Origin: an uncultured Prevotellaceae bacterium
GTDB taxonomy: Bacteria; Bacteroidota; Bacteroidia; Bacteroidales; Muribaculaceae
Direction of reading: 5' to 3'
Length of the DNA stretch: 37,058 bases
Assembly (NCBI GenBank): GCA_900318335.1
Contig: ONKF01000024.1
Location: 1-37,058 of the forward strand
Shown: positions 1 through 37,058 of the stretch, piece by piece
Position numbering within the stretch: position 1 is the first letter of the stretch
How the letters are laid out: each line of letters opens with the position of its first letter
Program-made: the position numbers and the translations under genes
Notes under the pieces: generated by a model
Databases searched by the model: none
The model's input: the letters and a program-made list of their open reading frames with translations, nothing else
Told to the model about the DNA's origin: nothing

Positions 1-384
1 CAACTCCAGTTTCTTGTTGGTCACAGCCTCGGCCGAACCGGTGTAAGAGGTCTTCTTGGCAGTACCATAGGCAACTACCATCACCTCGTCCAGAGCGGTG
101 CCATTGTCACTCATCGTGATGGCCATGTTAGGCTGAACGGGAAGTTCTTGGGTCTTATAACCCACATACGAAACCTTGAGGGTCTTGACATTGTAAGGAA
201 GATTGAGCGAGAACTCACCGTTTACATCGGTGGCCGCGCCGTTTCCTCCGCCAACGGGTTGTACCGTAGCACCAATGAGCGGTTCGCCATTGGGATCGGT
301 AACCTGTCCCCTCACTACTTGTTGGGCACTCATGCCCAGTGAGATAGCACAGATGGCTATCAGCAGCAGAAATAGCTTCTTCAT
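1..384 (-). CDS. SusC/RagA-family TonB-dependent outer-membrane receptor, N-terminal part (cut by window edge)
   Basis: The 128 visible codons start at ATG 384-382 and run off the left edge. The protein opens with a signal peptide (MKKLFLLLIAICAISLGMSA) ending just before QQVVRGQV. A carboxypeptidase-regulatory-like (CarboxypepD_reg) beta-sandwich follows, with GEPLIGATV and YVGYKTQEL, and then the junction DEVMVVAYGTAKK that leads into the TonB plug. This layout is diagnostic of SusC/RagA proteins, which import glycans or peptides across the outer membrane with a SusD lipoprotein partner. The partner and the 22-strand barrel lie outside the window, so the substrate cannot be told. Transcription likely starts at the promoter at 501-531, leaving a leader of about 110 bases. 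Confidence 0.93.
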   Translation of the reverse strand, partial: MKKLFLLLIAICAISLGMSAQQVVRGQVTDPNGEPLIGATVQPVGGGNGAATDVNGEFSLNLPYNVKTLKVSYVGYKTQELPVQPNMAITMSDNGTALDEVMVVAYGTAKKTSYTGSAEAVTNKKLEL

Positions 385-500
385 AAAATAGTGATGTTTA
401 TTAAATTAATATAATTAAAAAAATGTGTTCAAAATATCAGCTACATGTAAGGTCTCGAGGATGCGTTATTGATGGTCGCTATCGATATTTTACAAGTATG

Positions 501-531
501 CAAAAATATCAACAAATGTGAAATGGGCAAA
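501..531 (-). promoter_or_regulatory. promoter of the susC-like gene
   Basis: On the minus strand the -7 element TATTTTTG (508-501) matches the Bacteroidetes consensus TAnnTTTG. A -33 TTTG lies at 531-528 with a 19-base spacer. The start codon is at 384, so the leader is about 110 bases. Confidence 0.75.
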
Positions 532-701
532 ATAAATGGAAGATTTTAACTAAATCCCCTTGTTTTATATCTTTTTGGGTATTTTCAAAATGATTTGCTG
601 CCAAAATAGATTTTTCCATGTAAATACCTATTTAATGCACTGATAAATAGATAGTTTATATATTTTGACTGAAGAATTTACTTCACAATACTTCTTATTG
701 A

Positions 702-735
702 ATGAATGTTAAAAAAAACACCTTTTAACATTCAT
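702..735. repeat. 13-bp perfect inverted repeat with 8-base loop
   Basis: Arms ATGAATGTTAAAA (702-714) and TTTTAACATTCAT (723-735) are exact reverse complements. The site sits upstream of both divergent genes and is not followed by a clear gene end, so a regulatory or structural DNA role is as likely as termination. Confidence 0.7.
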
Positions 736-788
736 GTTTTAACTAAATTTTATGCCAAAATGCCCATATTTCATCGGTTTTATTGCCA

Positions 789-803
789 TAAATTGACAAT
801 TTA
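789..803. promoter_or_regulatory. palindrome TAAATTG-A-CAATTTA, possible operator
   Basis: Seven-base arms with a one-base centre form an exact palindrome about 120 bases upstream of the -7 box at 920-927. Dyads like this are often regulator sites. No regulator gene is adjacent, so the role is inferred only. Confidence 0.35.
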
Positions 804-919
804 GTGACCTGTTAATAACTTTTTTATCGCCGATCATATTCATTATCCAGGAACCGCCTGTTAAATATTCTGCAGAACATAGAAACAGAATAATCAATCG
901 CAATATGGAAAAATAGTCG

Positions 920-927
920 TACCTTTG
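920..927 (+). promoter_or_regulatory. -7 element of the RNA methyltransferase gene
   Basis: TACCTTTG matches TAnnTTTG. No good -33 TTG is visible at the right distance. Transcription would start near 932-936, downstream of the in-frame ATG at 925, which supports the ATG at 958 as the real start. Confidence 0.6.
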
Positions 928-957
928 TATGAACTATATCATCTCAACATAATAACT

Positions 958-1488
958 ATGTCTATAAAGAAATCGATGATGGAGCTGCACCGATTGGGTG
1001 TGGAAGATTATAAAAAGGTGGAGAAACTGCCGATTACTGTAGTGCTTGATAACGTGCGCAGTGAAATGAACGTGGGATCGGTGTTCCGCACAGCCGACGC
1101 TTTTCTTATCGAACGCATCATGCTGTGTGGCATCACGCCCCAGCCACCTAAACCCGAAATTCACAAGACAGCACTCGGTGCCGAAGAATCGGTTGAGTGG
1201 CAATTTTATCCCAATACGCTGCTTGCCATCAATCAACTCAAGCAAGAGGGCTACACCATCTGTTCTATAGAACAGGTGCACGACAGTGTGAGCCTTGAGC
1301 AATATGTCATTGAAAAAGAGCAAAAGGTGGCGATAGTCATGGGTAACGAGGTGAAAGGCGTCAGCCAGGAAGTGGTTGATGCCAGTGACCATTGTATCGA
1401 GATTCCTCAGCATGGAACCAAGCACTCATTAAATATATCGTGCTGCGCGGCAATCGTCATGTGGAAGTTCTACTCCGACCTCATTTAG
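958..1488 (+). CDS. SpoU/TrmH-family RNA 2'-O-methyltransferase
   Basis: This is a 176-residue SPOUT-class methyltransferase expected to methylate a ribose 2'-hydroxyl in tRNA or rRNA using S-adenosylmethionine. All three SpoU motifs are present: NVRSEMNVGSVFRTADAF (motif 1), VMGNEVKGVSQEV (motif 2) and IEIPQHGTKHSLNISCCAA (motif 3, the knotted cofactor-binding end). It lacks the N-terminal RNA-binding extension of RlmB-type enzymes, so it is a minimal-length member. An ATG at 925 would add 11 residues, but it overlaps the likely -7 box at 920-927, so I use 958. The exact target nucleotide cannot be read from the sequence. Confidence 0.9.
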   Translation: MSIKKSMMELHRLGVEDYKKVEKLPITVVLDNVRSEMNVGSVFRTADAFLIERIMLCGITPQPPKPEIHKTALGAEESVEWQFYPNTLLAINQLKQEGYTICSIEQVHDSVSLEQYVIEKEQKVAIVMGNEVKGVSQEVVDASDHCIEIPQHGTKHSLNISCCAAIVMWKFYSDLI

Positions 1489-1907
1489 ACTTTTAAATAA
1501 TCATTGTCAAAAAGCCTGTCAATAACTGTTGATAATTCATCAATAAAAAACAATAAAAAACACTTGACAAATTCAAATCAATGCTGATTAATCCATTTTG
1601 CATAAACACCAAAAAAGTTAGCACTAATTTTTTATTGTCATATAAACACGGTTTTCGACATGATTTGACAACTGAATCCGCAAGTTTTTATTAACTTTGC
1701 GGGTTGTTAACACCCTGTTAATTAATAGCCGAAAGTGCTATTATACAGCATTTAGGCTTGTTAATAAACTATCAATAACCCAAAAAGGGGTGTTGACAAG
1801 CCCATGAGGGCAATTGAGTCACAAAAAGTTTTCTACACAATTAACAGGCATTATTGTTGTAGTTAAATTTAAAGTTTTAAAAAATTAAAAACAAAATAAT
1901 ATATAAT
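1489..1907. other. AT-rich intergenic region with DnaA-box-like 9-mers; candidate replication origin or long nadA leader
   Basis: This 419-base gene-free stretch is strongly AT-rich and carries a set of same-orientation related 9-mers: TGTCAAAAA (1505-1513), TGTCAATAA (1517-1525), TGTTGATAA (1527-1535), TGTTAATAA (1759-1767) and TGTTGACAA (1791-1799). Read on the other strand, TTATCAACA is one base from the DnaA box TTATCCACA and the others are two or three away. A -7 box at 1692-1699 would start the nadA transcript and make the last ~200 bases its leader. The origin reading is inference. Confidence 0.35.
1692..1699 (+). promoter_or_regulatory. -7 element of the nadA transcript
   Basis: TAACTTTG matches TAnnTTTG. 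The nearest upstream TTTG (1664-1667) is 24 bases away, a little farther than usual. The resulting leader to the nadA start would be about 200 bases. Confidence 0.5.
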
Positions 1908-2894
1908 ATGAATGTTGAAAAAGGTTACGTTGATGCTCCTATTGAGGAGGGCATTGACCTGAGAGAGGAAATCCTGCGCTTGAAACGCGAGCGCAATGCT
2001 GTCATCATGGCTCACTACTACCAGCGCGAGGAAATCCAGCAGCTGGCCGACTACATCGGTGACAGCTTGGCACTGGCCCAGCTGGCAGCCAAGACCGACG
2101 TGCCCGTCATTATCCTGTGCGGTGTGCACTTCATGGGCGAGACCGCCAAGATCCTTTGTCCTGAAAAGACCGTCATCGTGCCCGACCTGAGTGCCGGCTG
2201 CTCGTTGGCCGACAGCTGCCCTGCCGATAAATTTGAAGAGTTTGTCAAGGCTCATCCCTATTACACGGTAATCAGCTATGTCAATACCAGCGCCGCCGTC
2301 AAGGCCGTGACCGATGTGGTGGTCACTTCTTCTAACGCCAAGGAGATTGTAGGCAGTCTGCCTCAGGATGAGAAAATCATCTTCGGCCCCGATCGCAACC
2401 TGGGTAACTATATCAACAGCATCACGGGTCGCGAGATGCTGCTCTGGGATGGTGCTTGCCATGTGCATGAGAAATTCAGCGCAGCCAAGCTTGCCGACCT
2501 CAAGCGTGAGCATCCCGAGGCCAAGGTGCTTGTTCACCCTGAGTGTCCCAAGCCTGTGCGCATCATGGCCGACAAGGTGGGTTCGACCCAGGCGCTGCTC
2601 AACTATGCTGTAGATAACGAGAGTCAGGAGTTCATCGTGTGCACCGAGAGCGGTATCCTGTTTGAGATGCAGCGTCGTTGTCCCGAAAAGACTTTCATCC
2701 CTGCACCGCCCGAGGATGGCACATGTGCCTGCAACGAGTGTGAGTACATGAAGCTTATTACCCTCGAGAAACTGTACAATTCACTCAAGTATATGGCTCC
2801 CGAGATTGAGGTGGATAGTGATATTGCTGAGCGTGCTGTTAGACCTATCCAGCGCATGCTTGACATATCCCGCGACCTGGGCATTATCAAGTAA
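1908..2894 (+). CDS. nadA: quinolinate synthase NadA
   Basis: NadA condenses iminoaspartate with dihydroxyacetone phosphate to quinolinate, the [4Fe-4S]-dependent step of de novo NAD synthesis in the cytoplasm. The 328-residue protein has the family's three-fold repeat. Recognisable segments are VIMAHYYQREEIQQLADY, ILCGVHFMGETAKILCP (C71, likely first cluster ligand), FGPDRNLGNYI, the GACHVHEKF segment (second Cys), HPECPKPV and CACNECEYMKL (third Cys region). The length is normal for the family. The nadB and nadC partners are not in this window. It is followed after 33 bases by the peroxidase gene, so the two may be co-transcribed with leuS. Confidence 0.97.
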   Translation: MNVEKGYVDAPIEEGIDLREEILRLKRERNAVIMAHYYQREEIQQLADYIGDSLALAQLAAKTDVPVIILCGVHFMGETAKILCPEKTVIVPDLSAGCSLADSCPADKFEEFVKAHPYYTVISYVNTSAAVKAVTDVVVTSSNAKEIVGSLPQDEKIIFGPDRNLGNYINSITGREMLLWDGACHVHEKFSAAKLADLKREHPEAKVLVHPECPKPVRIMADKVGSTQALLNYAVDNESQEFIVCTESGILFEMQRRCPEKTFIPAPPEDGTCACNECEYMKLITLEKLYNSLKYMAPEIEVDSDIAERAVRPIQRMLDISRDLGIIK

Positions 2895-2927
2895 AGCTAT
2901 ATTCATGACCAGATAATTCAAGCATAT

Positions 2928-3533
2928 ATGAAAAAGATCAGTCTATTATCAGTATTAATTATAATTAATGTATTCAGCATTATGGCACAGAACGTATATG
3001 ATTTTACTGTTAAGGACCGTCGTGGAAACGACGTGTCATTAGCCGATTATAAGGGCAAAGTGCTATTGATTGTCAATACCGCTACCCGTTGTGGTTTTAC
3101 TCCGCAATACGAGGAACTGGAAGCACTATATAAGAACTATAAGGACCAGGGTCTTGAAATTCTTGACTTTCCCTGCAATCAGTTTGGAGAGCAGGCTCCT
3201 GGCACCGAAGAGGAAATTTATCAGTTCTGCACCCTTAATTATGGCACCGAGTTTCCCCAGTTCAAGAAAATCGAGGTCAATGGCGAGAATGAGTCTCCGC
3301 TCTTCACCTTCCTGAAGTCCCAACAGGGTTTCAAGGGTTTCGATAAGAATCACAAAATCGGTGCCTTGCTCGATGATATGCTGACCAAAAATGACCCCGA
3401 CTATGCCAGCAAACCCGACATCAAGTGGAACTTTACCAAGTTCCTTATTGACCGTGAGGGCAACGTGGTGGATCGTTACGAGCCCACTACCGACTGCAAG
3501 GTGATCGAGGAAAATATTAAGAAACTTCTCTAA
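2928..3533 (+). CDS. secreted glutathione-peroxidase-like thiol peroxidase
   Basis: This 201-residue member of the glutathione peroxidase family likely reduces hydroperoxides, using thioredoxin-type reductants as most bacterial cysteine homologues do. The catalytic Cys is C55 in [12 protein letters not shown], Gln is Q85 in FPCNQFG, and the Trp lies in KWNFTKFL. C101 in FCTLNYG sits where the resolving Cys of thioredoxin-dependent members is found. A hydrophobic N-terminal segment (residues 4-18) ending at MAQN looks like a signal peptide without a lipobox, so export to the periplasm is likely. The gene sits 33 bases after nadA and 23 bases before leuS. Confidence 0.9.
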
Positions 3534-3556
3534 ACATTAAACTATAAACTCAGTAA

Positions 3557-6328
3557 ATGGAATATAACTATAAAGACATAGAAAAAAAGTGGCAACAGTA
3601 TTGGCGTGATCATCACACCTATAAATGTGAAATTGACAATAGCCGTCCTAAATTTTATGTGCTGGACATGTTTCCCTATCCTTCGGGAGCAGGTCTGCAT
3701 GTGGGACATCCGCTGGGCTACATTGCCAGTGACATTTATGCCCGCTACAAGCGCTTGAAGGGCTTCAACGTGTTGCACCCCATGGGCTATGATGCCTATG
3801 GTCTGCCCGCCGAGCAATATGCCATCCAGACGGGTCAACATCCTGAAATCACCACTAATCAGAATATTGCACGTTATCGTGAGCAATTGGACAAAATAGG
3901 TTTCTGCTACGATTGGGACCGCGAAGTGCGCACCTGTGACCCCATTTACTATAAGTGGACACAGTGGGCTTTCTTGAAGATGTTCAAGAGCTATTACAAT
4001 ACCGAACTCGACAAGGCACGTCCCATCGAGGAACTGGTGGCTCATTTCGAGAAGCATGGAACCCAGGACTGCAATGCCCATACCAACAGTACCGATGAGT
4101 TTACTGCCGACGAGTGGAACGCTATGACCCAGGTGCAGCGCAACGATGTACTCATGAATTATCGCATCGCCTACTTGGGCAACACGATGGTCAACTGGTG
4201 TCCAAAGTTGGGTACTGTGCTGGCTAACGACGAGGTGTCCGAGGGCGTATCGGTGCGTGGCGGTTATCCCGTTGAGCAGAAGATGATGAGCCAGTGGTGC
4301 CTGCGCGTGTCGGCCTATGCCGGACGCCTGCTGCGCGATCTGGATACCCTCGAGTGGACCGAGTCCATCAAGGAAACCCAGCGCAACTGGATCGGTTACA
4401 GCGAGGGTGCCGAGATGACTTTCCCCATCGCCGACAGTGACAAGAGCCTGTTGATTTTTACCACCAGGGCCGACACCATCTTCGGTGTGACTTTCATGGT
4501 ACTGGCTCCCGAGAGCATCTATGTTGACGATGTGGTGACTGCCGATCAACGTGCCGCTGTCGATGCCTATCTCGACGAGGTGAAGCATAAGACCGAACGC
4601 GAGCGCATGATTGAAAAGAAGGTGAGCGGTGTGTTCACCGGCAGTTATGCGGTCAATCCCATCACGGGCAAGAATATACCTATATATATAAGTGACTATG
4701 TGCTTGCCGGCTACGGTACGGGTGCCATCATGGCGGTTCCTGCCCATGACAGCCGCGACTATGCATTTGCCAAGCACTTTGATTTGCCCATCATCCCGTT
4801 GATCGAGGGTGCCGACATCAGTGAGGAAAGCTTTGACGCCAAAGAGGGCATTATGGCCAACTCATCCAACGAGCGCTTGCAGCTTAATGGCTTGCAGGTT
4901 AAGGAAGCGATTGCCAAGACCAAGCAGTATATTGAGGAAGCCGGCATAGGCCATGTGAAGGTGAATTACCGCTTGAGGGATGCCATCTTCAGCCGTCAAC
5001 GCTATTGGGGAGAGCCTTTCCCCATCTACTATGATGAGAATAATCAGCCTCAGTCACTTGACGAGAGTCAGCTGCCCTTGCAGTTGCCCGAGGTGGACAA
5101 GTTCTTGCCCACCGAGACGGGTGAACCTCCCCTGGGCCGTGCCAAGGGTTGGGTGACTACCGACGGTTATCCCTTGGAATTGAACACCATGCCCGGCTTT
5201 GCAGGTTCGTCGGCCTACTATCTTCGCTACATGGATCCGCATAACGACAAGGAACTTGTCTCGCATGAGGCCAATGAATACTGGCGTCAGGTGGACCTCT
5301 ATGTGGGAGGTACCGAGCATGCAACGGGTCACTTGATTTACAGCCGTTTCTGGAACAAGTTCCTCTATGACTACGGTTATGTGTGCGAGTTTGAACCGTT
5401 CCGCAAACTCGTCAACCAAGGTATGATCCAGGGCCGCAGCAACTTTGTTTACCGCATCAAGGACACCAACAAGTTTGTTTCGTTCAATCTCAAGAAAGAC
5501 TATGATGTGACTCCCATCCACGTGGATGTCAATATTGTGGACAAAGACGCGCTCGACATTGAGAAATTCCGCGCATGGCGTCCCGAATTCAAGGATGCCG
5601 AGTTCATTCTTGAGAACGGCAAGTACATCTGCGGTTGGGCAATCGAGAAAATGTCCAAGTCGATGTTTAACGTTGTCAATCCCGATGACATCGTGGATAA
5701 CTATGGTGCCGACACGTTGCGCCTGTATGAGATGTTCCTGGGTCCCGTTGAGGCCAGCAAGCCCTGGGACACCAATGGTATAGATGGTGTGAACCGTTTC
5801 CTCAAGCGCTTGTGGGCATTGTTCTACAAGGGCGAAACCATGCAACTCATCGATGAGAAACCCAGTGCCGAGGCTCTCAAGTCGCTGCACAAACTCATCA
5901 AGAAGGTGAGCGGAGACATCGAAACCTTCAGTTACAACACCTCGGTGGCTGCCTTCATGATCTGTGTCAATGAGTTGACCAGCATGAAGTGCCGCTCTCG
6001 CGAGATCTATGAGCCGCTGGTAGTGCTGTTGGCACCGTTCGCTCCCCACATTGCCGAGGAACTGTGGCACGTGCTGGGTCATGACACCACGGTGTGTGAC
6101 GCCCAGTGGCCCACTTGGAACGAGGAATACTTGAAGGAATCGACGGTGAAATATGCCGTCTCGTTCAATGGCAAGTCTCGCTATACCATCGAGGTTCCTG
6201 CTGATGCCGATGAAGAAGAAGTGAAGCGCATCGCACTCGCTGATGCAGGAGCCGAACGCTGGCTCGACGGCAAGCAGCCCAGGAAGATTATCTTCGTTAA
6301 AAACAAGCTTGTCAACGTCGTTGTATAA
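3557..6328 (+). CDS. leuS: leucyl-tRNA synthetase
   Basis: This cytoplasmic class Ia synthetase charges tRNA-Leu. The HIGH-type signature is HVGH (about residues 48-51, in [16 protein letters not shown]) and the KMSKS loop is at residues 698-702. A CP1 editing domain lies between, with [14 protein letters not shown] and an AVPAHDSRD segment. At 923 residues it is longer than the usual ~860. Extra sequence is visible near residues 155-195 (a charged stretch around [17 protein letters not shown]), which may be a lineage insertion. The end of the gene is followed by the inverted repeat at 6337-6401. Confidence 0.98.
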
Positions 6329-6336
6329 CCAACCCT

Positions 6337-6401
6337 AAACTACGAATTACGCGAATTATACTATAGATATCCATAAGTTTAATTCGTGTAATTCGTAGTT
6401 T
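6337..6401. repeat. 22-bp near-perfect inverted repeat built of 9-base tandem units
   Basis: Arms at 6337-6358 and 6380-6401 pair along their whole length with one G:U-type mismatch and a 21-base loop. Each arm contains two 9-base units: TACGAATTA then CGCGAATTA (6341-6358), and TAATTCGTG then TAATTCGTA (6380-6397). It lies between leuS and rdgB and could act as a 3'-end hairpin or be a small dispersed repeat. Confidence 0.75.
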
Positions 6402-6422
6402 ATAATATGATTGTTTGGAGAA

Positions 6423-7007
6423 ATGAAAAAGATCGTTTTTGCTACCAATAATCCACACAAGTTACAAGAACTGCGTCAGATGCTGGGCGACCGCTATGAG
6501 ATATTAGGTCTTAATGATATAGGTTGTCATGAGGACATACCCGAAACTGGCGATTTCATCGAGGAAAATGCCCAGATTAAGGCCCGTTATGTCAAGGAGC
6601 ATTACGGCTTTGACTGCTTCAGCGACGATACGGGTCTGGAGATTGACGCCATGAACGGAGAGCCTGGTGTGCGTTCGGCGCGCTTTGCAGGCCCTGGCCA
6701 TAACAGCGAGGCCAATATCGATAAGGTGCTTTTCAGGATGCTGGGCGTTACCAAGAGGACTGCCCGTTTCCGCACCGCCATTGCTTTGCTGCAGGGCAAT
6801 GAAATGCACATGTTTGAAGGCAAGGTCGAGGGTGTGATTCTTACCGAGCGCCGTGGCCAGGGTGGTTTTGGCTACGATAGCATTTTCCAGCCTCTCGAGG
6901 GTGACGGAAGCACTTTTGCCCAGATGTCGCCTGAGGAAAAGAACCGCATCAGCCACCGTGGCCGTGCTGTCGCCCGCCTGGTGGAATTTCTCAACAGTCA
7001 GCAATAG
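6423..7007 (+). CDS. rdgB: RdgB/HAM1-type non-canonical purine NTP pyrophosphatase
   Basis: This cytoplasmic house-cleaning enzyme hydrolyses dITP, ITP and XTP to the monophosphate, keeping deaminated purines out of DNA and RNA. The 194-residue protein shows the family signatures FATNNPHKLQEL at the start, SDDTGLEIDAMNGEPGVRSARFAG around the catalytic Asp (conserved SDDTGL), GFGYDSIFQP, and the C-terminal SHRGRAVARL. The ATG at 6423 has GGAG just before it. An in-frame TTG at 6411 would add four residues and is less likely. It is the first gene of the menaquinone cluster, 14 bases before menF. Confidence 0.95.
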   Translation: MKKIVFATNNPHKLQELRQMLGDRYEILGLNDIGCHEDIPETGDFIEENAQIKARYVKEHYGFDCFSDDTGLEIDAMNGEPGVRSARFAGPGHNSEANIDKVLFRMLGVTKRTARFRTAIALLQGNEMHMFEGKVEGVILTERRGQGGFGYDSIFQPLEGDGSTFAQMSPEEKNRISHRGRAVARLVEFLNSQQ

Positions 7008-7021
7008 TTTATTGAGTAGCA

Positions 7022-8047
7022 TTGGATTCATTCGCCATATACCGCTTACCGCACGCCAGTGATTATAAGCTGGTGGGGCAGAGTGGTGTGCCATCCTCAT
7101 TACCGTCATTAAAACTGATAGGTGACGGGTGTGGTTTTGTCATCGCCCCTTTCTTTTCAGGCGATGGCTCCCATATCATCCTGCTGCGGCCCGATGTATT
7201 GAAGAGATGCACCCGTGATGAATTGGCAAGGATGAATCTGTCCTGCGACCTCACTGTCGATAATGAGCCTGTCATGAACCAGGGCAGGGAGGTATATCAT
7301 GAGGATTTTTCCCGATTTCATCGGGCTTTTTCGGCCACTGGTATCCAGAAACTGGTTCTTGCTCGCAGTTTGGATATAGCTCATCAGGCCACGCGTCCCG
7401 TTGACCTTTTCCTGAAGGCTTGTGATCGCTATCCCGATGCATTTGTGACCCTGTTCTCGGCTCCACAGTGCGGCACATGGCTTGTGGCAACCCCCGAAGT
7501 TCTACTTGCCCGAGATGGTAACGGCTGGCACACGATGGCGCTGGCAGGCACCATGCGCTACAGTGAGAATCTGCCTCAATGGAGCGAAAAAAACATACAT
7601 GAGCAGGCTTATGTGGCGCAATACATCAAGGAATGTCTGGCCCGTTACAGCGATAAAGTGGAAATGACAGGGCCTTACACCACCCGTGCCGGTAATCTGG
7701 TGCATCTGCGTACCGATTTCTCATTCACACTGGGTGATGATGTGCATTTGGGAGAATTGCTCGACAACTTGCATCCCACGCCCGCCGTGTGCGGATTGCC
7801 CAAGCAGGAGGCTTATCGTTTTATCCTTGATAATGAATCGTGTGACCGCAGCTATTACAGCGGTTTTTCGGGTCCTCTCAATCTGGTGGGCGACACAGCG
7901 CTGTTTGTCTCGCTGCGCTGCATGCGCATCATGAGTGACCGTTACCGTCTCTATGCCGGTGGGGGCATACTGCCCCAAAGCGAGGAAGCCATGGAGTGGG
8001 ACGAAACGGCAGCCAAGATGCAGTCTATGTTATCAATAATTGATTAG
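7022..8047 (+). CDS. menF: isochorismate synthase MenF
   Basis: MenF converts chorismate to isochorismate, the entry step of menaquinone synthesis. The 341-residue chorismate-binding enzyme has the C-terminal catalytic signatures: ALAGTMRYSENLPQWSEKN, HPTPAVCGLPKQEAY, YYSGFSGPL and YAGGGILPQSEEAMEWDET. The start is a TTG at 7022; an in-frame stop lies at 7013-7015 and no ATG is available nearby, and the reading MDSFAIYRLPHASDY looks natural. It is shorter at the N terminus than the E. coli enzyme. The gene ends 6 bases before menD. Confidence 0.93.
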   Translation: MDSFAIYRLPHASDYKLVGQSGVPSSLPSLKLIGDGCGFVIAPFFSGDGSHIILLRPDVLKRCTRDELARMNLSCDLTVDNEPVMNQGREVYHEDFSRFHRAFSATGIQKLVLARSLDIAHQATRPVDLFLKACDRYPDAFVTLFSAPQCGTWLVATPEVLLARDGNGWHTMALAGTMRYSENLPQWSEKNIHEQAYVAQYIKECLARYSDKVEMTGPYTTRAGNLVHLRTDFSFTLGDDVHLGELLDNLHPTPAVCGLPKQEAYRFILDNESCDRSYYSGFSGPLNLVGDTALFVSLRCMRIMSDRYRLYAGGGILPQSEEAMEWDETAAKMQSMLSIID

Positions 8048-8053
8048 ATAATA

Positions 8054-9703
8054 ATGAGTTATAGCGACAAGGAGAATATCAATATCCTATGTGCGGTGAT
8101 GCTTGGTCATGGCATTACTCATGCTGTGGTATGTCCTGGCTCACGCAATGCCCCCATCGTGCACAACCTGAATGAGTGTCCGCAGGTGAATTGCTATCCT
8201 GTGACCGACGAGCGCAGTGCTGGATTTTTTTCCTTGGGTATGGCTGAACAGTTAAAAAAGCCTGTGGCTGTGGTTGTTACGTCGGGAACAGCATTACTCG
8301 ACCTGGCTCCCGCTGTGGCCGAGGCACGGCATCGTCACTTGCCCCTGGTGGTCATCAGTGCCGACCGTCCCATGGCCCACATCGGCCAGCAGATGGGACA
8401 GACCATTGATCAGTCGGCTTGCTTGTCGCGTTTCACTCTGATGAATGTGAACCTTGTCGAGCCTCATGATGAACTCACGCGCTGGCACTGCAACCGCATG
8501 GCCAACGAAGCGATGATTGCTGCATGGCAGGGTGGTCCAGTACACGTCAATGTGCCCTATGATGAGCCGCTGTTTCATTTCACAGTGCCGTCATTGCCCG
8601 CTCAGCGCATCATCAGTTCTATAGGGTTTTCGGTCGATGAAACCGCACTTTTTGAGATTTTAAGACCCGTCACGGCAGCCCGCCGTCCCATGCTGGTTAT
8701 CGGCCAGATGCCTCGGGATGTGGTTACCCGTGAAACGATAGACCAATTGAAGCCCCATGTGGCAATACTTGTCGAGGCCTTAGGTGCCGATGGAGGCGGA
8801 GTGCCCTTTGACGAATTGCTGCCTATCATCGAGAATAATCCCGATTTTTCACCTGATTGCGTCATCTATATGGGTGGCACGCTGGTGAGCAAACGTATCA
8901 AAGTCTATCTGCGCCGTTTGGACAGTGTGCCCATGATTCAAGTGAGCGATGACGGTGAGATTCATGACACCTTCGGTCACTTGACCCAAGTGATGAATTG
9001 TCAGCCTCATGTTGCTTTACAGGCATTGGCCCACTTGCTGGATAAAGAGCAGGATAATGCCTTTGCCAAACTTTGGAACGAGGCCCTGGACCAAGTAAAA
9101 CAGCAGTTTGAGAGTTTTAGGCCCGATTTCTCCCAGTTGCTGGCAGTAAAGCTGGCCATGCAGTCTGTCAGGGAGTTTGATGCGCCGTTTGTGCTGCATT
9201 TCGCCAACAGCCAGCCCGTGCGCCTTGCCAATATGTTCGCGCGTCAGCACGTGTGCTGTAACCGTGGAGTGAATGGCATCGAAGGGACAACATCGGCTGC
9301 TGCAGGTTGTGCCGCGGTAACCGATGACCGAGTGCTCTGCGTGACGGGTGACCTGAGTTTCTTCTATGATCAGAATGCGCTGTGGAACAGTAATCTGCGA
9401 GGCAATCTGCGCATCCTGCTGCTCAACAATGGCGGTGGCGGCATCTTCTCACAATTGCCTGGCCTTGAAGCCTCTCCCGCCCGCGACTCGATGATTGCGG
9501 CAGGCCACGCAACTCATGCTCAGGGCTGTTGCAGCCAGCATGGCGTGGAATACCGTGCCGCCCACGGGAGTGAGGACTTGTTCAGTGGCATTACCTGGCT
9601 CATCCAGGACGAGAGCAAGCGGCCCCGATTGCTCGAGGTTGTCACCGATGTGGAGCGTGACCGACGCGTGTGGCAACAGGCAGTATCAACGATAATAATC
9701 TGA
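8054..9703 (+). CDS. menD: SEPHCHC synthase MenD
   Basis: MenD is a thiamine-diphosphate enzyme that adds the succinic semialdehyde unit from 2-oxoglutarate to isochorismate. The 549-residue protein starts with [12 protein letters not shown] and [15 protein letters not shown], which includes the ThDP-activating Glu. It continues with [17 protein letters not shown] and ends with [16 protein letters not shown] and [13 protein letters not shown], the cofactor diphosphate-binding part. The length is normal. It is translated right after menF and 13 bases before menB. Confidence 0.97.
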
Positions 9704-9716
9704 AAAATATAGACTT

Positions 9717-10544
9717 ATGGCAACGAGAGAATGGAAAAAAATTGAGAAATTTGATTTCAAGGAAATCCTGTTTGAACAATATGACCGCATCGCCAAGATC
9801 ACCATTAACCGTGAGCGCTACCGCAATGCTTTCACACCGTTGACAACATGGGAGATGTCCCAGGCGTTCAGCTATTGCCGTGAAGCGGCCGACATCCGCG
9901 TGGTATTGCTCACTGGAGCGGGCGACAAGGCCTTCTGCTCGGGTGGTGACATGCACGTCAAGGGCCGTGGTGGCTATGTGGACAGTGAGGGTGTGCCGCG
10001 CTTGAGCGTTCTCGATGTGCAGATGCAGATTCGCCGTCTGCCCAAACCAGTCATCGCCATGGTAAACGGTTATGCCATCGGCGGAGGTCACGTGCTGCAC
10101 GTGGTGTGCGACTTGACAATTGCCAGCGAGAATGCCATCTTCGGCCAGACGGGTCCCAAGGTGGGTTCATTTGACGCGGGTTTCGGCTCTTCCTATCTTG
10201 CCCGCATCGTGGGACAGAAGAAGGCGCGTGAAATTTGGTTCCTCTGCCGCCAATACACTGCCCGCGAGGCCGAGCAAATGGGCATGGTCAATAAGGTGGT
10301 GCCTCTGGAACGTCTCGAGGACGAGTGTGTCGAGTGGGCACAGACGATGATGGAGCGCTCACCGCTGGCACTGCGTATGATCAAGATGGGTCTCAATGCC
10401 GAACTCGATGGTCAAGCGGGCATCCAGCAGCTGGCGGGCGACTGCACCATGCTTTATTACTGCATGGATGAAGCCCAAGAGGGAGGCAGGGCCTTCCTCG
10501 AGAAGCGCAAACCCGATTTCGACCAGTATCCTTATCTGCCCTGA
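9717..10544 (+). CDS. menB: 1,4-dihydroxy-2-naphthoyl-CoA synthase MenB
   Basis: MenB closes the second ring of the naphthoquinone from o-succinylbenzoyl-CoA. It belongs to the crotonase superfamily and has 275 residues. Visible signatures are [18 protein letters not shown] (oxyanion hole), [38 protein letters not shown] with the family's conserved Asp, and [15 protein letters not shown]. It precedes menC and menE in the operon although it acts after them. Its TGA overlaps the menC ATG by one base. Confidence 0.97.
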
Positions 10545-11584
10545 TGAGCCGTTACCACATTGATATCACTACACGCGTGTTCCATTTCAAGGAGCCTGCG
10601 GGTACTTCTCGTGGTATCTACCGCACGCGCACCAGCCGTTTTGTCCATCTCACGTGTGACGATAGGCCTGGCATCATGGGGGTGGGGGAGTGTGCTCCGT
10701 TGCCTAAATTGAGTTGTGATGACCTGCCTGATTATGACTCAGTGTTGCGGCTCCATTGCGATGAGGTGTGCGCCCGTGGCTACATTGATGCGGATGCCTT
10801 GCGTGACGTGCCCTCGATGCTCTTTGGCCTGGAAACGGCATGGAGTCAACTGCACATGGAGGGCAGTACAGCCTTGTCTGATACCCCATTTGCCCGTGGA
10901 GAGGAAGGCATCCCTATCAATGGCTTGGTGTGGATGGGTGATTTTGAGACGATGGCTGCCCGCTTGGAACAGAAACTCAAGCAAGGCTTCAAGTGTGTCA
11001 AAATTAAGATAGGAGCCATCGATTTTTCCGATGAAATGGCGCTTATTCACCGCCTGCGTGACCGGTATGGCAGCGACCGCATCGAGTTGCGTGTGGATGC
11101 CAACGGCGCTTTCTCCCCTGCCGAGGCATTGGGCAAATTAGAGCAGTTGGCATGTAACGACATCCATTCCATCGAGCAGCCCATCATGGCTGGCCAGTGG
11201 CAGGAAATGGCTCGCCTGTGTGAAAAATCTCCCCTGCCTATTGCCCTCGACGAGGAACTCATCGGGGTCAATTCGGTCGACCGTAAGCGAGAGATGCTCG
11301 ACACCATCCGCCCCCAGTACATCATTCTCAAGCCATCGCTGCACGGCGGCATGGCTGGCTGCCGTGAGTGGATAGCCCTGGCGCGTGAGCGAGGCATCGG
11401 CTCGTGGATCACCAGTGCGCTCGAGAGCAATGTGGGCCTGAATGCCATAGCCCACCTGGCGGCCGAGGTCTATGGACCCGATATCACAATGCCTCAAGGC
11501 TTGGGCACCGGCCAACTGTTTACTGATAATATCGATACGGTTCCCATTGCCATCAGTGGTGATAAACTCTGGTACCAGCCATGA
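10544..11584 (+). CDS. menC: o-succinylbenzoate synthase MenC
   Basis: MenC dehydrates SHCHC to o-succinylbenzoate. The 346-residue protein is an enolase-superfamily member with the catalytic barrel motifs in order: KCVKIKIG (the KxK lysines), RVDANGAFSP (metal Asp), SIEQPI (metal Glu), IALDEELIG (metal Asp/Glu) and ILKPSLHGG (second catalytic Lys). The N-terminal capping domain carries GVGECAPLP. The start overlaps the menB stop by one base (10544), and the stop overlaps menE by four bases (ATGA), which indicates translational coupling. Confidence 0.95.
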   Translation: MSRYHIDITTRVFHFKEPAGTSRGIYRTRTSRFVHLTCDDRPGIMGVGECAPLPKLSCDDLPDYDSVLRLHCDEVCARGYIDADALRDVPSMLFGLETAWSQLHMEGSTALSDTPFARGEEGIPINGLVWMGDFETMAARLEQKLKQGFKCVKIKIGAIDFSDEMALIHRLRDRYGSDRIELRVDANGAFSPAEALGKLEQLACNDIHSIEQPIMAGQWQEMARLCEKSPLPIALDEELIGVNSVDRKREMLDTIRPQYIILKPSLHGGMAGCREWIALARERGIGSWITSALESNVGLNAIAHLAAEVYGPDITMPQGLGTGQLFTDNIDTVPIAISGDKLWYQP

Positions 11585-12585
11585 CGGTCAACGAGTTCAT
11601 CGGTCAGTGGCATGACGGTAGCGACACTGTCGAGGTGCACACCAGCGGCTCAACAGGCACGCCCAAGGTGATGCGCGTCGAGAAGCGCCGCATGCTTGCC
11701 AGTGCCCGGGCTACCTGTGACTTTTTAGGACTCCAACCCGGTGATACAGCTCTCCTGTGCATGAGTGTGGACTATATCGCTGGCAAGATGATGGCCGTGC
11801 GTGCCATCGAGCGGGAAATGAGATTACTGTCGGTGGAACCCTCGAGTCACCCCTTGTCAATGCCCGAAATCGCCGATGAAATGGGAAAAAATGTGGATTT
11901 TGCCGCTATGGTGCCCATGCAGGTCTACAGTAGCCTGCAAGTGCCTCGTGAGCGTGAGATATTGGGCAACATCCGCCACATCATCATCGGTGGAGGACCG
12001 CTTGACCCGTCGCTCGAGGAACAGTTACGGGAGTTTGGCAATGGCATTTGGCACAGCTATGGCATGACCGAGACCTTATCGCACATCGCCCTGCGCCGTG
12101 TCAGCGGCAAGGAAGCATCATCGTGGTTCACGCCCATGGCGGGTGTCACCCTAAGCACCACCGATGAGGGCTGCCTGGTCATCGATGCGCCCCACCTGTG
12201 TACCGATCGCCTGGTGACACGTGATGTGGTTGAGATGAAGCCAGGCACGCAACTTTTCAAGGTCCTGGGTCGCATTGACAACGTCATTAACACGGGTGGA
12301 GTCAAAGTCCATATCGAGCAGATTGAGAAGGCCTTAGCGCCTCACATTAACCAACCTTTCCTGATTACTAAGTGCCCTGATGCTAAATTTGGCGAAGTTG
12401 TGGTCATGCTCTTGCAGGGGAGCGATTCCGACATCGAGGGCGCCCGTTTAGCCTGCGAGCAGCATCTACATAAGTATGCCCGTCCCAAGCACATCATTAC
12501 CGTTCCTGCCCTGCCCATGACACCTACGGGAAAACCTGCCCGCCACACTGCTGCCGCAATCGCTGAATCCAAAGTGAATTCCTAA
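11581..12585 (+). CDS. menE: o-succinylbenzoate-CoA ligase MenE (short form)
   Basis: MenE activates o-succinylbenzoate to its CoA thioester via an acyl-adenylate. Motifs of the AMP-binding family are TSGSTGTPKV (residues 21-30, phosphate loop), SYGMTETLSHIALR, GRIDNVINTGGVKVH (hinge) and the C-terminal PTGKPARH Lys region. At 334 residues it lacks roughly the first 120-150 residues of the usual ~480-residue MenE, starting almost at the phosphate loop. The short form keeps all catalytic motifs. It closes the men cluster; menA and menH are not in the window. Confidence 0.93.
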   Translation: MTVNEFIGQWHDGSDTVEVHTSGSTGTPKVMRVEKRRMLASARATCDFLGLQPGDTALLCMSVDYIAGKMMAVRAIEREMRLLSVEPSSHPLSMPEIADEMGKNVDFAAMVPMQVYSSLQVPREREILGNIRHIIIGGGPLDPSLEEQLREFGNGIWHSYGMTETLSHIALRRVSGKEASSWFTPMAGVTLSTTDEGCLVIDAPHLCTDRLVTRDVVEMKPGTQLFKVLGRIDNVINTGGVKVHIEQIEKALAPHINQPFLITKCPDAKFGEVVVMLLQGSDSDIEGARLACEQHLHKYARPKHIITVPALPMTPTGKPARHTAAAIAESKVNS

Positions 12586-12596
12586 GGTTATAGAAA

Positions 12597-12627
12597 TTGC
12601 ACATTATATTTTTTTACTCTATATTTG
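12597..12627 (+). promoter_or_regulatory. promoter of the first M6 protease gene
   Basis: A -33 TTG (12597-12599) and a -7 TATATTTG (12620-12627) are separated by 20 bases, an excellent match to the Bacteroidetes consensus. The leader to the start at 12708 is about 75 bases. Confidence 0.8.
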
Positions 12628-12707
12628 CGGCAGATTTTCATTTTTTATTGCTTGGACAAGAAGAATAGAAATCAATAGAATCTATAATTAACTAAACTTT
12701 CAAAAAC

Positions 12708-15563
12708 ATGAGAAAAGTAATCTTCGTTTTATCGATGCTTATGTGCTGCGCCATTGCAGCCGTAGCAATGCCCGCCAAGCCAGGTTGGCACACGATTACC
12801 CAGAGTGACGGTACGACATTGAAGGTGCAGGCCGTGGGTAATGCCTTTAACAATGCTATTCTGACCTCCGACGGCCTGACTGTTGCCCGTGGAGCAGACG
12901 GTGACTTCTATTACATTTCCTCGTTGACGGGACTGACCACCATGCGTGCCCATGAGGTTGACCAGCGCACTCCTGCCGAGATGGCTTTTGTCAACGCACA
13001 GCGCGCTAACATGACGATGCAGACAAGGTCCTTCTTGCAGCCTCGCAAGGAAGGCATGTTACGTGTTGGTGGCAGCAATGCCGACTCTGGCGTTCCCGCC
13101 CAGGGTCAGCGTCGCATTCCCATCGTTCTGGTGGAGTTTAAGGACAAGAAATTCAGTAACACCAGGGAAGAAGTCATCGAAGCCATGCTCACGGGCGATT
13201 CGAGTGTGGGACAGTACTTCCGTGACCAGTCCAATGGATTGTATGAGCCTGAATTTGATGTGTATGGTATCTATGGACTGTCCCAGAACCGTGAATACTA
13301 TGGTGGCAACTCGGGCGGTAATGATAAGGGACTGGGCTGGATGGTGACCGAAGCCTGCCAGCTTGCCGCTGCCCATGGTGTCTCGTTCAAGCCCTATGAC
13401 ACCAATAATGATGACTATTGTGACGTGGTCATTGTCATCTATGCCGGTGTGGGCGAGGCTCAGGCGTCATGGAACCATCCTGAGGCTATCTGGCCCTGTA
13501 ATTGGTACCTCAGCTCTGCATCCTACTATGGAATGGGCGGTAACGGTGCTTTCCGTCCCAACAATAATGACCCCGTTGTAGATATGTTTGCGGTGTTCAA
13601 CGAGCTGCATGGCAGCGATGACAACGGTAAGACCATCGACGGCATCGGCACGTTTGCCCATGAGTTTGGCCACTGTTTAGGCCTGCCCGACTTTTATGAC
13701 ACGGGTAACAGCAACCATTACGGTATGGGCGACTGGGATATCATGTGTATGGGCTGCTATAACAACGACGGATTCACGCCTCCTGGCTATACTGCCTATG
13801 AGAAAGTGTTTATGGGTTGGGTGAATTACATCACAGCCCGTCCAGGCACTTATTACACCCTGCCCGTGTGGAACCAGAAGAGCTCTTCGACCGACAAGGC
13901 GGTGTGCATCAAGAGCGACTTGAACGAGAATGAGTTCTTTGTTCTCGAGAACCGCAAGAAGCAAGGCTGGGACCGCTATCTGCCCGGAGAGGGTATCTTT
14001 ATTACCCATATTACCTATAATGAGGACCGCTGGTGGGGCAATACACCCAATAATGAAGACATCCAGCTGATGACCTTTGTCCCTGCCGACAATTCATTGT
14101 CTTACAACAACGAGAGCACTGACTTGTGGCCTCAGAACGGCAAGACCGCGTTTACCGACAGTTCCACACCTCCTGCCAGGCTCTATATGGCCGCCAACGG
14201 TAATATCACGGGAAATGCCGGCTACTTGGGCAAGCCTGTGACTGAGATGGTCATCAACAACAACGGTACTGCCAGCTTCTGGTTCATGAAGGGTGCCGCT
14301 ACCGATCCGGTTATCTCGGTTTCATCGGACGAAATCAACTTTGGCAACGTCATGATGAACAATAGCGCCACCATGACTTTCAATGTCGTTGGCCAGGCTT
14401 TGACAGGCGATGTGAACCTGGCAGTCAATGGTCCCAATGGGGTGTTCACTGTCAATCCCACAACCATCAGCACTGTTGATGCCATCAACGGATATGATGT
14501 TACAGTCACATTTGCTCCTGCTGCTATCAGCGATTACAATGCCACGCTCACCCTGCAGAGTGCCGGTGCCGAGGATGTGACGATCACCCTTAAGGGTCAC
14601 GGACTTATCGAGGGCTATGCCCCCGTGATGTTGCCTGCCGATGAGAACGCCATCAACCTGACCCAGTTCCGTGCCGACTGGACCGACCAGTCGCCAGCCC
14701 AGAATGTGACCAGCTATACCCTTGAGGTGATGACCAAGCCGGCCTTCAGCCTGCTCGAGTCGGCCGACTTCAGCAGTATTCCTGATGCAGTCAGCGGCAA
14801 TTACCTCGACGATATCTCCGAGAATTATTCTGAATACTTGCCCGAGGGATGGTCAGGCACTTACTTTATAGGTGCTTATGGCTCGACGGTGATTCTCGCA
14901 TTTGGCGGTAAGCTCCAGTCCCCCACCTATGATTTCACTGGCTATGATAAGGCATCGGTAGTTGTCAAGGCATCTACTTATAACTCCGAGAGTACCACAG
15001 TCACTGTTTCTACCAGTAAGGGTAGTCAAGTGTTGACATTGGACGGCAATGAAACCGCCTACACTGTCGTGCTCGATTGTGCTGCCGAGGACGACGTGAC
15101 ATTCACATCGGATGCCGAAGACGTCTGCCGTATCAAGCAAGTCGATGTTTATGCGGGCGATATGACGGCAGCTACCTATAACGCCACCGAGACTGGCGGT
15201 CCTGCTTACCGCCTGATTACAGATATCACCGACAAGTTCTATACCGTGCGTGACCTGGAGGCCAAGGGCACTTACATCTACAAGGTGAAGTCCTTGTTTA
15301 GCGATGGCACCGAGAGTGCTTGGAGTAATATCCAGGAGGTGACGTTGTTTGATAACGGCCCTGCTCCCCACGGTTATGAACTTGGCGACGTGGACCACGA
15401 TGGAAAGGTGGCTATCACCGATGTGACTGTACTGATTGATTGGCTGCTTTCTGATGGTGGCATTGAGTGCTGTCCCATCTGTGCCGACGTGGACGGTAGC
15501 CAGTCTGTCTCAATTTCTGATGTGACTGAACTCATCGATGTTTTGCTGTCAGGTAATAAATAG
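12708..15563 (+). CDS. secreted M6-family metalloprotease with C-terminal dockerin-like module (951 aa)
   Basis: This is a multidomain secreted zinc protease. A signal peptide (MRKVIFVLSMLMCCAIAAVA) is followed by a prodomain-like region and then the peptidase domain. The zinc site is HEFGHCLGLPD (H318, H322, D328), followed by a Met-turn-like DIMCMG, as in immune-inhibitor-A-like M6 enzymes. Residues ~550-640 look like a beta-sandwich (choice-of-anchor/ASPM-like), and ~650-880 include fibronectin-III-like and carbohydrate-binding-like strands. Residues ~893-950 form a dockerin-like pair of Ca-binding loops, GDVDHDGKVAITDVTVLIDWL and ADVDGSQSVSISDVTELID, separated by CCPIC. The substrate is not readable. 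The second copy downstream lacks the middle ~350 residues. Confidence 0.9.
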   Translation: MRKVIFVLSMLMCCAIAAVAMPAKPGWHTITQSDGTTLKVQAVGNAFNNAILTSDGLTVARGADGDFYYISSLTGLTTMRAHEVDQRTPAEMAFVNAQRANMTMQTRSFLQPRKEGMLRVGGSNADSGVPAQGQRRIPIVLVEFKDKKFSNTREEVIEAMLTGDSSVGQYFRDQSNGLYEPEFDVYGIYGLSQNREYYGGNSGGNDKGLGWMVTEACQLAAAHGVSFKPYDTNNDDYCDVVIVIYAGVGEAQASWNHPEAIWPCNWYLSSASYYGMGGNGAFRPNNNDPVVDMFAVFNELHGSDDNGKTIDGIGTFAHEFGHCLGLPDFYDTGNSNHYGMGDWDIMCMGCYNNDGFTPPGYTAYEKVFMGWVNYITARPGTYYTLPVWNQKSSSTDKAVCIKSDLNENEFFVLENRKKQGWDRYLPGEGIFITHITYNEDRWWGNTPNNEDIQLMTFVPADNSLSYNNESTDLWPQNGKTAFTDSSTPPARLYMAANGNITGNAGYLGKPVTEMVINNNGTASFWFMKGAATDPVISVSSDEINFGNVMMNNSATMTFNVVGQALTGDVNLAVNGPNGVFTVNPTTISTVDAINGYDVTVTFAPAAISDYNATLTLQSAGAEDVTITLKGHGLIEGYAPVMLPADENAINLTQFRADWTDQSPAQNVTSYTLEVMTKPAFSLLESADFSSIPDAVSGNYLDDISENYSEYLPEGWSGTYFIGAYGSTVILAFGGKLQSPTYDFTGYDKASVVVKASTYNSESTTVTVSTSKGSQVLTLDGNETAYTVVLDCAAEDDVTFTSDAEDVCRIKQVDVYAGDMTAATYNATETGGPAYRLITDITDKFYTVRDLEAKGTYIYKVKSLFSDGTESAWSNIQEVTLFDNGPAPHGYELGDVDHDGKVAITDVTVLIDWLLSDGGIECCPICADVDGSQSVSISDVTELIDVLLSGNK

Positions 15564-15619
15564 AACAAGTACCAGACGATAAAGGTCATAAGAGGGTCTT
15601 AAATCGTAAACATTTGATG

Positions 15620-15650
15620 GCGTCCGCGCTCCAGACAGGAGCGCGGACGC
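15620..15650. terminator. GC-rich perfect hairpin, terminator-like
   Basis: Arms GCGTCCGCGCTCC (15620-15632) and GGAGCGCGGACGC (15638-15650) pair perfectly over 13 bp with a 5-base loop, 57 bases after the first protease gene. The following bases (TGTCTAATAT) form only a weak U-tract. Confidence 0.65.
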
Positions 15651-15817
15651 TGTCTAATATATGCCCGATTATGGATGCCACATAACTCATAGCATCAGCC
15701 AGATATTGTTCAATCCCGTTAAATGTAGTTTGAGCAAGCCTTGACAAACAAGGCACCTGGGTTCATATACCTAATACCACCAATTACAGTGAAATGGAAT
15801 CCATTATACCACTTTTG

Positions 15818-15849
15818 TTTGTTTACTTGATGATTTATGCTTAATTTTG
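15818..15849 (+). promoter_or_regulatory. promoter of the second M6 protease gene
   Basis: A -33 TTTG (15818-15821) and a -7 TAATTTTG (15842-15849) are spaced by 20 bases. The leader to the ATG at 15929 is about 75 bases, the same length as for the first copy. Confidence 0.78.
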
Positions 15850-15928
15850 CCGCAAAGTCATTTAATCATCCTGCTTGTAGGAGATTACAAGCATATACAT
15901 TAACCTTATAAACCAAACCTCTATTTTA

Positions 15929-17710
15929 ATGCACAAAAGATTTTTTGCCTTAATGACGCTCATGTGTTGCGCCTTAGCAGCCATAGCTGTACCCGCTATG
16001 CCTGGTTGGCATACCATTAACCAGAGTGACGGAACGACCTTGACTGTACGCACTGTGGGTAACGCCTTTAACAATGCCATCTTGACCAAAGATGGCTTGA
16101 CGGTTGCCCGTGGCAACGACGGTGACTTCTATTACACGTCATCGTTGACTGGCTTGACTGCCGTGCGTGCCCACGATGCTGACCAGCGCAGTGCTGTCGA
16201 GAAGACGTTTATCCATGCCCAGCGAGGGGCATTGTCAATGCAGTTCTCGCCTTACAAGTTGCCTGCAAAGAAAGGCAACCTGAATGCGGTTGGCAACAAT
16301 GCTGCTGCCGATGTGCCTGCACTGGGAGAGCGCCGTATTCCCATCATCCTGGTTGAGTTCCAAGACAAAAAGTTCAATAACACCAAGGAGAAAATCATTG
16401 AATCCATGCTCACGGGTCCCGAGAGTGTGGGCCAGTACTTCCATGACCAGTCCAATGGCATGTACAAGCCAGAGTTTGACGTGTATGGCATCTATTGCCT
16501 GGCCAATGACCGTGAATATTATGGTGGCCGTTCAGGTACAGTCAAGGATAAGGGTATCGGTTGGCTGGTGACCGAGGCATGCCAGTTGGCCTCTGACGAT
16601 GGCGTTTCGTTTGAACCCTACGACACTAACGATGATTACTATTGTGATGTGGTTATCGTCATTTTTGCAGGCGTGGGCGAGGCACAGGCATCGATGTATC
16701 ATCCCGAGGCCATCTGGCCCTGTAACTGGACACTCGATGCTGCAAAGTATTATTCAAGAGGTGGAAATGGCGCGTTTTCGCCTGCCTATGGTGACCCCTA
16801 TGTCAACCATTTTGCCGTGTTTAACGAGTTGCATGGTTCTAACGATAGTGGCAAGACGATTGACGGTATCGGCACCTTTGCCCATGAGTTTGGCCATTGC
16901 TTAGGGCTGCCTGACATGTACGATACGGGCACCAACGATAATTACGGCATGGGCAACTGGGATATCATGTGCCTGGGTTGCTATTGTAACGATGGATATA
17001 CGCCTGTGGGCTATTCGGCCTATGAGAAGTCGTTTATGGGTTGGATAGAGTTAATCAAGCCTGCTCCCAACACCTATCTCACGTTGATGCCATGGAATCA
17101 GATCAACACGTTGACCGATCAGGCCGTGTGTATCACGAGTGATGTGAACAAGAATGAGTATTTCATTCTCGAGAACAGGCGTCGCAGTGGCTGGGACCGT
17201 TATTTACCTGGCCAAGGCATCTTGGTGACACATATCACCTATAGCGCCTCTTATTGGACCAACAACAAGCCAAATAACGAGAAAATCCAATTGATCACGC
17301 TGTTGCCCGCCGACAACAAACTGAGTAATTACTCTGAGAGTGGTGATACTTGGCCCCAGCACGGAAAAACGGAATTGACTGACAATTCTATTCCTGCCAC
17401 AACCCTCAATATGACCTCCTATGGCGATATTACCGGCAACGCAGGCTATCTTGGCAAGCCTGTGACAGAGATGGTCATCAACCGTGATGGCAGCGCCAGT
17501 TTCTGGTACATGAAGGAGGTCCATAACTTCAGCCGTGGTGACGTGAACCACGATGGTGTGGTAAACATTACTGACATGACGGTGTTGATCGATTACCTGC
17601 TGAGTGGCAGTGAAAGTTGCTGTCCCATTTGCGCCGATGTCAATGAAAAGGATGGCACCAGCATTGCTGATGTCACCGCAATCATCGACAAACTCCTCTC
17701 GGGTAACTGA
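15929..17710 (+). CDS. secreted M6-family metalloprotease with C-terminal dockerin-like module (593 aa)
   Basis: This is the tandem paralogue of the gene at 12708. The signal peptide (MHKRFFALMTLMCCALAAIA), prodomain and peptidase domain align along their whole length with the first copy, including PGWHTI.QSDGTTL and GNAFNNAIL. The zinc motif HEFGHCLGLPD (H319, H323, D329) is intact, followed by DIMCLG. The peptidase domain then joins directly to the dockerin-like module (residues ~537-592; GDVNHDGVVNITDMTVLID, CCPIC, ADVNEKDGTSIADVTAIID), skipping the beta-sandwich region of the longer copy. It probably arose by duplication with internal loss or gain. It ends 4 bases from the convergent MATE gene. 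Confidence 0.9.
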   Translation: MHKRFFALMTLMCCALAAIAVPAMPGWHTINQSDGTTLTVRTVGNAFNNAILTKDGLTVARGNDGDFYYTSSLTGLTAVRAHDADQRSAVEKTFIHAQRGALSMQFSPYKLPAKKGNLNAVGNNAAADVPALGERRIPIILVEFQDKKFNNTKEKIIESMLTGPESVGQYFHDQSNGMYKPEFDVYGIYCLANDREYYGGRSGTVKDKGIGWLVTEACQLASDDGVSFEPYDTNDDYYCDVVIVIFAGVGEAQASMYHPEAIWPCNWTLDAAKYYSRGGNGAFSPAYGDPYVNHFAVFNELHGSNDSGKTIDGIGTFAHEFGHCLGLPDMYDTGTNDNYGMGNWDIMCLGCYCNDGYTPVGYSAYEKSFMGWIELIKPAPNTYLTLMPWNQINTLTDQAVCITSDVNKNEYFILENRRRSGWDRYLPGQGILVTHITYSASYWTNNKPNNEKIQLITLLPADNKLSNYSESGDTWPQHGKTELTDNSIPATTLNMTSYGDITGNAGYLGKPVTEMVINRDGSASFWYMKEVHNFSRGDVNHDGVVNITDMTVLIDYLLSGSESCCPICADVNEKDGTSIADVTAIIDKLLSGN

Positions 17711-17714
17711 TTAA

Positions 17715-19022
17715 TTATTGCGGGCGGGCCAATGCGCCGCGCCTGATGTAACCGCTGTACAAGATGGTCTGGATGATGCCGCGAAGGGCAAGGAAACTCA
17801 GATAGGCAATCCACAGGCGGTTGTTGCCCCACTCCTGGGGGGTAATCCAGTAGATGATAAAAAACAGGGACCACGCGATGCTGGCGCTGATGAGCATGCC
17901 CATCGAACGTGTCAGGCTGATGAACACGCCGTCCCACACAAAGGCCGCCATGCCTGCCGCTGGTATCAATGCACACCACACGCGGTAGTCCATGGCGGCT
18001 TCGATTACGCTCTGCTGGTCGGTCAGCAGCCAGAAAGCCACACGCGGGAATGAATAAATCAGGGTGAACACGGCAGCGACGGCCAGGCCCCAGCCGAACA
18101 GCAACCGCACGCACCGCCTCATGCGCACCATGTCGCCCATGCCATAGTACTTGCCCACAACGGCCTCGCCGGCAAACGCGATGCCGTCCATGAAGTGGCT
18201 GTAAAGGGTAAACAGCTGTAATATCAAGGCATTGACAGCGAGGATGAGGTCACCGCTACGGGCTCCGATGGACACGAATGCCAGGCTCACGGTCATTAAC
18301 AGGAAACTGCGGATGAAGATGTCGCGGCTCACCTTGAAGTACCTTCCGGCTCCCTTGAAGCGCCACACGCGCCGCCAGTCAAGCATGCCGTTAAGTCGTG
18401 GGAACTTGTGCTGCACCGTCAGCGCGGCATAGAGCAGTCCTAACCATTCTCCCACCAGGGTGCCCACGGCAATGCCCACAAAGCCCATCTTGAACAGATA
18501 CACGCAGATGAGGCTGGCAACAATATTAAAGACATTGGTCATGATGGAGATCCACATGGCGCTCTGTGAGTCCTGCATGCCCAGCAGCCAGCCCTTGAAC
18601 GCCATCATCACCAGCACGGGCGGAACGCCCCAGATGCAGATGGTGAAATAGGTGATGGCCAGCGAGGTGACCTCGGGCGAGGGACCGATAATCCACAACA
18701 GCAGCAGCCTGATGGGCCACTGCAGCAAGATGATGAGACTCGAAATCACTATTGCCAGTGCTGTGGACTCGCCCAGCAGCTTGGCGCTCTCGTTGAAGTC
18801 ACCACTGCCGCATGTCTGAGCCGTCATGCCCGACGTGCTCATGCGCAAGAACCCGAAGTTCCAGTACACCAGGTTAAACATCATGGCGCCCACTGCCACG
18901 GCACCGATGAATATCTTGTCACCCAGGTGACCAGCAATGGCGGTATCCACCAGTCCCAACAGTGGCACCGTGATGTTGGCCACAATCGCAGGCAACGCAA
19001 TCTTCAATATCTCCCGATTCAT
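17715..19022 (-). CDS. MATE-family efflux transporter (DinF-like)
   Basis: This 435-residue inner-membrane protein has about twelve hydrophobic segments and the MATE N-terminal signature (IALPAIVANITVPLLGLVDT, AIAGHLGD). MATE proteins export organic cations or drugs, driven by Na+ or H+. Repeated half-domains are visible, with SGMTAQTCGSGD in the first half and GEAVVGKYYGMGD in the second. The closest type is the DinF branch, judged from the overall pattern. The substrate is unknown. Its stop codon is 4 bases from the end of the convergent protease gene, so the two transcripts must overlap unless terminated inside coding sequence. Confidence 0.92.
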   Translation of the reverse strand: MNREILKIALPAIVANITVPLLGLVDTAIAGHLGDKIFIGAVAVGAMMFNLVYWNFGFLRMSTSGMTAQTCGSGDFNESAKLLGESTALAIVISSLIILLQWPIRLLLLWIIGPSPEVTSLAITYFTICIWGVPPVLVMMAFKGWLLGMQDSQSAMWISIMTNVFNIVASLICVYLFKMGFVGIAVGTLVGEWLGLLYAALTVQHKFPRLNGMLDWRRVWRFKGAGRYFKVSRDIFIRSFLLMTVSLAFVSIGARSGDLILAVNALILQLFTLYSHFMDGIAFAGEAVVGKYYGMGDMVRMRRCVRLLFGWGLAVAAVFTLIYSFPRVAFWLLTDQQSVIEAAMDYRVWCALIPAAGMAAFVWDGVFISLTRSMGMLISASIAWSLFFIIYWITPQEWGNNRLWIAYLSFLALRGIIQTILYSGYIRRGALARPQ

Positions 19023-19037
19023 GCCCTCTTATAAAAA

Positions 19038-19108
19038 GAAAACAATAAGTACAATAAATACAACTTATTGGTATTCAATACATTGTACTTATTGTATTTA
19101 TTGTTTTC
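19038..19108. repeat. 24-bp inverted repeat built of 9-base tandem units
   Basis: Arms at 19038-19061 and 19085-19108 are reverse complements with two mismatches and a 23-base loop. The left arm has ACAATAAGT then ACAATAAAT (19042-19059). The right arm has TTGTACTTA, TTGTATTTA, TTGTTTTCC (19083-19109). It lies 3' of deoC and 5' of the MATE gene, and resembles 6337-6401 in design but not in sequence. Confidence 0.75.
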
Positions 19109-19134
19109 CTTATGAGATGATTGTTGTCGTTGTT

Positions 19135-20082
19135 TTAGAAGGGTTTTTCCTCACTGCCGGTAAAGGACTGGAACAGCGAGTTGGCAAGGCTGGAGGCACC
19201 GATGCGGAAGTAGCGGTTGTCGAGCCACTTCTCGCCCAGCACTTCCTTGACGATGGTGTAATACTTCACGGCGTCCTCGGTGGTGCGGATGCCGCCCGAT
19301 GCCTTGAAGCCCACCATGCGACCGTGCTGCACAAAGTACTCCTTGATGCACTGGCACATGATATAGGCGGCCTCAAGCGATGCGCCGGGATAAACCTTGC
19401 CCGTCGAGGTCTTGATGAAGTCGCAGCCTGAGTACATCGACAGGATGCTGGCATTGCGGATGGCCTCGGCGCTCTTCAGCAAGCCGGTCTCGAGGATGAC
19501 CTTCAGGGGACGCTCACCCACGACTTGCTTGATCTCGGCGATTTCGTCGCACAGCTCCTCGTAGGCCTCATCCTTGAAGTAACCCACATTCAACACGATG
19601 TCCACCTCGTCGGCTCCGTCGGCGATGGCCAGGGCGGTCTCGGCGATTTTGGTCTCGATGTGGGCCTGGCTGGCGGGGAAACTGGCGCTGCACACGGCCA
19701 CGTCAACACCCGTCACCTCAAGTGTGCCACGCACTACAGCGGCAAAGTTGCTATACACGCAGATGGCAGCCACATTCTTGTACTGGGGGTAGTTGTTGTC
19801 AAAGTCGTTGACTTTCTGGACAAACTTGGCCACGCTGCGCTCGCTGTCGTCGGTAGCCAGCGTAGTCAGGTCAACACAGTTCAGCAGGAACTGTTGTACC
19901 TCGGGGGTGTTGTTCTCGGCAGCGTGCTTGTCGATAATCTCTTGCACGGCAGCGCTGATGGCAGCGTCGTCGGTGCTCACGCCTGACTGGCTGATGGCGG
20001 TCATGTACTTGTCCATGGGTTTGTGCTCGTGGTCATGATGCTCGCAGCCACAGCCGCAATGTTCGTGTTCGTGATTGCTCAT
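19135..20082 (-). CDS. deoC: deoxyribose-phosphate aldolase with His/Cys-rich N-terminal tail
   Basis: DeoC splits 2-deoxyribose-5-phosphate into glyceraldehyde-3-phosphate and acetaldehyde during deoxynucleoside breakdown. The 315-residue protein has the class I aldolase lysines in DFIKTSTGK (Schiff base) and GFKASGGIRT, and the ADEVDIVLNVG segment with the conserved Asp. Residues 1-22 are an unusual tail with seven His and three Cys (HEHEHCGCGCEHHDHEH), which could bind metal ions; this is not needed for aldolase chemistry. It lies 22 bases after the mazG-like gene and is likely co-transcribed with it from 20437-20468. Confidence 0.95.
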   Translation of the reverse strand: MSNHEHEHCGCGCEHHDHEHKPMDKYMTAISQSGVSTDDAAISAAVQEIIDKHAAENNTPEVQQFLLNCVDLTTLATDDSERSVAKFVQKVNDFDNNYPQYKNVAAICVYSNFAAVVRGTLEVTGVDVAVCSASFPASQAHIETKIAETALAIADGADEVDIVLNVGYFKDEAYEELCDEIAEIKQVVGERPLKVILETGLLKSAEAIRNASILSMYSGCDFIKTSTGKVYPGASLEAAYIMCQCIKEYFVQHGRMVGFKASGGIRTTEDAVKYYTIVKEVLGEKWLDNRYFRIGASSLANSLFQSFTGSEEKPF

Positions 20083-20104
20083 AATCTTGATTTTTTATTG
20101 GTTA

Positions 20105-20428
20105 TTATTTTAATTTCTCGTTGTCAAGGTGTCGGTGGCTGTCGCGGCTGGTTTTCTTGGCGAAATTGCGTTCCAATGCCTCGTCCAGGTCGATGCCCGT
20201 CTGGTTGGCCAGGCACATCACCACCCACAGCACGTCGGCCAATTCGTCGGCCAGGTCCAGGTCATCGCCTGGTTTGCTTGACTGGTCGCCGTAGCGGCGG
20301 GCGATCACACGGGCAACCTCGCCCACTTCCTCGGTGAGTACGGCCATATTGGTCAGCTCGCTGAAGTAGCGCACGCCATACTGTTTAATCCAAGCGTCAA
20401 CACGCGCTTGAGCCTCTTGTATTGTCAT
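20105..20428 (-). CDS. MazG-like nucleotide pyrophosphohydrolase
   Basis: This 107-residue protein of the all-alpha NTP pyrophosphatase superfamily likely hydrolyses (d)NTPs or damaged nucleotides. The metal-binding motif appears as TEEVGEVAR (EExxE) and DELADVLWV (ExxD). A longer frame exists upstream to 20482, but the promoter -7 box lies inside it (20437-20444), so the start MTIQEAQARVD at 20428 is used. The mRNA would then begin only a few bases before the ATG. It is the first gene of a mazG-like/deoC pair. Confidence 0.88.
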   Translation of the reverse strand: MTIQEAQARVDAWIKQYGVRYFSELTNMAVLTEEVGEVARVIARRYGDQSSKPGDDLDLADELADVLWVVMCLANQTGIDLDEALERNFAKKTSRDSHRHLDNEKLK

Positions 20429-20436
20429 AGTGCCTA

Positions 20437-20468
20437 CAAAGATACTGCAAGCCGAGCGAAATGCCAAA
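20437..20468 (-). promoter_or_regulatory. promoter of the mazG-like/deoC operon, near-leaderless
   Basis: On the minus strand -33 TTTG (20468-20465) and -7 TATCTTTG (20444-20437) are spaced by 20 bases. The expected start of transcription (about 20432) is only ~4 bases from the ATG at 20428. Confidence 0.75.
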
Positions 20469-20628
20469 AAATAAATCAGCATTTACGATGTGCCGTCTTT
20501 CTTCTACGCGGTTTTGAGAGTTTGGAGAATGTTTTTGGGCTTTTATGTTTTTTGGGTTGGCTACTATGCGTAATTAAGCCTCTACGGGCTATAAAATGGT
20601 ATAAAATGTAACTTTTTTGTAATTTTTC

Positions 20629-20659
20629 TTGGCTGTTTCATTAAAAATGTGTAATATTG
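20629..20659 (+). promoter_or_regulatory. probable promoter of the small hypothetical gene
   Basis: TTG (20629-20631) and TAATATTG (20652-20659, one mismatch to TAnnTTTG) are spaced by 20 bases. The start codon is at 20706. Confidence 0.45.
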
Positions 20660-20705
20660 CTACCCGAAAAATGTAACTCTCTTCTATTAACCTCTCAAAA
20701 CGATT

Positions 20706-21077
20706 ATGGATACCGAATACAATCCCCAAGCTATCGCCAAGACAATTAATATCGAGGAATTATATGACCTGGATATTACTATTGCGCGTTTCATCTTGCC
20801 ACGCCTCATGGTGTTCAAGGAGCATTGTGAGCGCACTCCACGCCTAACCATGCCCCAGGAGGAGTGGAATGAAATCCTGGACAAGATGATTTACGCATTT
20901 GAGCGCATCGCTTGCCAGACCGAGGAGGACACTCCCGAGTACAAGGCCTATATCAAGGCCATCTGGAACAACGAGGAAGATCTCGCCCACCTCAAGCAGG
21001 CCGCCAAGGCCTCACTCAAGCCCATCAGCGAGGGCCTCTCGCTCTACCATAAGTATTATCGTAGCCTGTGGTGGTAG
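20706..21077 (+). CDS. small conserved-looking hypothetical protein (123 aa)
   Basis: I do not recognise a named family. The 123-residue protein is acidic, probably all-helical and soluble, without signal peptide or membrane segment. Its centre has the pattern ARFILPRLMVFKE ... PQEEWNEILDKMIYAFERI, with amphipathic helices. This pattern recalls short uncharacterised proteins that I associate with gut bacteria and their phages, but I cannot confirm it here. The end is rich in aromatic residues (YHKYYRSLWW). It has its own probable promoter and precedes the barrel-protein gene by 87 bases. Confidence 0.75.
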   Translation: MDTEYNPQAIAKTINIEELYDLDITIARFILPRLMVFKEHCERTPRLTMPQEEWNEILDKMIYAFERIACQTEEDTPEYKAYIKAIWNNEEDLAHLKQAAKASLKPISEGLSLYHKYYRSLWW

Positions 21078-21164
21078 GTCCTCAGTTAAGTGTGACGACC
21101 TGGAGCTTAAAAACAATTTATTGTCATGTTGTCCGTTATATTTAGTAAACAGACAAGACAGACA

Positions 21165-21884
21165 ATGAAACGGACATTATTGATCCTTCTTACGATACTG
21201 ACCTTGACTCCTGCCGCCATGCGCGGTCAGGAGAGTGAGTCTTTGTATAGGGGCTGGAGCTTCGGCTTCCAGGTGGGCGTTGGCGGCATGTTGCCCACTG
21301 GCTCGTTGAGTGATGACCTCAAGGGGTGTGCCTTGTTCACGGGTGGCCTCAATGCTGAGTATGGCAACGTCAGGCTCAAGGCCGATGTGGCTTACGGGCA
21401 GCCTTCGTTCAAGAACAAGAACCCATACGCCGTCCTGGACAGCGAGGGCCGCGACGGGCAGCTCAACGCTACCGCAAGCCCCACGATGTTGGGCCTGGGT
21501 GTGCAGTTTGGTTATACCGTGTGGCGCCAGGGTAGGGTATCGGTGACCCCGATGGCCGGCATCAGCTGGAACCGCCTGTCGTGGGACTTGAACCATATCA
21601 AGTATGAAGAGGACGATGATGGCAAGGAACTGCCCATGATCGAAGATGTCACAGCCACCCACGAGAGCAGTTTCTCCTGGATGGCAAGTGTGGATATCGA
21701 TATCAAGTTGCATGGCAAGTTGGTGGACAACCCCTTCGGCGACAACCAGTCCCACTACACCTCCTCGGTGCGCATTTCCCCCTTTGTCACCTACGCCAAG
21801 TACGGCAACCTCAACCCTGCCGTCAAGGGAGCATGCATCGGCGCGACAGTTACCTACGCCGGTTTCCTCCGTCTATTCAAATAA
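21165..21884 (+). CDS. outer-membrane beta-barrel protein, function unknown
   Basis: The 239-residue protein starts with a signal peptide (MKRTLLILLTILTLTPAAMRG) and continues with alternating hydrophobic strands and Gly/aromatic turns (GWSFGFQVGVGGMLPTGSL, NAEYGNVRLKADVAYG, GLGVQFGYTV, RVSVTPMAGISWN). It ends with ATVTYAGFLRLFK, a terminal strand with near-C-terminal Phe typical of outer-membrane barrels. Eight or so strands are likely. The ATG at 21165 is chosen over 21126 because the signal peptide begins there. It is convergent with the DUF4294 gene. Confidence 0.8.
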   Translation: MKRTLLILLTILTLTPAAMRGQESESLYRGWSFGFQVGVGGMLPTGSLSDDLKGCALFTGGLNAEYGNVRLKADVAYGQPSFKNKNPYAVLDSEGRDGQLNATASPTMLGLGVQFGYTVWRQGRVSVTPMAGISWNRLSWDLNHIKYEEDDDGKELPMIEDVTATHESSFSWMASVDIDIKLHGKLVDNPFGDNQSHYTSSVRISPFVTYAKYGNLNPAVKGACIGATVTYAGFLRLFK

Positions 21885-21909
21885 ATCCAGTTGATTTTCA
21901 CTGCGGTCA

Positions 21910-21925
21910 TGCCATCATCATGGCA
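21910..21925. terminator. small hairpin between convergent genes
   Basis: TGCCAT-CATC-ATGGCA forms a 6-bp perfect stem in the 53-base gap between the barrel gene and DUF4294. There is no strong U-tract on either side, so termination is only possible. Confidence 0.3.
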
Positions 21926-21937
21926 CGGCAATAGAAT

Positions 21938-22594
21938 TTATAGGGCGCCTTGCTCGATGCGCACACAGATGCGCTCGATCATCGCGTCCTGTTTGTTCTT
22001 GTTGGGATGGTAGCCGGCCTTGAGGCTTGCGCCAAAGAATTTGCTGAACGTCTGCCAGAATCCGGCACGGAAAGTGCCCAAAAAGGCCTTCAGAATACTG
22101 TAGCTGCTCTGGTTGGTCTCCCGGTTGATGAGTTTGATGAGCATCTTGCCCTGGTTCTTGGTCATCTTCTTCATCTGCGGTTTGTACTGGTTGAACAACT
22201 CCTTCTCAAAGCGTTTCAGGTAGGCCTGCTTCTGCTTCTCGTTCTGGTAAGTGTCGATGTACTCATAGGTCTCGAGCAGTGTCGAGCTGATGAGCTTGGC
22301 ATAGGGCAGAGTCTTCTTGACGTCCCGCACGGTCTTCCAGTAGAATTTCTCTTCGGCCTTGTTGCGGAAGCGCTCATGCGGATAGATGATGATGGGGTTG
22401 AAGACGATCATCGCCAGCGTGTCGCCTGTCGAGGGCTCGATGAAGTGATAGTAACCGGCAAAGGTCTTCTGCAACACCGAGGGCAGTTCGATGTTGTCGA
22501 GTGGGTCGTTCACGGCAGGTGTGGCATGTGCTTTAGCACCCGTAATGGCCGTCATTACCACTGCAATAGCCAATATGAGGATAAACCGTTTCAT
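21938..22594 (-). CDS. DUF4294 family protein with signal peptide
   Basis: The 218-residue protein matches the Bacteroidetes DUF4294 pattern as I know it: YPHERFRNKAEEKFYWK, RDVKKTLPYAKLI, ETYEYIDT, MTKNQGKMLIKLINRET, SSYSILKAFLGTFRAGFWQ and FGASLKAGYHP. The N-terminal MKRFILILAIAVVMTAITGAKA is a signal peptide, so the protein works outside the cytoplasm. Function is unknown for the family. An in-frame ATG at 22690 would add 32 residues with a second hydrophobic stretch; the promoter at 22605-22637 lies downstream of it, favouring 22594. Confidence 0.87.
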   Translation of the reverse strand: MKRFILILAIAVVMTAITGAKAHATPAVNDPLDNIELPSVLQKTFAGYYHFIEPSTGDTLAMIVFNPIIIYPHERFRNKAEEKFYWKTVRDVKKTLPYAKLISSTLLETYEYIDTYQNEKQKQAYLKRFEKELFNQYKPQMKKMTKNQGKMLIKLINRETNQSSYSILKAFLGTFRAGFWQTFSKFFGASLKAGYHPNKNKQDAMIERICVRIEQGAL

Positions 22595-22604
22595 TTTTCG
22601 GCGG

Positions 22605-22637
22605 CGAAGATAGAACAAAGAAATGATTCCCAGCAAA
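22605..22637 (-). promoter_or_regulatory. probable promoter of the DUF4294 gene, near-leaderless
   Basis: On the minus strand -33 TTTG (22637-22634) and -7 TATCTTCG (22612-22605; one mismatch) are spaced by 21 bases. The transcript would start ~6 bases before the ATG at 22594. Confidence 0.5.
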
Positions 22638-22699
22638 AAAAGGATGTTAAAAACTACGAAATTTGCAAATGAAGCAGATTCTTGCCCCAATTTATAGGT

Positions 22700-22722
22700 A
22701 ATCAGCCATCAAAAGAGGCTGA
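22700..22722 (-). terminator. weak terminator-like hairpin after the acyl-CoA synthetase gene
   Basis: ATCAGCC (22700-22706) and GGCTGAT (22716-22722) form a 7-bp stem 28 bases beyond the stop of the gene ending at 22750. No clear U-run follows. Confidence 0.35.
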
Positions 22723-22749
22723 TGGTTCAGCGCTATCACATTGTCTGTG

Positions 22750-24369
22750 TTAGCTGTACAGGAAGCGTTTGATGGTTCTCTTTGGTGTCTTCTCAAAGGG
22801 AACCTCAACAAATTCCACTTTGGCGATTTTGCTGTATGCAGGCAGGGATTTGTTGGCTGTGTTACGGATAATTCCCGGGATAGTGGATTTTGTCTCCTCG
22901 TCCATGTCTTCAGGCAGTTCGGGATAGACGAGTGCCGTAATCTTGCCGTCGCGGTCCACCACGAGGCATTCTTCCACATATTGGCAGTTGGCCAGGACAG
23001 CCTCGACCTCTTCGGGGTAGATGTTCTGGCCCGAGGAGTTGAGAATCATCGATTTGATGCGGCCGCGGATGAAGATGTTGCCTTTCTCGTCGATGATGCC
23101 CAGGTCACCCGTGCGGAACCATCCGTCTTCGGTGAAGGCGGCTTCAGTGGCTTCGGGATTCTTATAGTATCCTATGGTCATGTTGCGGCCACGGGCCTGG
23201 ATTTCGCCTGGAATGTGATGGGGATCCTCCGAGTCTATACGGAGTTCGTGGACGGGCTTTCCGCAAGATCCCGGCACAAACTTTGTCCACCACTCATATC
23301 CCAGCAACGGGCAGGCTTCGGTCATTCCATAGCCCACCGTGTAGGGCAGGTGCATCTTCTTGAAGCATCGTTCTGCCTCAGGGTTAAGCGCGGCGCCGCC
23401 CATGATGAAGCAGCGCACACCACCACCGAAGGATTCGATAAGTTTTTTGCGGGCCGTCCTGTAAACCAGTTTGTTCAAAATGGGGATGGCCAAAACCGTT
23501 TTGGCTTTCTCCAGTGCTGGTTTGATGGCGTTGGCATAGATTTTCTCCATAACCAGTGGCACGGTGACCACCATGTATGGCTTGATGTCGCGCATCGCTT
23601 TGAGCAGCGTGGTCGGTGACGGCGTTTTGCCCAGGAAATAGACGGTAACGCCATCCACGTTGGGATGGATAAACTCGATGGCCAGTCCATACATGTGGGC
23701 CAGCGGCAGCATCGAGACCACGGTTTCGCCAGGACGATTGGGGAAATGGGAGTTTGCGAAATCGTCCGTGTCGGCCATAGCCTTGTAGGTGAGCATAACA
23801 CCCTTGGGGTTGCCTGTTGTTCCTGACGTGTAGTTGATGATAGCCAGATCATCAAGATTGTCGTCGGGATAACTGACCTCTTCGGGGAACAGCCCGTTGG
23901 GATGCTCTTTGGCAAAAGCGTTCTTGCGGTTTTCCCAGGCATCGGCCACATCCTTATCCCTGTACCAGAGCAAATTGCCGTCCTTGATATTGATGGCAGC
24001 CTTGAGAATAGGCATATCATCGGGATTCAGTTTTTCCCAGATGTCCTCGTCAACAAAGAGCAGCACACTGTCTGAATGGTGCGTCAAGGTCGATACCGTG
24101 CTCGGATGGAAATCGGCCAGCAGGGGTACTGCCACACAGCCATTGACGTTGATTCCCCAGAATGTCATCGCCCATCGTGCGCAATTGCGAGCGCAGATGG
24201 CGATTTTGTCATCCTTGCCGATTCCAGTGGCCGAGAAGAAGATACGGAACTGTTCTATGTTTGTGGCCAGGTTGGCATAGGAAAAGGTGTCACCATTGTA
24301 GTCACACAGGGCATTTTGGGTCCAATGCTCTCGGACCGTGTCCTCCAAGTTCTTCAGATAGTGCCTCAT
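22750..24369 (-). CDS. long-chain fatty-acid--CoA ligase (AMP-binding)
   Basis: The 539-residue enzyme adenylates a fatty acid and transfers it to CoA. The phosphate loop is TSGTTGNPKG (residues 181-190). Later motifs are VGYGMTEACPLLGYE, GWFRTGDLG (the hinge-region Asp), GRIKSMILNSSGQNIYPEEVE and the C-terminal KTPKRTIKRFLY with the catalytic Lys. The length and the long spacer between the first two motifs fit the long-chain acyl-CoA synthetase branch rather than acetyl-CoA synthetases. Chain-length preference cannot be read. It stands alone with its own promoter. Confidence 0.93.
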   Translation of the reverse strand: MRHYLKNLEDTVREHWTQNALCDYNGDTFSYANLATNIEQFRIFFSATGIGKDDKIAICARNCARWAMTFWGINVNGCVAVPLLADFHPSTVSTLTHHSDSVLLFVDEDIWEKLNPDDMPILKAAINIKDGNLLWYRDKDVADAWENRKNAFAKEHPNGLFPEEVSYPDDNLDDLAIINYTSGTTGNPKGVMLTYKAMADTDDFANSHFPNRPGETVVSMLPLAHMYGLAIEFIHPNVDGVTVYFLGKTPSPTTLLKAMRDIKPYMVVTVPLVMEKIYANAIKPALEKAKTVLAIPILNKLVYRTARKKLIESFGGGVRCFIMGGAALNPEAERCFKKMHLPYTVGYGMTEACPLLGYEWWTKFVPGSCGKPVHELRIDSEDPHHIPGEIQARGRNMTIGYYKNPEATEAAFTEDGWFRTGDLGIIDEKGNIFIRGRIKSMILNSSGQNIYPEEVEAVLANCQYVEECLVVDRDGKITALVYPELPEDMDEETKSTIPGIIRNTANKSLPAYSKIAKVEFVEVPFEKTPKRTIKRFLYS

Positions 24370-24454
24370 AAGCCTCTTGTATTTTGTATGTATCGATTAA
24401 TCGCTGGGATAAAAACTACTGCAATCAAATTTATGCAAAACCAATAATTATTTA

Positions 24455-24487
24455 CAAAGGTACAACATTTTATTCAATTTTCACAAA
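24455..24487 (-). promoter_or_regulatory. promoter of the acyl-CoA synthetase gene
   Basis: On the minus strand -33 TTTG (24487-24484) and -7 TACCTTTG (24462-24455) are spaced by 21 bases. The leader to 24369 is about 80 bases. Confidence 0.75.
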
Positions 24488-24567
24488 TTCTTAGCAAAAT
24501 CTTTATCTCATCCCTCAATCGTTAATCATCAGTGCCCGTTAAAAACCCGTTATGGGCGAATAGGGCA

Positions 24568-25389
24568 TCATCTGGTTGGGGGGAGGTGGTTGTGCTGTAG
24601 GAAGACGATGGTGTAGATGATGCCAAGGGTGACGGCGATGATCGAGGCCTCGGGGCCGAAGTCGCCGCCGGTGATGATGTCGGGGCCGCTGACAGTGGTG
24701 GCGAGTATAGCGTCACCAGCATTCATGCCCGATACAGAGAGGCCGAAAACATTGCCCTGTACATAGTTCCATGCCCAATGGATGCCGATGGGCAGCCACA
24801 GGCTACCCGACCACTTGTAGGCGGCAGCGAGCAGTAACCCTGCCTCGATGGCTATGGCAAACGACGACCACCACGTGGCGTTGTCGTTGCTGATGTGCCC
24901 CAATCCAAATATGAGGGCCGATACCAGCATGGCAATCCAGGTGTTCCAGCGCTCGTCAATTAGGCGGAAAAGGATGCCGCGGCACATAATCTCCTCGCCC
25001 ACGGCCACTGCAAGAAATGTCATGATGGCACTGAATTGCGACTTGGCTGAGAAATCGGTCCATGAAACGCTGGCATATCCCAATGCCACAATGATGCTCA
25101 CCACAAGGGTCAAGAAAACTGTTCCCACAAGCAGCCCCAACAGGGTGTGGGAGGCAATTTGGGTGCATTTCAGGTCGGTGGGCCAGCGCTTTTCGGTGAG
25201 CCTGACGTACAGGGCATACAGGGCGAGAACAATGCCCGAGGTCACTATCGTCAGTATGGGAATGTGCAAGGCATGCTGGCATAAGTCGTCGCCTATCACC
25301 GCGAGTATGTTGGCGAAGCCACCAAATAAGAATCCCGCTATAAACAGCAGGATCCATTTCCACCACACGAGTTTTTTGCCAGATGCCAT
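24568..25389 (-). CDS. CPBP-family intramembrane metalloprotease
   Basis: The 273-residue membrane protein has about eight hydrophobic segments and the three conserved CPBP (CAAX protease/bacteriocin-processing, ABI) motifs: GEEIMCRG (EExxxR), FGLGHISN (FxxxH) and IHWAWNYV (HxxxN-type). Bacterial members process peptides or act in bacteriocin immunity; the substrate here is unknown. It is the last gene of a minus-strand operon, 24 bases after the PhzF-family gene. Confidence 0.9.
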   Translation of the reverse strand: MASGKKLVWWKWILLFIAGFLFGGFANILAVIGDDLCQHALHIPILTIVTSGIVLALYALYVRLTEKRWPTDLKCTQIASHTLLGLLVGTVFLTLVVSIIVALGYASVSWTDFSAKSQFSAIMTFLAVAVGEEIMCRGILFRLIDERWNTWIAMLVSALIFGLGHISNDNATWWSSFAIAIEAGLLLAAAYKWSGSLWLPIGIHWAWNYVQGNVFGLSVSGMNAGDAILATTVSGPDIITGGDFGPEASIIAVTLGIIYTIVFLQHNHLPPTR

Positions 25390-25413
25390 ATAATGTAGCC
25401 GTTTGATGACAGG

Positions 25414-26268
25414 TTACGATACCAACAGGTCACCACGGGCAATGATACGGCTGTCGCCGCCCACCCAGATGTTGCCATCGTCGCGCAACGTGGTGGCGAC
25501 CACCGATGGACGGTTCATGGCTTCGCCCTGCAGGAAGCGGCATTCACACGGCGCAGTGATGAGGCCGTTGCGGTGCAGGTAGTGGGTCAAGGCAGCATTG
25601 GCAGTGCCTGTGGCCGACTCCTCGGGCACGCCATACAGGGGTCCGAAGTTGCGCACGTGCCCCGTGAAACCGTCATCGGTGAGGACAACGGCATGAACGC
25701 CCACCACATTGAGCTCACTGCTCAACTGGGCCAGGGCGGCCATGTCGGGTTGCATAGCATTCAAGTCCTCGACCGTGCTCATGGGCATGATGATGTCAGG
25801 CAAACCTGTAGAAATAATTTCTACAGGCAATTCAGGCCATTGGAGCTGTGAGGCTCCAGCCATGATGTGGTGCAGGCGTTCCACGTCCACTGCCTGATCG
25901 ACATGTCGCGGCGGCGCCATCTGCATCATCACCCGAGGGCCGATTTTCACCTGGAGGTCACCGGCAAGCGTGTGGTTCATGCACACTGCACCAGTCGGGA
26001 CAATACCTTCCTGCCGCAGCACGCCGAAGGTGGCAATCGTCGCATGGCCACACAAGTCCACCTCGGCAGCAGGCGTGAAGTAGCGCACCGTGAACTCGGT
26101 GGGACCATTCTGCTGGACAAAGGCTGTCTCGCTGTAACGCAGCTCGGCAGCCACTTTCCGCATCAGTTCATCGTCGGGAAATGCTCCATTCTTACCCAGC
26201 AGCACGACACCCGCGGGGTTTCCCCCGAATGCCTCGCTGGTGAACGCGTCAACAACGTAGTACCTCAT
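25414..26268 (-). CDS. PhzF-family isomerase-like protein
   Basis: The 284-residue protein has the two-lobed PhzF fold signatures: FTSEAFGGNPAGVV at the start, RYSETAFV with the catalytic Glu (E47), DLCGHATIATF, and ESATGTANAAL in the C-terminal half. PhzF acts as an isomerase in phenazine synthesis, but no phenazine genes are nearby and most chromosomal homologues are of unknown function, so a general epimerase/isomerase role is the safe reading. It sits between the Na/Pi cotransporter gene (18-base gap) and the CPBP protease gene. Confidence 0.92.
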   Translation of the reverse strand: MRYYVVDAFTSEAFGGNPAGVVLLGKNGAFPDDELMRKVAAELRYSETAFVQQNGPTEFTVRYFTPAAEVDLCGHATIATFGVLRQEGIVPTGAVCMNHTLAGDLQVKIGPRVMMQMAPPRHVDQAVDVERLHHIMAGASQLQWPELPVEIISTGLPDIIMPMSTVEDLNAMQPDMAALAQLSSELNVVGVHAVVLTDDGFTGHVRNFGPLYGVPEESATGTANAALTHYLHRNGLITAPCECRFLQGEAMNRPSVVATTLRDDGNIWVGGDSRIIARGDLLVS

Positions 26269-26286
26269 ACCGAATCAGGATTCCGG

Positions 26287-28116
26287 TTATTTTTGTCCCA
26301 TGGCAGTCTTCTCGGGATTCAGCTCACCGATGGGAAGACCGCTGGTGACCGACGAGCTGCGGCGCATGATGTCCTCCATGCTGTCGATGACGTTGACGAT
26401 AAAGTCGCCCAGTTTCTCGGCCTCGCAGACGATGTCCATATAGAAGATACCCGCCTTGTAGGGATACTTCTTCTGGTTGACGTTCTCGATATTCTCGGTA
26501 CGGCACGCGTTGCGGAAGTTGTTGATCTCGCGCTCCTTGTTGTAGCTGCGCATGAGGTCCTCGGCAGTCACATTGTCGATGTCGCTCAATACCATGAGCA
26601 TATTGGTCATCGCCTCGCTCACCAGGCGCAGCATCTCGTCGATGTTGGCGTAGTTGTACTCGTTGAAGTGGGCGTCGGCCTCCTCCTTGCGCACGAGGGC
26701 CTTGGCAATATTGTTGCAGCTGTCACCGATGCTCTCGAGCTCGCTGATGATGCTCAGCAGGCTGGCAACACGGGCCTTGGCGGCGCTACTCAGGCGGCCG
26801 TCGAGCACCTTGTTCAGGTAACTGCCGATCTCAAACTCCATGCGGTCGGTGATGTCCTCATACTTCTGGACGCGCGACAATATCTTGTTGAACTCGGGTG
26901 TGCCCGTCTTGGTATGGACAAGTTCCTTGACCATGCCCAGCATGCGCTCGACACGGCCGGCAAACACGACAATCTCGCGTTGGGCCTGGTCGATATTCAA
27001 CTCGCTGGCGCTCATCAGACCACCCTGGATATACTTCAACTGGAATTCCTCGTCCTCCTTCTTCCTGCTCTTGATCAGGACATTGAGTAGCTTGACATAG
27101 AGCTTGGTGAACCAGATCATGATCAACAGGTTGCAGAACTTGAAGATGGTGTGGAACATCGTCATGCCGATGGACATGGCCACCTGCTCCTGCATCAACG
27201 CGCCGTCCTGGACGCTGGCTCCCGCCTTCACGCTATTATAGAGCGCCAGCGGGTCTCCGAGCCCAAAGAGGTCCTTGACCACCCAGGTCACCATCGACAC
27301 GAACGGATGGAAGACAATCAGTACCCACACGGCACCAAACAGGTTGAACAAGGCGTGACCCAGAGCCGCCTTCTTGGCCTCGGCATTACCGCCAAGCGAT
27401 GCCAATAGCGGCGTGATGCTGGTACCGATACTGGCACCGAGCACCATGGCACACGCGATATCAAACGTCACCCAACCCTTGGCCGCCATAATCAGCACGA
27501 CAGCAAACGTGGCGGCACTCGACTGGATGAGCATTGTCACAATCCAGCCCACAAGCGTGAAGATGAGGATGGACAGGAAGCCCATCGACGTGTATTGCTG
27601 GAGCGAGGCAAACACCTCGGGCGACTTGGACAGGTCAGGCACATTGGCACTGATGGCGTCCAGACCCATGAACAGGAACGCGAAACCGATGAGCAACTCA
27701 CCGATGTTCTTGTAGTTGTTCCGCTTGATAAAGAGCATGGGCACGGCTATAGCCAATAAGGGCAGCAGGAAGGCTGACATCTTGACCTTGAAACCGAAGA
27801 TCGCGATGATCCACTCGGTGAACGTCGTACCTAACGCGGCACCAAAGCTCACCGCCAGCGACTGCTCCAACGGCATGAGGCCGGCATTGACAAAGCTCAC
27901 CACCATCGACACCGAGGCCGACGAACTCTGAATCAATGCAGTGATAACAATACCCGTGACAATGGCCAGGAAACGGTTCTTGGTCATCCAGGCGAGAATT
28001 GAACGCAAGCGGCTACCCGCGGTCTTCTGTAAACCTTCGCTCATGATCTTCATTCCGTACAGGAAGAGACACACGGCACCTAACAAGGCCAGGAAATCGA
28101 CAAAGGAGTAATCCAT
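26287..28116 (-). CDS. Na+/phosphate cotransporter with C-terminal PhoU-like domain
   Basis: The 609-residue protein imports phosphate with sodium across the inner membrane. The N-terminal half holds two inverted Na/Pi repeats with the signature QSSSA (residues 63-67) and QSSAA (198-202), in LIQSSSASVSMVV and LIQSSAATFAVVL. From about residue 370 it is soluble and helical, with PhoU-like repeats (ELESIGDSCNNIAKAL, EAEKLGDFIVNVID) that carry the E/D motifs used for metal binding in PhoU. The fused form is common in the family. It is the first gene of an operon with phzF and CPBP genes. Confidence 0.95.
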   Translation of the reverse strand: MDYSFVDFLALLGAVCLFLYGMKIMSEGLQKTAGSRLRSILAWMTKNRFLAIVTGIVITALIQSSSASVSMVVSFVNAGLMPLEQSLAVSFGAALGTTFTEWIIAIFGFKVKMSAFLLPLLAIAVPMLFIKRNNYKNIGELLIGFAFLFMGLDAISANVPDLSKSPEVFASLQQYTSMGFLSILIFTLVGWIVTMLIQSSAATFAVVLIMAAKGWVTFDIACAMVLGASIGTSITPLLASLGGNAEAKKAALGHALFNLFGAVWVLIVFHPFVSMVTWVVKDLFGLGDPLALYNSVKAGASVQDGALMQEQVAMSIGMTMFHTIFKFCNLLIMIWFTKLYVKLLNVLIKSRKKEDEEFQLKYIQGGLMSASELNIDQAQREIVVFAGRVERMLGMVKELVHTKTGTPEFNKILSRVQKYEDITDRMEFEIGSYLNKVLDGRLSSAAKARVASLLSIISELESIGDSCNNIAKALVRKEEADAHFNEYNYANIDEMLRLVSEAMTNMLMVLSDIDNVTAEDLMRSYNKEREINNFRNACRTENIENVNQKKYPYKAGIFYMDIVCEAEKLGDFIVNVIDSMEDIMRRSSSVTSGLPIGELNPEKTAMGQK

Positions 28117-28154
28117 TAATCTATCAATTTAGTGGGTTGATTAAAAATTCGTTA

Positions 28155-28162
28155 CAAAATTA
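28155..28162 (-). promoter_or_regulatory. -7 element of the Na/Pi cotransporter operon
   Basis: TAATTTTG on the minus strand matches TAnnTTTG, 39 bases upstream of the start at 28116. A convincing -33 is not visible. Confidence 0.45.
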
Positions 28163-28335
28163 CAACAATTATTGCAAAACATTATTAACATAGGACTATG
28201 ATTTTTAAGTAAGAAGTGAGATTTCGATTGCATGATTTACCCTTTTCACCCAGGAAAACCCTGAATACAACAATAATTCCAATAGATTTGTTGAAAATTT
28301 GGGCGTCGGGGATGGGTCGGGTTGGAAATAATGAG

Positions 28336-28343
28336 TACTTTTG
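28336..28343 (+). promoter_or_regulatory. -7 element of the beta-helix protein gene
   Basis: TACTTTTG matches TAnnTTTG, 75 bases upstream of the ATG at 28418. No well-spaced -33 TTG is seen. Confidence 0.5.
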
Positions 28344-28417
28344 TCTCCGCTTGCCAGTCAAGCACCTTTAATGCAAACAATTATACATTTAATCACCAAT
28401 TAATTACACTTTGATTT

Positions 28418-29800
28418 ATGAAGAAATTCTACTCTTTCATTCTCATGGCAGCTGTGGCTATCGGAGCCATGGCCGACGACTTCGTCACCGACGGCACGGG
28501 CAACGTGTACACCTTTAACTCGCTGAGCCAGATCGAGGGCACCGGCGTGACCATGCAGGACGACGGCTCCTATCTGGTGAGCGCCAACTTCACCATCGCC
28601 GAGGGCGACGTGCTGCAACTCGTGAACAACGACGTCATCAAGATGGCCAATGGTGTGCAAGTCACCGTCAATGGCGACGCCGACTTCGCTCCCGCCGACA
28701 CCGCTGTCGTTACACGTGACGCCGAGGGCAGCAACCCCAAGGGATTCTGGATGCTGGGCGAGAACGGCAATGCCAACCTGAAGAACGTGACCTTTGAGTA
28801 TGTGGGCATCGTCTTCGGTGGCGTGAACAGTAGCCTGCATGCCGACAACTGCACCTTCACCCTGCACAACGGCAAGTCCTCCAGCACGGGTGCCATCGCA
28901 TTCAACGCCTCGTGTGACAACAACATCATCGAGAACTGCTACTTTATCGAGAACACCGTCAACGCCATCGGTTGCGGCGCCACCAATCCCGTGGGCATCA
29001 TCATCCGCAACAACCTCTTCTGGCACAACACGACCAGCAACCGCAACAAGCCCCAGATCAACATGACTTGTGCTGGCGACTATGACATGCACATCACCGG
29101 CAACGATGTGATTGGCGGCCAGTTCACCCTCTCGGGCGGCATCGGCGTGAGCAACATGATGGGCCTGGGTCACACCGGCACCCTCTACATCGAGGACAAC
29201 TACATCGCCGACAACCGCTACGGTATCACCACCATCGGTTCGATTGACGCAGTCATCAAGAACAATGTCATGATTGACAACTGCTACGAAACCAACCCCG
29301 CCAACGGTGGCAGCTGCATCAGCGTCTATGACAGCAGCAGCGAGAGCAACATCTACATCGAGGGCAACTGGATGGAAGGCGGCTTCTGGGGCATCACCAT
29401 CGTTACCGGCGCGCCCAACGTCAACCTGGGTAAGGTCGAGGATCCCACTGCCGAGGACTACAACCCCGGTAACAACACCTTTGTCAACAACGGCAACGGC
29501 GGCGTGCTCTATGACCTGTACAACAACGGCACCAACACCGTTTGGGCCCAGGGCAACACCTGGAACGTGGCCGAGCAGACCGAGGAGAACATCGAGGAGG
29601 TCATCTTCCATCAGGTGGACGATCCCAGCAAGGGTCTGGTTATCTTCATGCCCGCTCATCAGGAGAGCAGCGATGTCGAGGAAGTCAATGCCGCACAGCA
29701 GGACAACAACCTCTATTACAACCTGATGGGTGTTCCCGCCGAGGCTCCCGCTGCCCCCGGTATCTACATCCACAACGGCAAGAAGGTCCTCGTGAAGTAA
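28418..29800 (+). CDS. secreted parallel beta-helix protein with T9SS-like C-terminal tail
   Basis: The 460-residue protein has a signal peptide (MKKFYSFILMAAVAIGAMA) and a long series of NxxI/NxxF-type rungs (NLKNVTFEYV, ADNCTFTLHN, IIENCYFIEN, IIRNNLFWHN, YIEDNYIADN, VIKNNVMIDN, YIEGNWMEGG) typical of right-handed parallel beta-helices of the pectate-lyase-like/NosD type. The end, YYNLMGVPAEAPAAPGIYIH then NGKKVLVK, resembles type IX secretion sorting domains of Bacteroidales, so surface display or secretion is likely. No catalytic residues can be assigned, so binding or glycan-lyase roles remain open. Codons end in C far more than in its neighbours, suggesting high expression. Confidence 0.85.
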   Translation: MKKFYSFILMAAVAIGAMADDFVTDGTGNVYTFNSLSQIEGTGVTMQDDGSYLVSANFTIAEGDVLQLVNNDVIKMANGVQVTVNGDADFAPADTAVVTRDAEGSNPKGFWMLGENGNANLKNVTFEYVGIVFGGVNSSLHADNCTFTLHNGKSSSTGAIAFNASCDNNIIENCYFIENTVNAIGCGATNPVGIIIRNNLFWHNTTSNRNKPQINMTCAGDYDMHITGNDVIGGQFTLSGGIGVSNMMGLGHTGTLYIEDNYIADNRYGITTIGSIDAVIKNNVMIDNCYETNPANGGSCISVYDSSSESNIYIEGNWMEGGFWGITIVTGAPNVNLGKVEDPTAEDYNPGNNTFVNNGNGGVLYDLYNNGTNTVWAQGNTWNVAEQTEENIEEVIFHQVDDPSKGLVIFMPAHQESSDVEEVNAAQQDNNLYYNLMGVPAEAPAAPGIYIHNGKKVLVK

Positions 29801-29824
29801 TTCCCACCCCACTAATAAGGGAAA

Positions 29825-29847
29825 ACAAGAAATACAACAAATACAAG
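29825..29847. repeat. 9-base tandem units without inverted partner
   Basis: ACAAGAAAT (29825-29833), ACAACAAAT (29834-29842) and ACAAG (29843-29847) repeat with 9-base period, 25 bases after the beta-helix gene. Confidence 0.6.
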
Positions 29848-29867
29848 CCATCCGGATTGTAACTGTT

Positions 29868-29919
29868 ATTAAAGACAACTTTCACAACTTGAGTAAGAGT
29901 TGTGAAAGTTGTCTTTAAT
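29868..29919. terminator. 22-bp perfect inverted repeat, 3' of the beta-helix gene
   Basis: Arms at 29868-29889 and 29898-29919 pair perfectly around an 8-base loop. The left arm contains 9-base units ACAACTTTC and ACAACTTGA (29875-29892). Position 68 bases after the stop suggests a 3'-end hairpin. The stem is AT-rich at its base and has no long U-tract, so it could also be a repeat element. Confidence 0.65.
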
Positions 29920-29984
29920 TATCAGTTAGGGTGTCTGGGGATAATTACCAATGTTGCTTAAACACTTCGATATCTATGCTGTTA

Positions 29985-30150
29985 TGGCGGTTTCGCATAA
30001 AGGGGCTTGGCTTCTGCCTCGAAGAGGCAAGTCGGGTCGAAGACTCGACTTTTATGGAAAACACCATGCAAGCTCATCGACGATGAGCGCAGCTTGGTGG
30101 CAGCCATATCAAGTGGAAAGTGCGTCGTAGACGAACTTCCACATCCGCCA
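29985..30150. ncRNA. candidate branched structured RNA or DNA element with four triloop hairpins
   Basis: An outer stem TGGCGG (29985-29990)/CCGCCA (30145-30150) encloses four hairpins. Hairpin 1 is TGCCTC-GAA-GAGGCA (30015-30029). Hairpin 2 is GTCGGGTC-GAA-GACTCGAC (30031-30049, one wobble). Hairpin 3 is GCTCATC-GAC-GATGAGC (30072-30088) inside CACCA/TGGTG. Hairpin 4 has CGTC-GTA-GACG (30123-30133) extended by GTGGAA/TTCCAC. Hairpins 1-2 are closed by CATAAA/TTTATG (29996-30001/30051-30056). All tips read TC-GNN-GA. No promoter was found for it and strand is undetermined. Confidence 0.5.
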
Positions 30151-30186
30151 AAATCCTGTCAATCATGAGGTTCATCTCTATTACGT

Positions 30187-30244
30187 GGGGACGGTTCCGT
30201 TAGCAACAAAAGATTGATCTTATGTTACAAACCGAACCGTCCCC
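30187..30244. repeat. REP-like hairpin with GGGGACGGTTC/GAACCGTCCCC ends
   Basis: Ends at 30187-30197 and 30234-30244 pair perfectly over 11 bp, then continue GTT/AAC after a C/C mismatch. The GGGGACGGTT terminus resembles repeats that I associate with REP-associated tyrosine transposases (RAYT). No transposase gene is in the window, so this would be a lone non-autonomous copy. Confidence 0.5.
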
Positions 30245-30361
30245 TTTAAGCGGCCTTAGTGGCCGCTGCTGGTCGTCTTTCCCGGACACTATATTATTTT
30301 GTAATCAAAGCATTGTCTTACGGCCTTTTTTAGAAAAAAAGGACCATCATTAGCCTTTTTC

Positions 30362-30382
30362 AATAGAAATCTATTATCTTTG
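30362..30382 (+). promoter_or_regulatory. -7 element and abutting palindrome upstream of the methyltransferase unit
   Basis: The -7 box TATCTTTG (30375-30382) matches TAnnTTTG. A perfect palindrome AATAGA-AA-TCTATT (30362-30375) overlaps its first base, where a bound protein would block the polymerase. No good -33 is visible, as expected for a regulated promoter. Transcription would start near 30388, giving a leader of about 280 bases. Confidence 0.5.
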
Positions 30383-30455
30383 CCATTGGAAATGGTGCAC
30401 CTCATGTGCCGTTTTCACGACATCGTGGATATCAATTAGCGTTGGCTATTATTCA

Positions 30456-30618
30456 AACGTTCAGAAACTTGCAGGTAGAAGAACAGTATTTGAGAATAAT
30501 GGTGACGCTCACTTCGTGTGGGCGTTTTTCTGTCTCAAATACTAGGTTTCCTGCAAGTACCTTGAACGTTGGACGGGGATTCGTCCACCTTCTGTGTCTA
30601 TTAGGGTACTTGCAGGAA
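30456..30618 (+). promoter_or_regulatory. structured leader with mutually exclusive helices and an internal terminator-like hairpin
   Basis: A rod forms from ACGTTCA-type ends (30456-30463/30563-30570), ACTTGCAGG (30467-30475/30550-30558) and AGTATTTGAGA (30485-30495/30533-30543). Its tip is a GC-rich hairpin at 30505-30525 followed by five T (30525-30529), like an intrinsic terminator. The segment 30548-30561 can instead pair perfectly over 14 bp with 30605-30618, which would open the rod. Both pairings cannot coexist, so attenuation is a reasonable inference. Confidence 0.5.
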
Positions 30619-30639
30619 CGCTTTGTTTATTGGCCCAGC

Positions 30640-30663
30640 GCATTAATAACGACTTATTAATGC
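30640..30663. promoter_or_regulatory. perfect palindrome three bases before the methyltransferase start codon
   Basis: GCATTAATAA (30640-30649) and TTATTAATGC (30654-30663) are exact reverse complements around CGAC. In DNA it could be an operator. In RNA it would fold over the ribosome-binding region. Confidence 0.55.
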
Positions 30664-30666
30664 ATC

Positions 30667-31776
30667 ATGGCAAACGAGAATTTATCTAAGGCCAAAGAGG
30701 CTAAAAATGACGAGTTCTATACTCAGTACCATGACATCGAGAAGGAAATCTCGGCCTACTTGGAGTATAACCCCGACGTGTTTCGGGGTAAGACTGTTTT
30801 GCTGCCTTGTGACGACCCCGAGTGGAGCAATTTCACCAAATATTTTGCCCAGAACTTTGAGAACTTCGGCTTGAAAAAGTTGATTTCCACCAGTTATGCC
30901 CCCGAAAGCAAGCGCTACAAATTCGGCTATGTGCCTACCCTGTTCGAGACCGAGGCACCGCATTTTGATGCTGACAAGAGCAAGACCCACGGCAAAATCT
31001 TCGTTCTTGACCACGACGTGACGGGGGATGGTGTCATCATCTTTGAGGACCTGGAATGGCAATATCTTGAGGGCGATGGTGACTTCCGTAGCAAGGAAAT
31101 CTGCAAGTTGCGCGATGAAGCCGACTTTATCATTACCAACCCGCCTTTTTCACTGTTCCGCGAGTTCCTGGCTTGGATTGTCGAAGCAGACAAGCAGTTT
31201 CTCATTATCGGCAACATGAACGCGATTACTTGCAAAGAGGTGTTCCCGTTGATAAAGGACAATAAGGTATGGTATGGTTGTTCCATCAGCAGTGGTGATA
31301 GGGAGTTTGGCGTACCTGACGAGTATCCGCTGACTGCCGCTGGATGGAGAATTGATGAACAGGGTAAAAAATACATCCGTGTTAAGGGTGTGCGTTGGTT
31401 TACCAACCTTGACCATGGCCGCAGACACCAGCCGTTGCCTTTGATGACCATGGCCGACAACTTGAAATTTAGTCGACATAAGGAAATTCGGGGGAAAGAT
31501 AGTTATGAGCATTATGACAATTACGATGCAATAGATGTGCCATATACCGATGCTATTCCGTGCGATTATGAAGGTGTAATGGGAGTACCTATTTCTTTCC
31601 TTGATAAATATTGTCCCGAGCAATTTGAGATAAAGGGAATGGCTGCTGGCAATTCTAGAGCAACAAAGTTTTATTACGATGTAAAATATGTTCAACATCC
31701 TAAAGATAGAGGAGGATGTGGTGTAATTGATGATAAAACTATTTATCCAAGAATCCTAATCCGCAAGAAACAATAA
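30667..31776 (+). CDS. EcoRI-family adenine-specific DNA methyltransferase
   Basis: The 369-residue protein matches the EcoRI_methylase family (N6-adenine methyltransferases using S-adenosylmethionine). The catalytic motif is NPPF (residues 158-161, in FIITNPPFSLFREF). Later family segments are IGNMNAITCKEVFPLI, GVRWFTNLDHGRRHQPL and DYEGVMGVPISFLDKY. It is somewhat longer than M.EcoRI. The gene is followed after 6 bases by a DUF262-HNH gene and has no EcoRI-like endonuclease beside it. Base composition changes inside the gene: the body is about 50% GC, but 31501-31740 is 36% GC by my count, which suggests the C-terminal (target-recognition) part was acquired separately. Confidence 0.9.
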   Translation: MANENLSKAKEAKNDEFYTQYHDIEKEISAYLEYNPDVFRGKTVLLPCDDPEWSNFTKYFAQNFENFGLKKLISTSYAPESKRYKFGYVPTLFETEAPHFDADKSKTHGKIFVLDHDVTGDGVIIFEDLEWQYLEGDGDFRSKEICKLRDEADFIITNPPFSLFREFLAWIVEADKQFLIIGNMNAITCKEVFPLIKDNKVWYGCSISSGDREFGVPDEYPLTAAGWRIDEQGKKYIRVKGVRWFTNLDHGRRHQPLPLMTMADNLKFSRHKEIRGKDSYEHYDNYDAIDVPYTDAIPCDYEGVMGVPISFLDKYCPEQFEIKGMAAGNSRATKFYYDVKYVQHPKDRGGCGVIDDKTIYPRILIRKKQ

Positions 31777-31782
31777 GACGAT

Positions 31783-32934
31783 ATGGAAACGATATTAAGG
31801 ACAGACATCACAGTTCGCGAGATTTGCGAGGGCTTTATCTATAACGAGTTGGAGGGTAAAGGCCTGTTCGGCATGAATGGCAAACTGACCATCCAGCCCG
31901 AGTACCAGCGCAACTATATCTATGCCGACGGCAAGCGTGATGTCGCCGTTATTGACTCTGTGCTGAAGGGTTATCCCCTTGGGGTCATTTATTTCAATCA
32001 GGTGGGCGATGATTTCGAGGTGCTTGACGGTCAGCAGCGCATCACGAGCCTGGGCCGTTTTGTGACCCATAAACTTGCCATCAAGGACAAGAACGGGATG
32101 CAGCAGTATATTGACGGCCTTAACAAGGAAGACCGCGACAAGGTGCTGAACACCACGCTGCTCATCTACATCTGCAAGGGCACCGAGAGTGAAATCAAGG
32201 AATGGTTCCAGACCGTCAACATTCCTGGCGTGAACTTGAACAATCAGGAAAAACTCAATGCCGTTTATTCGGGGCCGTTTGTGGAGGCGCTTAAGAGAGA
32301 ATTCAGCAACTCGCAAAATGCCAATAAACAAAAGTGGAGCGCTTACATCAGAGGCTCAATCGACCGACAAGATTATCTTGAGCGTGCCCTGCAATGGGTG
32401 AGCCAGGGCAATGTAGATGCCTACATGAGCATGCACCGCCAAGATACTGACATCTCTCCCGTTAAGACTTATTTCAATGCCGTGCTGGATTGGGCGTCAG
32501 GCGTGTTCAAGGATGTGCTGCCCGAGATGCGCGGTCTGGAGTGGGGGCGCTTTTATGAGGAGTACCACAACAAGCCTTACAATGTGGATGCCGTCTCCAA
32601 ACGTGTGCATGAACTCTATGCCGACCCCTATGTGACCAACCACAAGGGCATTTTTGAGTACATCTTGGGCGGTGAGAAGGAAAAGAGCCTGTTGAACATC
32701 CGCGTGTTTGACAAGGCGACTATTAACCGAGTTTACACCCAGCAGACTCAAGCCGCCAAGGAGAATGGGGTGAGCAACTGTCCCGACTGCGCCTTGAAGG
32801 GTGAAACCCGCATCTACAAACTCAACGAGATGGATGCCGACCACGTCACGGCTTGGAGCAAGGGCGGTGCTACCGACGAGAGCAACTGCCAGATGCTGTG
32901 CCGGTACCACAACCGCTCCAAGGGCAACAAATAG
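31783..32934 (+). CDS. DUF262 domain protein with C-terminal HNH nuclease domain
   Basis: The 383-residue protein combines an N-terminal DUF262 domain (ParB-like fold; [10 protein letters not shown], then [12 protein letters not shown] with DGQQR at residues 82-86) and a C-terminal HNH nuclease: CPDC (333-336), DADHVTAW with H354, then [17 protein letters not shown] ending in the second zinc Cys and the HN pair. In GmrSD type IV enzymes DUF262 binds nucleotide and drives a DUF1524 nuclease; here a plain zinc HNH replaces DUF1524. It is co-transcribed with the adenine methyltransferase, so a restriction role against unmodified or modified DNA is inferred. Confidence 0.88.
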
Positions 32935-32972
32935 CCCATCGCATCCCCTAACAGCAACAGGAAATAAGAAAG

Positions 32973-32999
32973 TTGTCCTTTTTGTCTTTCTTGTCTTCT
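32973..32999. repeat. three 9-base tandem units 3' of the HNH gene
   Basis: TTGTCCTTT (32973-32981), TTGTCTTTC (32982-32990) and TTGTCTTCT (32991-32999) are adjacent units with 9-base period. No good inverted partner is seen. Confidence 0.6.
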
Positions 33000-33043
33000 A
33001 AATCTATCTCGTTACCGCTTCATGATGCGGCAATAAACAACGA

Positions 33044-33069
33044 CGACGGCGGGGAATGCCCCGCCGTCG
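33044..33069 (-). terminator. terminator of tnaA (possibly bidirectional)
   Basis: CGACGGCGGGG (33044-33054) and CCCCGCCGTCG (33059-33069) form an 11-bp perfect stem with an AATG loop, 38 bases beyond the tnaA stop. On the minus strand TTGTTTATTG follows as a broken U-tract. It may also stop read-through from the HNH gene. Confidence 0.75.
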
Positions 33070-33106
33070 CTTACGGATGGTTAGTTAATGGTATTGGTCT
33101 TATGAT

Positions 33107-34483
33107 TTAGCCCAGTCGTTTGAGCTTCACGGTGAAGTGGCGCATCAGGGGAGCTTCCCACTCGATGGCGACACCGCGGGTGATCTCATTACGACGGTCG
33201 TATACGTTCTTCAATGCTGCTGCAATCACGTTCATGTGGTTGTCGGTGTAAACGCGGCGGGCGATGCACAGACGCAGCAGGTCGAGGCCACCGAAGCGGT
33301 TCTCGCGGGTCACGGGGTCACGGTCGGCCAGGATGTAACCGATTTCGCAACCGCGGATGCCTGCCTCGAGATAGAGTTCGCAGGTCAGAGTCTGAGCGGG
33401 GAACTCTTCCTTGGGGACGTTGCACAGCACCTTGTCGGCGTCGATAAACAGGGCGTGGCCACCCACGGGACGCTGATAGGGGATACCATACTCGTCGAGT
33501 TTGCTGGCCAGATACTGAACCTGGTGGATGCGGGTCTGGAGCATGTCAAACTCGGTGTTCTCGTCAAGACCTACTGCCAGGGCGTTGAGGTCGCGGCCGT
33601 TCATACCACCATAGGTGATAAAGCCCTCGAAGGGGATACAGAACAGCTTGGCACCCTCGTACCAATCCTGGTTGTTGGTAGCGATGAAACCGCCCATGTT
33701 GACAACGCCGTCCTTCTTGGCCGACATGGTCATGGCGTCAACGTAGGAATACATCTCGCGGGCAATCTCCTTGATGGTCTTGTCGGCGTAGCCTTCCTCG
33801 CGGGTCTTGATGAAGTAGGAGTTCTCGGCAAAGCGGGCGCTGTCCATCACGACGGGCACGCCATACTTGTGGCACAGCTCGCAGGTGTCCTTGATGTTCT
33901 GCATCGACACGGGCTGACCACCAACGGTGTTGTTGGTCACGGTGAGCACCATGAAGGGGACGTTACCCTTGTTCTCGCTCAGCACCTTCTCCAGCTTCTC
34001 GAGCGACACGTTGCCCTTGAAGGGGATCTCGAGCTGGGTGTCCTTGGCCTCGTCGATAGTGACGTCGATGGCCTTGGCCTTACGGGCTTCGATGTGACCC
34101 TTGGTGGTGTCGAAGTGGGCGTTGCCGGGGATGACGTTACCTTCCTTCACCAGATAGGAGAACAGCACGTTCTCGGCTGCGCGGCCCTGGTGGGTGGGGA
34201 TGACATACTTGAAACCGAAAATGCGTTGTACAACGCTCTCAAACTTGTAGAATGAGGTGGCACCGGCGTAACTCTCGTCACCCAGCATCATCTCGGCCCA
34301 CTGGCGGTCGCTCATCGCACCCGTACCGGAGTCGGTCAGGCAGTCGATGTAAACCTGCTCAGCCTTGAGCATAAACACGTTGTTGTGGGCTTCCTTGAGC
34401 CACTGTTCGCGCTCGGCACGGGTGCTCTTGCGCAGGGGCTCGATCATCTTGATTTTCCAAGATTCAGCAAATGGCAATTCCAT
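33107..34483 (-). CDS. tnaA: tryptophanase
   Basis: Tryptophanase cleaves tryptophan to indole, pyruvate and ammonia with pyridoxal phosphate. The 458-residue protein has LTDSGTGAMSDRQWAEMMLG, PTHQGRAAENVLFSYL, VMDSARFAENSYFIKTREEGY (Asp/Arg cofactor contacts), the PLP lysine in MSAKKDGVVNMGG, and GYILADRDPVTRENR. Tyrosine phenol-lyase is the close alternative. The CELYLEAGIRGCEIG and DSARFAEN segments match tryptophanases, including Bacteroides ones as I recall them, better. No tnaC-like leader peptide or permease gene is next to it. It is a single-gene transcript with a clear promoter (34571-34601) and terminator (33044-33069). Confidence 0.93.
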   Translation of the reverse strand: MELPFAESWKIKMIEPLRKSTRAEREQWLKEAHNNVFMLKAEQVYIDCLTDSGTGAMSDRQWAEMMLGDESYAGATSFYKFESVVQRIFGFKYVIPTHQGRAAENVLFSYLVKEGNVIPGNAHFDTTKGHIEARKAKAIDVTIDEAKDTQLEIPFKGNVSLEKLEKVLSENKGNVPFMVLTVTNNTVGGQPVSMQNIKDTCELCHKYGVPVVMDSARFAENSYFIKTREEGYADKTIKEIAREMYSYVDAMTMSAKKDGVVNMGGFIATNNQDWYEGAKLFCIPFEGFITYGGMNGRDLNALAVGLDENTEFDMLQTRIHQVQYLASKLDEYGIPYQRPVGGHALFIDADKVLCNVPKEEFPAQTLTCELYLEAGIRGCEIGYILADRDPVTRENRFGGLDLLRLCIARRVYTDNHMNVIAAALKNVYDRRNEITRGVAIEWEAPLMRHFTVKLKRLG

Positions 34484-34570
34484 TGATTTTCAATTATTTA
34501 GATTAAACTTTTTTGTCGTTTTCTGTCCAAAATCGAGTACCTAAAAAGGTAATTATATTCAATTTTTATG

Positions 34571-34601
34571 CAAAGTTACGGCAACTTGCCGAACTACCAA
34601 A
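34571..34601 (-). promoter_or_regulatory. promoter of tnaA
   Basis: On the minus strand -33 TTTG (34601-34598) and -7 TAACTTTG (34578-34571) are spaced by 19 bases. The leader to 34483 is about 80 bases. Confidence 0.78.
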
Positions 34602-34681
34602 TTTTTTCATACCCCATTCACGTTTTTTAACAATTCCGCCCTCTGCCGTAACAATTCAGCAGATAGCAGTGAGGCAAAATA

Positions 34682-34747
34682 TCACGCAAAGACGCACAGT
34701 TTTTTATTATCAATTCAATGACTTAGCGGCTTGGCGATTTAGCGTGA
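34682..34747. repeat. imperfect inverted repeat of 8-base tandem units
   Basis: Left units ACGCAAAG and ACGCACAG (34684-34699) face right units TTAGCGGC, TTGGCGAT and TTAGCGTG (34723-34746). The outer 14 bases (34682-34695 and 34734-34747) are complementary at 11 positions. It resembles other sites in this window in design. Confidence 0.6.
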
Positions 34748-34781
34748 GGTTGTGTCGCTGAATAGTTACTCTGTGCCCCAT

Positions 34782-34814
34782 AAAAAATCGAGGACCCTTA
34801 TAGTGGGCCCTCGA
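34782..34814 (-). terminator. intrinsic terminator of the Pmp3-like gene
   Basis: On the minus strand a stem (34814-34805 with 34797-34788, one mismatch, 7-base loop) is followed by six T (34787-34782). It lies 52 bases after the gene's stop. Confidence 0.8.
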
Positions 34815-34866
34815 CGGGGTTGTGTGTATGCTTTTACGGGTTATTTCCTCAAGGCAGCCTATTGCT

Positions 34867-35082
34867 TCAGTAGTCGCAGCGCCTGCGGCTGTTGGTGGTC
34901 GTCGGATAGGTGGGGTAGGTCGGCACGTTGTTCTGCTTGTTCAGAATCACCAGGGCGCCTATCACACCTGGAATCCACCCGGCGCAGGTCAGCAGCGTCA
35001 CAATCAGCACCGATCCGCAACCCTTGTCTATCACGGCCAGCGGCGGGAAGATAATCGATAATATCACTCTAAAAACCGACAT
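34867..35082 (-). CDS. Pmp3/YqaE (UPF0057) family small membrane protein
   Basis: The 71-residue protein has the two membrane segments and conserved residues of the Pmp3/UPF0057 family: ILSIIFPPLAVIDKGCG, then LLTCAGWIPGVIGALVI. Yeast Pmp3 and plant homologues affect membrane potential and salt tolerance; the bacterial role is unclear. A 20-residue polar tail rich in Tyr, Pro and Thr (PTYPTYPTTT) follows the second segment and is longer than the typical ~52-residue family form. A strong ribosome-binding site AAAGGAG (35095-35089) sits 6 bases before the ATG, unusual for this phylum. It has its own terminator. Confidence 0.88.
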   Translation of the reverse strand: MSVFRVILSIIFPPLAVIDKGCGSVLIVTLLTCAGWIPGVIGALVILNKQNNVPTYPTYPTTTNSRRRCDY

Positions 35083-35197
35083 GGTTCACTCCTTTCTTTT
35101 TATTTACCCTTTCATTAACTCTCAAATTTCATTCTCTTGTCTATCTGCAATTCTCATGCCAATTTGTCAGTTCATCCCAATAAATCGTCCCTCAGCA

Positions 35198-35228
35198 TTG
35201 CATGAAAGCGCCGAAATGAGTAATTTTG
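35198..35228 (+). promoter_or_regulatory. promoter of the yifB-like gene
   Basis: TTG (35198-35200) and TAATTTTG (35221-35228) are spaced by 20 bases. The leader of about 25 bases contains a strong ribosome-binding site GAGGAGG (35249-35255), 4 bases before the ATG at 35260. Confidence 0.8.
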
Positions 35229-35259
35229 CGAGAACCAATAAACAACAAGAGGAGGCAAT

Positions 35260-36810
35260 ATGTTAGCGAGAACGGTTGGAGCAGCGGTACACGGCATCGA
35301 CGCCATCAAGGTGGAGATCGAGGTGTCCGTGAAGTGGGGTGTGGGATTCATGATTATCGGCCTGCCCGATACCGCAGTCAGGGAGAGCGCCGAGCGCGTG
35401 CGCTGCGCCGTGCAGCAGTCGGGATATGACTTCCCCGGCAAGCAGGTCATGGTGAACATGTCGCCCGCCGACATCAAAAAGGAGGGATCGGCCTATGACT
35501 TGCCGCTCGCCATCGGCATCCTCGCCGCCGACGAGAAAATCAACCCCGAACGCCTGGACCGCTACATGCTCATGGGCGAACTCTCGCTCGACGGCAGCCT
35601 GCGTCCCATCAAGGGCGCCCTGCCCATGGCGATTCTGGCACGCCAGCTGCACCTCGACGGCTTCATCCTGCCGCGTGCCAACGCTCTCGAGGCGGCGGTG
35701 GTCAACAACCTCGACATCTATGGCGTGGATAACTTCATCGATGTGGTGAAATTCTTTAACGGCGATCTTGAACTGGAACCCACAGTGGTCGATACCCGCG
35801 CCGAGTTCGCCAAGGCTCAGGGCATTTTCCCATACGATTTTGCCGATGTCAAGGGCCAGGAAAACGTCAAGCGCGCCTTCGAGGTCGCCTGCGCCGGTGG
35901 GCACAACATCCTGCTGGTGGGTAGCCCTGGTTCAGGCAAGTCGATGATGGCCAAGCGGTTGCCATCCATCATGCCGCCGCTCACGCTCAGCGAGGCCCTC
36001 GAGACCACCAAGATTCACAGTGTGGCGGGCAAGTTGCCCCAAGGCACCACGCTGATGACCACACGCCCCTTCCGCAGCCCGCATCACACCATTTCGCCAG
36101 TTGCCCTCGTGGGAGGTGGCAGCTACCCCATGCCTGGCGAGATCAGCCTGGCCCACAATGGGATTCTCTTTCTTGACGAGCTGCCTGAGTTCAATCGCTC
36201 CGTTTTGGAGGTCATGCGGCAGCCGTTGGAGGACCGTGTGATAACCATTAGTCGAGCCAAGTATTCGACCGAATATCCCGCGTCGTTCATGCTGGTGGCG
36301 TCGATGAATCCGTGCCCGTGCGGGTACTATGGGCACCCCAAGAAGAAATGCGTCTGCAACGAGTACCAACGCACCCACTACATGAGCAAGATTTCGGGCC
36401 CGCTACTCGACCGCATCGACCTCCAGATCGAGGTCCAGCCCGTCGATTTTGACCAAATGTCCAGCAAAGCCCCGGGCGAGCCCAGCTCCGCCATCCGCCA
36501 GCGCGTCATTGCCGCGAGGATGCTGCAGGAGCGCCGCTTCAAGGACGAACCCGGCATCCACTGCAACGCCCAGATGACCCCATCCCTGCTGCACAAATAC
36601 GCCGAGCCCAACGCCGCCGGCCTGGAGAAACTGCGCGACGCCATGGAGCGCATGAACATGTCGGCTCGCGCCTACGACCGCATCCTCAAGGTCGCCCGCA
36701 CCATCGCCGACCTCGAGGCCTGCGCCGACGTCCTCGACCACCACATCATGGAAGCCATCGCCTACCGCAACCTCGACCGCCCCACCTACATGGGCAGTAA
36801 TATACAATAG
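35260..36810 (+). CDS. YifB/ComM-family magnesium-chelatase-like AAA ATPase
   Basis: The 516-residue protein has an N-terminal ChlI domain (VEVSVKWGVGFMIIGLPD-type start, PADIKKEGSAYDLPLAIG), an AAA module with Walker A GSPGSGKS (residues 221-228), Walker B ILFLDELPEF, the sensor NPCPCGYYGHP with CVC (a small Cys cluster), and RIDLQIEV arginine-finger region, ending in a helical C-terminal domain. The homologue ComM/YifB drives branch migration during integration of transforming DNA; many bacteria that are not known to be competent also carry it. Single-gene transcript. Confidence 0.93.
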   Translation: MLARTVGAAVHGIDAIKVEIEVSVKWGVGFMIIGLPDTAVRESAERVRCAVQQSGYDFPGKQVMVNMSPADIKKEGSAYDLPLAIGILAADEKINPERLDRYMLMGELSLDGSLRPIKGALPMAILARQLHLDGFILPRANALEAAVVNNLDIYGVDNFIDVVKFFNGDLELEPTVVDTRAEFAKAQGIFPYDFADVKGQENVKRAFEVACAGGHNILLVGSPGSGKSMMAKRLPSIMPPLTLSEALETTKIHSVAGKLPQGTTLMTTRPFRSPHHTISPVALVGGGSYPMPGEISLAHNGILFLDELPEFNRSVLEVMRQPLEDRVITISRAKYSTEYPASFMLVASMNPCPCGYYGHPKKKCVCNEYQRTHYMSKISGPLLDRIDLQIEVQPVDFDQMSSKAPGEPSSAIRQRVIAARMLQERRFKDEPGIHCNAQMTPSLLHKYAEPNAAGLEKLRDAMERMNMSARAYDRILKVARTIADLEACADVLDHHIMEAIAYRNLDRPTYMGSNIQ

Positions 36811-36966
36811 GCATAGGGTGTAATAGAGTTTTTAAGAGTTAGTTACGCATGAAATGAAAAGATGTTTCGCTAGTTTGCTTTTGAATTCTTTTTAATTCGA
36901 AGAAGTAGAGGAACAATAATATAACTTACAATATGATGTAACAACTAAAGATTATATTACATTGCT

Positions 36967-36986
36967 GTCCACTAAAAATTGTGGAC
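36967..36986. other. small hairpin GTCCAC/GTGGAC in the 3' region of yifB
   Basis: GTCCAC (36967-36972) and GTGGAC (36981-36986) pair around an 8-base AT loop in an AT-rich stretch preceding the boxA-like site. A terminator or part of an rRNA promoter region is possible. Confidence 0.3.
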
Positions 36987-37036
36987 GGTTAATAAATAAT
37001 ATTTTCAAACAAACTCGGTTCACTTGAACCATTGAG

Positions 37037-37058
37037 TTCTTTGACATTATTGAAATTC
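37037..37058 (+). promoter_or_regulatory. boxA-like sequence, probable rRNA operon leader
   Basis: AGTTCTTTGACATT (37037-37050) resembles the boxA antitermination site of rRNA leaders (E. coli TGCTCTTTAACA, Bacillus GTTCTTTGAAA) and the TTCTTTGACATATTG leaders that I associate with Bacteroidetes 16S operons. It follows 200 bases of AT-rich gene-free DNA. The rRNA itself would lie past the window edge. Confidence 0.5.

Follow-up and report, generated by a model that had tools for sequence, protein, structure and literature searches.

DUF262 proteins with a DGQQR motif joined to an HNH-type nuclease are familiar from GmrSD and BrxU. The phosphorothioate-linked enzymes SspE (PMC9646914) and DndI (PMC11662687) are described in those sources as DUF262-HNH nucleases tied to a DNA-modifying partner for the choice between self and non-self, and the account of DndI gives DGQQR as an NTPase motif (PMC11662687). 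On the side of specificity, a survey of type I systems with invertible hsdS genes (PMC7394358) describes two exchangeable target-recognition segments, inverted cassettes and a recombinase gene, and a report on frameshift switching in a type IIG enzyme of H. pylori (PMC3936762) describes a repeat tract that alters methyltransferase specificity via the C-terminal end. We found features of these systems in the two genes, M and R, of a locus in the window and in their relatives; the window is the whole stretch of 37,058 nucleotides analysed here (Table 1).

M covers the PF13651 EcoRI_methylase profile from position 1 to 345 of 345 and carries NPPF, which places it among the adenine methyltransferases of this family; in an alignment of 68 M, N158, P160 and F161 are invariant and P159 is nearly so. 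R matches PF03235 GmrSD_N (E 1.1e-19) and PF01844 HNH (E 3.8e-9), and the invariant residues in 63 aligned R include the DGQQR motif as well as C333, C336, C369, C373, D353, H354, N368, H376 and N377. Beside PF03235, only PF01844 was found in R at E 0.001, with DUF1524 absent, and no other Pfam families were matched in M or R. Both open reading frames are intact in the window list and are separated by 6 bases, so the pair described in the initial annotation, an intact NPPF methyltransferase of the EcoRI family followed by a DUF262 protein with a complete zinc HNH domain, is confirmed by Pfam, the reading frames and the conserved residues. The PADLOC model MTase_II matches M (E 8.9e-100), and the PADLOC type II REase model PDLC03418 covers R from end to end (E 1.3e-84); with R thus already listed by PADLOC among type II enzymes, the pairing as such is not new. 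The new element is the presence of two exchangeable segments in M, and these slots, the switching devices found in relatives and an RNA leader all go beyond the initial annotation.

Table 1. Coordinates of the features of the M-R unit in the window and of the tail cassette in two relatives
Feature	Position	Strand	Basis or property
Structured RNA leader directly upstream of M	30375..30666	+	Conserved DNA, folding, covariation
M: EcoRI-family N6-adenine DNA methyltransferase, 369 aa	30667..31776	+	PF13651 E 2.2e-136; PADLOC MTase_II
M catalytic motif NPPF, residues 158-161	31138..31149	+	Sequence and alignment of 68 M
M slot 1, residues 205-243, exchangeable segment, putative target-recognition region	31279..31395	+	Spearman vs R identity 0.02 (residues 201-240)
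M slot 2, residues 323-359, exchangeable tail segment between conserved GVPISFLDKYCPEQFEI and YxRILI	31633..31743	+	G+C 34%
R: DUF262 (GmrSD_N)-HNH nuclease, 383 aa	31783..32934	+	PF03235, PF01844; PADLOC REase_II full length
R DGQQR motif, residues 82-86	32026..32040	+	D82-R86 invariant in 63 R
R zinc HNH nuclease domain, residues 331-383	32773..32931	+	PF01844 1-47 of 47 at residues 333-383; conserved residues
Apparently invertible tail cassette	L148:4965-5354; L203:7638-8031		Shared 22-base repeat arms

The unit resembles each of the described systems in part. M shares with the EcoRI system the full PF13651 profile and the presence of the two slots, whereas its partner is a DUF262-HNH protein and not an EcoRI-family endonuclease, and its slots vary while those of EcoRI-type systems are fixed; a nuclease specificity residing in R and matched to M, as in EcoRI-like type II systems, did not appear in the comparative test given below. 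R has the DUF262 domain of GmrSD and BrxU but differs from them in its PF01844 zinc HNH domain, which stands in place of DUF1524, in its small size and in lying nearly always beside a methyltransferase. As with SspE and DndI, the nuclease is genetically tied to a DNA-modifying partner; here, however, the mark would be m6A, and the partner is one methyltransferase with variable slots next to a constant nuclease. Unlike in type I systems, the slots lie inside the methyltransferase, and the unit consists of M and R only, with no separate S subunit and no HsdR translocase motor. The H. pylori report describes an extra C-terminal domain that is present or absent (PMC3936762), whereas in relatives of our unit three frames lead to three tails alongside a separate constant nuclease.

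The host genome has a single match each for M and R, and the four neighbouring genes that were scanned are ordinary, encoding a Na/Pi cotransporter, a protein without a Pfam match, a beta-eliminating lyase and a Mg-chelatase-like protein. A short intergenic repeat lies at 32962-33002 of the window, and similar copies occur at other sites of the host genome. The nearest folds to the predicted model of M are SAM enzymes, M.TaqI among them; no DNA-bound template is close to this model, in which slot 2 falls partly within a stretch of lower certainty.

Relatives of R were collected with peptide patterns taken from the window R, and the best 80 of 201 were kept, a procedure that biases the set toward conserved R. 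M, in some cases cut, lies upstream on the same contig in 75 of these 80 loci; in the other five (L018, L037, L066, L069, L078), R starts at most 202 bases from a contig end. A tool-drawn set of 295 Bacteroidales genomes contains 30 places that match R at E 2e-68 or better. By manual count from the result tables, 29 of these lie no more than about 1.4 kb from a PF13651 match on their contig; the thirtieth is a partial gene at a contig end. Both counts rule out a pairing by chance, and M and R form one genetic unit. Several EcoRI-type M in the 295 genomes occur without DUF262, four of them (L138, L139, L141, L142) with an R.EcoRI homologue instead. The suggestion of the initial annotation that the DUF262-HNH protein takes the place of the endonuclease agrees with these observations, and its question whether the pair is conserved as a unit is answered by the same two counts.

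The record titles assign the unit to Bacteroidota, Saccharibacteria, Chloroflexi, Firmicutes and archaea, as well as to viral contigs and plasmids; among viral contigs, 12 loci contain M and nine of these also match R. Additional genes are inserted between M and R in some loci, namely RhuM (L075), Fic (L033, L065), BRO-N (L148) and CBASS-like genes (L033), the insertion at L033:2868-5686 comprising a CBASS-like synthetase, Cap15-like genes and the Fic gene. RhuM and Fic genes also occur in type I operons. Because metagenome-assembled genomes are the source of many loci, individual cases could reflect errors of assembly.

The regular company of M bears on the idea that R is a type IV-like nuclease acting against foreign modified DNA, with M only setting the host pattern. 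The GmrSD_N domain of R speaks for it, as does the predicted model of R, which is of fair quality (pLDDT 84, pTM 0.56) and in Foldseek has a weak-scoring resemblance to BrxU, a type IV enzyme of the GmrSD family, to ParB-like proteins and to an HNH enzyme. We nevertheless regard this idea as improbable, because a pairing at the frequencies given above would be unexpected for a stand-alone type IV enzyme, and because the DUF1524 nuclease domain of GmrSD is unmatched in R at E 0.001.

The slots were compared in 90 non-redundant M-R pairs (4005 comparisons), which were left from 124 loci with an R start (113 with M) after 34 had been dropped as duplicates, incomplete or lacking M. The identity of R segments follows overall R identity closely (Spearman 0.84-0.92) and that of the M core does so at 0.61, as against 0.02 for M residues 201-240 and 0.04 for residues 323-358; the last residues of M, 359-369, are also weakly correlated (0.14). 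The window and L009 have an identity of 0.97 in slot 1 and only 0.08 in slot 2, and the reverse is seen between L081 and L083 (0.23 and 0.98). The R of L009 and L010 differ at 4 residues and those of L074 and L080 at 5, yet both slots differ within each pair; DNA identity in these pairs dips at the two slots and is restored between and after them, while the farther flanks are unrelated. Slot 2 types also recur with distant R, whose identity to the window R is about 65% in some cases and about 40% in others. These comparisons show that exchange of slot 1 is independent of exchange of slot 2, and that both are independent of R.

A column-wise test on pairs with an R identity of 0.55-0.80 found no R columns that follow the type of either slot (permutation p 0.61 for slot 1 and 0.76 for slot 2), whereas M columns do follow the slot type, as they must (0/300 permutations). 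Slots could be parsed in all but one of 133 M (L163), as compared with 16 failures among 98 in an earlier round. By these tests, R is constant with respect to the slots of M, and because it does not vary with them, its choice of target probably comes from M, with the slots most likely as the target-reading parts. The initial annotation had expected the nuclease to have its own preference in cleavage and proposed to compare this with the motif of M, and it is on this point that the constancy of R departs from it.

The same results weigh on a classical type II arrangement, in which a single short site is both recognised and cut by R alone and is protected by M. The order and size of the genes suit such an arrangement, and the PADLOC models label both genes type II; however, near-identical R (4 or 5 differences) are found next to M that differ in both slots, and the slot type is not followed by any column of R. 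A further point comes from M that are paired with EcoRI-type nucleases and that serve as a natural control: slots that read the target are expected to stay frozen next to a nuclease with a fixed site of its own. The two slots are also present in the methyltransferase of an annotated EcoRI system on a plasmid (L146), and one slot combination is found in all 10 M paired with R.EcoRI homologues, whose cores are as low as 58% identical, as compared with 89 combinations in 119 DUF262-paired M (118 distinct M). At a core identity of 0.55-0.70, both slots are common to 23/23 EcoRI-R pairs and 13/2966 DUF262 pairs; the corresponding figures are 20/20 and 12/1656 at 0.70-0.85, and 2/2 and 4/76 at 0.85 or above. 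Slot sharing was called at a threshold of 0.4, and 0.3 and 0.5 give a similar outcome. The slots are frozen in the presence of EcoRI-type nucleases in these comparisons, and we infer from this control that they probably read DNA as target-recognition regions. We rejected the classical type II arrangement on the slot-independent identity of R, the near-identical R with different slots, the column test and this control, and consider it very unlikely.

The control comprises 10 M only, from six plasmid and four genome loci; nine more of the 19 plasmid records with R.EcoRI homologues were not included. L214 stands outside it with the same M protein accession as L152, L215 with a cut M, and L206 and L207 with EcoRI-family nucleases that have no EcoRI-type M nearby and adjoin methyltransferases annotated as other kinds. 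A Helicobacter phage record (L213:2035-3450), also outside the control count, holds a shortened R.EcoRI gene and a broken M annotated in two pieces, which when matched separately are 63% and 78% identical to M.EcoRI. The M of L132 is 59% identical to M.EcoRI over residues 1-295 and has an EcoRI-type slot 1 with a different slot 2; neither a DUF262-HNH nor an EcoRI-type nuclease was found in its 1.5-kb flanks, and it counts, as an unexplained case, against slot freezing with EcoRI-type nucleases. Among the DUF262-paired M, 10/119 have the EcoRI-type slot 1 and 9/119 the EcoRI-type slot 2, and both occur together only in L102, for which we predict GAATTC as the target of M. A tblastn search with R.EcoRI at E 1e-3 gave no match in the loci of the window, L001, L086 and L130. 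On a plasmid of Campylobacter coli (L150:6031), sixteen AG repeats follow downstream of a gene for an EcoRI-family methyltransferase.

Several relatives carry devices that appear to swap slot 2 alongside a single R, in the form of three-frame repeats, an invertible cassette or tandem M copies. A (GA)n or (AG)n tract lies within the M tail of L028 (n=13), L031 (n=9), L051 (n=8), L030 (n=8) and L186 (n=7), and the M tail of L067 carries (GACA)3. In L028, L031, L051, L067 and L186, all 15 post-tract frames are open to a strict tail-end motif, with a different tail in each frame. L030 passes in one of three frames by the strict motif and in three of three by a looser one, which was widened after the L030 frames had been seen; its two shifted frames lack the GVPxSF repeat. 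Over all six tract loci, 16/18 frames pass the strict motif, both misses being in L030. None of the 124 shifted frames of 62 M without a tract reached even the looser motif, with control frames starting 30 residues into the tail and not at a tract, and this rules out chance as the source of the three-frame tails. The tail in use is the first in L031, L051 and L030, the second in L028 and L067, and the third in L186. By label, L028, L031 and L051 belong to Saccharibacteria, L186 was retrieved in a search of this class, L030 belongs to Gastranaerophilales and L067 to Eubacteriales; as L028 and L031 are closely related, the tract loci are not independent. L174 and L183 have no tract in the stretch tested. 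Two AGTTC repeat arrays lie upstream of M in L183 (1206-1415), a locus from the Saccharibacteria class search, and may be a phase switch of promoter or start.

In L148, from a Phocaeicola plasmid, and L203, from a Bacteroidales genome, 22-base inverted repeats, 346 and 350 bases apart and with the same arms in the two loci, enclose the active tail and an inverted spare; L148 and L203 use opposite tail types. Just past R, both have a recombinase gene, recognised by a PF00589 match in L148 and by similarity to the eye in L203. Tandem M copies with different tails are present in L040, L077 and L159. More than one tail place was found in 8/76 loci. A separate search also gave eight multi-place loci, and in four of these (L097, L103, L118, L127) the matches fall inside a single M and were left out of the spare-tail count. 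The unit in the window has one tail, with no repeat tract and no switch.

We therefore put forward, as the probable reading of these gene and protein comparisons, a restriction-modification system of two genes in which one protein, M, would both modify the DNA and determine the specificity. Each slot would read part of a short site, M would methylate an adenine in the host copies of that site, and R would have no sequence preference matched to it. M, or the complex of M with DNA, may guide R to unmethylated sites or release it for cleavage there, with the DUF262 NTPase acting as a gate and the HNH domain as the blade. A slot change would then retarget modification and restriction together, which would explain why relatives with a single R have devices for swapping slot 2. 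In the tract loci, each frame would join the same enzyme body to another target-reading tail, so that replication slippage would change the target and not switch the system on or off. To our knowledge, no motif has been described for any DUF262-paired M in this comparison.

The chief rival makes R a generic sensor of m6A, comparable to SspE or DndI: R would read the mark of M through DUF262 in any motif, spare the host and nick unmarked DNA, so that the slots could vary freely. It predicts a slot-blind R and thus fits the constancy of R equally well, and SspE (PMC9646914) and DndI (PMC11662687) are reported examples of DUF262-HNH nucleases paired with a modification enzyme. As the nearest biochemical relatives, these two would by analogy count against an M-directed R, since they read a modification and do not borrow specificity. 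DndI is described, however, as bearing DUF1524 (PMC11662687) and not the PF01844 HNH domain found in R, and a sensor would give no reason for motif-switching devices, because an escaped phage with m6A in the old motif should still look like self. Slot switching would likewise be expected to do harm alongside an R of fixed site, a further point against the classical type II arrangement. We consider the sensor unlikely, though with a weight that should be kept in mind, and retain M as the probable specificity determinant. Taken more widely, the comparison suggests a widespread compact class in which a methyltransferase of roughly 370 residues with two half-site slots would act as the specificity subunit of a sequence-blind DUF262-HNH nuclease, and in which a di- or tetranucleotide repeat of some members would be a three-position tail selector; to this wider proposal we give an even chance.

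The M gene is preceded by about 290 bases that are kept in 10 close relatives (11 loci with the window) and appear to form a structured RNA leader. The inner 227 bases (30440-30666) have a fold z-score of -8.4 relative to shuffles. The leader alignment contains 45 compensatory cells; shuffles give 15.5 +/- 2.9 and slid controls 4-10. The majority of the 45 fall in one helix, where 7/11 pairs changed on both sides with pairing kept. The number of pairs with compensatory changes is 10, a count reached by 21/500 shuffles. No Rfam family matched the leader at the gathering score. A role of the leader in the dosage of M and R is a guess.

If our reading is true, it adds a small two-gene system with a logic like that of type I and type III systems and with a ready-made three-way specificity switch. 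It would also offer an alternative reading of EcoRI-like systems that have been called inactive for want of GAATTC methylation. Such a system was reported in P. intermedia as inactive, with GAATTC unmethylated (PMC5608340), and may be a case in point. M.EcoRI itself would be one frozen combination from a large library of exchangeable slots, in which case the slots could be read as a half-site code and specificities could be predicted from sequence.
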